A stretch of 64,000 bases of DNA from Kordiimonas laminariae (GTDB lineage: Bacteria; Pseudomonadota; Alphaproteobacteria; Sphingomonadales; Kordiimonadaceae). The notes beneath the pieces were generated by a model. It had not been told where the DNA came from. It was given only the letters and a program-made list of their open reading frames with translations, and ran no database searches. Shown piece after piece: positions 1 to 64,000 of this stretch (positions are counted from its first letter, which is position 1; the number at the start of each line of letters is the position of its first letter). The DNA is taken from positions 310,001 to 374,000 of the forward strand of contig NZ_JAKQZA010000003.1 in the NCBI RefSeq assembly GCF_023008165.1, in the 5' to 3' direction. A program made the position numbers and the translations under genes.

Positions 1-1655
1 ACATCTTTACGCATAGCGGAAATAGTTTCGCGGGCGATAACCTTGCCGCCGATTGCTGCTTGAATTGGAATCTTAAACAGCTGGCGAGGGATCAGGTCCT
101 TAAGGCGCTCACAAAGCGCACGGCCACGGCTATCTGCCTGCGTGCGGTGCACTAGCATGGAAAGCGCATCCACAGGCTCTGCGTTCACAAGGATAGACAT
201 CTTCACAAGGTCTGATTCTTCATAACCGCGAAGCTCATAATCAAAGCTCGCGTAACCACGACTTACAGATTTAAGGCGATCATAGAAGTCATAAACCACT
301 TCGTTGAGCGGTAGTTTATATTTGAGCATTGCACGAGCGCCAACATACGTGAGGTCTTCCTGAATACCGCGCTTGTCTTCACAAAGCTTCAGAACTGTAC
401 CCAGATGCTCATCCGGCACAAGGATTGTTGCATCAATCCACGGTTCTTCGATACGGTCAATCTTGGTTACATCAGGCATATCAGCTGGATTATGCAGCTC
501 CACGCGTTCACCGTTCTTCATATAGATATGGTAGATAACGCTTGGGCTTGTGGTGATAAGCTCAATATCAAACTCGCGGTTGATACGCTCTTGAATAATC
601 TCAAGGTGCAACATACCAAGGAAACCACAGCGGAAACCAAAACCAAGCGCTGTAGAGCTTTCGGTTTCAAATTCAAAGCTGGCATCGTTCAGGCGCAATT
701 TCGCCAGCGCTTCCTTAAGGGCTTCATATTCAGACGTATCCGCAGGGAACAGACCACAGAATACTACAGAACGGCTTGGCTGGAAGCCCGGCAGCGCCTC
801 TTTACACGGCACTTTAATATCCGTAATCGTGTCACCTACGTGAGTGTCAGCCACTTCTTTGATAGACGCTGTAATAAAGCCTACTTCACCCGGGCCAAGT
901 TCCGGCACCATCACACCTTTTGGTGTGAACACGCCAACGCGGTCAATTTTATGCTCACTATCAGCTGCGAGCATTTTAATGGTCTGGCCTTTTTTGATGG
1001 TGCCGTCGATCACACGCACAAGAACCATCACACCCAGATAACTATCGTACCAGCTATCCACCAGCATGGCTTTAAGAGGCGCGTTCGGGTCGCCCTCAGG
1101 CGCAGGCAAGCGTTCAACGATACCGTCGAGAACCTCTTCAATACCAATCCCCGATTTCGCAGAACACTCAATAGCTTCAGAGGCATCAATACCAATCACA
1201 TCTTCAATCTGTGTACGCACACGTTCTGGCTCAGCGGCAGGCAGATCGATCTTATTAAGAACGGGCACGATATCATGATCATTTTCAATGGCCTGATACA
1301 CGTTTGCCAGTGTCTGCGCTTCCACACCCTGGCTGGCATCTACCACAAGCAGTGAACCCTCACAGGCAGAAAGACAGCGGCTTACCTCATAGGCGAAATC
1401 CACGTGACCCGGCGTGTCCATCAGGTTCAGAACATATATCTCACCATCTTTCGCGCGGTATTCAAGGCGCACTGTTTGCGCCTTAATTGTAATACCCCGC
1501 TCGCGCTCAATATCCATGGAATCAAGCACCTGCTGCTTCATTTCGCGATCTTCAAGAGCACCTGTGTGCTGGATCAAACGGTCAGCAAGTGTGGATTTTC
1601 CGTGGTCAATGTGCGCAACAATTGAGAAGTTGCGAATGTTCTTTAATTCGGTCAT
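1..1655 (-). CDS. lepA: Elongation factor 4 (LepA), 3' end cut by window edge
   Basis: Translational GTPase that binds stalled ribosomes and back-translocates or remodels them. The reading frame starts at 1655 on the minus strand ([20 protein letters not shown]), carrying the G1 loop AHIDHGKS, the G3 motif DTPGHVDF and the G4 motif NKID. About 551 residues are visible; the family is usually near 600, so roughly 50 C-terminal residues lie beyond base 1. The LepA-specific region is present ([14 protein letters not shown]). It stands 70 bases upstream of the next minus-strand gene's stop. No oddity seen; a long open frame on the opposite strand (405-1355) is a shadow. Identification is secure. 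Confidence 0.97.
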
Positions 1656-1724
1656 GGCCGTTACTTATTACTTTTCTTGTTTTTAACTGCGGCAAACACC
1701 GCGCTGTATTATTCAGGCTAACGC

Positions 1725-2717
1725 TTAATCTGGGATAACCCGGTCCGGCAAACGGTGTTTATCGGCAAATGCCCGGATGTTAATAAGCACTTTTTCGCCC
1801 ATTGCAACCCGCGCCTCTATTGTAGCAGAACCCATATGCGGCAGCAGCACTACATTTTCAAGCTCAAGTAGCTTTGGATTAATGGTTGGTTCTTCCTCAA
1901 ACACATCAAGGCCAGCACCAGCAATTCGGCCCACTTCAATAAGATCAGCGAGCGCTTCCTCATCCACCACTTCACCACGGGCAGTATTAATCACAATCGC
2001 ATGCGGCTGCAGCTTCTTAAGGCGTGCGCGATTAAGAAGACGGAACGTTTCATCTGTAAGTGGGCAATTGATAGAGATGAAATCCATACGGCTCAGCATC
2101 TCATCCAAGTCTTCCCAGTATGTTGCTTCAAGCTCACCTTCAATCTGCTCAGGCAAGCGTGAACGCTTATGATAATGAACAGCCATATTAAAGGCTTTAG
2201 CGCGCCTTGCCACCGCCTGACCAATACGGCCCATACCAATAATACCAAGGCGTTTACCTTGAATACGGTGCCCCATAAGGAATGTCGGGGTCCAGCCACT
2301 CCAATCACCAGCACGAAGGATTTTTTCACCTTCAAAAATGCGGCGCGGTACTGACAAGAGAAGCGCCATAGTAAGATCAGCCGTATCTTCAGTGAGTACG
2401 CCCGGTGTGTTTGTAACCGCGATACCTTTTTCTTTGGCAGCGGCCATATCAATATGATCCACGCCAGCGCCAAAGTTAGCTATCAATTTCAGTTGGTCAC
2501 CAGCCGCGGCCAAAACCTCTGCACTGATAGAATCAGTTACGGTTGGCACAAGCACATCTGCTTCAGCAACAGCGGCTTTAAGCTGCTCTTCCGTTAAGGG
2601 CTTATCTGCCAAATTCAGCGTTACATCAAATAGTTCAGCCATCCGCGTTTCAATGCTGTCTGGCAGCTTGCGCGTTACAATTACCTTAGGCCGAATACGG
2701 TTTCCTGTTTGACTCAT
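1725..2717 (-). CDS. D-isomer-specific 2-hydroxyacid dehydrogenase (glyoxylate/hydroxypyruvate reductase type)
   Basis: NAD(P)-dependent reductase of 2-oxoacids, cytoplasmic. The Rossmann motif is GIIGMGRIGQAVARRAKAF near residue 155, with the substrate-side Arg in NTARGEVVDEEAL, the catalytic Glu in AGLDVFEEEP and the His in LLPHMGSAT. The 330-residue product from ATG 2717 (MSQTGNRIRPKV) fits the family length; the frame remains open to 2804, but the extra 29 residues are low-complexity and not family-like, and an AAGG stretch precedes 2717. The glyoxylate reductase GyaR/GhrB group is most likely; the exact substrate cannot be read from sequence. It is divergent from the SH3 gene that follows. 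Confidence 0.9.
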   Translation of the reverse strand: MSQTGNRIRPKVIVTRKLPDSIETRMAELFDVTLNLADKPLTEEQLKAAVAEADVLVPTVTDSISAEVLAAAGDQLKLIANFGAGVDHIDMAAAKEKGIAVTNTPGVLTEDTADLTMALLLSVPRRIFEGEKILRAGDWSGWTPTFLMGHRIQGKRLGIIGMGRIGQAVARRAKAFNMAVHYHKRSRLPEQIEGELEATYWEDLDEMLSRMDFISINCPLTDETFRLLNRARLKKLQPHAIVINTARGEVVDEEALADLIEVGRIAGAGLDVFEEEPTINPKLLELENVVLLPHMGSATIEARVAMGEKVLINIRAFADKHRLPDRVIPD

Positions 2718-2830
2718 GATGCAAAATAACCTTTTCTGTCGAGCGAGAAAAGCGCTCGAGCACAGACTTAAGGCTTCTGTACCAGAAGGGAGCGCTTGTT
2801 TCAAACGCCAAGCGAGGGGGAATCGCGGTT

Positions 2831-3325
2831 ATGAGGCATTTTGTTATACTTGTGGTGTGTTTATGCGCCTTTTCAATAACAGGAACCAGTTTCGCCCAGA
2901 ATGTGGGCGCAAGCGGAAATCCATTGCCGCGGTTTGTTTCCATGAATGCAACAGAAGCTAACATGCGCACTGGGCCGGGCCGCCAATATCCCATCATGTG
3001 GGTATATAAACGGAAATATCTACCGCTTGAGGTGGTGGATGAGAAAGGCCCATGGCGAAAAGTAACAGACCATGAAGGTTCAACGGGCTGGATTCATCGC
3101 GCCCTCCTTTCAGGCCGCCGTACCGCTATGATGATGGGTGGCAAAAAATCACTATTCCGCAGCAAAGACACTAATTCCCAACTCGCTATTACAGCTGAAG
3201 AAAATGTAGTCGGTCATATCATTGAATGTGCAGATGATTGGTGCCAACTGGAAATCGAAGGTACAAAGGGCTGGATTGAACGTCATCACCTGTGGGGCGT
3301 ATATAGCCGCGAAGTGATTAATTAA
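2831..3325 (+). CDS. Secreted bacterial SH3-domain protein (DUF1058/SH3_4 type)
   Basis: 164 residues with a signal peptide (MRHFVILVVCLCAFSITGTSFA, probable cut after FAQ). Two SH3b-like repeats follow: one begins at ATEANMRTGPGRQYPIMWVY with the GPWRKVTD and TGWIHRALLSG signatures, the second contains LFRSKDTNSQLAITAEENVVG and ends at WCQLEIEGTKGWIERHHLWGVY. Such proteins are exported and thought to bind peptidoglycan or other envelope ligands; no catalytic residues are visible. Proteins of this type are often seen beside a 2-hydroxyacid dehydrogenase in alphaproteobacteria, as here, but a functional link is unproven. Confidence 0.85.
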   Translation: MRHFVILVVCLCAFSITGTSFAQNVGASGNPLPRFVSMNATEANMRTGPGRQYPIMWVYKRKYLPLEVVDEKGPWRKVTDHEGSTGWIHRALLSGRRTAMMMGGKKSLFRSKDTNSQLAITAEENVVGHIIECADDWCQLEIEGTKGWIERHHLWGVYSREVIN

Positions 3326-3451
3326 GCCTTTTATACCCCTATTAGGTTCACAAGATTTATTCAGATAATGGTCTGAAATTTCTTTCTTGAATATTTTATG
3401 TAAGCACTTATATAATTTCTTATCCTACCTGACAGTGAGGAGTTTGCGTAT

Positions 3452-4405
3452 ATGTCACAGGAAGAAATTTATCTGGAGCTTGGGATCGGCACCCGTATCA
3501 GACGGCTTTATGAAGCTATGTCCGCTGATGCTGATAAACTTTATGAAGAAGCCGGACTTAATTTTCGTGTGAGTTACTTCTATGTGATATATGCGCTTGC
3601 ACTGCGCGGTGCGATGCCTATCGCAGATATCGCGAAGCTCGCAGGCTTCAGCCATTCTGCTGTTAGCCAAACAGTGAAGAAACTGATTGCTGAAGATTTA
3701 GTAGAAACTGATGCCACCTCAGACGGGCGTCAAAAGCTCGTAGCACTTTCTGCAAGAGGCAAACAACTTGCCGATGATTTGCGCCCTTATTGGCAAGCAT
3801 TAGAGGCCAGTATGAAAGATGTAATGGAGGAAGCAAACATCAGTCTCCTCAACGCCATCTGCCGTACTGAAGAAGTTTATAACCAGAAAAGCCTTTATGA
3901 TCGGGCCAAAGAAAAACTCGCCGCAGATACCAATGACGTAAGCTTTTCCATTGAACCCTACAGTGCCAACCACAAACAAGCTTTCTATGATTTCAATGTT
4001 GCGTGGTTGAAGAAATATTTCGTAGTAGAACCAATCGATGAAAAAGTGCTCTCTCAACCTGAAGAATATATTCTCAGTAAAGGTGGAGAGATATTTTTCG
4101 CTGTCGATAAAGGCAAGGCTATTGGCTGTGTAGCGATGAAACCGACGGGTGACGGTGTTTTTGAACTTACCAAACTGGCGGTTGACCCAACCCTTCATAA
4201 AGGCGGTGTTGGTACAGCTTTATGTAACAAAGTAATTGAGCGCTTTCAGGCACGCGCTGGCAACAAGCTATTCCTTGAAACCAACACCCTGCTAGAGCCT
4301 GCAATCCGTATCTATAAACGTATTGGGTTTGTAGAACTGCCTAGCCCTTTTGAAAGCCCTTATGAACGAGCCAATTACTATATGGAATGGCGAGAGGACG
4401 CATAG
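3452..4405 (+). CDS. MarR-family regulator fused to a GNAT acetyltransferase
   Basis: A 317-residue fusion. Residues about 1-150 form a MarR winged helix (IADIAKLAGFSHSAVSQTVKKL recognition region, then DGRQKLVALSARGKQLADD wing). Residues about 165-315 form a GNAT domain with beta4/alpha3 acetyl-CoA loop LHKGGVGTALC and the C-terminal ANYYMEW. The start is supported by GAGGAG upstream of ATG 3452. The next gene begins at the base after its stop and is a close paralogue of its GNAT half. Likely role: a transcription factor that carries, or senses through, an acetyltransferase domain, possibly controlling the operon. The substrate is unknown. Confidence 0.88.
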   Translation: MSQEEIYLELGIGTRIRRLYEAMSADADKLYEEAGLNFRVSYFYVIYALALRGAMPIADIAKLAGFSHSAVSQTVKKLIAEDLVETDATSDGRQKLVALSARGKQLADDLRPYWQALEASMKDVMEEANISLLNAICRTEEVYNQKSLYDRAKEKLAADTNDVSFSIEPYSANHKQAFYDFNVAWLKKYFVVEPIDEKVLSQPEEYILSKGGEIFFAVDKGKAIGCVAMKPTGDGVFELTKLAVDPTLHKGGVGTALCNKVIERFQARAGNKLFLETNTLLEPAIRIYKRIGFVELPSPFESPYERANYYMEWREDA

Positions 4406-4879
4406 ATGACTGGCCGCATTATTTCCTATGACCCGAAATACAAACAAGCTTTCTATGACATCACCATGGCGTGGCTAGCTAAGGACTTTACCGTTGAACC
4501 ACAACATACAGAGATGCTTACCAAACCTGAGGAAGTATTGCTGAAAAATGGTGGTGAAGTTTTCTTCGTACTGGAAGGTGATGAAGTTATTGGCACCGTT
4601 GGCATGAAAAATCATGGTGATGGTGTTTACGAACTAACAAAGATGGGCGTAACGGACCAAGGCAAAGGGAAAGGTTACGGCCGCTTACTTGGTGAAGCTG
4701 TGATTGAACGTTTCAAAACAGTAGGTGGCAAAACCTTATTCCTTGAAAGCAACACTATGCTAACGGCGGCCGTCGCACTCTATAAAAAACTGGGCTTTGA
4801 AATGGGTGAACACCCAAACGGCGGTGAATATCTTTGCACCAACTGTTATATGGAATGGCGTGGCGATCATGAAAAGTAA
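4406..4879 (+). CDS. GNAT acetyltransferase, paralogue of the upstream fusion's C-terminal half
   Basis: 157-residue single GNAT domain. The sequence runs parallel to residues 165-315 of the preceding MarR-GNAT protein: KQAFYDITMAWLAKDFTVEP against KQAFYDFNVAWLKKYFVVEP, GDGVYELTKMGV against GDGVFELTKLAV, and KTLFLESNT against NKLFLETNT. The acetyl-CoA loop reads QGKGKGYGRLLGE. Both end in YMEWR. The stop/start junction with the upstream gene has zero spacing and the 3' end overlaps the next gene by 11 bases, so the genes are probably translationally coupled. The substrate is unknown. Confidence 0.88.
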   Translation: MTGRIISYDPKYKQAFYDITMAWLAKDFTVEPQHTEMLTKPEEVLLKNGGEVFFVLEGDEVIGTVGMKNHGDGVYELTKMGVTDQGKGKGYGRLLGEAVIERFKTVGGKTLFLESNTMLTAAVALYKKLGFEMGEHPNGGEYLCTNCYMEWRGDHEK

Positions 4880-5330
4880 TGTAACTATCGCACGGGCTGA
4901 AACCGCAGAGGACATCGCAGCTGTTAAACGGATATTCGAAGCGTTTGTTGCTTTCCTGCCTATCGATCTTGGATTTCAGGGGATTGATAGCGAGATGGCA
5001 GAGTTCCCAAAGATTTATGAATTTCTTCTTCTGGCAAAGATGGATGATAAACCGCTAGGCGCAGTAGCGCTCAAGAGACACAGCGATGATGTGTGCGAGA
5101 TGAAGCGCCTTTATGTTTTACCTGAGGCGCAGGGAACAGGCGCAGGACGTGCACTTTGCGACGTGCTGCTTACAGAAGCTAAAAATGAGGGCTATAGTAC
5201 CATGCTGCTTGATAGCCTGAGGCGTCTGGAAGCAGCTGTTAATCTCTATAAAAAGCTCGGCTTTGAAGAAACAGCCCCTTATAACTTCAACCCAGAAGAT
5301 GACGTTGTTTATATGAAACGGGCCTTATGA
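4869..5330 (+). CDS. GNAT family acetyltransferase
   Basis: 153 residues from ATG 4869 (MKSNVTIARAETAEDIAAVK), inside the end of the previous gene; the frame is open further upstream but that part only overlaps its neighbour. It has a typical GNAT core: CEMKRLYVLPEAQGTGAGRAL carries the V-x-P-x-x-Q-G-x-G-x-G/A acetyl-CoA loop, followed by AAVNLYKKLGFEE. More distant from the two preceding paralogues. It overlaps the next gene by four bases (ATGA type). The substrate is not predictable. Confidence 0.85.
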   Translation: MKSNVTIARAETAEDIAAVKRIFEAFVAFLPIDLGFQGIDSEMAEFPKIYEFLLLAKMDDKPLGAVALKRHSDDVCEMKRLYVLPEAQGTGAGRALCDVLLTEAKNEGYSTMLLDSLRRLEAAVNLYKKLGFEETAPYNFNPEDDVVYMKRAL

Positions 5331-5848
5331 CCACCAAGCCTTATACTTTGTTCCAAGCTACAGATAACGATACACAAGCTATTGTTACGCTTCTGAAAGA
5401 AAGCTTCAGAGCTGCCTACCCCGACCGGTACCAACCCGCAGACATCGAAGAATATTTTGATCTCAATTATACGGAAGCAAAAGTGGACAGTTGGCTTTCT
5501 GCTCCGATTACATCTGTGTGGTTAGCTAAACGGGAACATGATCTGGAAGGTGTTTTTGTGTTTCATGATAAGCCGAGCTTACTAAGCCCGGATACTCCTG
5601 CTTTTGAAATTGATAAGCTTTATCTGATGCCCTCAGCCCACGGTACAGGACTGGCGGCAACATTTCTGAAAAAGCTGGAAGAAACAAACAGAGATATAAA
5701 ACTACATTGGCTGATCGTGGCACAAAAAAATATTCGTGCACAACGCTTTTACGCCAAACATAATTTCAAGATTATGGCTGATGGTCCTAGCCTTGTTGTC
5801 GGGCAAGAGCATGCTGCTTCATTCGTGATGCACCGAGAGCTTGGCTAG
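5327..5848 (+). CDS. GNAT family acetyltransferase, last of four in a row
   Basis: 173 residues with a GNAT fold: IDKLYLMPSAHGTGLAATFL is the acetyl-CoA loop and RAQRFYAKHNFKIMAD the C-terminal helix-strand. The N-terminus (DTQAIVTLLKESFRAAYP) resembles the group often annotated as amine or spermidine acetyltransferases, but that is a weak cue. The start overlaps the previous stop by four bases. The stop lies in GGCTAGCC, shared with the stop of the convergent gene, a four-base convergent overlap. Confidence 0.85.
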   Translation: MTTKPYTLFQATDNDTQAIVTLLKESFRAAYPDRYQPADIEEYFDLNYTEAKVDSWLSAPITSVWLAKREHDLEGVFVFHDKPSLLSPDTPAFEIDKLYLMPSAHGTGLAATFLKKLEETNRDIKLHWLIVAQKNIRAQRFYAKHNFKIMADGPSLVVGQEHAASFVMHRELG

Positions 5849-6414
5849 CCAAAACTCAGTTCATCACTGTCATCATCGTTAGCGGGGCCAGGATTGTTTT
5901 TGCCGCTTCTACGTTCCACCGAAACAGGTACATCAACAATGCGCCTGCTAGGACCTGTATAATCTGCAGATCGGACAAAAGGCTGCGGGTGCAGTATGAA
6001 CGGCTCTGCGATAGTTTCAAATCGTTCAGCATTAAAGGGCTGTGGCAAGATACAAGTTACACCGGCCTGCCGGGCTTCCATTATTTCATTATTTGCTTCA
6101 ATCAAGTCCATCTGGTCCGTGCTGGACCGGAAAAAGATCACATGAGCCTCAGCCATTGGCCCTTCGCACATACGAATAAAGCGTGCGAAATCTACACCTA
6201 CTATCAATTTGCGAAGATCTTCATGTGTCGCTAGTAACTGGCCATCTATGACAAAGAGGGAAATCTCTGTCTTCAACATATAATCAATCGCTTCATGCAT
6301 ACAGTCAGCTGTACGCACACGCTTGATACCTTTAGAAATTAAGAATTCACAAACACCTGCTGATAGTTCTGGGGAAGAAACAGCAACAAGCGCATTCAAC
6401 TCTTCATACGACAT
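5845..6414 (-). CDS. Receiver-like (pseudo-response-regulator) protein with YTGPSRR tail
   Basis: 189 residues. Residues 1-130 show a CheY-like pattern: LNALVAVSSPELSAGVCEFL, a candidate phosphoacceptor Asp57 in SLFVIDGQ, a Ser/Thr in FRSST, and a C-terminal strand CILPQPF where receivers have K-P-F. The paired acidic residues after strand 1 are missing and the lysine is Gln125, so phosphorylation chemistry is doubtful. The tail FVRSADYTGPSRRIVDV resembles a motif that follows receiver domains in some alphaproteobacterial single-domain regulators. It ends in an acidic DDDSDELSFG. No kinase is adjacent. Confidence 0.7.
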   Translation of the reverse strand: MSYEELNALVAVSSPELSAGVCEFLISKGIKRVRTADCMHEAIDYMLKTEISLFVIDGQLLATHEDLRKLIVGVDFARFIRMCEGPMAEAHVIFFRSSTDQMDLIEANNEIMEARQAGVTCILPQPFNAERFETIAEPFILHPQPFVRSADYTGPSRRIVDVPVSVERRSGKNNPGPANDDDSDELSFG

Positions 6415-6598
6415 TTAAACCACTTTCCAATCACGCAGATTAAGTGTAGCGGCATAATCTTTAGAAACTTTCTCCAATTCCTTAGAATTTTAACTAGTTG
6501 AAGAGTGATTATTAAGGTTAACTAGGAAATAAGAAAGTGATTCAAGCCACTTACATGCAAGCGCGAGACCTAAGAATATAATAACATCAGTTAGTTAC

Positions 6599-6973
6599 AT
6601 GATCAATGAATCCGAGAAAAAAGCTCTTTATACGCTAGAGAAAAAACTAGCAAAATCCACCTGCCGGACAGATAAAACTTTTCTGCAAAATACCTTATCA
6701 GATAACTTCAAAGAGTTTGGTTCATCTGGCCGCATTTTCAGTAAAGTTGAGATCATTGACCTACTGACTACTGAATCCAGCTTTACAGACTATGAGTTGG
6801 AAGATTTTCAGGCGGTATCTATTGATGAAAAAACCGTACATGTCACCTATTTGATTCCGCCACGCACACTAACAGATGGTACCGCGAGAAAAGGGTCGCT
6901 TAGAAGCTCCATATGGTCACGGATAAACGGCGATTGGCAGATCCTTTTTCATCAGGGAACCTTGCGCCCATAA
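6599..6973 (+). CDS. NTF2-like (DUF4440) protein
   Basis: 124 residues fitting the SnoaL/DUF4440 pattern: KALYTLEKKLAKSTCRTDKTFLQNTLSDNFKEFGSSG at the start, then TYLIPPRTLTDGTARKGSLRSSIWSR and a closing WQILFHQGTLRP. These cone-shaped small domains bind small molecules or mediate oligomerisation; no specific function is inferable. It is monocistronic, with 183 bases of AT-rich sequence upstream and a shared hairpin downstream. Confidence 0.75.
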   Translation: MINESEKKALYTLEKKLAKSTCRTDKTFLQNTLSDNFKEFGSSGRIFSKVEIIDLLTTESSFTDYELEDFQAVSIDEKTVHVTYLIPPRTLTDGTARKGSLRSSIWSRINGDWQILFHQGTLRP

Positions 6974-6976
6974 AAA

Positions 6977-7000
6977 AAGCCCAGTTATTCAACCGGGCTT
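6977..7000 (-). terminator. Intrinsic terminator between convergent genes
   Basis: The inverted repeat AAGCCC...GGGCTT is closed by an additional G-C pair and a short loop. Read on the minus strand it is followed by seven T residues, so it mainly terminates the minus-strand flavin oxidoreductase gene ending at 7023; on the plus strand it lies just after the stop of the DUF4440 gene. Confidence 0.8.
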
Positions 7001-7022
7001 CTCTACAATATGTTCTGAAGGC

Positions 7023-8417
7023 TTAATCGCCTGTCATGATACGGTCAACCAGCTGCTTCACTGACGGCACAAACCCGTTCGAGTAGAATGGATCAGAACC
7101 AAAACGGAAAGCATTATGACCTGCGAAAAGAAGGTTCTTTTCGATGTTACCATCATGGGCCACGTCTTCGAGTGTTTTCTGAATACAGAAGCTGCGCGGG
7201 TCAGCAAGTCGGCCTGTTGAATTCTTCTCATTATCCGCCCAGCTAGAAAAACGGCACTGGCTCAAACAACCAACACAGTCTTTCTGGTCTTTACGGATTT
7301 CAGTTGCCTTATCAGCATCCACAAACAAGAGCGTATCATCAGGTGTTTTCATTGCCTGATCGTAACCAGCCGCTACCCAGTTTTCGATTTTCGCTGCATC
7401 TTCACCGCGCACGATATATTTCTTACGAGCAACCATTACTTCGGTGTTGAACTCTTCATCTTGCTCGGTGCGGAAGTCTACCTGACGGTCACTACGGCCA
7501 ACAAGTTCACCAAGGAAGCTGTTCTTAATTGCGCTTGAGAAAAAGCCTGTAGGGCTAAAATTCTGCAAAAGAACATCGCCTGATTTCAGTTCAAGAAGCT
7601 TCTTCTTCCAGCGCTCAGAAATCGGGCTTTCTTTCGTAAGGAGCGGACGTGTACCAAATTGGAAAACAATCGGACCAAGTTCTTTGTTATCGATCCAGTC
7701 TTTCCATTCTTTCAGGTTCCAAACACCACCCGCCATAATGATCGGCACATGGTCAAGGCCAAGCTTACGCATGATTTTACGTAGCTCTAATACCCGTGGG
7801 TACGGATCGCCTGGCTTTGTTGGGTCTTCTGCGTTTGAAAGGCCATTATGGCCACCTGCACGCCAAGGGTCTTCATAAACAACACCCCCCAGAAGGTCAG
7901 CCGCGTTTTTATACGCACGGCGCCACAACAGGTTAAAAGCACGGCCTGAAGATACGATTGGATAATAATGCACACCGTATTTTGAAGCCAGTTCGGCCAG
8001 CTTAAACGGCATACCTGCACCACAGGTAACCCCGTGGATCATGCCTTTGGTTTTCTCCAGAACGCCATGCAGAATTTTCTGCGCGCCACCTAGTTCCCAA
8101 AGCATATTAATATTGATATGACCTTCGCCCTTTGAAATTTCCCAAGCTTTGCGTACCTGATCAATGGTACCTCTAATGGAAAAATCAATCATTTCATTAT
8201 GGCGATCACGGCGGCTTTTCCCCATGTAATCATGTGGGATTACATTACCGTGTTCATCATATGCGTCTGCGATTACCGCAGAAATAGTGCCAATTCCGCC
8301 AGCTGCGGCCCAAGGCCCACTGCTTGCCCCAGTTGAAATGGCAACGCCTTTACCACCTTCGATAAGTGGCAACACCTCTTTACCACCCATACGGATCGAA
8401 TTAAGGCTAAAACTCAT
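7023..8417 (-). CDS. NAD(P)H-dependent flavin oxidoreductase, nitronate monooxygenase family
   Basis: 464-residue FMN TIM-barrel protein of the 2-nitropropane dioxygenase/YrpB family. The N-terminus holds GGKGVAISTGASSGPWAAAGG; later strands give CGAGMPF, YPIVSSGRA, GGHNGL, VPIIMAGGVW and FQFGTRPLLTKES. The C-terminal about 80 residues add a cysteine-rich stretch (DCVGCLSQCRFSSW...FCIQKTL) not required for the classical reaction. Candidate reactions are nitronate oxidation or flavin-dependent reduction; the substrate is unknown. It stands alone on the minus strand, downstream of pnp, with its own terminator. Confidence 0.87.
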   Translation of the reverse strand: MSFSLNSIRMGGKEVLPLIEGGKGVAISTGASSGPWAAAGGIGTISAVIADAYDEHGNVIPHDYMGKSRRDRHNEMIDFSIRGTIDQVRKAWEISKGEGHININMLWELGGAQKILHGVLEKTKGMIHGVTCGAGMPFKLAELASKYGVHYYPIVSSGRAFNLLWRRAYKNAADLLGGVVYEDPWRAGGHNGLSNAEDPTKPGDPYPRVLELRKIMRKLGLDHVPIIMAGGVWNLKEWKDWIDNKELGPIVFQFGTRPLLTKESPISERWKKKLLELKSGDVLLQNFSPTGFFSSAIKNSFLGELVGRSDRQVDFRTEQDEEFNTEVMVARKKYIVRGEDAAKIENWVAAGYDQAMKTPDDTLLFVDADKATEIRKDQKDCVGCLSQCRFSSWADNEKNSTGRLADPRSFCIQKTLEDVAHDGNIEKNLLFAGHNAFRFGSDPFYSNGFVPSVKQLVDRIMTGD

Positions 8418-8455
8418 TAAACTCTCCCAAGTTCCCCTGCCCCTCGCAGGAGTAG

Positions 8456-8479
8456 CTGGCGCAGGAAATTCTGCGCCAG
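8456..8479. other. Strong hairpin between pnp and the flavin oxidoreductase gene
   Basis: A perfect 9-bp inverted repeat CTGGCGCAG / CTGCGCCAG with a six-base loop. It lies 22 bases beyond the pnp stop. In the minus-strand transcript it has no T tract directly after it, so it may stabilise the pnp 3' end or act as a weak terminator; on the plus strand a T run follows after about nine bases. Confidence 0.6.
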
Positions 8480-8501
8480 TATAACATTTTTTTATCGGAA
8501 A

Positions 8502-10676
8502 TTAATCGCGGTCTTTACGTGGGCCACGCTTTTTCTGCGGTGCAGCTTTAGCAGGGCGTGCATCAGGATCTTCTTCACCTGTTTCCTGATCAACAACACG
8601 CATAGACAGGCGAACCTTACCGCGGCCATCAATCTCAAGACACTTCACGTAAACTTCGTCGCCTTCTTTCACAACGTCAGTCACATTTTCAACGCGCTCT
8701 TCAACAAGTTCCGAAATGTGAACAAGACCGTCACGGCTACCCATGAAGTTAACAAACGCACCGAAGTCCATAATACGAACAACTTTACCTTTGTAGATTG
8801 TGCCAACTTCAGGCTCAGCAACGATACCGATGATCCAGTCTTTCGCTGCTTCAATCTGTGAAGCAACAGAAGATGCGATCTTGATTGTACCGTCGTCCTC
8901 GATGTTAACCTTCGCACCAGTAGTTTCCACGATCTCACGGATCACTTTACCACCAGTACCGATCACTTCGCGGATTTTGTCCACAGGGATCTTCATTGTT
9001 TCGATGCGAGGAGCATGCTCAGAAAGCTCTGTACGAGCATCAGCAAGACCTTTGTTCATCTCATCAAGGATGTAGGCACGACCACGACCAGCCTGCTCAA
9101 GCGCAACTTCCATGATCTCTTTGGTAATACCAGTAATCTTGATATCCATCTGCAGTGCAGTGATACCTTCAGATGTACCAGCCACCTTAAAGTCCATATC
9201 ACCAAGGTGATCTTCATCGCCAAGAATGTCAGAAAGAACAGCGAAATCATCGCCTTCTTTAATCAAGCCCATAGCAATACCAGAAACTGGGCGTGTAATC
9301 GGAACACCAGCATCCATCATAGATAGAGATGCACCACATACAGACGCCATAGAAGACGAACCGTTTGATTCAGTAATCTCTGAAACAATGCGGATTGTGT
9401 ATGGGAATTCTTCAGCTGTTGGCAGAACTGCGTTCACCGCGCGCCATGCAAGCTTACCATGACCAACCTCACGGCGACCAGTGAAGCCAACACGGCCACA
9501 TTCACCAACAGAGAATGGAGGGAAGTTATAGTGCAGCATGAAGTTTGAGCGGTATGAACCTTCAAGACCATCAATGATCTGCTCGTCTTCGCCTGTACCA
9601 AGTGTCGCTACAACAAGACCCTGAGTTTCACCGCGTGTAAACAGTGCAGAACCGTGTGTACGTGGTAGGATACCTGCTTCAGCGCGGATATCACGCACAT
9701 CATCAAGGCCGCGGCCGTCGATACGTTTCTTAGTTTCAAGGATATTGCCGCGAACAATTGCGCTTTCAAGCTTCTTAGTGAGATCACCCACCATCTGCTC
9801 TGTAAGCTCTTCGTTTTCTTCAAGTACCGGAGCTACAGCTTCAGCAATTGCAGCTTTCACTTCGTTGATTTTCGCAACGCGGTCCTGCTTGGAAATGATT
9901 TCATAAGCAGCGCGTAGATCAGCTTCAGCAACTTCAGCAATTTTCGCTTTAAGAGCTGATGTATCTGGACCTTCTGCAAGTTCCCATGGCTCTTTCGCAG
10001 CTTGCTCAGCAAGATCAATGATAGCATCAATCACTGGCTTACATGCGTTATGACCGAATTCAACAGCACCAAGCATTACATCTTCAGAAAGTTCTTTTGC
10101 TTCTGATTCCACCATAAGAACAGCATCTGATGTACCTGCAACAACAAGTTCAAGATCGCTTTCTTTAACAGCTTCAAGGGATGGGTTCAGAATATATTCG
10201 CCGTCTTTATAGCCAACTTTCGCGCCAGCGATTGGGCCCATGAACGGCAGACCTGATAGGCAAAGAGCAGCAGAGGCACCAATCATTGCAACAATATCGC
10301 TATCGTTTTCAAGATCGTGGCTTACAACTGTACAGATAACCTGCACTTCGTTTTTAAATCCGCCTGGAAATAGTGGACGGATTGGGCGGTCGATCAGACG
10401 GCTAACAAGAGTTTCTTTCTCTGTTGGACGGCCTTCACGTTTAAAGAAACCACCAGGAATTTTACCCGCAGAATAGTATTTTTCTGTGTAGTTAACAGTA
10501 AGCGGGAAGAAGTCCTGACCCGGCTTTACTGATTTGGCACCAACAACAGTACACATCACTGTTGTATCACCATATGTTGCCATTACGGCACCGCTTGCTT
10601 GTCTCGCAATGTGGCCAGTTTCGAGAACCAGAGTACGACCACCCCACTCAATTTCTTTACGATAAATATCGAACAT
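8502..10676 (-). CDS. pnp: Polynucleotide phosphorylase
   Basis: 724-residue phosphorolytic 3'-5' exoribonuclease and degradosome component. The order of domains is as expected: first RNase PH domain ([15 protein letters not shown]), alpha-helical linker, second RNase PH domain with catalytic motif [20 protein letters not shown] and [15 protein letters not shown], then KH ([15 protein letters not shown]) and S1 ([20 protein letters not shown]). The basic tail [15 protein letters not shown] closes the protein. It lies after rpsO in the conserved rpsO-pnp order, with a terminator-like hairpin and an upstream leader hairpin that may allow autoregulation as described for enterobacterial pnp. Confidence 0.98.
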
Positions 10677-10690
10677 TTTTTTCCTTTCGC

Positions 10691-10754
10691 GGAACCACCG
10701 GAAAAATACTTACCCAACCGTATGGTTCCCGGCATACCCCCTTGGGCATACCCC
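10691..10754 (-). promoter_or_regulatory. pnp leader: inverted repeat and short direct repeats
   Basis: Immediately upstream of the pnp start, GGAACCA (10691-10697) can pair with TGGTTCC (10723-10729), and the decamer GGCATACCCC occurs twice (10731-10740 and 10745-10754). Leader stem-loops are the targets of PNPase/RNase III autoregulation in enterobacteria; here that is inference only. Confidence 0.4.
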
Positions 10755-10833
10755 GCTAAAAATATAACCTCACACGGCCCCATTGCCGGGCAAGGTATGC
10801 GTTTTACTTTCAGGCAACCCACCTGAAAAAGAA

Positions 10834-10859
10834 AAGGCCGGTCCAAATGAACCGGCCTT
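10834..10859 (-). terminator. Terminator/attenuator after rpsO
   Basis: Inverted repeat AAGGCCGGT...ACCGGCCTT. On the minus strand it follows the rpsO stop within about ten bases and is followed by a T-rich stretch (TTTTCTTTTTC). It probably ends or attenuates the rimP-rpsO transcript ahead of pnp. Confidence 0.8.
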
Positions 10860-10869
10860 CGCTAAATTC

Positions 10870-11139
10870 TTACTTACGGAGACCTAGACGAGAAATAAGC
10901 GACTTGTAGCGCTCCTGGTCTTTGCCCTTCAAGTAATCAAGAAGCTTACGACGCTGGTTAACCATCTTGATCAGACCACGACGAGAGTGGTTATCTTTCT
11001 TGTGATCTTTGAAGTGCTCTGTCAGCGTAGTGATACGTGAAGTTAGAATAGCAACCTGAACCTCTGGGGAACCTGTATCGCCTTCTTTCACTGCATATTC
11101 TTTAATAAGCTGTTCTTTAACATCAGCTGCAATCGACAT
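10870..11139 (-). CDS. rpsO: 30S ribosomal protein S15
   Basis: 89 residues from ATG 11139 ([20 protein letters not shown]), the universal length of S15. The frame is open to 11232 but an AGGAGA Shine-Dalgarno lies directly upstream of 11139 (in the minus-strand sense), deciding the start. Contains the conserved [20 protein letters not shown] and RRKLLDYL segments that contact 16S rRNA helices in the platform. It lies between truB and pnp, as in most proteobacteria. Confidence 0.98.
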
Positions 11140-11161
11140 CGATCTTCTCCTAAAAATAAAG

Positions 11162-12064
11162 TTACATATTGAAGACCCGCAGGGGACGAACAAGTTCGTC
11201 ACTGGCTTCAGCAATCGCCAAAGGCGTATCACCTGCCATCAGCACATAAGTGCCATCCCGCTTAGCTTTGGAAGTTTGGAAACTCCGACCAAATCTGATC
11301 TCTTGAGCCTCCGTTTCCGTAACGGCTAGCACCGGGATGTCGTCTAGTGCAGTCGTTACAGGAAGAAGTGCTTCCACAGCGCGCGCACTATGGCCCAACT
11401 CCTCAAGCTTTTCCAGCGAAATCGCTTTGTTGAGAGTAAAGGGGCCAACACGCAGTCTGCGGAGAACGGTAATATGAGCACATGTGCCAAGTGCTTTTGC
11501 AATATCGCGCCCAAGTGAGCGTACATAAGTGCCCTTACCGCATGTTACATGAAAACTGGCTTCATTAGCCTTTTCATCAAAATCAGTTAACTTAAGTGAT
11601 TGAATTTCAACGGTTCTGGCTTTGAGCTCCACCTTTTCACCATCACGTGCAAGCTTATAAGCTCGCTGACCATCTACCTTGATGGCACTGTATGCGGGCG
11701 GAACCTGCTCAATAGAACCAGTAAACTGAGGCAGAAGATTTTCTACTTCTTCTTTTGAAGGCGTTCTGCCGCCAGTTTCTATCACTTCGCCTTCTTTGTC
11801 ATCCGAATCGGTGGCAGTTCCCCACTGAACCGTAAAGGCATATTCTTTTGAAGCGTCCACAATATAAGGCATAGTCTTAGTTGCTTCACCAAGACCAATC
11901 GGCAAAATACCAGAGGCTAGCGGATCTAGCGTACCGCCGTGGCCTACCTTTTGTGCTTTCGTATGGAACTTAACAGCGCCAACCACCTTCGCGCTTGAGA
12001 TACCAAGCGGTTTATCAATGATCAGCCAGCCATCAATTTTGTTGCCTTTGCGTTTTCTCGCCAA
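11162..12064 (-). CDS. truB: tRNA pseudouridine-55 synthase
   Basis: 300 residues. Converts U55 in the T-loop of tRNAs to pseudouridine. The N-terminal motif [18 protein letters not shown] and the catalytic-Asp motif [23 protein letters not shown] are intact; the second conserved block reads [20 protein letters not shown]-terminal PUA-like segment ends at [10 protein letters not shown]. It lies nine bases after rbfA and 22 bases before rpsO. Confidence 0.97.
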
Positions 12065-12073
12065 GGAAGTGCC

Positions 12074-12496
12074 CTATTCTTCGTCGTCCGATACGTCAGC
12101 CAGAGTTTTGATATCCTGCTGAACACGAGGGTCGCGAAGGATCGCATCAATATGGCTTGCTTCATCGAAGCTTTCATCAAGCTTGAACTTAAGACGCGGC
12201 ATATATTTCATATGCACAACCTTGCTCATCTGGCCTCGGATGAACGCACTGTTTTTGTTCAGTGCTTTGGTTACCTTGCCATCTTCATCACCGCCTAGCG
12301 GCATAACAAAAACCGTAGCATTCCGAAGATCAGGGCTAATCCGAACTTCAGAAACAGTTACAGAGGCAGTCTCAAGGTCAGGATCCTGCACATCGCCGCG
12401 TGCAAGAATGCTTGAGATCGCATGGCGTACATTTTCGCCCACGCGCAATAGCCGCAGGCTTGGGGAACCATCCCCATCAAACCGTGACTTGGACAT
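12074..12496 (-). CDS. rbfA: Ribosome-binding factor A
   Basis: 140 residues. 16S rRNA maturation and cold-adaptation factor that binds the 30S subunit near helix 1. The KH-like core is visible: SLRLLRVGENVRHAISSIL, TVSEVRISPDLRNATVFVMPLGG, FIRGQMSKVVHMKYMPRLKFKLDESFDEASHID. The C-terminus is acidic. Located between infB and truB in the canonical nusA-infB order. Confidence 0.96.
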   Translation of the reverse strand: MSKSRFDGDGSPSLRLLRVGENVRHAISSILARGDVQDPDLETASVTVSEVRISPDLRNATVFVMPLGGDEDGKVTKALNKNSAFIRGQMSKVVHMKYMPRLKFKLDESFDEASHIDAILRDPRVQQDIKTLADVSDDEE

Positions 12497-12536
12497 AACT
12501 TTTACCTAAGTAAGCAGCCAGAAGGCCGCACGCCCC

Positions 12537-15239
12537 TTAAAGGGTACGTGCGATTTCCTCTAGCTCGTAAACTTCAAGAACATCACCAGCTTTGAAGTCA
12601 TGATAGTTTTCAAATGTCAGACCACATTCCTGACCAGATTCAACCTTCTTCACATCATCCTTGAAGCGGCGTAGGTTTTCAATCTGACCTTCGTAGATAA
12701 TCACATCATCACGGAGGATACGGGCCTTAAGATCGTTGCGGATATTACCTTCAGTAACCATACAACCAGCCGCCTTACCGGCTTTACCAGCCTGGAAGGC
12801 TTCCTGAATGTTCGCACGACCAACAACGTTCTCTTTATATTCCGGACCAAGCTGGCCAGCCATCGCTGCTTTCACATCATCAATGAGATCATAGATAATG
12901 TTGTAGTATTTGATGGTAATGCCGTCTTCTTCAGCCTGCTTACGAGCCTGAGTACTTGGACGAACATTGAAGCCAATTACAAGTGCGTTAGATGCCTGTG
13001 CAAGACCAATGTCTGTCTCAGTAATACCACCTACAGCACCGTGGATAACACGACATTCGATTTCATCGTTACCAGCTTTCACAAGAGATTGCTGAATAGC
13101 TTCAACAGAACCCTGTACGTCACCTTTCACAACAACATCAAACACCTGCTTACCATCGCTCTCTTTAAGCTGAGTAAAGATGCTTTCAAGCGTCTTAGGT
13201 GCAGCAAGAGCAGCTTGGCGCTTCTTACGTTGTTGATCTTGGCGGTATTCAGTAATTTCACGAGCACGCGCTTCACTATCAACAACCGCAAAGTCATCAC
13301 CAGCACCTGGTGTTGCATTTGAACCAAGAACCTCAACCGGCTGTGAAGGACCTGCTTCTTTAACCTGCTGGCCTTTATCATTGATAAGGGCACGAACTTT
13401 ACCCCACTCAGCGCCAGCAACAAAGATATCACCAACCTTCAGTGTACCACGTTGAACAAGAACCGTTGCAACAGGGCCACGGCCTTTATCAAGCTTCGCT
13501 TCCACAACCACACCTTCAGCAGCACGGTTCGGGTTGGCTTTCAGTTCAAGGATTTCAGCTTGAAGCGCGATCGCTTCTTTAAGCTTATCAAGGCCAGTGC
13601 CTTTAAGCGCAGAAACTTCCACTTCCTGTGTATCACCAGAGAAGCTTTCAGTCACAACTTCATACTGAAGCAGTTCCTGACGAACTTTATCTGGGTTAGC
13701 ACCTTCGCGGTCCATTTTGTTGATCGCTACGATCATCGGCACGCCAGCAGCCTTGGAGTGGTTAATCGCTTCAATAGTCTGCGGCATAACGCTATCGTCA
13801 GCAGCTACAACCAGAATTACGATATCTGTTACAGAGGCACCACGTGCACGCATTTCAGTGAAAGCTGCGTGGCCTGGTGTATCAAGGAATGTCAGAAGGT
13901 CACCACCATCTGTTTTCACCTGATAAGCACCAATGTGCTGCGTGATACCACCTGCTTCACCTGAAACCACATTCGCTTTGCGAAGAGCATCTAGAAGTGA
14001 TGTTTTACCGTGGTCAACGTGACCCATTACTGTCACGATCGGCGCACGAGAGATCAAGTCCTCATCTTTATCTTCTTCACCGAAGAGGCCGATTTCAACA
14101 TCCGCTTCGCTTACACGTTTTGCAGTATGGCCAAACTCTTCCACAACAAGCTGCGCTGTATCCTGGTCAAGAACTTCATTGATCGTTGCCATGATACCAA
14201 GGCCCATAAGAACCTTGATTACTGCAACGCCTTTTTCAGCCATACGCTGCGCAAGTTCCTGTACAGTAATACCTTCCGGAATTGTAATTTCGCGGCTCTG
14301 GCGTTCTTGCTGTTGCTGACGTCCACCCATTTCAGCAGCGCGTTTCTTAGCCTGCGCACGCTTATATGACGCTAATGAACGTTGACGCTCACTATCACCT
14401 GTAGCACTTGATATTGTCAGACGGCCTTTGCGGCGATCATCACCGCCACGACCACGGGCACCACGTTGGTTACGGTCGTTTTGGTTATTGCCTTTTTTAA
14501 CGTCTTTACGCTTAGGCTTAGCTGCCCGGCGTGTATCTTCTTTATTAGCATCAGCGGCACCACCAGCGGCAGGAGCCTGACGTGCTTCATTTGCTTTCTT
14601 AAGCTGAACAGCCCGCGCTGCAAGAGATGCTTTTTTCTTCGCGTCTACAGCAGCTTTTTCTTTTGCTGCAGCATTATCAGCTTTTTTCTTCTCTGCTTCT
14701 GCAGCAGCTTTTTCGGCAGCAGCAGCTTCTGCTTTTTTCTTCGCGTCAGCAGCAGCCTTTTCTGCAGCAGCAGTTTCAGCATCACGTGTAGCTTTCTCAG
14801 CCGCTTCGCGCTTCTTGCGCTCAGCTTCTTCCACAGCACGTCGTGCTTCAATTGCAGCTTTTTCTTTCGCCTGCTCCTCAGCGCGTTTCTTCGCCATCTC
14901 GAGCGCACGCACACGAGCTTCTTGCTCAGTGCTTGATAGAACACGACCATCGTTTTGTGGCTTCTTAGGAGAATAACCACGAGGTTTTCTTGGTTTGTTA
15001 CCCCCTGGTTTCTGACCACCACCTGCTGGCCTTTGGCCTGCCGGCTTTTGACCTGCTGGCTTTTGACCTGCTGGTTGTTCCGGCGCACCACCTTTTGTTA
15101 GTACACGCTTTTTCTTGCGCTCAACAACTACCGCCTTGCCGCGTCCCTGACTGAAGTTTTGACGAACCTGGCCCGTTTCAACCCCTTTGCTTACACCAAG
15201 GGTTTTGCCGGACAGGGTTAATTTCTTATCGTCGCTCAT
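12537..15239 (-). CDS. infB: Translation initiation factor IF-2
   Basis: 900 residues from ATG 15239 ([19 protein letters not shown]). The GTPase domain begins near residue 405 with G1 [12 protein letters not shown]3 DTPGHAAF and G4 NKMD; domains II to IV follow, ending in [14 protein letters not shown]. The first 390 residues are low complexity: a short tandem Pro-Ala-Gly-Gln-Lys repeat near residue 65, then about 130 residues of Ala/Glu/Lys-rich predicted coiled coil, then a basic Arg/Gly stretch. Alphaproteobacterial IF-2 proteins commonly have such N-termini. An alternative ATG nine codons upstream exists. The ylxR stop lies one base before this start. Confidence 0.97.
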
Positions 15240-15240
15240 A

Positions 15241-15924
15241 CTATTCTTCGTTCCCTTGCGCTTCACAAGTCAGCGGGGCGAGGCCTCGCATACTTAACAA
15301 ACGGCTGACATCAGCCATAAACTTCTCGGCACCGCCACTTTTAAACAAAAGTCCGTGCACTACATTATCACGACCCAGCGCATCAGAAAGCGCATCCCGG
15401 TCAAACACTGCAACTTCAGGCACATCGCCTACAGCTGCTTTTATCTTTTTTCGCCCATCATCGCCGCTGTCAGAGGCAGTTACCAGAACCGCAGGCTTTA
15501 TGCCAGCTTTTCCTTTACCCGCTTTGGTCATAGCTGCCTTGATTTTATCAAAGCCTGTAACCAAATTGCCTGCCCGGCGTTCAAGGTTTAATCGGTCAAG
15601 TACTCGTCGAACCAGCAAACGATCAATCAAATCAACAAGATCATTCTGCACTACATCCTTTGAAAGCTTCGCCTTCAATGACCGACATGCAGCCTTATGG
15701 AGCTGACCGTTTTCTACTGCTTCACGCAGTTTGGGTCCATCTGCTGAAACCCAGATACCACGCCCTGGCAAGCGCTCTGCCAGATCAGGTACCAAAGTTC
15801 CATCTGGTCCCTCGACCAACCGAACCAAGTTTTCTGTTGGTTCGGTTTCGTTTGTTAAAATGCACCGACGCCCATTTTTTCTGCGCGATTTCGCGCTGGT
15901 ATCAGGCTTTTCATTTTCTGGCAT
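15241..15924 (-). CDS. ylxR: YlxR-family RNA-binding protein (DUF448 plus L7Ae-like domain)
   Basis: 227 residues. The N-terminal DUF448 domain has [19 protein letters not shown] and [17 protein letters not shown]; the C-terminal half (from about residue 115) resembles the L7Ae/L30e-like fold seen in alphaproteobacterial versions ([20 protein letters not shown]). YlxR proteins sit between nusA and infB in many bacteria and have been linked to RNase P or nucleoid functions, but the role is not settled. It lies 39 bases after nusA and touches infB. Confidence 0.92.
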
Positions 15925-15963
15925 TATACGCCTTCCAACAAATTCAGTGCACCTATTCTGTGA

Positions 15964-17592
15964 TTAAGCTTCTGCTTCTTCAGCTACAGCTTCAACCTCA
16001 GTAGTTTCTTCGCCTTCCACTTCTTCAGCTTCTTCGGTAACTTCTTCTTCAGAACCACCAAAAGCTTCTTCAGCAGAAATCCAGCCAAGCGCAACACGTG
16101 TTGCCATGATCATATCACTGGCTTCATCCTGCGTCAGCGGGAATGCTTTAAGAATGCCATCTTCCTTGCTTGTTAGTTCATCAGCTGCACAACCAGCAAA
16201 GTCTTCAAGCGTTTTCACTTCGTCTTCACCAAGAGCTACAAGCATCTGAGGTGTCAAGCCTTCAACATCCGCAAGCTCATCAGCTACACCAAGCTCTACA
16301 CGCTTAGCTTCTGCTTCACGAGCAGCCGCTTCAAGATGATCATTTGCACGGCGCTGAAGCTCAACAACGAGTTCCTCTTCCAGACCTTCAACAGAAAGAA
16401 GCTCTTCAGGCTCAACATAAGCAATTTCTTCAAGCTCAGTGAAACCTTCAGCAACGAGAAGATGTGCAAGTGTTTCATCCACATCTAGAGCAGCAACGAA
16501 CGCTTTACTCTGAGCCATGAATTCTTCCTGACGGCGTTCGCTTTCTTCAGCTTCCGTCATGATATCAATCGTCCAGCCTGTAAGCTGTGATGCAAGACGA
16601 ACGTTCTGACCACGACGACCGATTGCCAGAGACAGCTGATCATCAGGAACCACAACTTCAACACGGTTGCTTTCTTCGTCCATCACTACCTTTGCAACTT
16701 CAGCAGGCTGAAGAGCATTTACAATGAAAGAAGCTACATCTGGCGACCAAGGAATAATATCAATCTTCTCACCCTGCAGTTCGTTTACAACGGCCTGCAC
16801 ACGGCTACCGCGCATACCAACACATGCACCAACAGGATCAATTGAATTATCATTTGATATAACTGCGATTTTCGCACGGCTACCAGGATCACGCGCTACA
16901 GAACGAATCTCGATAATATTATCATAGATCTCTGGTACTTCCTGAGCGAAAAGAGCGCCCATATATTCAGGCTTCGTGCGAGACATGAAGATTTGCGGAC
17001 CACGGTTTTCACGGCGTACTTCATAAATGAAACCGCGGATACGCTCATTCTGACGAATATGCTCACGCGGGATCACCTGATCACGGCGCATAATTGCTTC
17101 CGCACGACCCAGATCGACAATCACGTTGCCATATTCAACACGTTTCACAAGACCAGTGATCACTTCACCAACGCGGTCTTTATATTCGTTATACTGACGC
17201 TCACGCTCAGCATCACGTACTTTCTGAACAATAACCTGCTTTGCAGTTTGTGCTGCGATACGGCCAAAATCCATTGGAGGAAGGCTTGATGCAAGGAAAT
17301 CACCCACGACAGCGTCTGGCTTATCTTCACGCGCATCTTCAACGCTGATTTGAACGGCTGGCTCTTCAACTTCTTCAACAACTTCAAGCACACGGAACAA
17401 ACGGATATCACCGTTATTCTTATCAATCTGCGCTCTGATTTCGTTTTCCGCACCATATTTGGAACGGGCAGCTTTCTGGATAGCTTCTTCCATAGCTTCG
17501 AGAACGATATCTTTATCGATAGATTTCTCGCGCGCTACCAGGTCTGCGATTTGCAGTAGCTCAAGACGGTTTGCACTGACAGCAGATGCCAT
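15964..17592 (-). CDS. nusA: Transcription termination/antitermination factor NusA
   Basis: 542 residues from ATG 17592 (MASAVSANRLELLQIADLVA), chosen because GGAG stands eight bases upstream; the frame extends nine codons further. It has the NusA N-terminal domain, an S1 domain (GEVITGLVKRVEYGNVIVDLG), KH1 (GACVGMRGSRVQAVVNELQG) and KH2 (AIGRRGQNVRLASQLTGW). Two acidic helix-hairpin C-terminal repeats follow, and the last 30 residues are nearly all Glu, Val and Thr. Functions in transcription pausing, termination and ribosomal RNA antitermination. Second gene of the rimP-led operon. Confidence 0.98.
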   Translation of the reverse strand: MASAVSANRLELLQIADLVAREKSIDKDIVLEAMEEAIQKAARSKYGAENEIRAQIDKNNGDIRLFRVLEVVEEVEEPAVQISVEDAREDKPDAVVGDFLASSLPPMDFGRIAAQTAKQVIVQKVRDAERERQYNEYKDRVGEVITGLVKRVEYGNVIVDLGRAEAIMRRDQVIPREHIRQNERIRGFIYEVRRENRGPQIFMSRTKPEYMGALFAQEVPEIYDNIIEIRSVARDPGSRAKIAVISNDNSIDPVGACVGMRGSRVQAVVNELQGEKIDIIPWSPDVASFIVNALQPAEVAKVVMDEESNRVEVVVPDDQLSLAIGRRGQNVRLASQLTGWTIDIMTEAEESERRQEEFMAQSKAFVAALDVDETLAHLLVAEGFTELEEIAYVEPEELLSVEGLEEELVVELQRRANDHLEAAAREAEAKRVELGVADELADVEGLTPQMLVALGEDEVKTLEDFAGCAADELTSKEDGILKAFPLTQDEASDMIMATRVALGWISAEEAFGGSEEEVTEEAEEVEGEETTEVEAVAEEAEA

Positions 17593-17649
17593 CGACTTCA
17601 CTCCATTGCTAGGGGACAAGCCCCTGAAAGTTAACCAACCGGCGTAACT

Positions 17650-18189
17650 TTACTCATTGGCAGCTTGATCCGGCGCACTCTTTTGCACCGCTTCAAGCAG
17701 TTCATCCGTTAATAACAGCTTGGCTTTTGAAACATCTGCATAAGCCAGATCAAAATCACCTTCATCTGTAGAGATGGAGATGGTTTCACCATCAAACTTC
17801 AACATCTTTCCTCTGAAACGACGACGCCCATCAAGCTGTTCATTCAGCTCAATCTTGGCATCAAATCCGATCCAGCGCTCAAAGTCTTTCACGCGTGTGA
17901 GCGGACGATCAATTCCAGGAGAAGATACTTCAAGCAGATACTCTTCAGGTAGCGGGTCTTCCACATCCAACAGAAGGGAAATTTCCCGCGATAGCGTCGC
18001 ACAGTCATCAACATTCATTGTGCCATCAGGCCGTTCCGCCATAATTTGCAGGGTCGGCTTACGACCACCGCCATATGTTACGCGAATCAACTCAAAGCCA
18101 AGCGACTCTACAGTCGCCTCAATGATATCAGAAATTTTATCTGCGGCTTCGCTCACCAAGCTTGTCCTTTCCTTCTTCTCCAAACTCAA
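17650..18189 (-). CDS. rimP: Ribosome maturation factor RimP
   Basis: 179 residues. 30S assembly factor. Family segments: ESLGFELIRVTYGGG, LQIMAERPDGTMNVDDCATLSREI, YLLEVSSPGIDRPLT, then an SH3-like C-terminal domain. First gene of the minus-strand rimP-nusA-ylxR-infB-rbfA-truB-rpsO series; the 240 bases upstream hold the likely operon promoter, a 16-bp palindrome and the trmB terminator. Confidence 0.97.
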   Translation of the reverse strand: MSLEKKERTSLVSEAADKISDIIEATVESLGFELIRVTYGGGRKPTLQIMAERPDGTMNVDDCATLSREISLLLDVEDPLPEEYLLEVSSPGIDRPLTRVKDFERWIGFDAKIELNEQLDGRRRFRGKMLKFDGETISISTDEGDFDLAYADVSKAKLLLTDELLEAVQKSAPDQAANE

Positions 18190-18247
18190 CTCGTCTACGG
18201 CGCTAAAACTGCTACAAACTGCGCCTTAGATATAGGTTATCGCGGCT

Positions 18248-18263
18248 GTGAGCCTAGGCTCAC
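18248..18263. repeat. Perfect 16-bp palindrome upstream of rimP
   Basis: GTGAGCCTAGGCTCAC, a perfect two-fold symmetric sequence 58 bases upstream of the rimP start, in the likely leader or promoter of the nusA operon. It could be a protein-binding site or a hairpin with no loop; nothing in the sequence decides. Confidence 0.5.
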
Positions 18264-18336
18264 CCCTTGAATAATTAACCAATACTCTAGGAGAAGTGGC
18301 CCCTATATACCCCCAAGACACCCCGGGGGCAAGGGC

Positions 18337-18362
18337 AAAAAGCACGCAATCCTGCGCTTTTT
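18337..18362 (-). terminator. Terminator downstream of trmB
   Basis: AAAAAGC-AC-GCA-ATCC-TGC-GCTTTTT: a two-part stem with A and T flanks on both sides, so it can act in either direction. It lies about 70 bases after the trmB stop and separates trmB from the rimP operon. Confidence 0.65.
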
Positions 18363-18430
18363 AACTAAAGCACAGGATTCACCAAAGATTCTTCACTATT
18401 CGAATCGATACAGAGAAAAGAGAGTAGCTT

Positions 18431-19153
18431 CTATTTACGCACCAAACGCGTGAAACGGAAGTATGTTGCATGCCCTTCAAGAGCCTTTACTTCATACCGA
18501 GTCTCTGGCCAGTCATCAGGGCGAACAAGCCAATCAGATGGTTCTTTGGCCTGCCACTCAAAGTCTTCACGCGCTGACATCTGAAGGGCCGTCCATTCAC
18601 GGTAGATAGGATGATCTGTCCCCACTCGGAACTCACCACCATCCTTAAGTACACGAGCAATTTCATTGAGATTGTCCGGGTTCACGAAACGGCGGCGTGC
18701 GTGACGCTTCTTCGGCCACGGATCTGGGTGAATCAGGAAAACTCGATCAACACTCGCATCTGGTAATTTCCAAAGCACATGACGCGCATCATCACCATAA
18801 ACACGGATATTATCGATTCCCTGCTCTTCAATCTGCGTAAGCAAGCCCGCAACACCATTCAAATAAGGTTCGCAACCAATCATGCCTTTGTCAGGGTTAT
18901 GTTGCCCCTGCCAAGCCATATGCTCACCTTTACCGAAACCGATTTCCAGCCAAACCTCGGCCTTCTTTGCGCCAAACAAAGCTTCCAGATCAATCTGATC
19001 ATCATCCCCTTCAGGGATTTGCACACTGATACGCGGCAGAAGACCATCCATCAGGCCTTGCTTACGGTCAGACAGAGAAGGCCCTTTACGGCGCCCAAAA
19101 AAGCGCTGTGTTGGCGGAAGGAATTCTTTTTTTGTATCAGCTGTATCGTTCAT
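18431..19153 (-). CDS. trmB: tRNA (guanine-N7-)-methyltransferase
   Basis: 240 residues. SAM-dependent methylation of G46 in the tRNA variable loop. It shows the SAM motif WLEIGFGKGEHMAWQGQ, then YGDDARHVLWKLPDASVDRVFLIHPDPWPKKRHARRR, which contains the family signature DPWPKKRH, and the closing GTDHPIYREW...RYEVKALEGH...YFRFTR. It begins 41 bases after the lnt stop region on the same strand. Confidence 0.96.
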   Translation of the reverse strand: MNDTADTKKEFLPPTQRFFGRRKGPSLSDRKQGLMDGLLPRISVQIPEGDDDQIDLEALFGAKKAEVWLEIGFGKGEHMAWQGQHNPDKGMIGCEPYLNGVAGLLTQIEEQGIDNIRVYGDDARHVLWKLPDASVDRVFLIHPDPWPKKRHARRRFVNPDNLNEIARVLKDGGEFRVGTDHPIYREWTALQMSAREDFEWQAKEPSDWLVRPDDWPETRYEVKALEGHATYFRFTRLVRK

Positions 19154-19193
19154 GAGCGCCCCTATAACCGAAGTTAGCCGCCAGAGCCAAGCT

Positions 19194-20807
19194 TTATTTG
19201 CGCCATGAGCCTACGTAAGAAACAACCGCAAACCCGATAACAAGCCAAAGACACAGCGTAAGAACTGCATATACTCGCACTATAGTTTCAACAGCCGGCG
19301 CTTCCAGAGCAACAGGAAGCGGGAGATCAAGCACTCCTCGTTTGTTTAACCCCATGGCACCTACAGTACGACCAAAGCTATCGAGAACGGCAGAGATGCC
19401 TGTGCTGGTTGACCGTACGATTGGCATACCTTCTTCAATTGCACGAAGACGTGCCAGCGCCAGATGTTGGTAGGGACCACTTGTTAGGCCAAACCAGGCA
19501 TCGTTACTGATATTCAGCATCCATTCAGGACGTTCATCATTTCTCACGACCCGCCCAGGGAAAATAGCTTCATAACAAATAAGAGGAGAGAAAGATGGCA
19601 CTCCTGGCAGATTAATTGTCTGTAATTCAGCACCTGAGGAAAATGGCACACCACCCGTTAATTGACCAAGCCCCACCGCTTCAAAGAGAGATGCAAACGG
19701 TACATATTCACCAAAAGGGACTAGGTGATTTTTATCATAGCGCGCGTAAATATCGCCTTCAGAATTCACAGCCATCAAACTGTTAAAATATTGAATACGG
19801 TTATCACGGCGTTCAAAACGCGGCACACCAGTAACAGCAAAATTGCCGTACTCCAAAAGGCGTGACATACGCCAGCGTTGCAGGGATCCTTCTCGATCAA
19901 AAGTTTCGCGCTGCACAGCTGTTTCTGGCCAGATAAGCAGCTTTACATCACGTGCCTTACCGTCAGCATCATTGCCGCGAGAAAGCTGCATATGATTATC
20001 GAAGTGGTCATTGATCAGATAGGAGCGCCATTTGTCACGCTGAGATACATTCGCCTGCACAAGCCGAAGTGTTACACCAAGATGATACCGTGTTTCATTG
20101 GCATCTAAACGACTTTTCCCTGTAAAAGACATAACTGGCAAAACAAGCAAAAGCGGCAATACAACAAAAGCATTTTTCTTAAGCGAACCGCCTGTTGTTA
20201 CCAACAGTGCCAAACTACCAGCCGCCAGTACTGTTATAAAAGAAAGCCCATAAACGCCTGTATAGTGAACAGCCTGCGCAACTGAAAGCCATTCAGACCA
20301 AGCGGACCCCACCAAATGCCACGGAAAGCCCGTAAACAACATCCCGCGCGCGCCCTCAAAAAGGGTCCAACTGGCAGCAAACAAAACTACACGGCCAATT
20401 CCACGGGTATTGATACGCCAGGACAACCAGAACGTCAGGCCAATATAAATCGCCATCAACGCAGAAAGGCCAAACACAGCAAAAGGCCCTAATATGGCAG
20501 GAACATTATCCTGCTGGGTAAAGGAATGGCTTATCCAGTTCAGGCCTATAGATAGAAACCCAAAGCCAGCCCACCAACCACGGCCAAAAGCCTCACCACC
20601 GGTACGTGCCCGATCAACAAGCAAAACAAAAAGCGGGAACGCGATAAAAAGGGCAGGAAAAAAATTACGCGGCGCAAAAGCTTGCGCAAGCAATGCTCCA
20701 CCCAGAAAGGCGATCAGCGCAATTCGAAATCGCCCTTGCCCATCCAGAAAATTGAGAAGCCGCGCAGCATAGCCTTGCGGTTGGCTCTGTTCAGATTTAG
20801 TCGCCAT
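19194..20807 (-). CDS. lnt: Apolipoprotein N-acyltransferase
   Basis: 537 residues. Inner-membrane enzyme that adds the third acyl chain to the N-terminal Cys of lipoproteins. About six N-terminal membrane segments are followed by a nitrilase-type periplasmic domain. Catalytic triad candidates: Glu in LLIWPETAVQRE, Lys in RYDKNHLVPFGEYVPF and Cys in SFSPLICYEAIFPG. A final membrane segment ends at WLVIGFAVVSYVG. The start overlaps the corC-like gene by 11 bases. The window also encodes lipoproteins that would be its substrates (49726, 56888). Confidence 0.96.
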   Translation of the reverse strand: MATKSEQSQPQGYAARLLNFLDGQGRFRIALIAFLGGALLAQAFAPRNFFPALFIAFPLFVLLVDRARTGGEAFGRGWWAGFGFLSIGLNWISHSFTQQDNVPAILGPFAVFGLSALMAIYIGLTFWLSWRINTRGIGRVVLFAASWTLFEGARGMLFTGFPWHLVGSAWSEWLSVAQAVHYTGVYGLSFITVLAAGSLALLVTTGGSLKKNAFVVLPLLLVLPVMSFTGKSRLDANETRYHLGVTLRLVQANVSQRDKWRSYLINDHFDNHMQLSRGNDADGKARDVKLLIWPETAVQRETFDREGSLQRWRMSRLLEYGNFAVTGVPRFERRDNRIQYFNSLMAVNSEGDIYARYDKNHLVPFGEYVPFASLFEAVGLGQLTGGVPFSSGAELQTINLPGVPSFSPLICYEAIFPGRVVRNDERPEWMLNISNDAWFGLTSGPYQHLALARLRAIEEGMPIVRSTSTGISAVLDSFGRTVGAMGLNKRGVLDLPLPVALEAPAVETIVRVYAVLTLCLWLVIGFAVVSYVGSWRK

Positions 20808-21708
20808 TTTTGGCTATGTATTCCCTCGCTGGTGGGTGAATACGCAATTTTTGTATTCTGCGCGGATCAGCGTCCACCACTTCAAATTTATATCCGCTTT
20901 CATGTAGGATTACTTCACCAATCTCTGGCACGCAACCCGCAAGCGCAAAAACAAGCCCCCCAAGGGTATCTACATCTTCATCTTGATCTTCTGGCAAGAA
21001 GTTAATTGCAAGCAATTCCTCTAGCTCATCAATTTCCACACGAGCATCAGCATCATAGCCGCCACCATCAAGAGCTACCAGATCAGCTTCTTCGATTTCA
21101 TCGTGCTCGTCTTCAATTTCGCCAACAATTTCTTCAACGATATCTTCCACGGTCACAAGGCCGTCAGTACCGCCATATTCATCAACTACGATGGCCATAT
21201 GGGTACGCCCTTGACGCATTTTAGAGAGCAGATCGATTGCTTTCATAGAGGGCGGCACAAAAAGAACCGGTCTCTGAATACTCTCGATACTGAAAGCTTC
21301 AGGATCCTTACCGTCCGCCACTTCCTTGAGCGCGTCCTTCACATGCACCATACCAAGCACATCATCCAACGTTTCCCGAAACACAGGGATACGAGAATGG
21401 AAAGCATCCGCAAATACCTTCACTAATTCACTGTATGAAATACCCTGTGGGACAGAGACAATATCAGCACGCGGCACCATCACATCGGTCACCCGGAGCG
21501 TACCATATTCAAGCACATTGAAGAGCATCTCCCGCTCTTCATCCCCCAGTGCTTTTATTCGGTTTTCCTCTTCATGCTCCTCAAGCGCTTCTTCAAGGCT
21601 TTCCCGGAGAGAGGTCTCACCGTTTTTAAATCCAAACTTTTCTTTTAGTCCCTTCCAAAAGCCGCCGTTAGGCCTACTACTGGATGGTTCGCTCTGTTCG
21701 TCAGGCAT
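20797..21708 (-). CDS. CorC/HlyC-type CBS-domain protein
   Basis: 303 residues with no membrane part, so the short CorC/YbeX type. The first CBS domain begins at [20 protein letters not shown], the second ends with [28 protein letters not shown], and the C-terminal CorC_HlyC domain ends at [18 protein letters not shown]. Family members have been tied to Mg/Co homeostasis and late ribosome maturation. It stands in the conserved phoH-ybeY-corC-lnt order and overlaps ybeY by one base and lnt by 11. Confidence 0.92.
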
Positions 21709-22256
21709 TAGTCTTCCGTCTCGTAAGGGTCTGAGATGCCGAGGCCAGCCAGAATTTCACGTTCCAGCGCTTCCATTTCCTCTGCTTCCTCATCCTCTAT
21801 ATGGTCATAACCCAGCAAATGTAAAACCCCATGCACCACAAGATGGCTTAAATGGTTTTCTATAGTCTTTTGTTGCTCGACTGCTTCGCGGATAACAACA
21901 TTATCCGCAATCATTAAATCTCCCAGCAAAACCGGCGGTCCGCCCTTTATGGCCTTAAGAAATGCTGCAGGGAGATCATTTGGCTCAATACCGGGGAAAG
22001 ACAAAACATTTGTTGGTTTATCTTTTCCGCGATAATCACAATTAAGCTGCTGGCTTTGCTCGTCATCCACCAGTTCAACATAAAGCTCCATCGGAGCATT
22101 TTTCGTAGATAACCCACCCGAAAGCGCTGCTTTTGTCGCTCGAACAATCAGGCTTTCCCAATCCACATCGGCATCAAGAATACTATCGCTCAATTCCACA
22201 TCAAGCTGCAGCCTTGCAAATTCATCCGGCGCTGTATGGTTACCGTCCATCATCAT
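21708..22256 (-). CDS. ybeY: Endoribonuclease YbeY
   Basis: About 182 residues. Zinc-dependent endoribonuclease in 16S rRNA 3'-end processing and ribosome quality control. The metal-binding signature H-x3-H-x5-H is clear in [20 protein letters not shown], and [16 protein letters not shown] is the other family block. The start is one of three consecutive ATG codons (22256, 22253, 22250) that overlap the end of the PhoH-like gene; the frame remains open to 22286. No clear Shine-Dalgarno separates them, so coupling to the upstream gene is likely. Confidence 0.94.
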
Positions 22257-23295
22257 CGCCGTATGCATCGACAATACGAGCCACAAGCGGATGGCGCACT
22301 ACGTCTTTCTGGTTAAAGCGCGTTACCGCAATACCGTCAACACCGCGAAGAATATCAAGAGCGTGCCGAAGGCCAGAACGTGTCCCACGCGGCAAATCTA
22401 CCTGGCTTGGATCACCACACACCACCATCCGGCTATTCTCGCCAAAACGGGTGAGGAACATTTTCATCTGCATTGGTGTGGTATTTTGCGCTTCATCAAG
22501 AATAACAAAAGCGTTTGAAAGCGTCCGCCCTCGCATGTAGGCAAGTGGCGCAATTTCAATATGCCCACTGGCAATACGTTTTTCCACCTGCTCAGCTGGC
22601 ATCATATCATAGAGCGCATCATAAAGTGGGCGAAGGTATGGATCGACTTTATCCTTCAGATCACCAGGCAAAAAGCCAAGGTTTTCACCAGCTTCCACCG
22701 CTGGACGAGAGAGCACGATACGGTCAATTTCTCCAGCCAGCATCCGCGAAACAGCCATCGCAACAGCCAAATATGTTTTACCAGTACCTGCAGGACCTAC
22801 ACCGAACACCATCTCGTTCTTTTGGAGTTTAGCCATATAATCAGCCTGCCCGGGGGAACGCGGCATAATTACCTTGTTTCGAGTAGTGATTTTGAGATGG
22901 CTATTGTGCGCCCTACTTTCAGCAGCAGGTTTAGGAGTTTTCTTCTTAACTGGCTCGTCAACACCGGCAATCATACGAAGTGCACCGTCTACATCTCCCA
23001 TTTCCACATCATGGCCAGCCTTGGCACGCTCATACAGTTCTTCCAGAACTTTCTTGGCAAGATCCATAGCTTCAGGGCTGCCCTCAATAGCAACTCTATT
23101 TCCACGATTTATAAGAAGGACACCAAGCCGCTGTTCTATGCGAGCGAGGTTGTGGTCGTGCTGGCCGAAAATAATTGCGGCTAAACGATTATCTTCAAAC
23201 TCTATAACCGTACGGTTCTGGTTTGAATTGTTGCCGTTTTCCGAGGTTTGCACCCCTGCAGAGTGATCGCTCTCCGAGCTTGCCTTGGCGTACAT
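22240..23295 (-). CDS. PhoH-like ATPase (YbeZ type)
   Basis: 351 residues. KH-like N-terminal part ([22 protein letters not shown]) and a P-loop ATPase with Walker [16 protein letters not shown] and Walker [18 protein letters not shown]. YbeZ is reported to act with YbeY in RNA processing, and the two genes overlap here. It is 45 bases downstream of miaB. The N-terminal 30 residues are Ser/Asn/Gln-rich and probably disordered. Confidence 0.94.
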
Positions 23296-23340
23296 ATTAA
23301 AAGGTTTCAGGCTCCTTAGCTGCCGCCTTTTGAACCACCA

Positions 23341-24747
23341 TTAATTCAAAAGACTGACAAATTCCCCTTTAAGGCTGTTTGGTCCCGCATCAACAATTTT
23401 CACGCGTACCAATTTACCCATATATGCATTGTAAGTGTTATCTGGGCCAGCGTCCAGTTTGTTCTCGCCACCTTTTGTTAAATCTACGTGAACAGATTGC
23501 AGATATGGGCTACGGCCAATCAACTGGCCTTCAAGCTTACCTGGACGTTCCAGAAGCACATCCATTTCTGTACCAAGCTTGCTTTCATTAAACTCCAACT
23601 GATGCTCATTTAGCAGAGCCTGCAAACGTTGCAGGCGCTGAGATTTAACATATTCCGGCACCTGATCTTCAGTTGCAGAAGCTGGCGTGCCTGGGCGCGG
23701 GCTATATTTAAAACTGTAAGCTTGCGCGTATTTAACGCGGCGAACGAGGTCAAGTGTTTGCTCAAAATCTTCATCAGTTTCACCCGGGAAACCAACAATA
23801 AAATCACCAGAAAGCGCAATATCCGGGCGCGATGCACGAAGGCGTTCGATGATTGCGAAATACTCTTCCCGTGTATGCTTCCGGTTCATAGCTTTAAGCG
23901 TGTTATCAGAACCACTTTGGACAGGCAGGTGCAAATAAGGCATACAAGCCGCTACTTCGCCGTGCACATTAAAGAGATCATCTTCCATATCATTAGGATG
24001 CGATGTGGTATAACGAATGCGCTCAATACCATCGATTTTATCCAACTCGCGGATCAACTCGGCAAGGGATGCTGTACCGCCGCCAGATTTCTCACCGTGG
24101 TAGGCATTCACATTCTGACCTAGAAGCGTAATTTCCACTACACCTGCATCAGCCATACGCTGCGCCTCTTCAAGAATGGCCTTTAGTGGGCGACTATATT
24201 CAGCACCACGTGTGTAAGGCACTACGCAGAAAGCGCAGAATTTATCACAGCCTTCCTGCACAGTCAGGAACTGAGCAGCATTATCAAAGGTTTTCTCTTC
24301 CGGCAGGTAGTCAAACTTGGTTTCAGCCGGGAAATCAGTATCCAGCACACGAGCATGATTTTTACCGCCACCGCGCTGTTCTTCAGCTTCTTTGAGAAGC
24401 TCAGGCAAACGGTGATAAGTTTGCGGACCAAGTACCATATCAATGGCAGGCGCACGCTTCATCATTTCGCCACCCTCAGCCTGCGCCACACAGCCAGCAA
24501 CAGCAATATAGGTATCTTTACCTTCTGCCGCCTTCTCCTGCTTATTCAGTTTCAGACGGCCGATTTCAGAATATACCTTCTCTGCGGCTTTTTCACGGAT
24601 ATGGCAGGTATTGAGAATCACCAGATCAGCATCATCAGCAGACTGAGAGACTTCATATCCATGAGGCTTCAGTACATCTGTCATACGGTCACTGTCATAG
24701 ACATTCATCTGACAACCATATGTTTTTACGAATACTTTTTTACTCAT
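23341..24747 (-). CDS. miaB: tRNA-2-methylthio-N6-dimethylallyladenosine synthase
   Basis: 468 residues. Radical-SAM methylthiotransferase acting on i6A37 of tRNAs that read UNN codons. The three N-terminal cluster ligands are in [27 protein letters not shown] and AGCVAQAEG; the radical-SAM CxxxCxxC is [21 protein letters not shown] domain closes the protein. A short inverted repeat (24775-24795) lies upstream in the 131-base gap. Confidence 0.97.
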
Positions 24748-24774
24748 GAGGATCTCTCCTGCAAATACTGAAGC

Positions 24775-24795
24775 TTTCGCGATCTGACCGCGAAA
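24775..24795 (-). promoter_or_regulatory. Inverted repeat in the miaB leader
   Basis: TTTCGCG-ATCTGAC-CGCGAAA, a perfect 7-bp stem with a 7-base loop, 28 bases upstream of the miaB start. Could be a leader hairpin or an operator; no T tract follows on the minus strand. Confidence 0.4.
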
Positions 24796-24879
24796 CTCCG
24801 TGCCGTTAACTGTGTGTTCTCAAAAGGTGCCGGAGACTAGCACCAAAGCGGTGAGAGTCAAGATTTCCAGACGGAAAGG

Positions 24880-25779
24880 CTACACGCCTTCTTCCACAGG
24901 AGCTTCCTGAGGAGCTGCCAGCAAAACCTTTTCCCTCGGCCCCAACTTCATTTCATGACGAAGAGCACGCTCCAGTCCGCCCCGCACCTCTGCTTCACAG
25001 TATTTCGCGAGCGCTTTTCTGGACCCCATTGCTTCAAAGCTCGTTGGTTCATGAAATTCCACTGTGACCACCGTACGAGCCATGCCCAGAAACTCACGCA
25101 AATGCTCAAATAATTCTACATCCCCAAGCCAAGCAACACGAGGCTTCTGGCTACGGATAATCGGCATACCGTTCATCTCGGTATAGGCAATGGTTAGCGG
25201 CTGGATAAGGAGATTATGATCTGTTGCTGCATCAGCCCGTTCTGCCACAGAGAAAAGAGCGGATTTAAACGGTGCCATTTTCACACCATCGGTGGAAGTA
25301 CCCTCTGGGAATAGGATTAAACTATCACCGTCCTGCACACGAGAACTAAGGGCATCACGCTGACGCGCACTATCTGTACGGCGCTCTCTATTTACAAATA
25401 CAGTTTTCTGAAGCTTACAAAGTGAGGCAATTGTACCCCAACCTTCAATATCTGATTTCGCGACAAAACTGCTATTCTTAAGGGAGCCACCAAGGATAAT
25501 AATATCCAGCCAGGAAATGTGGTTTGCAGCATAAAGAACAGGGCCCTTGTGTTTCTTCAATCCCTTGAATTGAACCTTAACGCCCATAATCCGGCACACA
25601 GTACGGTGCCAGAAACCTGCAATAGGCCACCATATCCGGAGGCCACTTTTGATCATTAGATACTGGAAAGGAAGAACCAAAGCAGAAAAGGCAATAACAC
25701 TGGAAACACGAACCAGACCAAGCTTGGACCAACCATCAGACTTCAAGTTGGATTTTAAGCCGCCATATTCTTCTGCCAT
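24880..25779 (-). CDS. plsC: 1-acyl-sn-glycerol-3-phosphate acyltransferase (PlsC family)
   Basis: 299 residues. Acylates lysophosphatidic acid to phosphatidic acid at the inner membrane. The H-x4-D motif is NHISWLDI, the glycerol-phosphate motif is LFPEGTSTDG, and an N-terminal hydrophobic segment (VIAFSALVLPFQYLMI) anchors it. It follows fur on the same strand with 19 bases between. Ornithine-lipid acyltransferase OlsA belongs to the same family and cannot be excluded. Confidence 0.88.
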   Translation of the reverse strand: MAEEYGGLKSNLKSDGWSKLGLVRVSSVIAFSALVLPFQYLMIKSGLRIWWPIAGFWHRTVCRIMGVKVQFKGLKKHKGPVLYAANHISWLDIIILGGSLKNSSFVAKSDIEGWGTIASLCKLQKTVFVNRERRTDSARQRDALSSRVQDGDSLILFPEGTSTDGVKMAPFKSALFSVAERADAATDHNLLIQPLTIAYTEMNGMPIIRSQKPRVAWLGDVELFEHLREFLGMARTVVTVEFHEPTSFEAMGSRKALAKYCEAEVRGGLERALRHEMKLGPREKVLLAAPQEAPVEEGV

Positions 25780-25798
25780 TTTCTATCCACCAGAACGC

Positions 25799-26221
25799 TT
25801 ATTCTTCCTTAAGAGGTACCCCGTAGAGTTCCATGCGGTGGTCTACTAATTTATAGCCTAGTTTGCGAGCGATTTCTTCCTGCAGCTTTTCAATTTCTTC
25901 GCTGTGGAATTCCACCACCTCACCTGATTCAACATTAATAAGGTGATCATGGTGATCATCAGATGCAGGCTCATAACGCGAACGGCCATCACGGAAATCA
26001 TGACGTTCAAGAATTCCAGCTTCTTCAAACAAGCGAACTGTACGGTAAACAGTGGCAATGCTGATACCATCATCTACTTCTTTTGAACGGCTGTAAACTT
26101 CATCTACATCCGGGTGATCTTCAGCTTCCGTCAGAACCCGAGCGATTACACGACGCTGATCTGTCATACGCATGCCTTTTTGCAGGCATAATTCTTCGAT
26201 AGACGGTGTGTTTGAAGGCAT
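25799..26221 (-). CDS. fur: Fur-family metalloregulator
   Basis: 140 residues. Winged helix RMTDQRRVIARVL...ISIATVYRTVRLFEEAG with a C-terminal dimerisation/metal domain containing DDHHDHLINVESGEVVEFHSEEIE. The paired CxxC structural zinc sites of enterobacterial Fur are absent: the only Cys lies at residue 12. That is usual for alphaproteobacterial Fur/Mur proteins, which may sense Fe(II) or Mn(II). It is upstream of plsC; no obvious Fur box was recognised in its own leader. Confidence 0.9.
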   Translation of the reverse strand: MPSNTPSIEELCLQKGMRMTDQRRVIARVLTEAEDHPDVDEVYSRSKEVDDGISIATVYRTVRLFEEAGILERHDFRDGRSRYEPASDDHHDHLINVESGEVVEFHSEEIEKLQEEIARKLGYKLVDHRMELYGVPLKEE

Positions 26222-26356
26222 GAGCTAATGCACTCCCCTAAATGAGATAGTTTTAGTGGTATTTCAGTTGAAAGATGGCATAACTCAATAAGAAGAGCAA
26301 GTCGAGCGTCAATTTAAAACGTTCGATTCACTAAGCTTTTACCAGTTTTGACTGCT

Positions 26357-26776
26357 TTATTTACGCTTATCTCTGCCCAAGCCAATTTTCTTGGCAAGAA
26401 CCCGGCGTTGATCTGCATAATTAGGCGCCACCATCGGATAATCTACAGGCAACCCCCAGCGATCACGATATTCTTCCGGCGTTAAACCATATTGTGTCTT
26501 CAAATGCCTCTTCAGCATCTTAAGCTGCTTCCCATCCTCAAGGCACACTATGTAATCCGGTGTAATAGATTTTTTAATTGGCACAGCAGGACGCGGACGG
26601 TCCTGTCCAGAAACCTGAGAGGCACCCAATCCCGACAAAGTATTAAATACACTACTAATTAATGACGGAAGCTCCGCCACATCCACTTTATTATTGGCCA
26701 CATGTGAAGAAACTATATCTGTTGTCAGCGCCAACAGCTCATGTTTTAAAACCTGTGTATCTTCCATTTTACTCAT
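26357..26776 (-). CDS. MucR/Ros-family transcriptional regulator
   Basis: 139 residues. N-terminal helical oligomerisation part (LKHELLALTTDIVSSHVANNKV), then the C-terminal zinc-finger-like DNA-binding domain DYIVCLEDGKQLKMLKRHLK, TQYGLTPEEYRDRWGLP and YPMVAPNYADQRRVLAKKIGLG. Compared with Ros, the second Cys is Asp (as in MucR) and the last His ligand position is Gln (KTQYG), so zinc binding may be weak or absent. MucR proteins are H-NS-like global silencers of AT-rich promoters. Divergent from the TusA-like gene. Confidence 0.9.
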   Translation of the reverse strand: MSKMEDTQVLKHELLALTTDIVSSHVANNKVDVAELPSLISSVFNTLSGLGASQVSGQDRPRPAVPIKKSITPDYIVCLEDGKQLKMLKRHLKTQYGLTPEEYRDRWGLPVDYPMVAPNYADQRRVLAKKIGLGRDKRK

Positions 26777-26896
26777 TCTATTTTATATCGTGGCATAACA
26801 ATGGATAACTCTATTTTCACTGCATTGCGCAGTTTAGTTCCTCAGAGCCACGTGCTATACAAAGCCTTTGTTTCAACCTCAGTCATTGGTTCTTTT

Positions 26897-27190
26897 ATGC
26901 CTTCAGCCACCCAACAGAACGCATTAAATCTAATTGGCACAAGTTGCCCTATGGCTTTTGTCAAAGCACGGATGCACATAGACCAATTACCCAACTCAGC
27001 GGTTACCGTTATTGTCTTCGAGGATACCCCTGCCAACGAACCTCTAATTAGATCCATTGAGGCGCTAGGACATACCGTACTTTCAAAAACCCAATTTGAA
27101 AGTACTGACGATACTGTACCCAACTCCGACGCTTCCTCCCGAAGTGGTACGCTACATGTAATTAGAGTTGAAATTCAAGTAAAGATATAA
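26897..27190 (+). CDS. TusA-like sulfur-carrier/sulfurtransferase protein
   Basis: 97 residues from ATG 26897 (MPSATQQNALNLIGTSCPMA); the frame is open to 26801, but the extra 32 residues do not resemble the family. The TusA signature is clear: LIGTSCPMAFVKARMHIDQLP with the acceptor Cys in CPM, then AVTVIVFEDTPANEPLIRSIEALGHTV. The C-terminus has a Ser/Asp-rich insert before a last strand LHVIRVEIQV. Such proteins accept persulfide sulfur from a desulfurase and pass it on. No Shine-Dalgarno is evident, which leaves some doubt about the start. Confidence 0.75.
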   Translation: MPSATQQNALNLIGTSCPMAFVKARMHIDQLPNSAVTVIVFEDTPANEPLIRSIEALGHTVLSKTQFESTDDTVPNSDASSRSGTLHVIRVEIQVKI

Positions 27191-27192
27191 AG

Positions 27193-27226
27193 AAAAATAA
27201 TAGTTAAAATTTTAACTATTATTTTT
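27193..27226. terminator. 34-bp perfect palindrome: bidirectional terminator between convergent genes
   Basis: A perfect 34-base inverted repeat centred between 27209 and 27210, very AT-rich, with T runs on both ends. It follows the TusA-like stop by two bases and its right arm contains the rimI stop codon (27219-27221). It can serve both converging genes. Confidence 0.8.
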
Positions 27227-27719
27227 TATTTAATAAATCGAAAGAGTACAACAAGGCATCCGTTCTTTTACCTTCTCGATTTTGATAATAACCTCTACGA
27301 AGCCCCACCTGTACAAATCCTATTTTTGAATAGAGACTAACTGCCTTTAAGTTGTCTTGCCTCACCTCTAGGAAACAGGTAGCTACATTCTGCCCCTTCA
27401 GATAGTCTACCATGAAGGAAAGAATCCACTTCCCTACACCTTTTAATTGCCATTCAGGATGTACCGCTACCGTAATGAGCTCAGATTCATCACATACTGT
27501 ACGAACCATTAACGCACCAACCGTCTGCTCTCCATCCTTGAAAACAAACCCGGCTGTACCAGAAGTTTCCAAGGATGATTTAATCGATTTTTCAGCCCAC
27601 CCGTTCTCATTCTGCGCCGCAAATGCAGCTTGATGCACCTCAGAAAATGCCGCAATAGTATCTTCGTCAGAAACATTAACTGCCGTTGCAGAATATTTTC
27701 CACTGACCGATTCAGTCAT
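27219..27719 (-). CDS. rimI: Ribosomal-protein-alanine N-acetyltransferase (RimI type)
   Basis: 166-residue GNAT protein. Its acetyl-CoA loop is VAVHPEWQLKGVGKWILSFM and the RimI-typical block is CFLEVRQDNLKAVSLYSKIGFVQVGLRRGYY. RimI acetylates the N-terminal Ala of S18. The tsaB-rimI pair, overlapping by one base here, is a frequent alphaproteobacterial arrangement and supports the name over other GNATs. Confidence 0.88.
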   Translation of the reverse strand: MTESVSGKYSATAVNVSDEDTIAAFSEVHQAAFAAQNENGWAEKSIKSSLETSGTAGFVFKDGEQTVGALMVRTVCDESELITVAVHPEWQLKGVGKWILSFMVDYLKGQNVATCFLEVRQDNLKAVSLYSKIGFVQVGLRRGYYQNREGKRTDALLYSFDLLNKK

Positions 27720-28378
27720 TAACTATCACCGATAGGGATAAGCCGTTTTGCTTTCGCAGCATCAGCTTGGCGGTAATATGTGGGCTCCGGAGGATAAGCC
27801 TCAGGGCTAACATTATGTGCGATTCTGGCCAAAATAGCAGGATCGACATAATCATGCTCTGTACTCAGCCCTAAAAGAGCGGCGCCACTTCCCACTACTC
27901 GGCCAGGATTATCTTCTATCATTTGCAGCGCATCAGGCTCATCTATATTCATAGGTTCACCAAGCATTTTGGGGAGCCCATCAGCCTCAAGGCCAACAAA
28001 AGCTTGCAGGAACACCTGCCCGCCTCGCCCCTTCATCAGACTGTAGACCGGCTCACCATCTTTTGGGTGCGCCTGTGCTGCCAAAACGGATAATGCCGTT
28101 AAGCCAACACAAGGGATATTCTGTGCAAGCGCGATACCGCGCGCGACGGACAAACCTATGCGGAGCCCGGTAAAAGTGCCAGGCCCTGTCGTAACAGCAA
28201 CGCGCGTGATATCTGTATAACTAATGCTTGCTTGCTTCATCAAACCCTCTAATTGAGGAATCAAATGTTCCGCATGCCCTCGGCCGATAGCATCCGCAGA
28301 CGAAAACATCTCACCAGAAGCAAGTAGCACAGCGGAAGAGCAATAGCTTTCACATGTATCAATCGCGAGTATTGCCAC
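27719..28378 (-). CDS. tsaB: tRNA threonylcarbamoyladenosine biosynthesis protein TsaB
   Basis: 219 residues of the ASKHA fold: MAILAIDTCESYCSSAVLL at the N-terminus, GRGHAEHLIPQLEGLM and TTGPGTFTGLRIGLSVARGIAL. TsaB is the non-catalytic partner of TsaD in making t6A37 of ANN-decoding tRNAs. The tail YPPEPTYYRQADAAKAK is typical. First gene of the tsaB-rimI pair. Confidence 0.95.
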   Translation of the reverse strand: MAILAIDTCESYCSSAVLLASGEMFSSADAIGRGHAEHLIPQLEGLMKQASISYTDITRVAVTTGPGTFTGLRIGLSVARGIALAQNIPCVGLTALSVLAAQAHPKDGEPVYSLMKGRGGQVFLQAFVGLEADGLPKMLGEPMNIDEPDALQMIEDNPGRVVGSGAALLGLSTEHDYVDPAILARIAHNVSPEAYPPEPTYYRQADAAKAKRLIPIGDS

Positions 28379-28388
28379 CGTTTATACC

Positions 28389-28979
28389 CTAAAGAATTTT
28401 CGCTGCGTCATCAAAAGCAAGACGAGGGCTGCGGTCAAAAATACCCTCAGAAGAACCATACCCAATGGAGCAGATAAAGTTTGATTTAAGGTTAGTACCC
28501 GCAAAAAACTCTGCATCCACCGCATCTTTATCAAAACCCGACATTGGGCCACAATCAAGGCCAAGGCTGCGCGCTGCCATAATCAGATACCCACCTTGAA
28601 GCGTGGCATTTCGCATAGCAGTTTCCTCTGCAACAGCCGGATCAGCAAACCAGCTTTTCGCATCCAGATTATGCGGGAAAAGCTGAGGCAGTTTTTCAGC
28701 AAAATCCATGTCGTTTGCAATAATCACCGTAACCGGCGCCTGCATTACCTTCGTATCATTGCCTTCCATCACAAGTGGCTTCAAACGTGCTTTCGCCGCA
28801 TCAGATTTCACAAAATGAAAACGAGCAGGGCAGCAATTTGCACTTGTAGGGCCCATTTTCACTAAATCATAAAGCGCTTGAATTTGCTCATCACTTACAG
28901 GTTTGTCTTCCCAAACATTGATGCTGCGTGCTTCACGAAATAATTGGTCAAGCGCTTGATCGTTTAAACTGATGGACAT
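28389..28979 (-). CDS. RutE-like nitroreductase / malonic semialdehyde reductase
   Basis: 196 residues from ATG 28979 ([20 protein letters not shown]), matching the usual RutE length; the upstream part of the frame (to 29042) is basic and not family-like. FMN-binding nitroreductase fold with [38 protein letters not shown] and [20 protein letters not shown]. RutE reduces malonic semialdehyde in pyrimidine degradation, but no other rut gene is in view, so a general nitroreductase role is equally possible. Confidence 0.82.
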
Positions 28980-29079
28980 GGTTTTACTCTCCGAAAGTTG
29001 GGGGATTTTCGTATATTTTTTTCTTCGTCTTGCCAGTTTCACGCAAACAAGGCAAGACTAGTAAGGAGGGAGTTTTGAA

Positions 29080-30114
29080 ATGCGGCCTTTTTTTCTATGT
29101 ATTTTAAGCCTGTTTAGCATGCTACTTGGCTTTTCACCTGCCTACGCAGATAAATCAGCATCTGTGTTGCTCTACCACCGTTTCGGCGAAGATAATATAC
29201 CCTCCACCAATATCCGGCTGGAACAGTTTGAAGCCCATATCAAAATCCTAAAAGAAGGCGGTTACCACTTCATGGCGCTTACGGATGCTATTGCTCATCT
29301 CAAGGAGAAACGAGACTTCCCAGAACGTACAGTGATTATCACGGTGGATGATGCATATAAGTCAGTATTCACGAATGGTTGGCCAATGTTGAAAGCAGCA
29401 GGAATTCCCCTTGCTGTGTTTGTGTCTACTGATCCAGTAGACAGTGGCAGCAGCAATTACATGTCGTGGGACGAGATCAGGCAGCTTAAGGAAGAAGGCG
29501 TAGAAATAGCCCACCATACTGCGTCTCACCTACATATGGTTCATGCAGGTCTTGAAGCAGCTATGGCAGATGTGCGCAGAGCCAGCAAACGTTTCGAAGA
29601 AGAATTAGGCGAAGTGCCCAAAATCTTCGCCTATCCGTATGGGGAACATAGTCTGGAGATAGCTGATGCCATCCAAGACGAAGGCTTTAATGCAGCTTTC
29701 GCTCAATTCTCAGGCGCTATAGCCCAGTGGGATAACTTATATGCTTTGCCGCGCTTCCCTGTAAATGAGCGCTATGGCGGCGAGAACAGGTTTAAACTTA
29801 TCAGCCAAGCCATGGCCCTGCCAGTATCCGATATCATACCGGCTGAACCACTTTTAAGCGATACCAACAATCCACCGCTTTTTGGCTTTAGTGTTGATGA
29901 AAATGTAAGAGGCCCTGGTGCCTTAGCATGTTACCCAAGCCATCTTGGTAAAGCTGCGGATTTGGTAAAACCACTTGATCACCGAATAGAAGTGAGATTC
30001 GACAAACCATTTCCGAAAGGCAGAAGTCGGATCAACTGCACCATGCCCGCTGGAAACGGGCGCTGGTATTGGCTAGGGAAGTTTTTCCTGCTGCCGGGCG
30101 GCAAACTGGATTAA
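29080..30114 (+). CDS. Secreted polysaccharide deacetylase family protein
   Basis: 344 residues. Signal peptide MRPFFLCILSLFSMLLGFSPAYA. NodB-homology domain: motif 1 VIITVDDAYKSVF (catalytic and metal Asp pair), motif 2 EIAHHTASHLHMVH, then FAYPYGEHS. The C-terminal about 90 residues (from DIIPAEPLL) are extra; they include two Cys (LACYPSHLG and INCTMPAGNGRWYWLG) that may form a disulfide in a beta-sandwich. It probably removes acyl groups from an envelope or extracellular polysaccharide. AAGGAGGG upstream of ATG 29080 is a strong Shine-Dalgarno. Confidence 0.85.
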   Translation: MRPFFLCILSLFSMLLGFSPAYADKSASVLLYHRFGEDNIPSTNIRLEQFEAHIKILKEGGYHFMALTDAIAHLKEKRDFPERTVIITVDDAYKSVFTNGWPMLKAAGIPLAVFVSTDPVDSGSSNYMSWDEIRQLKEEGVEIAHHTASHLHMVHAGLEAAMADVRRASKRFEEELGEVPKIFAYPYGEHSLEIADAIQDEGFNAAFAQFSGAIAQWDNLYALPRFPVNERYGGENRFKLISQAMALPVSDIIPAEPLLSDTNNPPLFGFSVDENVRGPGALACYPSHLGKAADLVKPLDHRIEVRFDKPFPKGRSRINCTMPAGNGRWYWLGKFFLLPGGKLD

Positions 30115-30119
30115 AGCTG

Positions 30120-30680
30120 TTATTCAACAGCCCGTACTTCTGTTACTTCCGGGATATAGTATTTAAGCAGATTTTCAATGCCGTGTTTCAGTGTCATAGT
30201 CGCACTTGGGCATCCGGCGCAGGCACCCTGCATCTGCAAATAAACAACACCCTCCTGGAAACCATGATAGGTGATATCACCGCCATCACCAGCAACAGCT
30301 GGCCGAACTTTTTCATCAAGCAATGTCTTGATTTGCTCAATAATCTCGGCATCAGCTTCATCATCTTCAAAAGAAGATTCACTCATAGAAGCATCGGCGT
30401 TCACAACCGGGGCACCTGAAGCGAAAAACTGCATAAGACCCGCAAGCACATTTGGCTTAAGCTCATCCCACTCGGTATCACCAGCCTTGGTCACCGTGAT
30501 GAAATCGTGCCCAATAAACACACCGGCAACACCCGTTTGTGCAAACAAAGCATTCGCAAGAGGTGAGGATTCTGCCGCTTCTACATCAGTGAAATTCGCA
30601 GTACCCGCTTCAAGCAGTATTTTACCCGGCAGAAACTTAAGCGTATCCGGGTTTGGCGTCATTTCAGTTTCAATAAACAT
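30120..30680 (-). CDS. NifU-family Fe-S scaffold/carrier (Nfu type)
   Basis: 186 residues. An N-terminal Nfu_N domain (MFIETEMTPNPDTLKFLPGK) precedes the C-terminal NifU domain with the cluster-binding CxxC in GACAGCPSATMTLKHGIENLL. Proteins of this layout carry [4Fe-4S] clusters to client enzymes such as radical-SAM proteins (MiaB is one client in other bacteria and lies in this window). Convergent with the deacetylase, five bases apart. Confidence 0.93.
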   Translation of the reverse strand: MFIETEMTPNPDTLKFLPGKILLEAGTANFTDVEAAESSPLANALFAQTGVAGVFIGHDFITVTKAGDTEWDELKPNVLAGLMQFFASGAPVVNADASMSESSFEDDEADAEIIEQIKTLLDEKVRPAVAGDGGDITYHGFQEGVVYLQMQGACAGCPSATMTLKHGIENLLKYYIPEVTEVRAVE

Positions 30681-30747
30681 AACAAAATCCTTCTTTATGT
30701 AGCCTTCATTTGGTGATTTTGCCGCTAAAGGTCAAGCAAAAAGACCG

Positions 30748-31293
30748 TTACTTGAAAGCCTGAAGGCACTCTTCAAGAGGTGCGCGGGAATTTTCCACAC
30801 GGCACAAAACCAAACTGCCCTGAATAGCGACCAACCTGCTCCGTGCTTTACGTTCTGCTTCTTCTGTAGCCAAACCCATTTCCAGGTATGCCCTTTCAAG
30901 CCCGGCCTGCCACATACCAACAGCAGTGTTAATTTGCTGCTGAAATAACGCCTTACCTTCCCCCACCAACAAACTATTCATAAGGCAAAAAGGAACATCG
31001 CCCTCATAATATTGTGCGACACCTTCAAAGCTATTTGCGAGCCGCTTCTCAGGCGTGTCCTTACCATTTAGGGGCGCAAGCACATATTTTTGCAGGCGCG
31101 CGCCTGCATGTGCCAAAACCTTATCAGCCATATCTTTCTTACCGTTTGGAAAATGATGATACAGACTGGCTTTAGACAGTTCCGCAGCTCCCGCGAGCAT
31201 TGCCATACTCGCACCTTCATAACCATTTTCCTGAAACACATTACTAAGACGCGCTGCCATTTCGGTTTTATTCAATTTCGCAATGCGAGGCAT
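30748..31293 (-). CDS. TetR-family transcriptional regulator
   Basis: 181 residues from ATG 31293 (MPRIAKLNKTEMAARLSNVF). HTH region: GYEGASMAMLAGAAELSKASLYHHFPNGKKDMADKVL. The ligand-binding part holds VPFCLMNSLLVGEG, similar to YxaF/LmrA-type regulators. The gene is divergent from PBP1A; an imperfect palindrome in the gap (31320-31335) is a candidate operator. Target and ligand are unknown. Confidence 0.88.
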   Translation of the reverse strand: MPRIAKLNKTEMAARLSNVFQENGYEGASMAMLAGAAELSKASLYHHFPNGKKDMADKVLAHAGARLQKYVLAPLNGKDTPEKRLANSFEGVAQYYEGDVPFCLMNSLLVGEGKALFQQQINTAVGMWQAGLERAYLEMGLATEEAERKARSRLVAIQGSLVLCRVENSRAPLEECLQAFK

Positions 31294-31319
31294 ATTCTTT
31301 CTTCTTTCGCCACAATAAT

Positions 31320-31335
31320 AACCGAACATTTGGTT
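31320..31335. promoter_or_regulatory. Candidate TetR operator
   Basis: The imperfect palindrome AACCGAAC/ATTTGGTT matches at six of eight half-site positions. It lies 27 bases upstream of the tetR start and about 90 upstream of the PBP1A start, the usual place for an autoregulatory TetR site. Inference from position and symmetry only. Confidence 0.4.
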
Positions 31336-31424
31336 TGTTTCTATAATTTAATGTAAATTAATTCCAAACTTTGCCGCATTTTATTGCCATGTTATGGAAG
31401 CAGAAAGAAACCAAAGGAACCTGC

Positions 31425-33434
31425 GTGAGCAAACAGCCAACAAAAAAGCCAAGAAAAGCGACACCCAAGAAATCAGCGAAAGCTAAAAAGGGGGCTATAT
31501 CAAAGGCTGCTAAAAAACAGGCTCAACCCGAAACGCCAAAGAAACCAATCTGGAAGCGCCTATTTTACTACAGCGCTGTAATTGGTGTCTGGGGTTTTAT
31601 TCTTGGCTTCCTTACGCTCGCCTATCTCTCGCTAGATTTACCGGATCTGGAAAATCCACCTACTCCAGGCTCAAATGATACAGCTGTTGTTGTAAAAGCA
31701 GCTAACGGCGCAACTCTTGTACGCAGTGGACCTATCCACGGTGACCGCATCCCATATAATGAAATCCCCGATGCCCTCGTTCGCGCTTTCACTTCTGTGG
31801 AAGACAGGGAATTTTTCTCCCATTCTGGAGTAAATGCCAAAGGCCTCATCCGCGCACTTTGGACCAATATTCGTGCAGGAGGCGTGCGTGCGGGAGGGAG
31901 TACGATCACCCAGCAGCTCGCAAAGAATCTATTCCTCTCCAATGAACGTACGATCAAAAGGAAAGCACAAGAACTTCTGCTCACCCTTTGGATTGAGCAG
32001 CGCTTCACCAAAGAACAGATACTTACCCTCTATCTCAACAACGTATACTTCGGTGGTGGCGCATACGGCATTGATGCAGCAAGCCGTAAATTCTACGGCC
32101 ACAGCGCTAGAGACCTTTCAATCAGTGAAGCTGCATTGCTCGCAGGCCTTGTGAAAGCGCCCTCACGCTATGCGCCCCATATTAACCCGGAAGGTGCTTG
32201 GAAACGCGCACGTGTGGTTCTAAAAACTATGGTTGAAGAGGGTGTTATTACCCAGCAAGTAGCTGACAAACTTAAAACCCAACCACCTCGCATAAAAGAA
32301 GCAAGCGCCGGTAGGGATGTACGTTTCTTCACCGACTGGGTTGAACAAGCCGCCCATCAAATGTTGCCGGAAACGGCTGGTAAATCACTTATCATATACA
32401 CAACGCTTGATCCCAGTGTTCAACGTGCTGCGGCTATGGCACTAGAGCGCGGTCTGGAAGGTGAAGGCAAAGAGCGCGGCGCCAGCCAAGGTGCGGTGGT
32501 CGCCATTGATCATGACGGCGCGGTGCGCGCGATGGTGGGCGGAAGTGACTATGCTAAAACACAGTATAACCGGGCCACACAAGCCTTGCGCCAACCTGGC
32601 TCAGCCTTCAAACTGTTTTCTTACCTAGCCGCCTTGGAAGCAGGCATAAAACCGACAGATCGATACATTGATGAAAAAACGAGCATCGGTGATTGGTCCC
32701 CGAAGAACTACAATGGTAAATTCAACGGTCCAATGGACATGCAAGAAGCTTTTGCACGGTCAATCAACACTGTAGCTGTACAAATTTCTGAAGAGGCAGG
32801 TAGGAACCGCGTTGCCAGCATGGCCAAACGCCTTGGCATTTCCACCGAAGTAGAAGCCCTTGCCAGCCTACCGCTCGGTACAGAAGAGGTAAAACTGATT
32901 GATCTGGCCAGCAGTTATGCCGTGATTGCAAATGGTGGGCACCTCGCGCCTGCCTACGCCATTGTAGAAATTACATCGCTAGACGGCGAAGTTTTGTACC
33001 GCAAACCACCGGTTAGACCAGTGCCTGCTCTTGCCTATCCTGTTGTAAAAGACATGACTGAAATGCTCACCAGCGTGGTAACCTGGGGGTCTGGGAAAAA
33101 TGCCCGTATTGACAGGCCTGCCGCCGGGAAATCTGGCACCTCACAAGACAGCCGCGATGCGGTTTTTGTTGGTTTCACAAGCGATATGACGACAGCTGTG
33201 TGGGTTGGCAACGATGACGGCACACCTATGAAGGCCGTAACAGGCGGTGGGCTTCCTGCCCGTATCTGGTCAGATTTTATGCTGGAAGCGCATGTGGGCC
33301 AACCTATACGCCCCTTACTTGCAGATGCTGGCATTTACAGCACGTCAGCGGGTCCTGAAAAAATCATCGAAGAAAAACCTAAAAAGAAGAAAAAGAAAGG
33401 TTTTCTGGAACGCATCTTTGGCGGGAAAGATTAG
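31425..33434 (+). CDS. Penicillin-binding protein 1A family (bifunctional glycosyltransferase/transpeptidase)
   Basis: About 669 residues from GTG 31425, preferred because AAAGGA lies six bases upstream; an ATG at 31371 in frame adds 18 residues with no ribosome site. Very basic N-terminus, one membrane anchor (YYSAVIGVWGFILGFLTLAYL), then the GT51 domain with SVEDREFFSHSGVN and GGSTITQQLAKNLFLS, and a transpeptidase domain with SxxK in GSAFKLFSYL, SxN in ARSINTVAV and KSGT in AAGKSGTSQDSRD. Polymerises and crosslinks peptidoglycan. A Lys-rich tail KKKKKKGFLERIFGGKD ends the protein. Confidence 0.92.
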   Translation: MSKQPTKKPRKATPKKSAKAKKGAISKAAKKQAQPETPKKPIWKRLFYYSAVIGVWGFILGFLTLAYLSLDLPDLENPPTPGSNDTAVVVKAANGATLVRSGPIHGDRIPYNEIPDALVRAFTSVEDREFFSHSGVNAKGLIRALWTNIRAGGVRAGGSTITQQLAKNLFLSNERTIKRKAQELLLTLWIEQRFTKEQILTLYLNNVYFGGGAYGIDAASRKFYGHSARDLSISEAALLAGLVKAPSRYAPHINPEGAWKRARVVLKTMVEEGVITQQVADKLKTQPPRIKEASAGRDVRFFTDWVEQAAHQMLPETAGKSLIIYTTLDPSVQRAAAMALERGLEGEGKERGASQGAVVAIDHDGAVRAMVGGSDYAKTQYNRATQALRQPGSAFKLFSYLAALEAGIKPTDRYIDEKTSIGDWSPKNYNGKFNGPMDMQEAFARSINTVAVQISEEAGRNRVASMAKRLGISTEVEALASLPLGTEEVKLIDLASSYAVIANGGHLAPAYAIVEITSLDGEVLYRKPPVRPVPALAYPVVKDMTEMLTSVVTWGSGKNARIDRPAAGKSGTSQDSRDAVFVGFTSDMTTAVWVGNDDGTPMKAVTGGGLPARIWSDFMLEAHVGQPIRPLLADAGIYSTSAGPEKIIEEKPKKKKKKGFLERIFGGKD

Positions 33435-33495
33435 CACGCGGCATACTGCCACGCCTTACTTGCTATATCTTTCACTAAATATTACCTAATTAGTC

Positions 33496-33882
33496 ATGAT
33501 TGAAAAAAAACCAAATAAAGCGCTTACAAGAGACAGGCTATCAATAGGCCGTTTCGTACGTGCCTTTTACGGTGAAATACGTAAACACAGTGTCCTCGGG
33601 CCAATCTTTGATGAAAAGATTGGCGATCACTGGGAAGAGCACTTTGAGACACTCACCGATTTTTGGATGAATGTTCTGCTTGGTGCGCGCACCTATAAAG
33701 GCAATCCATTTGGGGTTCACCGTCAGGTAACCGCACTAAAGGAAGAGCATTTCGCCATGTGGCTAGGAATATTTCATCCGGTAGCCAAGAGAATGCTTGA
33801 TCCCGATATGGCCGCAGCCGCTTCAGAAAAAGCAGAACGTATCGCCAGCAGTCTAAAAAACGGATTATTCTTCCGGATATAG
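33496..33882 (+). CDS. Group III truncated haemoglobin
   Basis: 128 residues. The globin pattern of the group III family: RFVRAFYGEIRKHSVLGPIF, WEEHFETLTDFWMNVLLGARTYKGNPFGVHRQ and EEHFAMWLGIFHPVAKRML. A proximal His candidate is in FGVHRQ. These proteins bind O2, NO or other ligands; the role is open. It lies 61 bases after PBP1A without a terminator, so it may be cotranscribed. Confidence 0.87.
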   Translation: MIEKKPNKALTRDRLSIGRFVRAFYGEIRKHSVLGPIFDEKIGDHWEEHFETLTDFWMNVLLGARTYKGNPFGVHRQVTALKEEHFAMWLGIFHPVAKRMLDPDMAAAASEKAERIASSLKNGLFFRI

Positions 33883-33987
33883 AGCGATACAGCGGATAAA
33901 CCCATAACTTTAAAGTGATACCTTATGCGAGAATTATTCATGATACTATAATGCTATAGTCATCTTAGTTTTTGGGGAGCTTTCAAG

Positions 33988-34455
33988 ATGTTTCGCTTCA
34001 GTGCTAGTATCATTATCTCGTTATTATTCCTTGTGGCACCGCCCGCTAACGGGCAATCCTTTGCCTCAGACCGACAGGAAACAGCCCTTTATGCCGGGCT
34101 ATACTTCTCTGTACCATTTGGGGCACAACAAAAAAGTCCATCGAAATATAAATTAGGCTTCAAGGCGGGGCCTCAATATAACTTGCTTTCCAGAGGAGGC
34201 TTTGATGCGTTCAAGCAGAAGAGTTTCACTGGCAATGTTGTAGATATTAACTTCTCTGATCGAGGCCTTGAAGAAGTGCAGCTAGCAGCACTTCCTATCA
34301 TTCGAAAAGACCTGCAAGGAAAATTTGTTTACCTGAACGACGAAGAGAATAAGGGATTTAACGTTGGCAAGGCTCTACTTATTACGGGCGGCGTAATAGT
34401 GGGGGCCGGAATCCTAGTGGCCATATCTGTTAACAATCAGTTTGATAGTGACTAA
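33988..34455 (+). CDS. Hypothetical exported protein with C-terminal membrane segment
   Basis: 155 residues, not recognised. Signal peptide MFRFSASIIISLLFLVAPPANGQ, then a beta-rich stretch (TALYAGLYFSVPFGAQQ, YKLGFKAGPQYNLLS) like the opening strands of small outer-membrane proteins. A hydrophobic Gly/Ala/Val segment near the C-terminus (ALLITGGVIVGAGILVAISV) is probably a membrane helix, which argues against a pure barrel. A GGGGAG ribosome site precedes ATG 33988. No function can be assigned. Confidence 0.7.
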   Translation: MFRFSASIIISLLFLVAPPANGQSFASDRQETALYAGLYFSVPFGAQQKSPSKYKLGFKAGPQYNLLSRGGFDAFKQKSFTGNVVDINFSDRGLEEVQLAALPIIRKDLQGKFVYLNDEENKGFNVGKALLITGGVIVGAGILVAISVNNQFDSD

Positions 34456-34467
34456 TACAAGCTGTTC

Positions 34468-35166
34468 TTAGCCAAACTGATAATTGAATAGACTACCACC
34501 ATCTTGCTTAAGCCATTTACGCTGTTTGTCAAAATCAGGCATACAGCGGGCTACATGTGCCCAAAACCGCTCAGAATGATTCATTTCCAGCAAATGCGAC
34601 ACTTCATGGGCGGCCACATAATCAAGGACTGCAGGTGGTGCCAACACCAGTCTCCAATTGAAGCGCAAGGTACCACTGGAAGAACAACTTCCCCAACGGC
34701 TTTTCATATCCCCAATACTAATGCGTCCATAAGAAACCTCTAGCTGGTTAGCATACCGTCTACAGGCGACCTCCAGTTTTTCTTTAGCTTGGGCACGAAA
34801 CCATTTCTCCAGCCGTCCGGCAGCCATATCGAACGGGCCACCCACCTGAAGTTCTTCATTCAGGCATTCAACAGAACGAGGTGCGATACCGGTAAAAACA
34901 AGCTTTCTTTTCTCGCCTAGATAAGGAAGTATCATTCCATCATTGATTGGTTCAAGTGAGAGCTTTGCGCGCTCATTCGCTATCCAATCCATATGGGCTG
35001 TCAGAAACTGGTTTACTGCCTTTTCACTAATTCGTTTCGGTGTAGTAACTTTAATATCACCGCTGGTTCGGTCCACTCTTAAGGTCATGCGTTTGGCTTG
35101 GGCATTCCGCCGCACTTTTAGGGGAATATCTTCACTACCAATCCGCAGATAACGTGCTTCGGTCAA
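34468..35166 (-). CDS. YgjP-like (DUF45) zinc metallopeptidase
   Basis: 232 residues. C-terminal catalytic motif VLDYVAAHEVSHLLEMNHSERFW (His-Glu-x-x-His, with the third ligand His downstream) preceded by MKSRWGSCSSSGTLRFNWRLVLAP, the hallmark of the YgjP/DUF45 family. It has no signal peptide, so is probably cytoplasmic. Ends convergently 12 bases from the preceding plus-strand gene; nine bases downstream of the YcgN-like gene on the same strand. Confidence 0.88.
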   Translation of the reverse strand: MTEARYLRIGSEDIPLKVRRNAQAKRMTLRVDRTSGDIKVTTPKRISEKAVNQFLTAHMDWIANERAKLSLEPINDGMILPYLGEKRKLVFTGIAPRSVECLNEELQVGGPFDMAAGRLEKWFRAQAKEKLEVACRRYANQLEVSYGRISIGDMKSRWGSCSSSGTLRFNWRLVLAPPAVLDYVAAHEVSHLLEMNHSERFWAHVARCMPDFDKQRKWLKQDGGSLFNYQFG

Positions 35167-35175
35167 ACCATCACC

Positions 35176-35604
35176 CTAAGCTGGCCATTCAACAAGATGA
35201 TCTTCAAAATCACCAGCTTCGCGCTCATCCACCGCTTTCCCGCGTACGGATTGTCCGGCTTTATGAACACTTTCCCTATCTCCGCTCACAAGCGGGTGCC
35301 ATTCATAGAGGTCTTTCCCTTCATACAGCAGGCGATATGCGCAGGTACTTGGCATCCAAGGTAGTGTAGCCAGCAAATCTGGCGACATAACAACACAATT
35401 ACCCACATAACGCTGACGAGTGAGGTATTTTCCGCAAGTAATTTTTACGGGATCAAGAAAACGACACGCTACATCTGTATGATGAATTTCGCCTGTATCT
35501 TCATCTTCGAGTTTGTGGAGGCAACACTTACCACACCCATCACAAAGCGATTCCCATTCATCACGAGACATTTCAGACAGAGCTTTTTCTTTCCAGAATG
35601 ACAT
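35176..35604 (-). CDS. YcgN-family cysteine-cluster protein (UPF0260)
   Basis: 142 residues. Dense conserved Cys pattern: LCDGCGKCCLHKLEDEDTGE, ACRFLDP, ITCGKYLTRQ, GNCVVMSP, and CAYRLLYEGKDLYEWHPL. This resembles a putative zinc or iron-chelating family of unknown function. Two bases separate its start from the SCO stop, so the SCO, YcgN and YgjP genes form an apparent operon on the minus strand. Confidence 0.9.
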   Translation of the reverse strand: MSFWKEKALSEMSRDEWESLCDGCGKCCLHKLEDEDTGEIHHTDVACRFLDPVKITCGKYLTRQRYVGNCVVMSPDLLATLPWMPSTCAYRLLYEGKDLYEWHPLVSGDRESVHKAGQSVRGKAVDEREAGDFEDHLVEWPA

Positions 35605-35606
35605 GA

Positions 35607-36194
35607 TTATTTCTTCTCAAGCACCGGCTTAAAAGTATTCGCAATATCCTGTGGTTTATCCTTGCTGGAGAACAGACGGTTATATTTACCGTCTTTGTCC
35701 ATTACGAAAATATAGCTCTGATGGTCCATCAAATAGCCATCATACCCTTCCTGTTCTCGCTTCGCGTAATATACCCGGTATTGCTTTGCAACATCGGCAA
35801 TTTCCTGAACAGAGCCTGTGAAAGCGATCAAATTCGGGTGATAATCCAGAACATAATCCGCCAACTCTTCAACGGAATCCCTCTCCGGATCTACTGAAAT
35901 AAATACCGGCTGAATAGGACTGGTATCATATCCTTCTTCCTCAAGGATATTCAGAGCAGTCGTTAGTTTATGGAGCTCTATCCGGCATACATCTGGACAA
36001 TAACTATATCCAAAATAAATAAGCTGATACTTGCCGTGAAAGCTTTTACTAGAGATTTTTTCGCCTGTATGGGCCGTCAGTACAAACGGACCACCTGGAC
36101 CTGAGGTCTTGTTTCCGCCACTATTAAAACTTACATAAGCCACAACCGCAGCTATAGCTACCGCGATCCATGCAACGAGCCTGATTGCTTTCAT
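35607..36194 (-). CDS. SCO1/SenC/PrrC-family copper chaperone
   Basis: 195 residues from ATG 36194 (MKAIRLVAWIAVAIAAVVAY), a membrane anchor at the N-terminus. Thioredoxin-like fold with the CxxxC copper site in FGYSYCPDVCRIEL and the distal His in LMDHQSYIFVMDKDG. It delivers copper to cytochrome oxidase CuA or acts as a redox signal protein. In Rhodobacter, prrC/senC sits between the kinase and regulator genes of PrrBA/RegBA; here SCO is about 1.7 kb from regB, divergently placed. Confidence 0.92.
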   Translation of the reverse strand: MKAIRLVAWIAVAIAAVVAYVSFNSGGNKTSGPGGPFVLTAHTGEKISSKSFHGKYQLIYFGYSYCPDVCRIELHKLTTALNILEEEGYDTSPIQPVFISVDPERDSVEELADYVLDYHPNLIAFTGSVQEIADVAKQYRVYYAKREQEGYDGYLMDHQSYIFVMDKDGKYNRLFSSKDKPQDIANTFKPVLEKK

Positions 36195-36339
36195 GTTAAA
36201 TCTCCACTCTGAAAGCCACTGGAACATCTGGGCTTTAATACTTGTGATTCTCGCACGGTTATAGAAATATAGGCGATGTTTGTCACGTTGCCATTAAATT
36301 TGCAGCAATCTATGACGCCTTGTTGATGATGGAGTACCT

Positions 36340-36903
36340 ATGAAAAAGCAGTTTATTTTAATATTAGCCATCTTATTTTTAGGGCTGTCATCTATATCCC
36401 TTCCGGCAATAGCAACACCACAGTTTGAATTGTTACGTGCTGTTGAAAGAGGCGACATTGAAGAAGTTAAAAGCCTGCTTAAAAAAGGTGTATCCCCCAA
36501 TACAAGAAAACGGTCAGATGGCATTCCTGCTATGTTGATCATCGCTGACAAGCGTAATCTTGCCATGATGAAGATGTTTCTGGAAGCTGGTGCAAACCCA
36601 AATATTTCTGATCGTACGCGGGGCGTAACACCACTGATGAAACGCGCATCAGTAGGCGACAATGAAATGGTAAAATTGCTACTTGCCTTCAAGGCAGACC
36701 CGAATCGTGCTGATATCGGTCAGGAAACAGCTCTTATGAAAGCAGTACGAGCACGGAAATCAAAAACCGTGCAGTTGTTACTTGAAGCTGGCGCTGATCC
36801 GAACGTACAGGACCTTACAGGTAAAACAGCTCTTGAGTATGCCAAAATTTCTCGCAATCGTCGGATGGTAAAATTATTACAAGATGCGGGGGCTACCTAT
36901 TAA
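36340..36903 (+). CDS. Exported ankyrin-repeat protein
   Basis: 187 residues. Signal peptide MKKQFILILAILFLGLSSISLPAIA. About four ankyrin repeats follow: FELLRAVERGDIEEVKSLLK, IPAMLIIADKRNLAMMKMFL, TPLMKRASVGDNEMVKLLLA and TALMKAVRARKSKTVQLLLE, ending with TALEYAKISRNRRMVKLLQ. A protein-protein interaction module in the periplasm. Its 3' end overlaps the next gene by 20 bases, so the two are coupled. Confidence 0.87.
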   Translation: MKKQFILILAILFLGLSSISLPAIATPQFELLRAVERGDIEEVKSLLKKGVSPNTRKRSDGIPAMLIIADKRNLAMMKMFLEAGANPNISDRTRGVTPLMKRASVGDNEMVKLLLAFKADPNRADIGQETALMKAVRARKSKTVQLLLEAGADPNVQDLTGKTALEYAKISRNRRMVKLLQDAGATY

Positions 36904-37837
36904 TTTTGATTTAGGGATAGCTTCTCCAACAGCCACTGACCTGATAATTCGGGTCAGCATTATTTTACTGGCTCTTGCAGCAGACTTCATAGCTGGCCCC
37001 AAACTTCTTAAAATCTTGCCAAACATACAAACTATTGCATCCGCATTTGGCCTCAACCTCAAAAGCCGTTTGGATAAACCTTCAAGAAATCGTACCGAGC
37101 GCTTTTATCGGGGCGCTATCGTCGCTTTAGTGCTTTTACCTGTAGCCTACGGAACTGGCGTAATAGTAAACCAAATTGCCTTTATCAACACCATATCAGA
37201 TGCCTTAACATGCCTGATACTGACACCTCTCTTAGCCCAGCGCTCTGGCTGGAAAAACTTACAACAAGGAAAACAAAACCTTTCAAATTACAGTTCAAAC
37301 GCAGAACTCCTTAAACAGACAGTATTGAGTTTCAGTGGCCGCACTGTCCCACTTTCACTTACCTTTTTAATTGGCGGTTTTGCTCTATTGCTCCCGGCCG
37401 TTCTACTGATCGGACTATTATTCACTGCACCGCAAATTTCTGCAGATCATCCACAATCTCCATACAATTCAGGCGTCAGCCTTATTCATGAAATTGTGTT
37501 TCTTGTGCCTAGTTTAGTTGCCAGCATTTTTATTGCCACAGCCCTTATCTGCTTACCTTTCACTAAAATCAGTGCCGCTTTAACCCTCCTCAATCCTGCG
37601 ACAAAAGGCCTCCCTAGCACCTATTTTCCATTGAATATTGTCGCAACTGGGGTAGAAATTTGTTTCAGGATACAGGGAAGCAAATCTGTAGAATGGATAG
37701 GCCCAAAGGATGGCCGCGCAAGATTACAGGCAAATCATCTCCGTCAGGGGTGGTTATGTATTCTTGTCGCCAATGCAGTGTACCTCACGGTAGGTATACT
37801 GCTGTTTCTCTACCTTGCTTCCTTACTTGCGCAATAG
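36884..37837 (+). CDS. CobD/CbiB-like integral membrane protein
   Basis: 317 residues with several membrane segments. The resemblance to adenosylcobinamide-phosphate synthase is in pieces: ILLALAADFIAGP at the start, KSRLDKPSRNRTERFYRGAIVALVLL, and near the C-terminus VEWIGPKDGRARLQANHLRQGWL. No other cobalamin gene is nearby, and several stretches are divergent, so a moonlighting or lost catalytic role is plausible. It is immediately upstream of regB (12-base gap), an arrangement I recall from other alphaproteobacteria but cannot verify here. Confidence 0.65.
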   Translation: MRGLPINFDLGIASPTATDLIIRVSIILLALAADFIAGPKLLKILPNIQTIASAFGLNLKSRLDKPSRNRTERFYRGAIVALVLLPVAYGTGVIVNQIAFINTISDALTCLILTPLLAQRSGWKNLQQGKQNLSNYSSNAELLKQTVLSFSGRTVPLSLTFLIGGFALLLPAVLLIGLLFTAPQISADHPQSPYNSGVSLIHEIVFLVPSLVASIFIATALICLPFTKISAALTLLNPATKGLPSTYFPLNIVATGVEICFRIQGSKSVEWIGPKDGRARLQANHLRQGWLCILVANAVYLTVGILLFLYLASLLAQ

Positions 37838-37849
37838 AAAGAAGCGGGC

Positions 37850-39190
37850 ATGGCCTCCAGCGAGAACGAACAAAATATCATTCAGATGATGGACCCGGCC
37901 CTCCGCCAAGGTAATGGCGTGAGACTTGGCACCCTTATTATGATCCGCTGGATGGCAGTGGCGGGGCAAATGCTCTCTCTGCTTACTGTACACTATATTC
38001 TTGGCTTTGATATTCGCCCTGAGATGACATTCACCGTTGTGTTTATTTCAGGCATGATGAATCTTTGGTTCTCCCTGAGGGAAGATCTAAACACACGACT
38101 TTCAGACAAACAATCCACCTGGCATATGGTGTTTGATTTGCTTCACCTGTCTACTTTGCTGTTTTTAACTGGAGGTTTATCAAATCCCTTCATTGTATTG
38201 ATGCTTGCTCCTTCCAGCGTGTCAGCATCAATCCTTAGCCCCCGCAGTACCAAAGTACTCATCGCTATTTCAGTGGTTTTAGTAACCGCACTTGCCTATA
38301 CGCCTTTTCCTCTACCATGGGATGGCCCTGCGCCAAACGTAGATGATATTTTGAAAGCTGGTATTTGGATCAGCCTTTGTTTCACACTTGTTTTTCTGGC
38401 CATGTATATGTCGCGGGTCAGCAAGGAAGGTCAGGACCGGGCAAAGGCGCTTGCAGCAACTCAAGCTGCCCTGGAGCAAGAACAGCGCCTAGCAGCCCTC
38501 GGAACGCTGGCCGCTGCCGCAGCGCATGAATTGGGTACACCGCTTGGGACCATTCTACTTGTTGCCAAGGAACTCCAAAACCACTGCAAAGATCAAGATG
38601 AGCAAACCAAGCTTGATATCGAATTAATTATTGACCAAACCAGCCGCTGTCGTGAAATTCTGGCAGAAATCAGCCAAAAACGTAAAGCAGGTGATGCGGA
38701 ACATTTCACTTATCTGGGTATTGAAGCGATTCTAAGAGAAGCTGGGCACCCTCATGAAATGCGCGGTGTGAAAGTGAAATATAGTAGCGAAGGGCCAGAT
38801 AATCTGATCCTTAGGCGTACCCCGGAACAAATCCATGCTTTCCGCACCATCGTAGAAAATGCCACTGGCTTTGCAGAAAATGAAGTTCAGATACATGCCG
38901 AATGGGATGAAGAAAACCTGCAAATATATGTGGAAGATGATGGCCCTGGCTTTGATCCACAAATTGTGAAACGTCTCGGCGAACCTTATGTTACAACCAG
39001 ACAACCAACACCGGGCAAAGATGGTGGGTTAGGCTTGGGACTGTTTATATCTAAAACCTTATTAGAACGCACCGGCGCAAAAATGAGCTTTAAAGAAGCC
39101 TCTATTGGTGGTGCACGTGTTGAATTAAACTGGCCTCGCTCAGCCTTACAGGAAGAGCCTGATTTCTCAGATGAGGAGGAGTTAGCATGA
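37850..39190 (+). CDS. regB: RegB/PrrB/ActS-type redox-sensing histidine kinase
   Basis: 446 residues. About six membrane helices, with the quinone-site heptad GGLSNPF between helices; the H-box AAAAHELGTPLGTILL with phosphoacceptor His226; the redox-active cysteine Cys267 in TSRCREIL; and the ATPase N, G1 and G2 boxes ENATGFAEN, VEDDGPGFDP and GGLGLGLFIS. His226 and Cys267 are at nearly the positions known for Rhodobacter capsulatus RegB (225 and 265). It controls respiratory or redox genes in response to quinone state. Its stop overlaps the regA start by four bases. Confidence 0.94.
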   Translation: MASSENEQNIIQMMDPALRQGNGVRLGTLIMIRWMAVAGQMLSLLTVHYILGFDIRPEMTFTVVFISGMMNLWFSLREDLNTRLSDKQSTWHMVFDLLHLSTLLFLTGGLSNPFIVLMLAPSSVSASILSPRSTKVLIAISVVLVTALAYTPFPLPWDGPAPNVDDILKAGIWISLCFTLVFLAMYMSRVSKEGQDRAKALAATQAALEQEQRLAALGTLAAAAAHELGTPLGTILLVAKELQNHCKDQDEQTKLDIELIIDQTSRCREILAEISQKRKAGDAEHFTYLGIEAILREAGHPHEMRGVKVKYSSEGPDNLILRRTPEQIHAFRTIVENATGFAENEVQIHAEWDEENLQIYVEDDGPGFDPQIVKRLGEPYVTTRQPTPGKDGGLGLGLFISKTLLERTGAKMSFKEASIGGARVELNWPRSALQEEPDFSDEEELA

Positions 39191-39726
39191 CTCAAGAAAC
39201 ACCAGCAAAAACCCTTCTAATCGTAGAAGATGACAAAGCTTTCAGAAACCGCCTTGCGCTCAGCATGGAACGAAAAGGTTTCACAGTTTATGCAGCTGAA
39301 GGCATTGAAGAAGGCAGTATTCTGGCCGCTGAACATCGTCCTCAATATGCTGTCGTTGATATGCGCCTGGAAGATGGTAACGGACTTGATTTAGTACCTC
39401 AATTACGCCAAATCCGCCCCGATATCCGCGTGGTTATTTTGACAGGATACGGAAACATCGCCAGCGCTGTAGCAGCAGTTAAAGCCGGCGCTGTAGATTA
39501 TCTTGCAAAACCGGCAGACCCTGACCAGATCGAGAAAACACTCCTAACCCTCGAAGGGCATATGCCGCCACCGCCAGAAAACCCTATGTCTGCGGACCGT
39601 GTGAAATGGGAGCATATTCAGCGTGTTTATGAACTGTGTGATCGCAATGTTTCTGAGACCGCACGCAGGCTTAACATGCATCGCCGAACACTGCAGCGCA
39701 TTCTTGCAAAACGTTCCCCTCAATAA
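39187..39726 (+). CDS. regA: RegA/PrrA/ActR-type response regulator
   Basis: 179 residues. Receiver with acidic pair Asp15-Asp16, phosphoacceptor Asp58 (AVVDMRLEDGNG), Thr in VVILTGYG and Lys in DYLAKPAD. The C-terminal Fis-like HTH NVSETARRLNMHRRTLQRILAK is nearly the invariant helix of the RegA family. A proline-rich linker (MPPPPENPMS) joins the domains. Partner of the preceding kinase; global redox regulator of respiration genes. Confidence 0.95.
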   Translation: MTQETPAKTLLIVEDDKAFRNRLALSMERKGFTVYAAEGIEEGSILAAEHRPQYAVVDMRLEDGNGLDLVPQLRQIRPDIRVVILTGYGNIASAVAAVKAGAVDYLAKPADPDQIEKTLLTLEGHMPPPPENPMSADRVKWEHIQRVYELCDRNVSETARRLNMHRRTLQRILAKRSPQ

Positions 39727-39739
39727 CGTCCAATACCGA

Positions 39740-41086
39740 TTAATTGGAAATTGAAGGATCAACGGCTTCGCCTTGGAACATCGTGATTCCAAGGCGTTGG
39801 CCTAAGATAATATCTTCAGAAGAATGACACCCTTCCAAGATAATTCGGTTACTACCGATCTTTTCAATAATATTGATAATTCTATCTTCTTCTTTACGGT
39901 CCAGCCACGTTTCCACATTCGAAGCAGGGTTCGTCACTTTCAGAAAATCAGACTGTAGGTTACCTAAATTAAGCCAAGCTAAGGCACGAGGGTCTACCCC
40001 TGCAATACAGCTTTTAAATCCTAAGGTTTGTAGCTTTTCACGAGCCGCCAAATAGGCTGCGAAATTCGACGTTACATCAAGGCTGGAAAACTCTAAGACG
40101 ATATTACTGCGGATTTTTTTTCCTAAACCTTCTTCAAACTTATCAAACTCTCTGGCTAACACACCGGCAGCCGTTACTTTCAAGCTTGAAGCAAGAGAGT
40201 TTTCATTCTCCATATTAGGATCAGACGCCAAAACCCTACTCGCGATAAGGTCTTCAAGAAACCCCGATAGCCAAGGGTCAACTTCCGTAAGCTTACTTTT
40301 CAAAAAGGTATCAAAAACCACCTGCTGCGGCACCCAGCGGTGCACCATTACCATCTGAGGTGCCTGAATACCAAGTATAGCCATCACACATTGCCGCCTA
40401 AGCAATCCACCTACATCAGCGGACGTAATAGCCTTTGTAAGAGTTAATAACATCTCAGGGTCAAGCTTTTTGCTCTGCGGTTTTCTCGCAGGGCTTTCAA
40501 TCTTGCTCACCTTCATTTTTTGCGGCGGTTCAGATGGTAAAGGTGCCCCTGCATCACCTTGAGGATCAATCTTAATAAGTCCCGTATCCGGGTTAACATC
40601 AGGCTTTGCTTTAGATTTTTTTTTAGATTTAGAGGCGCCAACATTTCTGGATGCTGGTATCTTTTTCCCTTCCAGCACTGCTTGAGCCAACCTTGCTACA
40701 TATTTTGTGAAAACATCATATTCTGCTTCAAGATCAAACCATTCAACAAAAGCGTCACTTACACCTTGAATGGGATCAATCGCTCGTAAGGCACTAGCCT
40801 CTTTGAATTTTAAGCGGACCTGATTCAACATAGGGTCAATAACATCAACCCGTGCATCTTTAACGATCAGGACTAAATCATTATTTGGCAGCGAGAAACT
40901 CGCAGCGCCATAATCGGTTTTCAATGTTCTAAAGCTGGCGGCAGCGAACCGACGATAATGCTCTTCCTGCAAATGCTTTTCCAGCACTGAAAGCCTTATA
41001 TGCAAGGCCCTCCGGCCTTCTGTATGAAGCCTAAGCTGCTTGGTGTAATCAAGCATTTCATGTACGGCTTTAATATCTTTTGCCAT
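39740..41086 (-). CDS. Degenerate GGDEF/EAL-like protein (putative c-di-GMP pseudoenzyme)
   Basis: 448 residues, cytoplasmic. Residues about 20-100 (RLSVLEKHLQEEHYRRF, then SLPNNDLVLIVKDARVDVID) fit a nucleotide-cyclase-like fold without a GGDEF signature. A basic, Pro-rich linker follows (145-205). Residues about 205-440 follow the EAL barrel outline: SLKVTAAGVLAREFDKFEEG, IVLEFSSLDV, LQTLGFKSCIAGVDPRALAW, SDFLKV, RIILEGCHSSEDIILGQRLG and MFQGEAVD. The E-A-L motif, the DDFG metal site and the catalytic Lys environment are missing, so it is probably a binding or scaffold protein. The EAL reading is inference from pattern. Confidence 0.6.
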   Translation of the reverse strand: MAKDIKAVHEMLDYTKQLRLHTEGRRALHIRLSVLEKHLQEEHYRRFAAASFRTLKTDYGAASFSLPNNDLVLIVKDARVDVIDPMLNQVRLKFKEASALRAIDPIQGVSDAFVEWFDLEAEYDVFTKYVARLAQAVLEGKKIPASRNVGASKSKKKSKAKPDVNPDTGLIKIDPQGDAGAPLPSEPPQKMKVSKIESPARKPQSKKLDPEMLLTLTKAITSADVGGLLRRQCVMAILGIQAPQMVMVHRWVPQQVVFDTFLKSKLTEVDPWLSGFLEDLIASRVLASDPNMENENSLASSLKVTAAGVLAREFDKFEEGLGKKIRSNIVLEFSSLDVTSNFAAYLAAREKLQTLGFKSCIAGVDPRALAWLNLGNLQSDFLKVTNPASNVETWLDRKEEDRIINIIEKIGSNRIILEGCHSSEDIILGQRLGITMFQGEAVDPSISN

Positions 41087-41167
41087 ATAACCTCAAAACT
41101 CAGTCACGTGTTAAATCGCAATAAAACCAGTCCCCACTCATAGTTTATCAGAATACGATATGTTTAA

Positions 41168-41854
41168 TTATCTACCAAATTTTTTCACCTGATGAAGCCA
41201 CCAAGCTGTTTCATTAATTGAGTAAACTGGTCGGTAATGCAAAATCTTGCTGTCGGGCAATACAGCATCCACCTGATTATCTAAAACCAGATATTCACCT
41301 TCATAATCTATGGCAAGAATGGCGTGCGCTACCCGAAGGTTTTGGTCCTGCAATATCACCAGCCGCATGGATTCTGGGGCAACCCCTAAGCGCTTCAGCG
41401 TTACATATTTGCTAATCGCATAATCTTCACAATCACCATCTTTCAGGAAAAACTCATCTGGTGTAGCCCAGTAATCAGGAAGCCCCCAGTTAACTGGGTC
41501 TACGATGTATGGATAACGGTTCATATATTGATTAACCGCTTTAATCATCTCAAGAGGTTCAGCTCCTTCTTGAGAAGCGATAAATTCTTCCCACGCTGCT
41601 TTACCACACCGCAAACGGTCTCTACCTCTGCAGTTTTGCTCTACTGTGCTTTCTTGCTTCGGCATTTCTTCAGTCAAAGAAAGGTTATGCCGACGCCACA
41701 AATCAGTCCATTTATCAAAAGACTTCATGCTTTTGGAGCGTATTTCCCGGCTACCGAACAAGCCTGTGCGGGGCTGGGCATCTGCCGAAGAAACAAATGG
41801 CTCTACTACCAGAAAACCCAAAACAATACTTATTAAGCCTATAATTCGGAACAT
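41168..41854 (-). CDS. LapG-like periplasmic transglutaminase-type cysteine protease (BTLCP)
   Basis: 228 residues. Signal peptide MFRIIGLISIVLGFLVVEPFVSSADA. The catalytic triad is Cys142 (KDGDCEDYAISKY), His177 (RVAHAILAID) and Asp192 (LVLDNQVD), as in the DUF920/LapG family. LapG cleaves large surface adhesins when the c-di-GMP receptor LapD releases it. Neither LapD nor an adhesin is in the window, but both flanking genes are c-di-GMP-type pseudoenzymes. Its upstream region is divergent with the HD-GYP-like gene. Confidence 0.86.
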   Translation of the reverse strand: MFRIIGLISIVLGFLVVEPFVSSADAQPRTGLFGSREIRSKSMKSFDKWTDLWRRHNLSLTEEMPKQESTVEQNCRGRDRLRCGKAAWEEFIASQEGAEPLEMIKAVNQYMNRYPYIVDPVNWGLPDYWATPDEFFLKDGDCEDYAISKYVTLKRLGVAPESMRLVILQDQNLRVAHAILAIDYEGEYLVLDNQVDAVLPDSKILHYRPVYSINETAWWLHQVKKFGR

Positions 41855-42027
41855 AAAAACTGGCTGGCCTCTATACCTGATCTCACATATTTTTTGTTCG
41901 AATTTAATTGAGCATCAAACAAATATGTACCAACATAACCACAAGCGAACAGAGAGCCAAGAGCTCTCTCATACTATCACTGAACAGTGACAATGTTACA
42001 GCACGAACGCATTAGTAAGGGGCCCCC

Positions 42028-44049
42028 ATGCAAACGGAAACGTCTTCAAACAAAAATATGATGGCCTACGCTGGTGCCTTGATGGGGCTTATCGCGCTTG
42101 GCCTATGGTTCATCACTCGATTTGCAGCCTCAGAAGCCGAGCAAGATCTCCAGAACTGGCAATCTCGTATCAATTTAATAGCGGATAGCAGAGCCGCAGA
42201 GGTTTCAACCTGGCTTAACCGACACCTTAAAGCCGTTGAAGAATTAGCAGCTGATGCCTCAGTGCAGCTATATGCAGCTCAAATGTCTTCACCTGAAGAT
42301 CAGGATGCCGTCGAAGCACAGCGCGGTTATATTTTCTCACTTATTTCAGCAGAGGCAGAACGCCACGGCTTCCATGAAAACAGAGCCATTGATGCGGTAG
42401 CAGCCAATGTAAACCGCCCTCGCCGTGCAGGTATTGCTGTTGTTTCAGATAAAGGACAGGCCTTTGTTATGACAACAGGCATGCCGCTTCTACGACCAGA
42501 GGAAATTCCTCTGGCAAACACGCAGTCTTTTATCGCCCTAGGCCCACAACTTGGCGATAAAACCCCACTCGTAATTTTTGGTGCAAAAGCGATCTCTGGT
42601 ACCGGCACAGTTTGGGTAATTGGCGCACGCCCACTGGATGGTGACTTCCTTCAAACACTCGTGCAGCCGGGTGACGATACCCAAACTTCTGAAACATATT
42701 TGGTAAAGCCCGAAAGCGATGATTTAGTAAGGGTTATCACACCGCTTGCTCAAGGTGGCAGGCTAGGCGCGACCACCGTGGATGCAGCCGCTTCTTTTGC
42801 GGTGAAACAACCGGGTGGTTTCAGCACACAAATGAATTACGCAAACACTGAAGTTCTTGTTATGGGCAAGGAACTGTCAGCCCCGGTTCCGTGGATACTG
42901 GTTCGCACCATTAAAACAAGTGAAGCAGTCGCCGCTATTACGGAACGCCGCAATAGTCTCATTGTTACACTTTCTCTAGCAGGTCTTTTTGTACTCGCAG
43001 CCCTTATTCTGGTGTGGCGTCACGGTATTTCCCGCAAACTGGAAAATTCCTACCACGAACAAGCCATGCTTTCGGAGAAGAACGAGTCTCTAAGCGAGTT
43101 CCTGCAATCAGTAACGGATAGCCAACCCGCTGCCGTAGCTGCTGTTGACAACGATATGACTGTGCATTTTTCCAATACACAAATGTCAGATATTACAGAG
43201 ATCAATAAAGATGATCTTATTGGCAGAAGGCTTGATACTGCCTTCCGTAGTTCCCTTGCAGAGAAAATGCGTTCTCGCATTGCTGCAGCCACTTCCGGGC
43301 ACCCAGACAACCTCAATGTTACACATAGTAACCGCACCTTCAGAATGGATACCATTCCTCTAAAAGCTGGTGGTGATTACCCCGCCACTGCGCTAATGGT
43401 GATGCGGGATATTTCTGACCTTGTTGAAGCACAGGCGCAATCGGAAGAACTATTCAAAAAACTGGTCTCAACACTTACGCAAATTATTGATGCCCGTGAC
43501 CCATGGAGCAAACACCATTCAGAGCGTGTAGCAGATGTTAGTGTTACTATAGCTCAGGAACTGGAATGGGACGAAGACGGTAAAGAATGTGTCAATATCG
43601 CAGCCCAACTTGTAAATGTCGGTAAGATATTTGTCCCAATTGAAATCCTTACCAAACAAACACCGCTTACCGATGAAGAACTCTCTCTGGTACGTGATAG
43701 TATGCAGCAAAGCGCTTCACTTGTTGCAGGGCTGGATTTCAAAGGACCAGTAGCCGCAATTCTCGACCAGATCAGAGAAAACTGGGATGGCAGCGGCGAA
43801 CACGGTAAAGCTGGTGAAGATATCGAAGCCGGAGCCCGTGTGCTCGCAGTTGCTAACGCTTTCGTGGGTATGGTTTCAGCTCGCGCGCACCGAAATGGGC
43901 TGAGCTTTGACAAAGCCGCTGATATTCTTCATCAGGAATGCGGTACGAAATTTGAACGCCGGATTGTAGCAGCTCTACAAAATATTCTGGAAAACAAAGG
44001 CGGCAGGGATCGCTGGAGTCACTATATGGAAAAACCTGAAGAGGCTTAA
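42028..44049 (+). CDS. Membrane sensor with PAS and degenerate HD-GYP domain
   Basis: 673 residues. A periplasmic sensor region (30-310) lies between two membrane helices (12-30 and 310-330), then a PAS domain (about 355-465) and an HD-GYP-like domain (470-660). The HD dyad is replaced: AAQLVNVGKIFVP stands where LLHDIGK is expected (Val529, Asn530). The GYP motif HHERxDGxGYP is IRENWDGSGEH, and the H-P before it is lost. The fold frame HSERVADVSVTIAQEL...GTKFERRIVAAL is intact. It is therefore likely to be a non-catalytic signalling protein. Confidence 0.8.
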   Translation: MQTETSSNKNMMAYAGALMGLIALGLWFITRFAASEAEQDLQNWQSRINLIADSRAAEVSTWLNRHLKAVEELAADASVQLYAAQMSSPEDQDAVEAQRGYIFSLISAEAERHGFHENRAIDAVAANVNRPRRAGIAVVSDKGQAFVMTTGMPLLRPEEIPLANTQSFIALGPQLGDKTPLVIFGAKAISGTGTVWVIGARPLDGDFLQTLVQPGDDTQTSETYLVKPESDDLVRVITPLAQGGRLGATTVDAAASFAVKQPGGFSTQMNYANTEVLVMGKELSAPVPWILVRTIKTSEAVAAITERRNSLIVTLSLAGLFVLAALILVWRHGISRKLENSYHEQAMLSEKNESLSEFLQSVTDSQPAAVAAVDNDMTVHFSNTQMSDITEINKDDLIGRRLDTAFRSSLAEKMRSRIAAATSGHPDNLNVTHSNRTFRMDTIPLKAGGDYPATALMVMRDISDLVEAQAQSEELFKKLVSTLTQIIDARDPWSKHHSERVADVSVTIAQELEWDEDGKECVNIAAQLVNVGKIFVPIEILTKQTPLTDEELSLVRDSMQQSASLVAGLDFKGPVAAILDQIRENWDGSGEHGKAGEDIEAGARVLAVANAFVGMVSARAHRNGLSFDKAADILHQECGTKFERRIVAALQNILENKGGRDRWSHYMEKPEEA

Positions 44050-44477
44050 CCAACAGCCTTTTCAAAAAGTCTCATTGCTGCCGTTCGTGCCATTTGCTGA
44101 ATAAGTTTTTTGGCGCGAGCGGCATTTACTTTTCTAGAGGCTGCTTCACGAATTACCTCCCCGCCATAAGCATCTGCAATGATAATACCTGTTATATCTG
44201 GAAGGCTGGTACTTTCATTAAGCACATTAATAGGAAAATGTTGATCAACAGCGAAATAAAACTCTTCACAATAGTCTAGATATTCCTGCCATTTAGTATC
44301 CGAACGGAAATCACTTAGACCTGATTTCACCTCAACAACCACAAGACCGCCTGGTTTGTTCAGCCCCAAAATATCAACCCGGCGATTATTCTTTAGCACC
44401 ACTTCCCGCACAGGAGCATAACCAAGTTCCACCAGCAATCTTTCAGCGCCGAGCGTGATGTTAACCGTTTCAGTCAT
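44046..44477 (-). CDS. mmcB: MmcB-family DNA repair protein
   Basis: 143 residues. A restriction-endonuclease-like fold: RVDILGLNKPGGLVVVEVKSGLSDFRSD holds the D-x(n)-E-x-K catalytic pattern, followed by KWQEYLDYCEEFYFAV. MmcB in Caulobacter acts with the ImuAB/DnaE2 mutasome in damage tolerance. Convergent with the HD-GYP-like gene (four-base overlap), six bases after the Hpt gene on the same strand, so Hpt-MmcB may be one transcript. Confidence 0.85.
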   Translation of the reverse strand: MTETVNITLGAERLLVELGYAPVREVVLKNNRRVDILGLNKPGGLVVVEVKSGLSDFRSDTKWQEYLDYCEEFYFAVDQHFPINVLNESTSLPDITGIIIADAYGGEVIREAASRKVNAARAKKLIQQMARTAAMRLFEKAVG

Positions 44478-44483
44478 GAAAAA

Positions 44484-44897
44484 TCAGGTACTGGCCTCTT
44501 CATCAATGATATTTTCAAGCCGCTGTAGAATAGCTTCGCCTTGGGCACCACCACTACCTTTGATTTTGTGCTGCAAGACCACTTCAAAGGTACGAACATG
44601 CCCTTCCAGCACCCGCTTGCTTGCTTGCTGGTCATCAGGCATCTGTTTCAGATATTTACAAAGGGATGCGCCAACGTTTGTAAGTAAGTTGAACTCGAAG
44701 CTACTACCCATCCCCTTGATATTATGAGTTAAATCATAAACCTGCTGGACACTCGCTTCCTTAGGTCCCGCTTTGTCCGGCATACCATCCAAAATCCCGC
44801 GCATGTCTTTCACGGCTGTGTCTGTCCACTCAAGAAATTGAGCTACCAGCTCGTCATCTTCCGCATATGAATAATCAGTATCTACAACTTCAGTCAT
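44484..44897 (-). CDS. Stand-alone Hpt phosphotransfer protein
   Basis: 137 residues, all-helical. The Hpt signature is VYDLTHNIKGMGSSFEFNLL with phosphoacceptor His58, and the C-terminal helices (VRTFEVVLQHKIKGSGG) complete the bundle. It would relay phosphate between a hybrid kinase and a receiver; no hybrid kinase is in the window. Upstream of mmcB. Confidence 0.83.
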   Translation of the reverse strand: MTEVVDTDYSYAEDDELVAQFLEWTDTAVKDMRGILDGMPDKAGPKEASVQQVYDLTHNIKGMGSSFEFNLLTNVGASLCKYLKQMPDDQQASKRVLEGHVRTFEVVLQHKIKGSGGAQGEAILQRLENIIDEEAST

Positions 44898-45069
44898 TTG
44901 TTCTCGATTTACCCCAATCCACAGTATGACAACTATTTTAGCATAATATGCAACAAAAACAGTTATTTATTTGTTTACAAGCTAGAGAGGCACGAGTTTT
45001 CCTTGCAATCCGCCCAGCAATTTCGATAAATCAGATCAAATATATATATTCGGGACAAAGGAGCCTAAA

Positions 45070-45276
45070 TTGAGCCCACAGGAAATCGCTAAACTTGAGA
45101 CATATCTTCAAGACAAGTTTGATAACAGCAACATCAAGCTTATGCAGCGCCCAAAAGCTAAAGATTCAGTTGAGATGATGATCGGCGATGAATTTATCGG
45201 TGTTGCTTACCGCGATGAAGATGAAGGTGAAGTTTCCTACTCCCTCAGCATCTGCATCCTGGAAGAAGATCTTTAA
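45070..45276 (+). CDS. DUF3126 family protein
   Basis: 68 residues from TTG 45070, chosen because AAGGAG lies at proper distance just upstream. The product (SPQEIAKLETYLQDKFDN, LMQRPKAKDSVEMMIGDEF, VSYSLSICILEEDL) matches a short protein family largely restricted to alphaproteobacteria whose function is unknown. It is monocistronic with its own terminator. Confidence 0.88.
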   Translation: MSPQEIAKLETYLQDKFDNSNIKLMQRPKAKDSVEMMIGDEFIGVAYRDEDEGEVSYSLSICILEEDL

Positions 45277-45301
45277 GCTTTTAGAGCTTATATTCTTTGA
45301 G

Positions 45302-45326
45302 AAGCCGGCTTTTCAGTCGGCTTTTT
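45302..45326 (+). terminator. Intrinsic terminator after the DUF3126 gene
   Basis: AAGCCGGCT-TTTC-AGTCGGCTT, a nine-pair stem (one G-T) with a four-base loop and five T residues, 25 bases after the stop. Confidence 0.85.
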
Positions 45327-45392
45327 ATTTGCCTTATGATCATCAGCTTAGCATTATGCAGTTTCATTAAACTATAAATCTGTGAGGTAACC

Positions 45393-45617
45393 ATGCTGTA
45401 TCTTGTTGCTCTTCTTCTGCCACCGCTGGCCATTCTTTTGTGCGGCAAACCCTTTCAGGCTGTTATCAGTGGTGCATTCTGGATCGCCTCTATTGTTCTT
45501 ACCCTCTTTTTCGGCGCAGGCTTTGTGCTTTGGCTTATTCTTGCCATTCACGCAATTATGGTCGTGCGTGACAGAAACACCCGCAAAATGATGGAAGAAT
45601 TTGCAGACCGCTCCTAA
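45393..45617 (+). CDS. YqaE/Pmp3-family small membrane protein
   Basis: 74 residues. Two membrane helices (LYLVALLLPPLAILLCGKPF and ASIVLTLFFGAGFVLWLILAIHAI) separated by a short loop, then a basic tail; the PPLAILLCGKPF part fits the Pmp3/UPF0057 family, stress-induced proteins that affect membrane potential. A GAGG ribosome site precedes ATG 45393. Confidence 0.82.
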   Translation: MLYLVALLLPPLAILLCGKPFQAVISGAFWIASIVLTLFFGAGFVLWLILAIHAIMVVRDRNTRKMMEEFADRS

Positions 45618-45688
45618 AAAGTTTCAGTATTGATACTTGTCTAAAAACACCATAAAGTGAAACATATTCACTTTATGGATCGCCTTTT

Positions 45689-46282
45689 ATGCCTGAGCAC
45701 ATTCGTTTTCTAAAACATAATGAGCATCATCTTATCGGGAAGATTATCGCCGATGGGTTTGCCGATGATCCGGTAAACTTGTGGGCTTTTAGAAATACCG
45801 GTGCAATGAAGCCAGTGTTCACAACTATGGCAAGCCACCTCTATCTATCAGCCGGGTTTGGTTTGGTGAATAACGAAGAAAATGCCGGTGCTCTATGGCT
45901 ACCGCCGGGCGTGCCCAAACAGTTCAGTTTATTGGCCGATATTAAAATGGGTGCATCCATTTTGAAGCACGGCGATCTAAAAGCAGTCCAAAACTCTCTC
46001 CAGATAGACGCATACCTCAAAAAGAAAAAACCAAAAGAACCGCACTACTATCTGTTTGCTATCTCTGTGCATCCAAGCCTGCAGGGAAAAGGTATTGGCA
46101 GCCAATTGATGAAAGAAGCACTCAAACAAGTGGATGAAACACGTGCCCCCGCATATTTGGAAAGCTCCAAACCTGAAAATGTGCCTTTCTATAAAAAACA
46201 CGGCTTTGAAATAGTGGAAGAGGTAGTGCCGGGTACTGACTGCCCGCCCATGTGGCTTATGTGGCGAGAACCACGCCTGTAA
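45689..46282 (+). CDS. GNAT family acetyltransferase
   Basis: 197 residues. GNAT core ISVHPSLQGKGIGSQLMKEALKQVDE with the acetyl-CoA loop, then AYLESSKPENVPFYKKHGFEIVEE and PMWLMWREPRL. It resembles the group with an N-terminal NLWAFRN...AGALWLPPG segment seen in puromycin-acetyltransferase-like proteins of unknown substrate. It is unrelated at close range to the 3.4-5.8 kb array. Monocistronic. Confidence 0.85.
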   Translation: MPEHIRFLKHNEHHLIGKIIADGFADDPVNLWAFRNTGAMKPVFTTMASHLYLSAGFGLVNNEENAGALWLPPGVPKQFSLLADIKMGASILKHGDLKAVQNSLQIDAYLKKKKPKEPHYYLFAISVHPSLQGKGIGSQLMKEALKQVDETRAPAYLESSKPENVPFYKKHGFEIVEEVVPGTDCPPMWLMWREPRL

Positions 46283-46374
46283 ATTCATCAATATTCAGCT
46301 TGTATTCCCTCTATGACTGCTCACGACTGTGAGAAAGCAGCATGAAGTTGCAGCCTCACAAAGGAGTATAAGGA

Positions 46375-47523
46375 ATGATAGCGACGATACTGGGTGCCGC
46401 AGCCCTTATAAGCATACATATGTCACAGGCAGAGGACTTACCCTGCACCAGACAGCTTGATAAAGCCATCGAGCAACTAATGGCAAAGGAAGATGTTAAA
46501 GGCTTAGGTGTCGCGGTAACAGAAAAAGGTGAAATCACACATCTGGCGACATACGGCTACCGCAATGTGGAAAAGGGACTTCCTCTTGAAGACGATACCG
46601 TCATGTACGGCGCTTCACTGACGAAAGCTGCTTTTGCATACATGGTCCTCCAACTGGTTGAAGAAGGTATCCTTGATCTGGATACGCCTATCAGCAGTTA
46701 TCTTCCAAATCCACTTCCTGCATACCCTAAATGGCAAACCCTGACAGGAGATCATGATTGGCGCCAACTTACAGCGAGGCTCCTTCTCTCTCACCAGAGC
46801 GGACTAGCGAACCTTCGATTTCTGGAACCAGACCAGGACCTAAAATTTCACTTCAAACCAGGTGAATATTACGCTTACTCCGGCGAAGGTTTCCGGCTTC
46901 TTCAGTTTGTGCTGGAGGAAGGATTAGACCTTGACGTGAAACATGAAATGCAGACCAGAATATTTAACCGCTTTAACATGCCAAATACCGATATGCAGTG
47001 GCGGGACAGTTTCGCAGATAACCTGGCCGATGGGTATGCGATGGATGGTTCTTTCGAGCCACACGATGAACGCAGTAACGTAAGCGCCTCGGGCTCTATG
47101 GACACAACCCTCAAGGATCAAGCAAATATGTGGAAGGCCATGGCGGCTGGTCGTTTACTTTCCAAAACGGCCCAAGCTGAATGGACAAAACCCCAGATAA
47201 ATATTCACTCAAAACAAAAATTTCCTACCCTTGCCTATACAAAAACCAAAGATCCTAGAGCAGCTGACATCACTCTGTCAGCGGGCTTGGGGGTTATTAC
47301 GTGGCAAGGTCCCAAAGGGCGCTATTTTTCAAAAGGTGGACATAACGACTGGACTGGCAATTTAGTTATCTGTGAAGAAGAAAGCGAACGCTGCCTTATC
47401 ATGCTCTCGAACAGTGTAAGAGCGGAAATTATCTTTCCCGAAATCACCCAAATGATTCTGGGAGAAACAGCCTATCCGTGGTGGTGGGTTTATCCAAACA
47501 TCGCTAAATTGAATGAGCAGTAA
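46375..47523 (+). CDS. Serine hydrolase of the class C beta-lactamase/esterase fold
   Basis: 382 residues. A hydrophobic N-terminus (MIATILGAAALISIHMSQAE) suggests export. Active-site S-x-x-K is Ser81-Leu-Thr-Lys84 in YGASLTKAAFAYM, the Tyr motif is YYAYSGEGF, and the third box is FSKGGHNDWTGN. It could be an esterase, D-aminopeptidase or beta-lactamase-like enzyme; the sequence does not choose between them. AAAGGAG precedes ATG 46375. Confidence 0.85.
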   Translation: MIATILGAAALISIHMSQAEDLPCTRQLDKAIEQLMAKEDVKGLGVAVTEKGEITHLATYGYRNVEKGLPLEDDTVMYGASLTKAAFAYMVLQLVEEGILDLDTPISSYLPNPLPAYPKWQTLTGDHDWRQLTARLLLSHQSGLANLRFLEPDQDLKFHFKPGEYYAYSGEGFRLLQFVLEEGLDLDVKHEMQTRIFNRFNMPNTDMQWRDSFADNLADGYAMDGSFEPHDERSNVSASGSMDTTLKDQANMWKAMAAGRLLSKTAQAEWTKPQINIHSKQKFPTLAYTKTKDPRAADITLSAGLGVITWQGPKGRYFSKGGHNDWTGNLVICEEESERCLIMLSNSVRAEIIFPEITQMILGETAYPWWWVYPNIAKLNEQ

Positions 47524-47544
47524 ATTTCTTGACCCAACATAAAC

Positions 47545-47571
47545 GGCCGCTCCGCTTAGGCGGAAACGGCC
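47545..47571. terminator. Hairpin between convergent genes (weak terminator)
   Basis: GGCCG-c-TCCGC-TTAG-GCGGA-aa-CGGCC, a two-part ten-pair stem between the serine hydrolase stop and the TetR stop. T tracts on either side are short, so termination efficiency is uncertain. Confidence 0.5.
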
Positions 47572-47572
47572 A

Positions 47573-48160
47573 CTAAAAAACCGATTTTAAAAAAAGCTTT
47601 AATGCTGCCCCGTTGCGATCAGCCTTCATACGTATTAACGCCCCGCTCCAGGAGTTCAAGAGCCATTCTGCCGCTTCAGAAACAGTTAAATGATCGCATT
47701 TCAGTTTTTTACGATCCACCATTTCAATACATTCACCAATAAGAGAAGATAGTTCTTTCCATTGTTGGTTTAACAATTCCTGAAAATGAAAATTTGTATC
47801 GCCAAGCTCAATGGAAAGATTACACATCAGACAACCCTGAGAAAAATCTAACCTCTCATATTGCTGGTAAGCTTGAAGAAAAAATGCCTCAAGTCGTTCC
47901 AAAGCGATCATATTCTCATTCAACAAAATCTGTCGGGCGGCTCTGAGTTGCCTTGTGTGATAATATTTCGCCACTTCAAGACCATATGCCTCTTTACTGG
48001 CAAAATAATGATAAAAGGAACCACGCGGTACCTTGGCAGTTTTAAGGACATCATTAATGCCAACGGCAGCATAGCTTTGGCTACGAATAAGCTCTAGCCC
48101 CGTTTCCAAAAGCCGAGCTTTAGTATCTTTAAACGCTTTGTCATCACGAATTCTAGCCAT
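47573..48160 (-). CDS. TetR-family regulator with a CLMC motif (NemR/AcuR-like)
   Basis: 195 residues. HTH YAAVGINDVLKTAKVPRGSFYHYFASKEAYG. The C-terminal domain contains QGCLMCNLSIELGD, placing Cys110 and Cys113 where NemR/AcuR-type regulators carry their redox or electrophile-sensing Cys. Last in a minus-strand unit with a quinol-monooxygenase-like gene and an SDR, which suits control by reactive quinones or aldehydes. The ligand is not established. Confidence 0.85.
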   Translation of the reverse strand: MARIRDDKAFKDTKARLLETGLELIRSQSYAAVGINDVLKTAKVPRGSFYHYFASKEAYGLEVAKYYHTRQLRAARQILLNENMIALERLEAFFLQAYQQYERLDFSQGCLMCNLSIELGDTNFHFQELLNQQWKELSSLIGECIEMVDRKKLKCDHLTVSEAAEWLLNSWSGALIRMKADRNGAALKLFLKSVF

Positions 48161-48233
48161 CGCCTTCCAATATCCAACTTACATATATCAATCAACCACA
48201 TCCCATTTCAGGGGTGTAACATCAGATTATACA

Positions 48234-48923
48234 CTAGAACGTCTCAACAGAGGGCCTCAATTCTACCTCCCAAGTCCAGGCACTACGGTCCTGTTCAGCG
48301 ATGGCAAGATAAGTCTTTGCAATCTCGTCCGGATTCAGTGTTGTTTCTGGATCATCAAATGGTGCACCTCTCTCTGGCTGGAAAATACAGCCATCAATCA
48401 CAAAGTGAGCGACGTGAATATTTTGAGGTGATAACTCCCGTGCCAGACTTTGGCATAATCCACGCAAGGCAAATTTCCCCATAGCAAAGGGAGCTGACTG
48501 TGCATAACCTTTAATTCCAGCTGATGCGCCGGTAAAAAGAAGTGCTCCCTCTCCTTTTTCAAGCATATACCTAGCAGCACAGCGCGCCACAAGCATCGCG
48601 CCAAATGCGTTTGTCATAAGGACATTATACACATCCTCTGTATCTAATTCGGTTATAGGGCCCCGCGTATAAGCTCCCGCATTATATACCACCAAATCAG
48701 GCAACATTCCTTGTTGATCAAGCTGGTTGAACATGGCCTCAACACTTTTCGGGTCAGAAGCATCACATTTCAACGCCTTAGCCTTCGTTTCAGCACAGAT
48801 ATCTGCAAGCTTTTCCACATTCCGGGCACCAAGGCATACTTTCATCCCCTTTGAGGCAAATAATCTGGCAAGTGAACTGCTCAAGCCAGGCCCAGCGCCA
48901 ATAATTAATGCTCTTTTAGGCAT
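48234..48923 (-). CDS. Short-chain dehydrogenase/reductase
   Basis: 229 residues. Cofactor motif LIIGAGPGLSSSLARLFASKGM, VVYNAGAY for the NAG motif, and then an atypical catalytic region: FTGASAGIKGYAQSAPFAMGKFALRG has Ser, but the expected Tyr of YxxxK is Phe (APFAMGK), leaving the Lys. That would weaken classic SDR catalysis. Overlaps the upstream monooxygenase gene by eight bases. Confidence 0.84.
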   Translation of the reverse strand: MPKRALIIGAGPGLSSSLARLFASKGMKVCLGARNVEKLADICAETKAKALKCDASDPKSVEAMFNQLDQQGMLPDLVVYNAGAYTRGPITELDTEDVYNVLMTNAFGAMLVARCAARYMLEKGEGALLFTGASAGIKGYAQSAPFAMGKFALRGLCQSLARELSPQNIHVAHFVIDGCIFQPERGAPFDDPETTLNPDEIAKTYLAIAEQDRSAWTWEVELRPSVETF

Positions 48924-49248
48924 AGAATTGCTCCGCTGACGACATCGAAGCAGGTGACATATGTTGAATTTTCACGGGCGCTGCGAGCCAATCCTGATAC
49001 TTCGCAAAAACATCCTTTGTATAGTCTTGCGCATAATGCTCCTGCACCGCATCCTCATTATCGAAGATTTCGAAAAGATGTAAAATACCTGGTTCATCCT
49101 TACTTTCCAGAACGGTAAACAAATGACACCCAGGTTCTTCCAGTGTCGGCGGGACCAGTTGCTCTAAAGCTGTCTTCGCCTTTTCAAAGAATTCCGGTTT
49201 TGGGTGAATAGTTGCAAATATGTGCAAACGTTTTACTAACTCTACCAT
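48916..49248 (-). CDS. Antibiotic-biosynthesis-monooxygenase-domain protein (putative quinol monooxygenase)
   Basis: 110 residues of the dimeric alpha/beta-barrel ABM fold: IFATIHPKPEFFEKAKTALE, EEPGCHLFTVLESKDEPGIL, LFEIFDNEDAVQEHYAQDY. YgiN-like family members oxidise quinols or handle small aromatics. First gene of the unit that continues with the SDR and the TetR gene. Confidence 0.85.
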   Translation of the reverse strand: MVELVKRLHIFATIHPKPEFFEKAKTALEQLVPPTLEEPGCHLFTVLESKDEPGILHLFEIFDNEDAVQEHYAQDYTKDVFAKYQDWLAAPVKIQHMSPASMSSAEQFYA

Positions 49249-49450
49249 CGCTTCCTACCATACATATAAAAGCCACGAGCCTTGCCCGTACCTCTGTAAT
49301 GAAAATGCTATAGAAACATTAAATTAGACCGATCTATTATTAATTTCAATCATCAAATTTCTTAATTTAAATTCAAAGCTGGTTTCAAAAGAACATGACA
49401 TGATGTTAGAGACGGCAAAGTCAATTTCTCAACTACATGTGTTAAATAAC

Positions 49451-49487
49451 AAAAAAACCGCTAAGCGATTGCTTAAGCGGTTTTTTT
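49451..49487 (-). terminator. Terminator of the tRNA-Arg transcript
   Basis: AAAAAAACCGCT(A)AGC-GATT-GCTTAAGCGGTTTTTTT: long stem with one bulge and T7, directly after the tRNA 3' end on the minus strand; the symmetric A and T flanks would also allow plus-strand use. Confidence 0.88.
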
Positions 49488-49491
49488 GAAG

Positions 49492-49568
49492 TGGCGCACC
49501 GGGGAGGATTCGAACCCCCGGCCCCCAGATTCGTAGTCTGGTGCTCTATCCAGCTGAGCTACCGGTGC
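49492..49568 (-). tRNA. tRNA-Arg, anticodon ACG
   Basis: 77 bases. On the minus strand: acceptor GCACCGG pairing with CCGGTGC, D-arm GCTC...GAGC, anticodon stem CCAGA/TCTGG with loop CTACGAA (anticodon ACG at 34-36), variable region GGGCC, T-arm GGGGG-TTCGAAT-CCTCC, discriminator G and an encoded CCA (49492-49494). The A34 would be deaminated to inosine by TadA to read CGU, CGC and CGA. No integrase or direct repeat flanks it. Confidence 0.96.
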
Positions 49569-49725
49569 GCGTTATTCAATTGTGTTGCCTCGCTTTGCAG
49601 CGTGGCGTGCGGCGGAACATATAAGATTGTTTTTATAATGCAAGAGAGAAATCGCTTTTTCTTTGAAATTATCTGCTATAATACCATTATAAAATAAATA
49701 ACCCATTGATAATACAGGATTTTAA

Positions 49726-50214
49726 ATGCGAAATTCGCACATAAAAAATTGCAGTTTTTTTGTAACAATCATGCTTCTTGGCGCCTGTAGCAGCACATCC
49801 GGTGATTGGCCGAGTCTGGCCGAGCCACTTCCCGATACAGCTGAGCATGAACGGGTTATTGAACGGGCAGAACCAGCTAACACTCGACTGCAAGAAGAAA
49901 AATCTCCACTCACCACGTCAACCGCTATCAAGCTCTTTGATTCGACCGAGGCTAAACTCAAGAATATCCTTGCGGATTACCTCAATACGAAAAACAAAAT
50001 AGAATCAGCAACTGGTGACAACAAACTTATCGAATGGCGCGATGCACAGCTAAAGCTGACACGATACAGCAATATGCTAAGCAAGTTTGACGCTATCGTT
50101 GATTCCCCTTCCCTAATGAAAACGGGCATTTGGAAAAAAGCATTTGAAACCAAGCAAGCGTTAGATGTGTTCATTATAGGAGAACGGAAAGCTCTAGCTG
50201 CTATGCAGCCTTAA
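49726..50214 (+). CDS. Hypothetical lipoprotein
   Basis: 162 residues, family not recognised. A type II signal peptide ends in lipobox LLGAC (Cys near residue 21), followed by SSTSGDW. The mature part is charged and mostly helical (FDSTEAKLKNILADYLNTKNK, WRDAQLKLTRYSNMLSKFDAI). It overlaps the convergent hydrolase gene by 14 bases. Lipidated, in an envelope location decided by the LolCDE rules. Confidence 0.7.
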   Translation: MRNSHIKNCSFFVTIMLLGACSSTSGDWPSLAEPLPDTAEHERVIERAEPANTRLQEEKSPLTTSTAIKLFDSTEAKLKNILADYLNTKNKIESATGDNKLIEWRDAQLKLTRYSNMLSKFDAIVDSPSLMKTGIWKKAFETKQALDVFIIGERKALAAMQP

Positions 50215-51100
50215 CAGCTTTCTCAATAGCTTTGGCAACACAGTCGGCAGCCAAGGTACCGGCAACCGCCATAGTGGTTGCCATAGCATCCTTAGAGACT
50301 TCTTTGTCACCTGTCGCCATAGCAAAAACCGTGTCACCGTCAAACGGCGTATGAATAGGCCTGATCGCTCTGGCGTAACCATCCTGTGCCATCATGGCGA
50401 GCCGCGTGCAGCCTGCTTTATCGAGCTTCAAATTGGTCACCACAGCGCCAATGGTAGTATTCGTGCCAACAAAGCCAAGCTTGGGCATTTCAATAGTGCC
50501 GTGCTCCATAGGCACATCATGCACCGTTGGCCCAAAACTATTCACTGCAACAATTGCAGATACAATCAAACCGTCTTCTGTTTCGAGGCTCGCACTAGCG
50601 ATACCTCCTTGAACACCGCCTGCTGTCGCACCGTGCCCCGCACCAAATCGACCATGCTCAACTGTGGTGGACAAGTTATTCAGTGCTTCAAGGCCAAGGC
50701 GGCGATATGGCGCTTCAGCACCCCAGTTTTTATCGCCACCGTTTTTCAAATCAAAAAGAATAGCTGATGGCACCACAGGTAATGCTCTTGGGCCAAACGG
50801 GAAACCGATACCCTTCTCAGAAAGCGCTTCTGTTACAGCGCCCGCAGCATCCAAGCCAAAAACCGAACCACCAGACAATACAAGACCATGAAATTCTTCA
50901 ACAAGACATGTTGGATCAAGCGCATTTGTATCACGTGTACCCGGGCCGCCACCACGAACATCAACCCCCATAGGAATTGGGTTATCAGGAATGATAACCG
51001 TTGTTCCGGTATTTACGCCAACATCGTGCGCCTGCCCCACCTTGATACCCATAACATCAGTGAAGCTATCGGTTTTACCCGGCGTTGCTGTAATTTTCAT
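50201..51100 (-). CDS. P1-family (DmpA/NylC-like) N-terminal-nucleophile hydrolase
   Basis: 299 residues. VRGGGPGTRDTNALDP, HGLVLSGGSVFGLDAAGAV and GHGATAGGVQGGIASASL are family blocks. The autoprocessing site is in VGTNTTIGAVVTN: cleavage between Asn214 and Thr215 would expose Thr215 as the nucleophile, as in the 6-aminohexanoate hydrolase NylC. Its family includes beta-aminopeptidases and nylon-oligomer hydrolases; the natural substrate here is unknown. It begins two bases after the histidine-kinase stop on the same strand. Confidence 0.88.
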   Translation of the reverse strand: MKITATPGKTDSFTDVMGIKVGQAHDVGVNTGTTVIIPDNPIPMGVDVRGGGPGTRDTNALDPTCLVEEFHGLVLSGGSVFGLDAAGAVTEALSEKGIGFPFGPRALPVVPSAILFDLKNGGDKNWGAEAPYRRLGLEALNNLSTTVEHGRFGAGHGATAGGVQGGIASASLETEDGLIVSAIVAVNSFGPTVHDVPMEHGTIEMPKLGFVGTNTTIGAVVTNLKLDKAGCTRLAMMAQDGYARAIRPIHTPFDGDTVFAMATGDKEVSKDAMATTMAVAGTLAADCVAKAIEKAVKAA

Positions 51101-51102
51101 GA

Positions 51103-52497
51103 TTAGTCCTCAATACCCGGCAGGCATACTTTGAAAGTAGTGCCTTCTGGGCCTGTTGTATCGAGCCCAATCTGGCCACCATGCGCCAGTACTATATCTC
51201 TTGCGGTTGCAAGACCAAGGCCTGTCCCCCCTGCCTTAGCCGATGTGAATGCCTTAAAGAGGTTTGGTTTCACATGTTCAGGGATACCTGGCCCCGCATC
51301 CGTTATATAAGTGTGCGTGGTACCGTCAGGGTCGCGTTCAGCTCTAACTGTAATGGTACCCTTGCCGTTCTGCACTTCATGAGCATTCCTGCAAAGATTC
51401 AGGAAGACTCGGTGAATTTGCTCAGGGTCAGCAATAATAATGAAATCATCATTAAGCTGAATATCAAACGTAAAGTCTTCATTATCCATCAGCCCAAGCG
51501 ACATACCCACATCTTCAAGAAGCGAACGCAGGCTCATTTCCTCAGGTACAGGTTCAGGTTCTTCCACTTTCCCGTGGCGCATTGTGCTCTCACAAAGTGC
51601 TACTGCCCGGCTAACCGCTGTCATCAAACGTCGGGAAACCTTCTTCACGAGTGGGTCATCAATGCGCTGCAACGTATCAGACGCTAACTGAGCTGTAGCA
51701 AGAATATTCCTGAGATCATGGTTAATTTTTGCCACAGCTTCACCAAGGGAAGCCAACCGGTTTTTCTGCTTCAAACTGGCACGGAGTTCATCCTGCATAC
51801 GCGCAAGCTCACGCTCTACCAAACCAATTTCATCTGAACGTAATGAGCTTCTGCGCATTCTGGAAATTGCTTCTGGTTTGCGGCGAAATTCAACAATACT
51901 ATCTTTTACCCGGCGCATCGGGCGTACAAGCATCCAGTGTAGCGACAGATAAACAAGAATCCCCACAAAGAGTGAAATGATCACAGAGAGAATCAGGAGA
52001 TTATTTGAATAATTCCTTAGTGCCTCATAAAGATCAGCCTCATCAAGCGTTACTTCAAAGAGACGTGTGCCTGAAACCATTGGATCACCAGTCACCCGGA
52101 CAATACGGTCCCCTTTAGCTTTTAAGGCACCAAAAGCATCGCGGATCAATTCACCAAGTGATGGCTGCCGCATATCAAATTCTGCATCAACGCGTTCAGG
52201 GATAAAATCAATCCCGAGCAGCAAGCTGATATCTTCACGGCGCATGATAATTGAAAGCACGCCAGAGGTATCAAGAAGCCGTTTTTCATACTCTGGGCTG
52301 ATCATATTGTTTTCAGCTACTTCAAGAGCAATCGCAGCAATCTGCGCATTTTCTAGGCGCTTTTCCAAGAATTCCTGACGGAATGTAGCGATAGACGGCA
52401 AATATACAAAGCCCGAGACAATCATCACAAAGATGAATGTAAGGATCAAAAGGCGTGATCTCAAACTAGATGAAACTGGTCTATAATGCTCTGGCAT
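51103..52497 (-). CDS. Orphan membrane sensor histidine kinase with HAMP
   Basis: 464 residues. Two membrane helices (LLILTFIFVMIVSGFVYLP and LLILSVIISLFVGILVYLSL) enclose a sensor of about 130 residues; a HAMP linker starts at VRPMRRVKDSI, the H-box is LGEAVAKINHDLRNILA, and the ATPase boxes are NLCRNAHEVQ, ITDAGPGIP and GGTGLGLATA. No response regulator is adjacent. The hydrolase gene lies two bases downstream and may be cotranscribed. Confidence 0.9.
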   Translation of the reverse strand: MPEHYRPVSSSLRSRLLILTFIFVMIVSGFVYLPSIATFRQEFLEKRLENAQIAAIALEVAENNMISPEYEKRLLDTSGVLSIIMRREDISLLLGIDFIPERVDAEFDMRQPSLGELIRDAFGALKAKGDRIVRVTGDPMVSGTRLFEVTLDEADLYEALRNYSNNLLILSVIISLFVGILVYLSLHWMLVRPMRRVKDSIVEFRRKPEAISRMRRSSLRSDEIGLVERELARMQDELRASLKQKNRLASLGEAVAKINHDLRNILATAQLASDTLQRIDDPLVKKVSRRLMTAVSRAVALCESTMRHGKVEEPEPVPEEMSLRSLLEDVGMSLGLMDNEDFTFDIQLNDDFIIIADPEQIHRVFLNLCRNAHEVQNGKGTITVRAERDPDGTTHTYITDAGPGIPEHVKPNLFKAFTSAKAGGTGLGLATARDIVLAHGGQIGLDTTGPEGTTFKVCLPGIED

Positions 52498-52654
52498 AAA
52501 AAGCGTTTGACCCTATTCCCAATAAAATTGCAAGCAAGATTGTTTCACAATATAAGAAACATAGATTAACCATATAGTGACAGGCTTTAAAACCAAGAAA
52601 ACATGAAAATTGTTATAAAAAGACAATAATCGTTGTTTCCTGTGTTTAGCATGG

Positions 52655-52683
52655 TTGACTCTGGCTTAGGAGGGGAGTATACA
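52655..52683 (+). promoter_or_regulatory. Sigma-70 promoter of rpmH
   Basis: TTGACT at 52655-52660 and TATACA at 52678-52683 with a 17-base spacer. This nearly consensus promoter lies 66 bases upstream of the rpmH start. Confidence 0.8.
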
Positions 52684-52748
52684 CCGCTCTCGAAATTTAA
52701 GCACCCGCCGCAAACTGCGATGTTCGGGTGATAACTGGAGTAAAACAA

Positions 52749-52883
52749 GTGAAACGCACCTTTCAACCAAGTGTGTTGGTACGCAAACGTCGTCACGGTT
52801 TCCGTGCACGTAAAGCGACTGTAGGCGGCCGTAAGATTCTGGCAGCTCGTCGTGCAAGAGGCCGTAAGCGCCTTTCTGCGTAA
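52749..52883 (+). CDS. rpmH: 50S ribosomal protein L34
   Basis: 44 residues from GTG 52749, the standard L34 size. The reading begins (V/M)[19 protein letters not shown] and ends [12 protein letters not shown], with the expected Arg/Lys richness. TGGAG lies about eight bases upstream. First gene of rpmH-rnpA-yidD-yidC-engB. Confidence 0.96.
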
Positions 52884-52924
52884 AGGTCTTTCGCTCGCTT
52901 AACACGCGACACAGTTACACATTT

Positions 52925-52959
52925 GAAAAGCCGACCGTGATTTTTCCGGTCGGCTTTTC
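52925..52959 (+). terminator. Terminator/attenuator between rpmH and rnpA
   Basis: GAAAAGCCGACCG (52925-52937) pairs perfectly with CGGTCGGCTTTTC (52947-52959), loop of nine bases, with ATTTT following. It lies 41 bases after rpmH and 25 before rnpA, so it must be partly read through, or rnpA has its own promoter. Confidence 0.85.
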
Positions 52960-52983
52960 GATTTTAAGATACAGGCTTAACTC

Positions 52984-53382
52984 ATGGTGGACAGCGCAGA
53001 AAAATTAGTGCGAATCAAGAAACGGCCCGAGTATCTGGCTGTATCTTCTACGCGCCGCCGCTGGGTAACCCCTTCATTTATCCTTCAGGCAAAGCCGCCT
53101 GTTGGAAATGATACCGAGACACCACCTCGCGCAGGCTTCACTGCTTCAAAGAAAGTAGGGAACGCGGTAAAGCGGAGTAAAGCAAAACGCCGAATCCGTG
53201 AGGCTGCGCGTCTGGTTGTGCCGGGAAACGGTCAAACCGGATGGGATTATGTCTTTGTCTGCAGGGAATGCATGACAGACTACCCGTTTGAGAAATTATG
53301 CTCAGATATCAAGTGGGCTCTTGCAAAACTCGCATCCGGTGCCGATTTAAAGACAAAGCCTAAAAAACAGAAGCGTGGGTAA
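52984..53382 (+). CDS. rnpA: Ribonuclease P protein component
   Basis: 132 residues. Protein subunit of RNase P, assisting tRNA 5' maturation. The signature is [23 protein letters not shown] (RNR-like motif), with [19 protein letters not shown] at the start and [19 protein letters not shown] afterwards. Its C-terminus is basic. yidD begins eight bases after the stop. Confidence 0.95.
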
Positions 53383-53389
53383 TCAGCAA

Positions 53390-53746
53390 ATGTCATCCGA
53401 ACCTCAAGCAACAGGAAAGTCGCCGCTAGCATGGCTTTTTCACGGGCTTGTAAGGTTCTACCAGTTGTTTATTTCTCCGTTTTTAGCGCCCAGGTGCCGC
53501 TATCAACCAACCTGCAGCCAATATGCCATTGAAGCACTTCAAACGCATGGCGGCTTAAAAGGAGGCTGGTTAGCCGCAAAACGCATAGCAAAATGCCATC
53601 CTTGGGGTGGATTTGGTTATGATCCTGTGCCACAAAGCAGCAACGAGTCGGCTGATGCATTAAATTCAGCATCAAAACCGAAAGAAAATTTATGTACCGC
53701 TGGCGCTTGTCAGCAGGATAGTCAGGGTAAGATATCCGATGGGTGA
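53390..53746 (+). CDS. yidD: Membrane protein insertion efficiency factor YidD
   Basis: 118 residues from ATG 53390 (an in-frame GTG at 53375 overlaps rnpA). Family signature: [28 protein letters not shown], three of the conserved Cys, and [17 protein letters not shown]. The C-terminus is extended by about 30 residues with two further Cys (CTAGACQQD). Overlaps yidC by eight bases. Confidence 0.94.
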
Positions 53747-55478
53747 AAATAAGAACTTTATCCTCTTCGCCGTAATTTCTATGGCGATTCTTCTTGGATA
53801 TAACTTTCTTGTAGCAGGGCCAAAAAAAGAGGCTGCGCTTCGGGAATATCAGCGTCAACAGCAGGAACTTGCACTTCAGCAAGATAGTGGCGGAGCTATA
53901 GATGCACCTGCCATTGATCCGGATTTACAAACACCAAGTAAACACACACCAGTAGCACGCTCACTCGCGCTTGAAGATGCTGGTTTTGTAAAGATTGATA
54001 CACCAGAACTTTCTGGTTCAATTTCTCTACGCGGTGCACGTTTTGATGATCTGTCTCTTAAGAACCACAACATTGAACAGGATGAAAACTCAGACAACAT
54101 CCACCTGTTTAACAAACTGAATGGTTCAAACCCATATTTTGCAAGCTTCGGTTGGTTTGACCAAACCCAGACAGACGCACCTACTGTCGATAGCGCCTGG
54201 ACAGCTGATAACGATACCCTAACACCTGAAACCCCTGTTACTCTTGCTTGGGATAACGGTAAAGGCGTTCGCTATCTTATTAAAGTCGCTGTTGACAACC
54301 AGTTTATGTTCACTGTCACACAATCTGTAGTGAACACATCTGGTGCACCAGTTACTGTTGCACCGTACGGGGCTATTGAACGTCGCGGCACACCAGAAAC
54401 AGACGGCATGATCGTACTTCATGAAGGTATGATTGGTGTGTTTAATGATGCGCTAGAAGAAATTAGCTACGATGATATTAAAGATGACGGCACCTTTGAC
54501 GCACCAACAAAAGGTGGCTGGATGGGTATCACAGATAAATTCTGGATGTCTTCTCTTATCCCGGATCAATCTGCAGATTTGAAACGCGCTCGCCTGCGTT
54601 ACCGCAACAATGGTGGTACGGATACATATTTTGCTGATTACCTTCAGGATTGGCGTGTTGTAGCCTCTGGCGCTTCTTTTGAAACAACAAACCGCCTTTA
54701 TGCCGGTGCAAAAATCGTTGAAGCAATTAATGACTATCAGGAACAGTATGATATTCCACTCTTTGATCGTGCTATCGACTGGGGTTGGTTCTGGTTCCTG
54801 ACACAGCCAATCTTCTTTGGCCTTCACTGGCTCTTTGTTCTTACTGGTAACTACGGTATCGCTATTCTATTGATGACAGTGGTATTGAAAGGGCTTGTAT
54901 TCCCGCTGGCGAACAAATCATACCGCTCTATGGCGCATATGAAAAAAGCGCAGCCAAAGATCAAAGCTCTTCAGGAACGCTACAAAGACGATAAACAGCG
55001 CATGCAACAGGAAATGATGGCTCTTTACCAGAAAGAGAAAATCAACCCGATGGCTGGCTGTTTACCGATGATCCCGCAGATTTTCATCTTCTTCGCGCTG
55101 TATAAAACGCTGTATGTAACTATTGAAATGCGCCATCAGCCATTCTTTGGTTGGATCACCGATTTGTCTGCAAAAGATCCGTTAACACCACTCAACGCAT
55201 TTGGCCTTATTCCTTGGGATCCGCCAAGCTTTATTGCCATTGGTGTTTTACCGATTCTGATGGGTGTTTCCATGTATTTCCAGCAAAAGCTGAACCCACA
55301 GACAAATATGGACCCAGCGCAGCAGAAAATTATGAATATGCTGCCAATTATCTTCACGTTTATTATGGCAAACTTCAGCGCTGGCCTTGTGCTTTACTGG
55401 ACATGGAACAACATCCTTACCATTGCGCAGCAGACTTTCATTATGAAACGTGAAAACGCCAAAACCGAAGGTCAGTAA
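53739..55478 (+). CDS. yidC: Membrane protein insertase YidC
   Basis: 579 residues. N-terminal anchor [21 protein letters not shown], a periplasmic beta-sandwich of about 300 residues, then five membrane helices with [41 protein letters not shown] and [21 protein letters not shown]. It inserts membrane proteins alone or with SecYEG. It is followed with zero spacing by engB. Confidence 0.97.
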
Positions 55479-56135
55479 ATGACTGAAGAAGAACGCTTCA
55501 CAGCTGATGATATTAATCGGGGCCGGCTACTGTTTGCCGGCCCTGTAGACTTTATGATGGGTGCCGTTTCGCTGAAAACCCTGCCTGGCGCTGACCGGCC
55601 AGAAATCGCTTTTGCGGGCCGCTCGAACGTAGGTAAATCAAGCCTTGTAAACGCACTTACCGGCCGCAACACGCTGGCGCGTACATCCAATACACCGGGA
55701 CGCACACAAGAACTTAACTTCTTCAAGATGGGCGAACAGATGGACCAAGCAGCCTATCTGGTTGACCTGCCCGGTTATGGCTACGCTAAGATTGAACGCA
55801 AAAAGGTGCAGGCCTGGACAAGGCTCGTAAAAGATTATCTTCGTGGTCGCCCGAACCTGCGACGGATCATGCTGCTTATTGATAGCCGTCATGGCCTTAA
55901 GGAAAATGACCGCGAAATCATGAAAATGCTGGATGATGCAGCTGTGAATTATCAAATCGTGCTGACGAAACTTGATAAGCTCAAAGTTGCTGAACGCGAA
56001 AAAGCGCTTAAAAAAGCATCTGCGGATGCCAAGACCTTTATCGCGTGCCACCCTATTGTACTGGCAACAAGCAGTGAAAAAGGCTGGGGTCTGGAAGAAG
56101 TACGCGCCGAAATCGCGCAGCTTACACGCTTCTAA
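55479..56135 (+). CDS. engB: GTP-binding protein EngB/YihA
   Basis: 218 residues. Ribosome-assembly GTPase. G1 AGRSNVGKSSLVNAL, G2 region RTSNTPGRTQELNFF, G3 VDLPGYGYAK, G4 LTKLDKLK and G5 ATSSEKGWGLEEV are all present. It starts at the base after the yidC stop. Last of the rpmH cluster; convergent with an Hpt gene two bases away. Confidence 0.96.
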   Translation: MTEEERFTADDINRGRLLFAGPVDFMMGAVSLKTLPGADRPEIAFAGRSNVGKSSLVNALTGRNTLARTSNTPGRTQELNFFKMGEQMDQAAYLVDLPGYGYAKIERKKVQAWTRLVKDYLRGRPNLRRIMLLIDSRHGLKENDREIMKMLDDAAVNYQIVLTKLDKLKVAEREKALKKASADAKTFIACHPIVLATSSEKGWGLEEVRAEIAQLTRF

Positions 56136-56137
56136 TA

Positions 56138-56482
56138 CTACTGCTTCAAGGCAGAGAGTGTTTCGTCGGAGACACTCTCAAAATCATTTAAGAGTTGTTC
56201 TAACTCAGACCAAGAGCGGTTCTCCTTCCCTGCCATCTCTAGTTCCAGACAGGCTTCTCCCAATTTCATAGCCCCGAAACTTCGAACCGCACTTTTAAGT
56301 GCATGGGCCTGATTCTCAAGCATGTGATAATCTTGGGCTATAAAATGCTGCCGAAGTGCTACAGCACCTTTACCAATCTCACCCTGTAAGGAACCAAGGA
56401 GCATAAGGGCGACATCATCCCCCACATCTGATTTCATGCGTTCAAAAACGCTTTCATCAAATACCGGATATGTATCTCCCAC
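56138..56482 (-). CDS. Stand-alone Hpt domain protein
   Basis: 114 residues. Helical bundle with phosphoacceptor His60 in ENQAHALKSAVRSFGAMKLG, and a closing SDETLSALKQ. It has no membrane part and no kinase neighbour, so its upstream hybrid kinase lies elsewhere. Nine bases after the DUF3253 gene on the same strand. Confidence 0.85.
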   Translation of the reverse strand: MGDTYPVFDESVFERMKSDVGDDVALMLLGSLQGEIGKGAVALRQHFIAQDYHMLENQAHALKSAVRSFGAMKLGEACLELEMAGKENRSWSELEQLLNDFESVSDETLSALKQ

Positions 56483-56491
56483 AGGTTTCCC

Positions 56492-56770
56492 CTATTCTTC
56501 GCTTGGTTTAACACGTTCAGCGTATGATGGTGCCGCCAAACGGTAAACACCCTTCAAGCCTTCCGGCGAAACAACTTTACGCTTTCTGATAAAGAGCAGC
56601 TTTTCTTCCGTATGAAGCAGCTTGGAGATATGACGAATGCGCGGCAACAACTTGCGCCAGTCATCATCTTTTGAAGTAAGCGCCTGCGCCACATCACGAG
56701 GGGCTGTGCTTACCTTCTCACTCATCTGTTTCAGGATTTCATCCCTGATATTATCATCTGTAATTGCCAC
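56492..56770 (-). CDS. DUF3253 winged-helix protein
   Basis: 92 residues. The pattern [47 protein letters not shown] and [21 protein letters not shown] matches DUF3253, a small winged-helix family of unknown role. Followed by the Hpt gene in an apparent two-gene unit. Confidence 0.82.
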
Positions 56771-56887
56771 GTTTCACTCCAAACCTTCGGTAAATCGCAT
56801 ATATCACACAGTTTATGCGGTTTTTCCTTTCCCATGCCTGTTTCTACGGCTACTGTCCAGCGCAAAAGAGCCACAAAGGATGTGACA

Positions 56888-57880
56888 ATGCGTAAAACAG
56901 CTAAGGTAGCCGCAGGTTTGCTGGCCCTTTCACTTGCTGCTTGTAGCGAGAATAGCAGCACCGATACAAAAACAGAAGAATCAGCAGCAGAAACTGCAGA
57001 AGTGGCTGCTGTTGCAGATGCTGATCTGAACTTTTGCCAAACAATAGACTTTAAGGAAGCTACTCCTCCCATGAGCGAAGACAACGTAAAATATCTCGAA
57101 GAAAACAAAGCTAAAGACGGCGTTCAGGTTTCTGAAACAGGCCTACAGTACCGCGTGATCGAATCTGGCGATGGTGCTACACCAGGCGTGGAAGACTTCG
57201 TAACTGTTCACTATTCTGGTTGCTTGATCGACGGTACAGAATTTGACAGCAGCTACAAGCGTGGTGAGCCGATCTCATTCCCGACAAATGGTGTGATCCC
57301 GGGTTGGGTTGAAGCACTTCAAATGATGAAAGTTGGTGATAAGTACGAACTTACCATCCCATCTGATCTTGCCTATGGCGATCAAGGCGCTGGCGGTGTT
57401 ATTCCTCCAAAAGCGACACTAATTTTCCAGGTAGAACTGCTTGACGTTAAAACGCGTGCAGAGATGGAAGCAGAAGCTGAGAAAGCTCTGGCTGAATTCA
57501 AGAATGAACAGTTCACTTTCCTTGATGACAATGCAAAGAAAGAAGGCATCAATGTAACTGAATCTGGCCTTCAGTACCGCGTGATTGAAGAAGGTACAGG
57601 CAAATCACCATCAGCAACATCTGACGTAACAGTGCACTATGAAGGCAAACTGACAACTGGTGATGTATTCGATAGCAGCTACAAGCGCGGCAGCACTTCA
57701 AGCTTCCCACTTAATCAAGTAATTGCTGGCTGGACAGAAGGCCTACAATTGATGAAAGAAGGCGGCAAGTACGAATTCTTCATTCCACATGACATTGGTT
57801 ATGGTGAGCGCGGTTCCCGCACAATTCCTCCATTTGCAACGCTTATCTTCACTGTAGAGCTAGTTTCAGTAGATAGCTAA
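56888..57880 (+). CDS. Lipoprotein with two FKBP peptidyl-prolyl isomerase domains
   Basis: 330 residues from ATG 56888, decided by AAAGGA upstream and by the signal peptide [19 protein letters not shown], a lipobox. The two FKBP domains (about 60-200 and 215-330) each carry [20 protein letters not shown] or [20 protein letters not shown], and end in [16 protein letters not shown] or [16 protein letters not shown]. They assist folding of periplasmic proteins. The tandem arrangement looks like an internal duplication. Another ATG at 56834 is in frame but lacks a ribosome site. Confidence 0.92.
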
Positions 57881-58077
57881 AGCATACACATAACGCCGTA
57901 GCAGCTGTTGAAAATGTATTTAAAGATAAAATACAGGACAATATCAACGGCTGCTAATGCGCAAAGCACAGGCGCAAAAACATGCTTGAAGGCAATCCAA
58001 TAAGCCCCAAGGGTTAAGCGAGCCGGCGGAATACGCCATCCCATTATTGTCTCAACTGTCTTTTTCCTGTTAAACAT
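57877..58077 (-). CDS. Small putative membrane protein
   Basis: 66 residues from ATG 58077 ([20 protein letters not shown]). A basic start, then an amphipathic helix and one hydrophobic segment ([20 protein letters not shown]), and a Cys-containing tail. It is divergent from the FemAB-like gene and shares its stop with the FKBP gene (four-base convergent overlap). No strong ribosome site was seen; it could be noncoding, but the composition is plausible. Confidence 0.45.
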
Positions 58078-58106
58078 GCTGGCAATGGTAACTGAAGAGA
58101 CCGTAT

Positions 58107-59078
58107 ATGCAACAAGCATTTAGCCAGCTTGAAATTAAAGAAAGTATCCTGAACCCTGCTGAGTGGACAGCTGTGGATGATGATACCCCTCTTCCGTTAC
58201 AGCAACATCCAACATACGGAGATGCAGTTGCAAGCTTTGGCGCAACAGCGCGGCAACTAACAATCAGGGATAACGACAAAACCATTGCCCTTGCTCTTAT
58301 TATCAAACGTAAATTCTTTGGTGTTATCTGCTTCAGCACACTTTTCAGAGGCCCCGCATGGTGCCAACCGGGTCTTACCACCGATCAGAAGCTCGACGTA
58401 TATCGCGCTATCCACGGTCGCTTCAGCCGCTGGAAGTGGGATTTTCTCGCCAGCCTGCCAGAACTGTCTGACACGCCTGAATACATTAGCGGGTTAAATA
58501 AAACAGGACTTACCCGTGTGATGACTGGTTTTTCCACCGCATGGATTGACCTACGCCCAAATGAAGAAACCTTGCGCAAGCAATTGAAGGGCAAATGGCG
58601 TAACCAGCTGGTGAAAGCGGAGAAAGCGGAAGTTACAGAAAGCCTGAAAATCAGCTTCGGCGGTAAAAAATCGCACCAATATTCCTGGCTTTTAGAAAAA
58701 GAAATTGAACAGCGGGATAACCGCCGATACCAAGCAACGCCGTTGGGAATTGTACCAGCTTTTGAAGCCGCTATTACCCCTAAATCACAGTCAGCTATTT
58801 TATCGGCTACTGCTCTTCACGGCAGGCGCAAGGTAGCGGGCGGCCTGTTTCTTCTGCACGGTAACAGTGCCACCTATCATATCGGTTGGGCAGGTGATGA
58901 TGGCCGCGCGCTCAATGCACAAAACCGGGTTTTATGGGAAACCATGCTTGAACTGAAAAAACGCGGTATTAAGTTCTTGGACTTAGGAGGCCTCAACACC
59001 GCTGATCTGGGTGGTATTGCCCGCTTTAAATTAGGCACTGGCGCTGAACCATTAACCCTCGCTGGAACTTTTGTTTGA
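58107..59078 (+). CDS. FemAB/GNAT-like (BioF2-type) acyl- or aminoacyl-transferase
   Basis: 323 residues. A double-GNAT layout: an N-terminal half (PLQQHPTYGDAVASFGATARQLTI) and a C-terminal half with KGKWRNQLVKAEKAEV, GLFLLHGNSATYHIGWAGDDGRALNAQNRVLWETML and FLDLGGLN...IARFKLGTGAEPLTLAGTF. These are hallmarks of the FemX-like proteins found widely in proteobacteria, which may modify cell-envelope material. The stop overlaps the TTG/ATA of the downstream sigma gene's open frame. Confidence 0.8.
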   Translation: MQQAFSQLEIKESILNPAEWTAVDDDTPLPLQQHPTYGDAVASFGATARQLTIRDNDKTIALALIIKRKFFGVICFSTLFRGPAWCQPGLTTDQKLDVYRAIHGRFSRWKWDFLASLPELSDTPEYISGLNKTGLTRVMTGFSTAWIDLRPNEETLRKQLKGKWRNQLVKAEKAEVTESLKISFGGKKSHQYSWLLEKEIEQRDNRRYQATPLGIVPAFEAAITPKSQSAILSATALHGRRKVAGGLFLLHGNSATYHIGWAGDDGRALNAQNRVLWETMLELKKRGIKFLDLGGLNTADLGGIARFKLGTGAEPLTLAGTFV

Positions 59079-59089
59079 TAGGAAAATCC

Positions 59090-59644
59090 TTGGAAACTCC
59101 GTTAGGTTTTGACGATATCTGGCAAAGCTACCGTAATAGTCTCAAATCGTTTCTACAGTCGAAAGTAGCTAATCAGGCCGATGTAGAAGATCTGTTGCAG
59201 GATATCCTGATCAAAACCTACAACAATCTCCATACGCTGAAAGAAGCTAAAAGCGCAAAAGCATGGCTGTTCCAGATCGCTAATCATACCATCATTGATT
59301 TCTACCGGAAAAGCAGCGCTCCAAAACCACTTTCCGCCGATGATCTGTGGTACAATCAATCAGATGATAGCATCCGAACAGCCTTAGAACACTGCATTGA
59401 ACCTTTCATAAAAGCTCTGCCTGAAGAGAGTGCCAACCTACTGGTTGCTATAGACCTTAAGGGGAAAGCCCAGAAGGAACTCGCTAAGGAAATGAACATC
59501 AGTTATTCTACTTTGAAATCTCGCGTGCAGAAAAGCAGAATGCAACTTCTCAAACTCTTTGAAGATTGTTGTCATTTCAGCATTGATAGCCGCGGCAATA
59601 TCACTGACTACACACCAAAGAACGATAAATACAAAAACTGCTGA
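59090..59644 (+). CDS. SigZ-like ECF sigma factor
   Basis: 184 residues from TTG 59090, chosen because AGGA lies upstream; the frame stays open to 59075. Region 2: FLQSKVANQADVEDLLQDIL and AKAWLFQIANHTIIDFYRK; region 4: LPEESANLLVAIDLKGKAQKELAKEMNISYSTLKSRVQKSR. The tail LFEDCCHFSIDSRGNITDY with its Cys pair and the D-x-R-G-x-I motif is typical of the SigZ subgroup. No anti-sigma gene is adjacent. Probably cotranscribed with the FemAB-like gene (12 bases) and perhaps the GST gene. Confidence 0.87.
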   Translation: METPLGFDDIWQSYRNSLKSFLQSKVANQADVEDLLQDILIKTYNNLHTLKEAKSAKAWLFQIANHTIIDFYRKSSAPKPLSADDLWYNQSDDSIRTALEHCIEPFIKALPEESANLLVAIDLKGKAQKELAKEMNISYSTLKSRVQKSRMQLLKLFEDCCHFSIDSRGNITDYTPKNDKYKNC

Positions 59645-59707
59645 TCTTTTTTTCGTCTTTCTGAAAAGCACCTCGTCTTAGGGGTGTAACAACAGAAAGA
59701 AAAACCC

Positions 59708-60403
59708 ATGATTAAAGTTATTAGTTTTAAAATATGCCCGTTCGTACAGCGTGTAACAGCACTGCTAGAGGCCAAAAGCATCCCCTATGAAATTGATTTC
59801 ATCAGCCTCAAGGATAAGCCGCAGTGGTTCCTTGATATCTCGCCTACCGGGCAAGTACCTGTGCTTATTGCAAAAGATGGAACACCACTTTTTGAATCAG
59901 ATGCTATCATCGAATATGTTGATGAGATATCAGAACCACTAGAGACTGATTTAACCCCGGAAGCCAAAGCGTTGAACCGGGCGTGGAGTTATCAGGCATC
60001 TAAACATTATCTCGTTCAGTGTAGCGCCATGCGTAGCCCTGATGAAGAAACTCTGGCCGAACGTAGCGCAAACCTCGGCAAAGCGTTTGCCAAAGCTGAA
60101 AAACAGTTAGGTGATGGTCCATACTTTAGTGGCAACACAATTGGCAATGTAGATATCGCGTGGTTGGTACTGCTCCACCGAACGGAAATCATCCGTAAGG
60201 AAACTGGGTATGATTTCCTCGCAGGCTACTCAAAGGTACAGGCATGGCGAGAGGCCTTAATGAAAACTGGGCTAGCGGAAAAATCTGTTGCAGAGGATTT
60301 CGAGCAAAGCTTCACTGATTTCTATCTTTCGGACAAAACTTTTTTAGGTACGGGAGGCAACTGCGCTGTACCTCGTAATGAACCTTGCGGCCCTTGTTGT
60401 TAA
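59708..60403 (+). CDS. Glutathione S-transferase with C-terminal CGPCC tail
   Basis: 231 residues. The thioredoxin-fold N-domain begins MIKVISFKICPFVQRVTALL, with the Cys-type active site CPFVQR (Cys10) of omega/beta-like GSTs, the cis-Pro of TGQVPVLIAKDG and the ESDAIIEYVDE glutathione-binding segment; the helical C-domain follows. The protein ends in GNCAVPRNEPCGPCC, so the last five residues contain the CGPC sequence known as the thioredoxin active site. Expression is likely with SigZ (63-base gap). Substrate unknown. Confidence 0.87.
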   Translation: MIKVISFKICPFVQRVTALLEAKSIPYEIDFISLKDKPQWFLDISPTGQVPVLIAKDGTPLFESDAIIEYVDEISEPLETDLTPEAKALNRAWSYQASKHYLVQCSAMRSPDEETLAERSANLGKAFAKAEKQLGDGPYFSGNTIGNVDIAWLVLLHRTEIIRKETGYDFLAGYSKVQAWREALMKTGLAEKSVAEDFEQSFTDFYLSDKTFLGTGGNCAVPRNEPCGPCC

Positions 60404-60413
60404 ACACTTTGAA

Positions 60414-60439
60414 TGGTGCTTCGGTTATCTGAAGCACCA
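60414..60439 (+). terminator. Terminator after the GST gene
   Basis: TGGTGCTTC (60414-60422) pairs perfectly with GAAGCACCA (60431-60439) around an eight-base loop, followed by CACTTTTATG. It lies ten bases after the GST stop. Confidence 0.75.
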
Positions 60440-60554
60440 CACTTTTATGATAAAAACCTAAACGAACAACCTAAGCTTCTGTTAACAAACACAGTAGCAA
60501 TACCAAAAACGCAAAAAAGCTATGCAAAACTTGATGTTTTGTCTGGATTTATTA

Positions 60555-60592
60555 AATGTGATATTATAACTGTACGGTTAAATTATAACATT
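60555..60592 (+). promoter_or_regulatory. Two abutting Zur-like operator boxes upstream of the ZIP-like gene
   Basis: Box 1 (60555-60573, AATGTGATATTATAACTGT) and box 2 (60574-60592, ACGGTTAAATTATAACATT) each match 15 of 19 positions of the palindrome AATGTTATAATATAACATT expected for zinc-uptake regulators. They abut exactly, centre to centre 19 bases, just ahead of GTG 60603. The surrounding region is AT-rich and holds no other gene. Confidence 0.6.
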
Positions 60593-60602
60593 TGGTGATT
60601 CT

Positions 60603-61700
60603 GTGGATTTAGCACTCGTCATATCAGTTCTCGTTCTTATTGCGGCACCGCTTCTGGCTCGGCTTGTTAACAAGCACCCAAGCCTGAAGGGCGGGCTGGA
60701 CGGTTTTGTGCTGATTACAGTTCTCGGATTGATCACTCTCACGCTTTTACCTGAAGCACTGAATACAGGTGGGCTATGGGGTTTAGTGGTTGCTGCCTTC
60801 GGCTTTTTCCTGCCTTGGATTACCGAACGTATGTTCCATAAATCTGAAGAGATGACCCACCGGGTGTTGATGTTTATCGCAGCCCTTGCCCTTGTTATTC
60901 ATGCAGCAAGCGACGGTGCTATCCTCGCTTTTGCAAATAATATGGAACATGGTTCATTCCTCGCTACGGGTGTCGTGCTCCACCGCGTTGGAGTAGCCAT
61001 TGCGGTATGGTGGCTTCTAAGACCTATTCTAACCACCTTTGGCGGCATTGCGGTGTTACTGGCACTTGGTGCCGTTACTATGGTTGGGTATTTTATGGTG
61101 CTGTTCGCAGGCGAATGGTACAGCGTTCCACTGGTGGGTTACTGGCAGGCGTTTGCAGCAGGATCCCTGTTCCATATCGTTATGCATCCGCTGGAAGATC
61201 ACAATACAGCACCTGAGCCGCACACAAACGGCGCTCACCGCATTGGTACGGCCTTTGGCATCATATTTATCATCAGCTTGATAAGCGCCCACTATTTCCA
61301 ACACGCGCCAGGCCCAATTGTTGAAGCAGCACACGCACATGGTAATCACCACGATGTAGATATGCTTGCAGGCGTTGGTCGCCTGATTGCTCCTATCATG
61401 CTCCTTGTTATGGGAGGGGCTGGCATTTACGCACACATCCAAGGGCAAGGCTTTAAGAAGAGTTATGAAGCAGTACAGGCTGTTGCACCGTGGACCGTGC
61501 TCCTATGGTTGTGCTTAGGTATTCTCGCTGCGCTTTTCCCTGAAGTTCTTCCAATGGCTGAACACGGTGAAATACTCTTCGCTATCTGGCTCATCGCCCT
61601 TTCTGCCATTATCGTACACACCGGCGCGCGGGCTTTCTTTTCTGTACTTATGCCATCTTTTGTCATGCATAAGCATAGCCATAGCCATTCACATCATTAA
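60603..61700 (+). CDS. ZIP-like metal transporter
   Basis: 365 residues, about nine to ten membrane helices. The metal-site helices fit the ZIP pattern: VIHAASDGAILAFANN (H...SDG), GVVLHRVGVAIAVWWLL in place of the HEIP helix, and WQAFAAGSLFHIVMHPLEDH. A His-rich loop (HAHGNHHDVDM) and the terminal HKHSHSHSHH suggest zinc or another divalent cation. GTG start at 60603; the ribosome site is weak (GGTGA). The Zur-like boxes directly upstream support zinc import. Confidence 0.78.
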   Translation: MDLALVISVLVLIAAPLLARLVNKHPSLKGGLDGFVLITVLGLITLTLLPEALNTGGLWGLVVAAFGFFLPWITERMFHKSEEMTHRVLMFIAALALVIHAASDGAILAFANNMEHGSFLATGVVLHRVGVAIAVWWLLRPILTTFGGIAVLLALGAVTMVGYFMVLFAGEWYSVPLVGYWQAFAAGSLFHIVMHPLEDHNTAPEPHTNGAHRIGTAFGIIFIISLISAHYFQHAPGPIVEAAHAHGNHHDVDMLAGVGRLIAPIMLLVMGGAGIYAHIQGQGFKKSYEAVQAVAPWTVLLWLCLGILAALFPEVLPMAEHGEILFAIWLIALSAIIVHTGARAFFSVLMPSFVMHKHSHSHSHH

Positions 61701-61757
61701 TTCACTTGCTCAAATGCGCATAGCGGTGTAGCCAAATCCTGAAATACAGGAGAAAGC

Positions 61758-62513
61758 ATGCGGTTTTCGGGCAAATCTATATTAGTAACAGGCGGCACAT
61801 CAGGCTTTGGTGAAGCGATCGTTAAACTCTTCACCGAGGAAGGCGGTCATGTCTACTTTTGTGGCCTAGTTGATCATGAAGGTGAGCGCGTAGTGCAGGA
61901 AGCATCTGCCACTGCTGGTAAAGCTTTCTATATGCATGCTGATGTACGAGACGAAACCAGTATTAAAGCGTTCATTGATCATGCAGCCACACAAGAAGGC
62001 AAACTGGATATCGCTGTAAACAATGCAGGGATAAGCCATACTGCCGCCCGTTTTGCAGACCAGGATATGGAAACTGTGCAAAACGTAATGAACACCAATG
62101 TATTCGGTATCTGGCATAGCATGCGTTTTGAAATCCCGCATATGATTGCATCCGGTGGTGGCTCAATTGTTAATATTGCCTCAATTCTTTCAAAATCTGG
62201 TGCGGGCTGGATGGCCGCTTATGGAACCAGTAAGCATGCAGTTATCGGTATGACCAAAAGCGCATCTCTTGATTATGTAAGCGAAAACATCCGCATCAAT
62301 GCTGTATCGCCGGGCCCTATGCTTACCCCTATGTTCCAGCGTGCGCTCGATGATATTGGTGGCGACATGAGCAAGTTTGCAGGTGGATTACCTGATGGTG
62401 GCCCGGCTGACCCAAAAGAGGTTGCCAAAACAGTACTCCACCTTGCCAGTGAAGAAGCCAGCTATATGAACGGTGCCAACATCGTGGTGGACGGCGGCAC
62501 ATCAAGCGGTTAA
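61758..62513 (+). CDS. Short-chain dehydrogenase/reductase
   Basis: 251 residues of a classical SDR: cofactor loop ILVTGGTSGFGEAIVKLF, NNAGIS, catalytic Ser in IASILSKSGAG and YxxxK in AAYGTSKHAVIGM, then INAVSPGPMLTPM. The C-terminus NGANIVVDGGTSSG is the usual dimer-forming end. An AGGAGAA ribosome site precedes ATG 61758. Substrate unknown; monocistronic. Confidence 0.9.
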   Translation: MRFSGKSILVTGGTSGFGEAIVKLFTEEGGHVYFCGLVDHEGERVVQEASATAGKAFYMHADVRDETSIKAFIDHAATQEGKLDIAVNNAGISHTAARFADQDMETVQNVMNTNVFGIWHSMRFEIPHMIASGGGSIVNIASILSKSGAGWMAAYGTSKHAVIGMTKSASLDYVSENIRINAVSPGPMLTPMFQRALDDIGGDMSKFAGGLPDGGPADPKEVAKTVLHLASEEASYMNGANIVVDGGTSSG

Positions 62514-62598
62514 GGCCATATGGATGCCGCATTCATCCTTGAATCTCGTTACATTAACTACCAGCTATATTTATTAAGCGCTTTAGGAGACACAACCA

Positions 62599-63672
62599 AT
62601 GAACATGGTAAGCCAATGGTTCAGAAAAACCTTTTCTGACACACAGGTTGTGCTTCTGGTAATTGTACTCATTCTCACCGCACTGGCCGCAACCTTTTTC
62701 GCAAGCATGCTTGCACCAGCTATTGCAGCAGTTGTGGTTGCCTTTCTTCTGGACGGACCGATTGAATGGCTGAAGCGAAAAGGCATGGGCAGTATGCCTG
62801 CGCTCGTGTTTGTATACCTGAGCTTTCTCTTTGTCTCTATCATCACACTTCTGGCAGTGGTTCCCCCCCTGATTAATCAGATTGGTGCATTTATTCAGGA
62901 TAGCCCAGCAATGGCCGCAAGTCTCCAAACTGCTTTGATGCAGCTGCAAGAGCGATTCCCGGATATGATTTCTGAAGAACAGGTGCAGGGGCTATTTTCT
63001 AACATCGGCAATGAAATTGCCAATTTGGGCCCTCGTATTCTGCAGTATTCTGTCTCGGGTCTAACAGGCGCGGTTGCTTTTGTTGTTTATGCAGTACTTG
63101 TACCCGTGATGGTGTTCTTCTTCCTCAAGGATAAGGATGCGATCTTGAACTGGTTTGGCGGGTTTTTACCAACTGACAAACCTCTACTTGAACAGGTGTG
63201 GCGCGAAATTACCGAGCGTGCAGGTGATTATGCCCGTGGTAAAGTATACGAAATTCTCATTGTAGCCGTAGCTGCCTTTGTTACCTATCAGGTGATTGGG
63301 CTTCGCTATGCAACACTGCTTGCGGTCGCGACAGGCCTTAGCGTTCTAATTCCATATTTTGGTGCTGCTACAGTCACTTTCCCTGTGGCTCTCGTAGCCT
63401 ACTTCCAATGGGGAATGGGGAGCGAGATGCTGGTCGCTGTAGGTGCATATTTGGTGCTTCAAGCTCTTGACGGCAATCTACTTGCGCCGCTTCTGTTTTC
63501 AGAAGTGGTAAAACTTCATCCAAATGCTATTATCATCGCGATCTTGGTGTTTGGTGGACTGTGGGGTTTATGGGGCGTTTTCTTTGCCATCCCGCTAGCA
63601 ACAGTTGCCAATGCCATCATCAGAGCATGGCGTGAACGCAGCGCTGAAAATGATAGATTGCTAACAAGTTAA
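62599..63672 (+). CDS. AI-2E/PerM-family membrane transporter
   Basis: 357 residues, about seven to eight membrane helices. Family pattern: TFFASMLAPAIAAVVVAFLLDGP, a central cytoplasmic or loop helix region FIQDSPAMAASLQTAL, then VLVPVMVFFFLKDKDAIL, YEILIVAVAAFVTYQVIGLRYATLLAVA and LPNAIIIAILVF-like HPNAIIIAILVFGGLWGLWGV. Members export AI-2, ions or lipids; function is not predictable here. Confidence 0.88.
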   Translation: MNMVSQWFRKTFSDTQVVLLVIVLILTALAATFFASMLAPAIAAVVVAFLLDGPIEWLKRKGMGSMPALVFVYLSFLFVSIITLLAVVPPLINQIGAFIQDSPAMAASLQTALMQLQERFPDMISEEQVQGLFSNIGNEIANLGPRILQYSVSGLTGAVAFVVYAVLVPVMVFFFLKDKDAILNWFGGFLPTDKPLLEQVWREITERAGDYARGKVYEILIVAVAAFVTYQVIGLRYATLLAVATGLSVLIPYFGAATVTFPVALVAYFQWGMGSEMLVAVGAYLVLQALDGNLLAPLLFSEVVKLHPNAIIIAILVFGGLWGLWGVFFAIPLATVANAIIRAWRERSAENDRLLTS

Positions 63673-63748
63673 TTTTATTAGCTTTTCAAACGCATATTTA
63701 TCTGTGTAAATAGAGGGCAGGCAACCGAAGTTTGGGGCACAAAGGTTT

Positions 63749-64000
63749 ATGATACTTGAATCCCGTAGCATCATCTTTTCGAATGATGAACTATTTCTGG
63801 CACTAAGACCGCTTCTGGAAGGCAGAGGTGTTTCCGCAGATATCTCCATAACAGATATCGAAGCATCACTTGATGCGGAAGGTGAAGTGTTCGTTCGTAT
63901 TCATCAGGCAGGCGAAAGCGAACCAATAGAATTTTCAAGCAAGGAAGTTGGTAGTGCAGTGCTTAATCACTGTATCGACCACGGCATCCCACTCCCACGC
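63749..64000 (+). CDS. Unknown protein, 3' end beyond the window
   Basis: The 84 visible codons from ATG 63749 read MILESRSIIFSNDELFLALR, then a Glu/Asp-rich stretch with TDIEASLDAEGEVFVRIHQ and NHCIDHGIPLPR. AAAGG lies just upstream. No family was recognised; base composition and codon use resemble the neighbours. It could be a conserved alphaproteobacterial protein of unknown function. Confidence 0.6.
   Translation, partial: MILESRSIIFSNDELFLALRPLLEGRGVSADISITDIEASLDAEGEVFVRIHQAGESEPIEFSSKEVGSAVLNHCIDHGIPLPR

Follow-up and report, generated by a model that had tools for sequence, protein, structure and literature searches.

Four neighbouring genes of the marine bacterium Kordiimonas laminariae, encoding a soluble pseudo-GGDEF/pseudo-EAL protein, a LapG-type protease, a degenerate HD-GYP sensor and an Hpt protein, raise the question of whether they constitute one signalling unit and what such a unit would control. 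A sequence-only reading of the window (the whole 64,000-nucleotide stretch analysed, positions 310001-374000 of its contig) had taken them together as a LapD/LapG-like adhesin switch rebuilt from different proteins. All four genes are present where that reading had placed them (Table 1). The MmcB-like gene between the sensor and Hpt genes was missing from its list.

Table 1. Features of the locus, in window coordinates
Feature	Position	Strand	Basis or source
Stretch studied	39740-44897		Kordiimonas laminariae, NZ_JAKQZA010000003.1
Soluble tandem pseudo-GGDEF/pseudo-EAL protein, 448 aa	39740..41086	-	Pfam, predicted fold
LapG/DvhG-type BTLCP cysteine protease, 228 aa	41168..41854	-	PF06035
Intergenic region of 173 bp separating the divergent lapG and receptor genes	41855..42027	.	
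DvhD-like receptor, 673 aa	42028..44049	+	PAS_4, HD_5, dCache fold
MmcB-like (DNA repair) gene between sensor and Hpt	44046..44477	-	
Stand-alone Hpt domain protein	44484..44897	-	Hpt E 7.4e-7
Flanking block: SenC/SCO1 (-), ankyrin-like (+), membrane protein (+), ActS/RegB (+), ActR/RegA (+)	35607..39726		

Conservation of the locus and of the protease-sensor pair

The same arrangement of genes is found again within the genus, the family and the order, and the grouping of the four genes therefore exceeds chance; the linkage on which the sequence-only reading had staked its proposal is thus conserved across Kordiimonadales relatives. The flanking block from SenC to ActR (in which the ankyrin label comes from sequence reading, with no family search behind it) is context and lies outside the proposed switch, and the MmcB-like gene, recognised in 14 of 40 fetched loci, is probably a bystander. 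At two of these 40 loci (L078 and L079) the BTLCP gene is a second copy without a nearby receptor.

LapG and the sensor form a tight pair. Among 59 related genomes, 42 carry both, three LapG only (G042, G046 and G057, the last with a distant BTLCP counted as LapG), none the sensor only and 14 neither, two of the 42 having weak or partial sensor matches (G030, 1.4e-5 in a contig-end fragment; G033, 5.8e-20). This one-sided co-occurrence corresponds to a Fisher p of 5e-11, which overstates independence among related genomes. Similarly, 72 of 80 named LapG loci (the best 80 of 171) have the sensor no more than 2.5 kb away; several of the loci (e.g., L098 and L056) come from the same 59 genomes, so that the two sets are not independent. 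Among the best 30 class loci selected by the sensor, window included, LapG was seen beside it in 26, always on the opposite strand and head to head in 25, and was not seen there in the other four. Strong sensor matches (E < 1e-40) occur in 41 of 289 class genomes, in a survey that scored at most eight candidates per genome and may have missed sensors.

A dozen genes of unrelated function keep a common order, as would fit a neighbourhood that only preserves an ancestral SenC-ActSR-MmcB-Hpt block whose genes do not cooperate. This explanation appears highly improbable, as the pair occurs without recognised block genes nearby in 16 of the 80 named loci (again the best 80 of 171), and lapG and the sensor gene are both missing from six genomes that largely keep the block. 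The functional core of the locus is likely a two-gene receptor/protease pair of the DvhDG type.

The receptor and the protease as a probable DvhD/DvhG-like switch

The receptor comprises a TM helix, a periplasmic dCache domain (~38-309), another TM helix, a PAS domain (~358-466) and a pseudo-HD-GYP domain (~462-660); the TM segments were taken from sequence reading, the cytoplasmic domains have Pfam matches (PAS_4, 6.7e-8; HD_5, 9.1e-33), and the extracytoplasmic part models as a dCache fold. Its best PDB match, by both sequence and fold, is DvhD. The leading sequence matches are the DvhD PAS/HD-GYP structure 9rc0 (E 1.5e-30 with the window sensor and 1.2e-74 with the family profile) and DvhD HD-GYP 9rbz (7.1e-26 and 1.9e-58), with V-cGAP3 (2.3e-14 and 1.1e-40) and PmGH (3.5e-14 and 3.2e-24) behind; the top five Foldseek matches are DvhD chains, and the DvhD periplasmic domain 9rc2 stands at rank 47. 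PMC13090378 presents DvhD of Desulfovibrio vulgaris as a dCache-PAS-pseudo-HD-GYP receptor to which c-di-GMP binds without being hydrolysed and which regulates DvhG, a LapG-like protease; the pairing controls cell attachment in sulfate reducers, and an interface between the two proteins has been modelled. The architecture has therefore been described before, contrary to the claim that no system of this composition was known.

Like DvhD, the window receptor has lost the metal ligands and is encoded beside a BTLCP protease. Its HD motif is replaced by VN, and 56 of the 57 sensors aligned have [MVL]N at this position (drawn from 56 of 65 available relatives, frames of 300 aa or less being left out of one set; a further alignment used 41 of 56); in the one other row the second residue is X. 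The aligned family thereby differs from the phosphodiesterases PmGH, PA4781 and V-cGAP3, whose HD-GYP fold it shares, and its VN or MN also differs from the SQ of DvhD. R490, L547, R619 and R622 (DvhD K520, L577, R650 and R653) are invariant in all 57 sensors, and R490, P537, L547, M615, R619, R622 and E637 of the window receptor are identical or similar to c-di-GMP contact residues of DvhD, a pattern that does not set it apart from active HD-GYP domains. With the HD motif lost and much of the nucleotide pocket kept, a role as c-di-GMP receptor and not as phosphodiesterase is the most likely one for the 673-aa protein. Two points nevertheless weaken the case for nucleotide binding: the DvhD residues K582 and Y621, which contact a phosphate, have no equivalent in the window receptor, and the conserved R..R pair is also a feature of active HD-GYP domains, as the alignments with V-cGAP3 and PmGH show in part.

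The likeness of the modelled dCache domain to that of DvhD is one of fold only. The DvhD match (Z 17.1, rmsd 3.3, 230 aligned, 10% identity) is no better than those to ligand-bound amino-acid chemoreceptor domains (Z 17.2-17.5), and a sequence profile of the domain found no DvhD chain. These similarities would fit a sensor whose main input is a small molecule at the periplasmic dCache domain, with c-di-GMP secondary or irrelevant, and ligand binding by the DvhD dCache domain is left open in PMC13090378. We consider such ligand gating unlikely, as the invariant residues of the pseudo-HD-GYP pocket would then need another reason.

The protease matches the BTLCP/LapG family (PF06035, E 5.5e-15) and its family profile recovers solved LapG structures (4fgo, 2.5e-31; 4u65, 2e-30), although it scores 96 bits against the 320 required by the curated LapG family. 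By sequence reading, it begins with a signal-peptide-like stretch. Cys142, His177 and Asp192, which we take to be the Cys-His-Asp triad, are invariant together with the DGDCEDYAI stretch in 18 aligned sequences (17 of 41 available relatives used). No relative of the protease was found in viral contigs.

Both LapD/LapG of Pseudomonas fluorescens and the window pair combine a LapG-type protease with the logic of a membrane c-di-GMP receptor, but LapD is built of LapD/MoxY and GGDEF-EAL domains, whereas the window receptor is built of dCache and pseudo-HD-GYP domains. LapD_MoxY_N (PF16448) had no match in the genome, which is a weak absence, since control genomes gave none either. Unlike dvhD and dvhG, the window genes are divergent and lie outside any adhesin/T1SS operon, and in Kordiimonadales the pair adjoins the pseudo-GGDEF/EAL gene and Hpt. 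We therefore regard it as a variant of the receptor-protease pair and not as a Dvh operon, because none of the RTX or LssB-type matches of the genome falls inside the window span (310001-374000).

By homology to DvhD/DvhG, a membrane c-di-GMP receptor that gates a periplasmic protease is the best reading. We consider it quite probable that the core operates as a two-gene switch of this kind, a reading that draws on the family relation of both parts, the fold, the HD loss, the conserved adjacency and the one-sided co-occurrence obtained here. By homology with DvhD/DvhG, from which c-di-GMP binding, restraint of the protease and proteolysis are all carried over, bound c-di-GMP would cause a conformational change that passes through the PAS domain and the membrane helices to the periplasmic dCache domain, which would then restrain the protease encoded on the opposite strand. 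A fall in c-di-GMP would free the protease to cut an envelope target, and the cell surface would be altered. The genome has eight other EAL-domain gene matches, seven over the cut-off, and c-di-GMP turnover is therefore likely.

The soluble pseudo-GGDEF/EAL protein and Hpt

Pfam EAL matches the 448-aa protein only weakly (E 0.0024, which misses the cut-off), and matches at E up to 0.01 occur in 25 of 39 aligned family members (all 38 available relatives used; best 1.2e-11). Its predicted fold is a tandem GGDEF-EAL, shared with the cytoplasmic part of LapD, and the best VIA structural match is 6pwk (Z 17.6, 330 aligned; the rmsd of 21.5 stems from domain orientation). The window protein does not have the catalytic residue set of an EAL phosphodiesterase (EAL, N, E, DD, K and E): as judged by eye on the alignment, it lacks the EAL motif, the TE glutamate and the DD pair, but it keeps the lysine K383 as well as QG, and some relatives have the N or one D of the DD pair.

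This protein was previously proposed as the cytoplasmic reader of the switch. A separate reader is needless, since in the DvhD model the receptor's own HD-GYP domain reads the signal. It could still provide an additional cytoplasmic input if all four products formed one signalling complex: its fold is that of the LapD GGDEF-EAL module, its gene follows lapG on the same strand after a gap of 81 bp, and it accompanies LapG and the sensor in 43 of the best 80 of 171 LapG loci, including some where little or no flanking block is seen (L055, L056, L120, L121, L147 and L157). Its distribution argues against such a complex, however, which we consider rather improbable. The gene is present in seven of 14 genomes without LapG, six of which keep it in the SenC-ankyrin block, and is absent from six of 45 with LapG; three genomes retain no more of it than a 142-aa frame that holds the first domain, and it was seen beside LapG in three of the best 30 sensor-selected class loci (~3.8 kb each, window included). 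At locus L085 of K. gwangyangensis, a culturable species, all four genes are present; at L084 of K. aquimaris the search beside LapG gave no pseudo-GGDEF/EAL gene. These co-occurrence counts took matches down to 1.1e-39, giving 46 of 59 genomes rather than 49, as G014 (7.2e-6), G032 (8.3e-4) and G052 (3.0e-4) were dropped as generic EAL hits; three of the 46 genes are truncated (G010, G015 and G016).

The pseudo-GGDEF/EAL gene is accordingly a conserved but not obligate neighbour. The Hpt protein, which carries a histidine motif of the phosphorylatable type (HNIKGMGSSF), is also a conserved neighbour, tied to the LapG-receptor pair by position only. A four-part unit is therefore unsupported. 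Rather than forming the gate, the two proteins most likely act in the cytoplasm as separate or auxiliary regulators that belong to the same block.

Candidate targets and significance of the pair

The genome has no match to the LapA retention model NF033682, which may miss Dvh-type retention domains, and the adhesin in the proposed switch is thus conjectural. It does contain 94 RTX repeat matches. We read 13 RTX open frames, of which L186 is cut at the N-terminus by a contig end (in G013, a near relative, its counterpart is an RTX/cadherin protein of 2655 aa that starts with DUF4347). In the other 12, no LapA-like retention N-terminus was seen by eye, and the search for an adhesin substrate yielded no candidate. 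LapG cuts a tetrapeptide of the xAAG kind, which occurs in five of the 13 frames and nowhere in the first 240 residues, although the test is a weak one. Among ABC genes, the best LssB-like match (contig positions 491225-493261) reaches 362.8 bits against a cut-off of 693.1 and adjoins an HlyD-type gene; no adhesin was found among ten proteins scanned around it.

Alternatively, the protease may restrict a capsule or other exported polysaccharide, as HvyA does, in which case the receptor would switch capsulation by c-di-GMP. According to PMC4241560, HvyA, a Caulobacter BTLCP, prevents capsulation in G1 cells; its gene sits in the capsule export locus, where pssY and a gene for a polymerase also lie, and it is described as controlled by its abundance in the cell cycle, which speaks against this reading. 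The window protease resembles HvyA of Caulobacter crescentus as an alphaproteobacterial periplasmic BTLCP but lies beside a receptor gene, and no polysaccharide gene was found among the ten window proteins scanned (35607-46282). As HvyA is cell-cycle controlled, the CtrA-like site TTAA-N7-TTAA was sought; it has no match in the window, where 1.69 would be expected by chance.

Receptor-less loci provide a further comparison. Eight occur among the best 80 of 171 LapG loci, and neighbours (one or a few genes per locus; for L114, a gene beyond the nearest) were scanned in seven, leaving out L153, whose gene layout is similar to that of the sugar-transferase loci. A bacterial sugar transferase gene adjoins LapG in three of the seven (L124, L136 and L142, the last also with an O-antigen ligase gene), and the proteases of these three fall inside a 34-row group (82/81) of mostly receptor-paired proteases, in a tree without HvyA. 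The other four have a NACHT/WD40 protein (L108), Tex (L130), a beta-propeller (L123) or no family (L114), which speaks against a general polysaccharide link. Among the 59 genomes, NF033682 gave one match, below the cut-off, and none over it, in keeping with a non-adhesin target. Since polysaccharide genes lie next to some sister proteases, as they do next to HvyA in Caulobacter, we take a capsule target seriously as a rival, holding it possible although doubtful. It is very unlikely that the locus is a three-part switch unlike Lap and Dvh, in which a DvhD-type receptor and LapG would be tuned by a free-standing LapD-like GGDEF/EAL module and act on polysaccharide export instead of an adhesin, with an Hpt phosphorelay above it and ActSR redox control alongside.

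On the DvhD/DvhG-like reading, many Alphaproteobacteria carry a receptor based on HD-GYP next to a LapG-like protease, although the class-level distribution in Fig. 9b of PMC13090378 may already include them. Dead HD-GYP receptors that take the place of LapD would then not be peculiar to Desulfovibrio. Here the pair lies within a larger conserved neighbourhood with an extra dead-enzyme protein, the pseudo-GGDEF/EAL protein. The reading also connects LapG-like with HvyA-like proteases, and the question of what alphaproteobacterial BTLCPs cleave therefore becomes testable, with culturable Kordiimonas species as material for finding the substrate.

The receptor and the adjacent protease

A sequence-only reading had placed a degenerate GGDEF/EAL-like protein, a LapG-type protease, a degenerate HD-GYP sensor and an Hpt protein in one possible signalling unit (Table). 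This gene grouping proved to be real and conserved: among the best 80 of 171 named LapG loci, in which contig ends make all counts lower bounds, the receptor lies near LapG in at least 72, the pseudo-GGDEF/EAL gene in at least 43 and Hpt in at least 28. In the window, lapG and the receptor gene are divergent and 173 bp apart, and the pseudo-GGDEF/EAL gene lies 81 bp past lapG. The preceding genes encode an M48-like metallopeptidase, YcgN-like, SenC, ankyrin-like and membrane proteins and ActS/ActR (the M48-like, YcgN-like and ankyrin-like labels come from sequence reading), in an order shared by many loci across the order.

Table. Features of the locus, with frames from other loci
Feature	Location	Strand	Length
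Preceding genes	window 34468-39726		
Pseudo-GGDEF/EAL	window 39740-41086	-	448 aa
lapG	window 41168-41854	-	228 aa
Receptor	window 42028-44049	+	673 aa
mmcB	window 44046-44477	-	
hpt	window 44484-44897	-	
Receptor-like open frame (G033)	L074:9477-13025		1183 aa
Giant RTX/cadherin protein (G013)	L202:3713-11680		2655 aa
Interrupted counterpart (own genome)	L186:1-3576		

The protease belongs to the LapG/BTLCP family, its Cys142, His177 and Asp192 are invariant in 18 aligned sequences, and its family profile matches two solved LapGs. We limit the name to LapG-type, because it scores 96 bits against the curated LapG equivalog, which requires 320. It is the only PF06035 match in its 3.65-Mb genome, and its closest named relatives, among the matches listed, come from Kordiimonas and Kordiimonadaceae. 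On a 3.1-kb contig of another genome (L026/L100, G024), two tandem LapG-like genes adjoin the receptor, at the place of the pseudo-GGDEF/EAL gene.

In the receptor, Pfam recognises PAS and HD_5, and an AlphaFold2 model from a 57-sequence alignment (mean pLDDT 86.8, pTM 0.52) places a dCache-like periplasmic part between two long helices, the first of them N-terminal, with PAS and HD-GYP following the second. DvhD, the Desulfovibrio c-di-GMP receptor, is its first match by sequence, and the first five Foldseek ranks are DvhD PAS/HD-GYP and HD-GYP chains, with the DvhD periplasmic domain at rank 47. By VIA-align, DvhD is a closer fit to the HD-GYP part (Z 26.9, with 205 residues aligned at rmsd 3.6 and 28% identity) than PA4781 is (Z 22.6). 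For the dCache part, the fit to its DvhD counterpart (Z 17.1, 230 aligned, rmsd 3.3) is equalled by chemoreceptor dCache domains. In the alignment of 57 sensors, [MVL]N stands in place of the HD motif (with X for N in a single row), the equivalents of DvhD K520, L577, R650 and R653 are invariant, that of P567 is conserved in 54, and at the equivalent of Y523 54 sequences have Y, W or F; K582 and Y621 are without counterpart in the window receptor. DvhD has been shown to bind c-di-GMP without hydrolysis and is reported to control the protease DvhG (PMC13090378); by analogy, the window receptor would bind c-di-GMP without hydrolysing it and control its protease. The long receptor-like frame of G033, which adjoins LapG, is possibly a fusion or merely a long frame.

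A possible paired cassette within a background block

Among 59 genomes, the window's included, the protease matches in 45, the receptor dCache domain in 42 and the pseudo-GGDEF/EAL protein, by the chosen cut, in 46; these and the following counts are raw, ignore kinship and include some incomplete genomes. LapG and receptor occur together in 42 genomes, LapG only in three, receptor only in none, and neither in 14. For LapG and the pseudo-GGDEF/EAL protein, the corresponding numbers are 39 both, six LapG only, seven pseudo-GGDEF/EAL only and seven neither, so that this protein does not strictly track LapG.

The pseudo-GGDEF/EAL neighbourhood was fetched for all seven genomes having that gene without LapG. 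In six (G023, G036, G039, G045, G050 and G056) it lies inside the SenC-ankyrin block from which LapG and receptor are missing; five of these blocks include ActSR, and four have a recognised MmcB or Hpt gene at the far end (one a weak Hpt match). The 12.5-kb contig of G029 carries the pseudo-GGDEF/EAL gene without any other recognised block gene. With the pseudo-GGDEF/EAL gene present in these seven LapG-less genomes, in six of them within the block, receptor and protease look like a cassette whose two genes are gained or lost together, and the pseudo-GGDEF/EAL gene looks like part of the background block. Two loci (L073 in G046, L076 in G042) have LapG with its catalytic residues, the receptor being found neither at the conserved place nor elsewhere in the genome.

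The pseudo-GGDEF/EAL model is of good confidence (mean pLDDT 87.6, pTM 0.56) and predicts a GGDEF-like domain (1-140), a disordered linker (150-194) and an EAL-like domain (205-448); its closest structures are tandem GGDEF-EAL proteins, LapD among them. The GGDEF motif is absent, the majority of EAL catalytic positions are altered, K383 and the terminal QG are retained, and no transmembrane helix was seen in the protein. LapD uses a module of this kind; here the module adjoins a DvhD-type receptor. In L052 (G010), L053 (G016) and L059 (G015) it has shrunk to a 142-aa frame with the GGDEF-like domain only. Of 26 relatives, 25 retain the histidine motif of Hpt and one, the L059 frame, is without that stretch; position alone ties Hpt to the protease. 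The proposed four-part system was not supported.

When the receptor dCache domain alone was used for selection in the class, 48 of 289 genomes had a match at E up to 0.001, and in 41 of these E was below 1e-40. LapG adjoins the receptor on the opposite strand in 26 of the best 30 receptor-selected loci (window included; L235 is tail to tail, the other 25 are head to head), and therefore the pair extends well beyond the Kordiimonadales block. The other four (L226, L238, L243 and L247) show no LapG beside the receptor, and the protease matches of L237 are weak and divided between two frames.

Substrate and output

A search of the own genome gave no RTX or LssB-type match within the window's span and no match to the LapA retention model, which has one match, below cut-off, among the 59 genomes; none of the 12 own-genome RTX proteins readable at the N-terminus looks LapA-like. 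A giant RTX/cadherin protein with DUF4347 at its start is encoded in G013, and its own-genome counterpart is interrupted by a contig end.

In three of seven scanned sister loci without a receptor nearby (L124, L136 and L142, from named Alphaproteobacteria), the protease adjoins a bacterial sugar transferase gene, joined in L142 by an O-antigen ligase gene; judged by gene layout, L153 resembles them. These proteases recall HvyA, which is reported to block capsulation in Caulobacter G1 cells (PMC4241560). In the protease tree, whose deeper forks are weak and whose bootstrap is still unsettled, L108, L136, L142 and L153 form one group (99/95) with L124 placed elsewhere, all five within a larger group of 34 rows (82/81), most of them proteases paired with a receptor. 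Given the RTX and LapA nulls, the sugar transferase neighbours and the likeness to HvyA, we keep both adhesin release and polysaccharide control as outputs that the switch may have. The core of the locus is probably a known kind of switch, here in another lineage and another setting.
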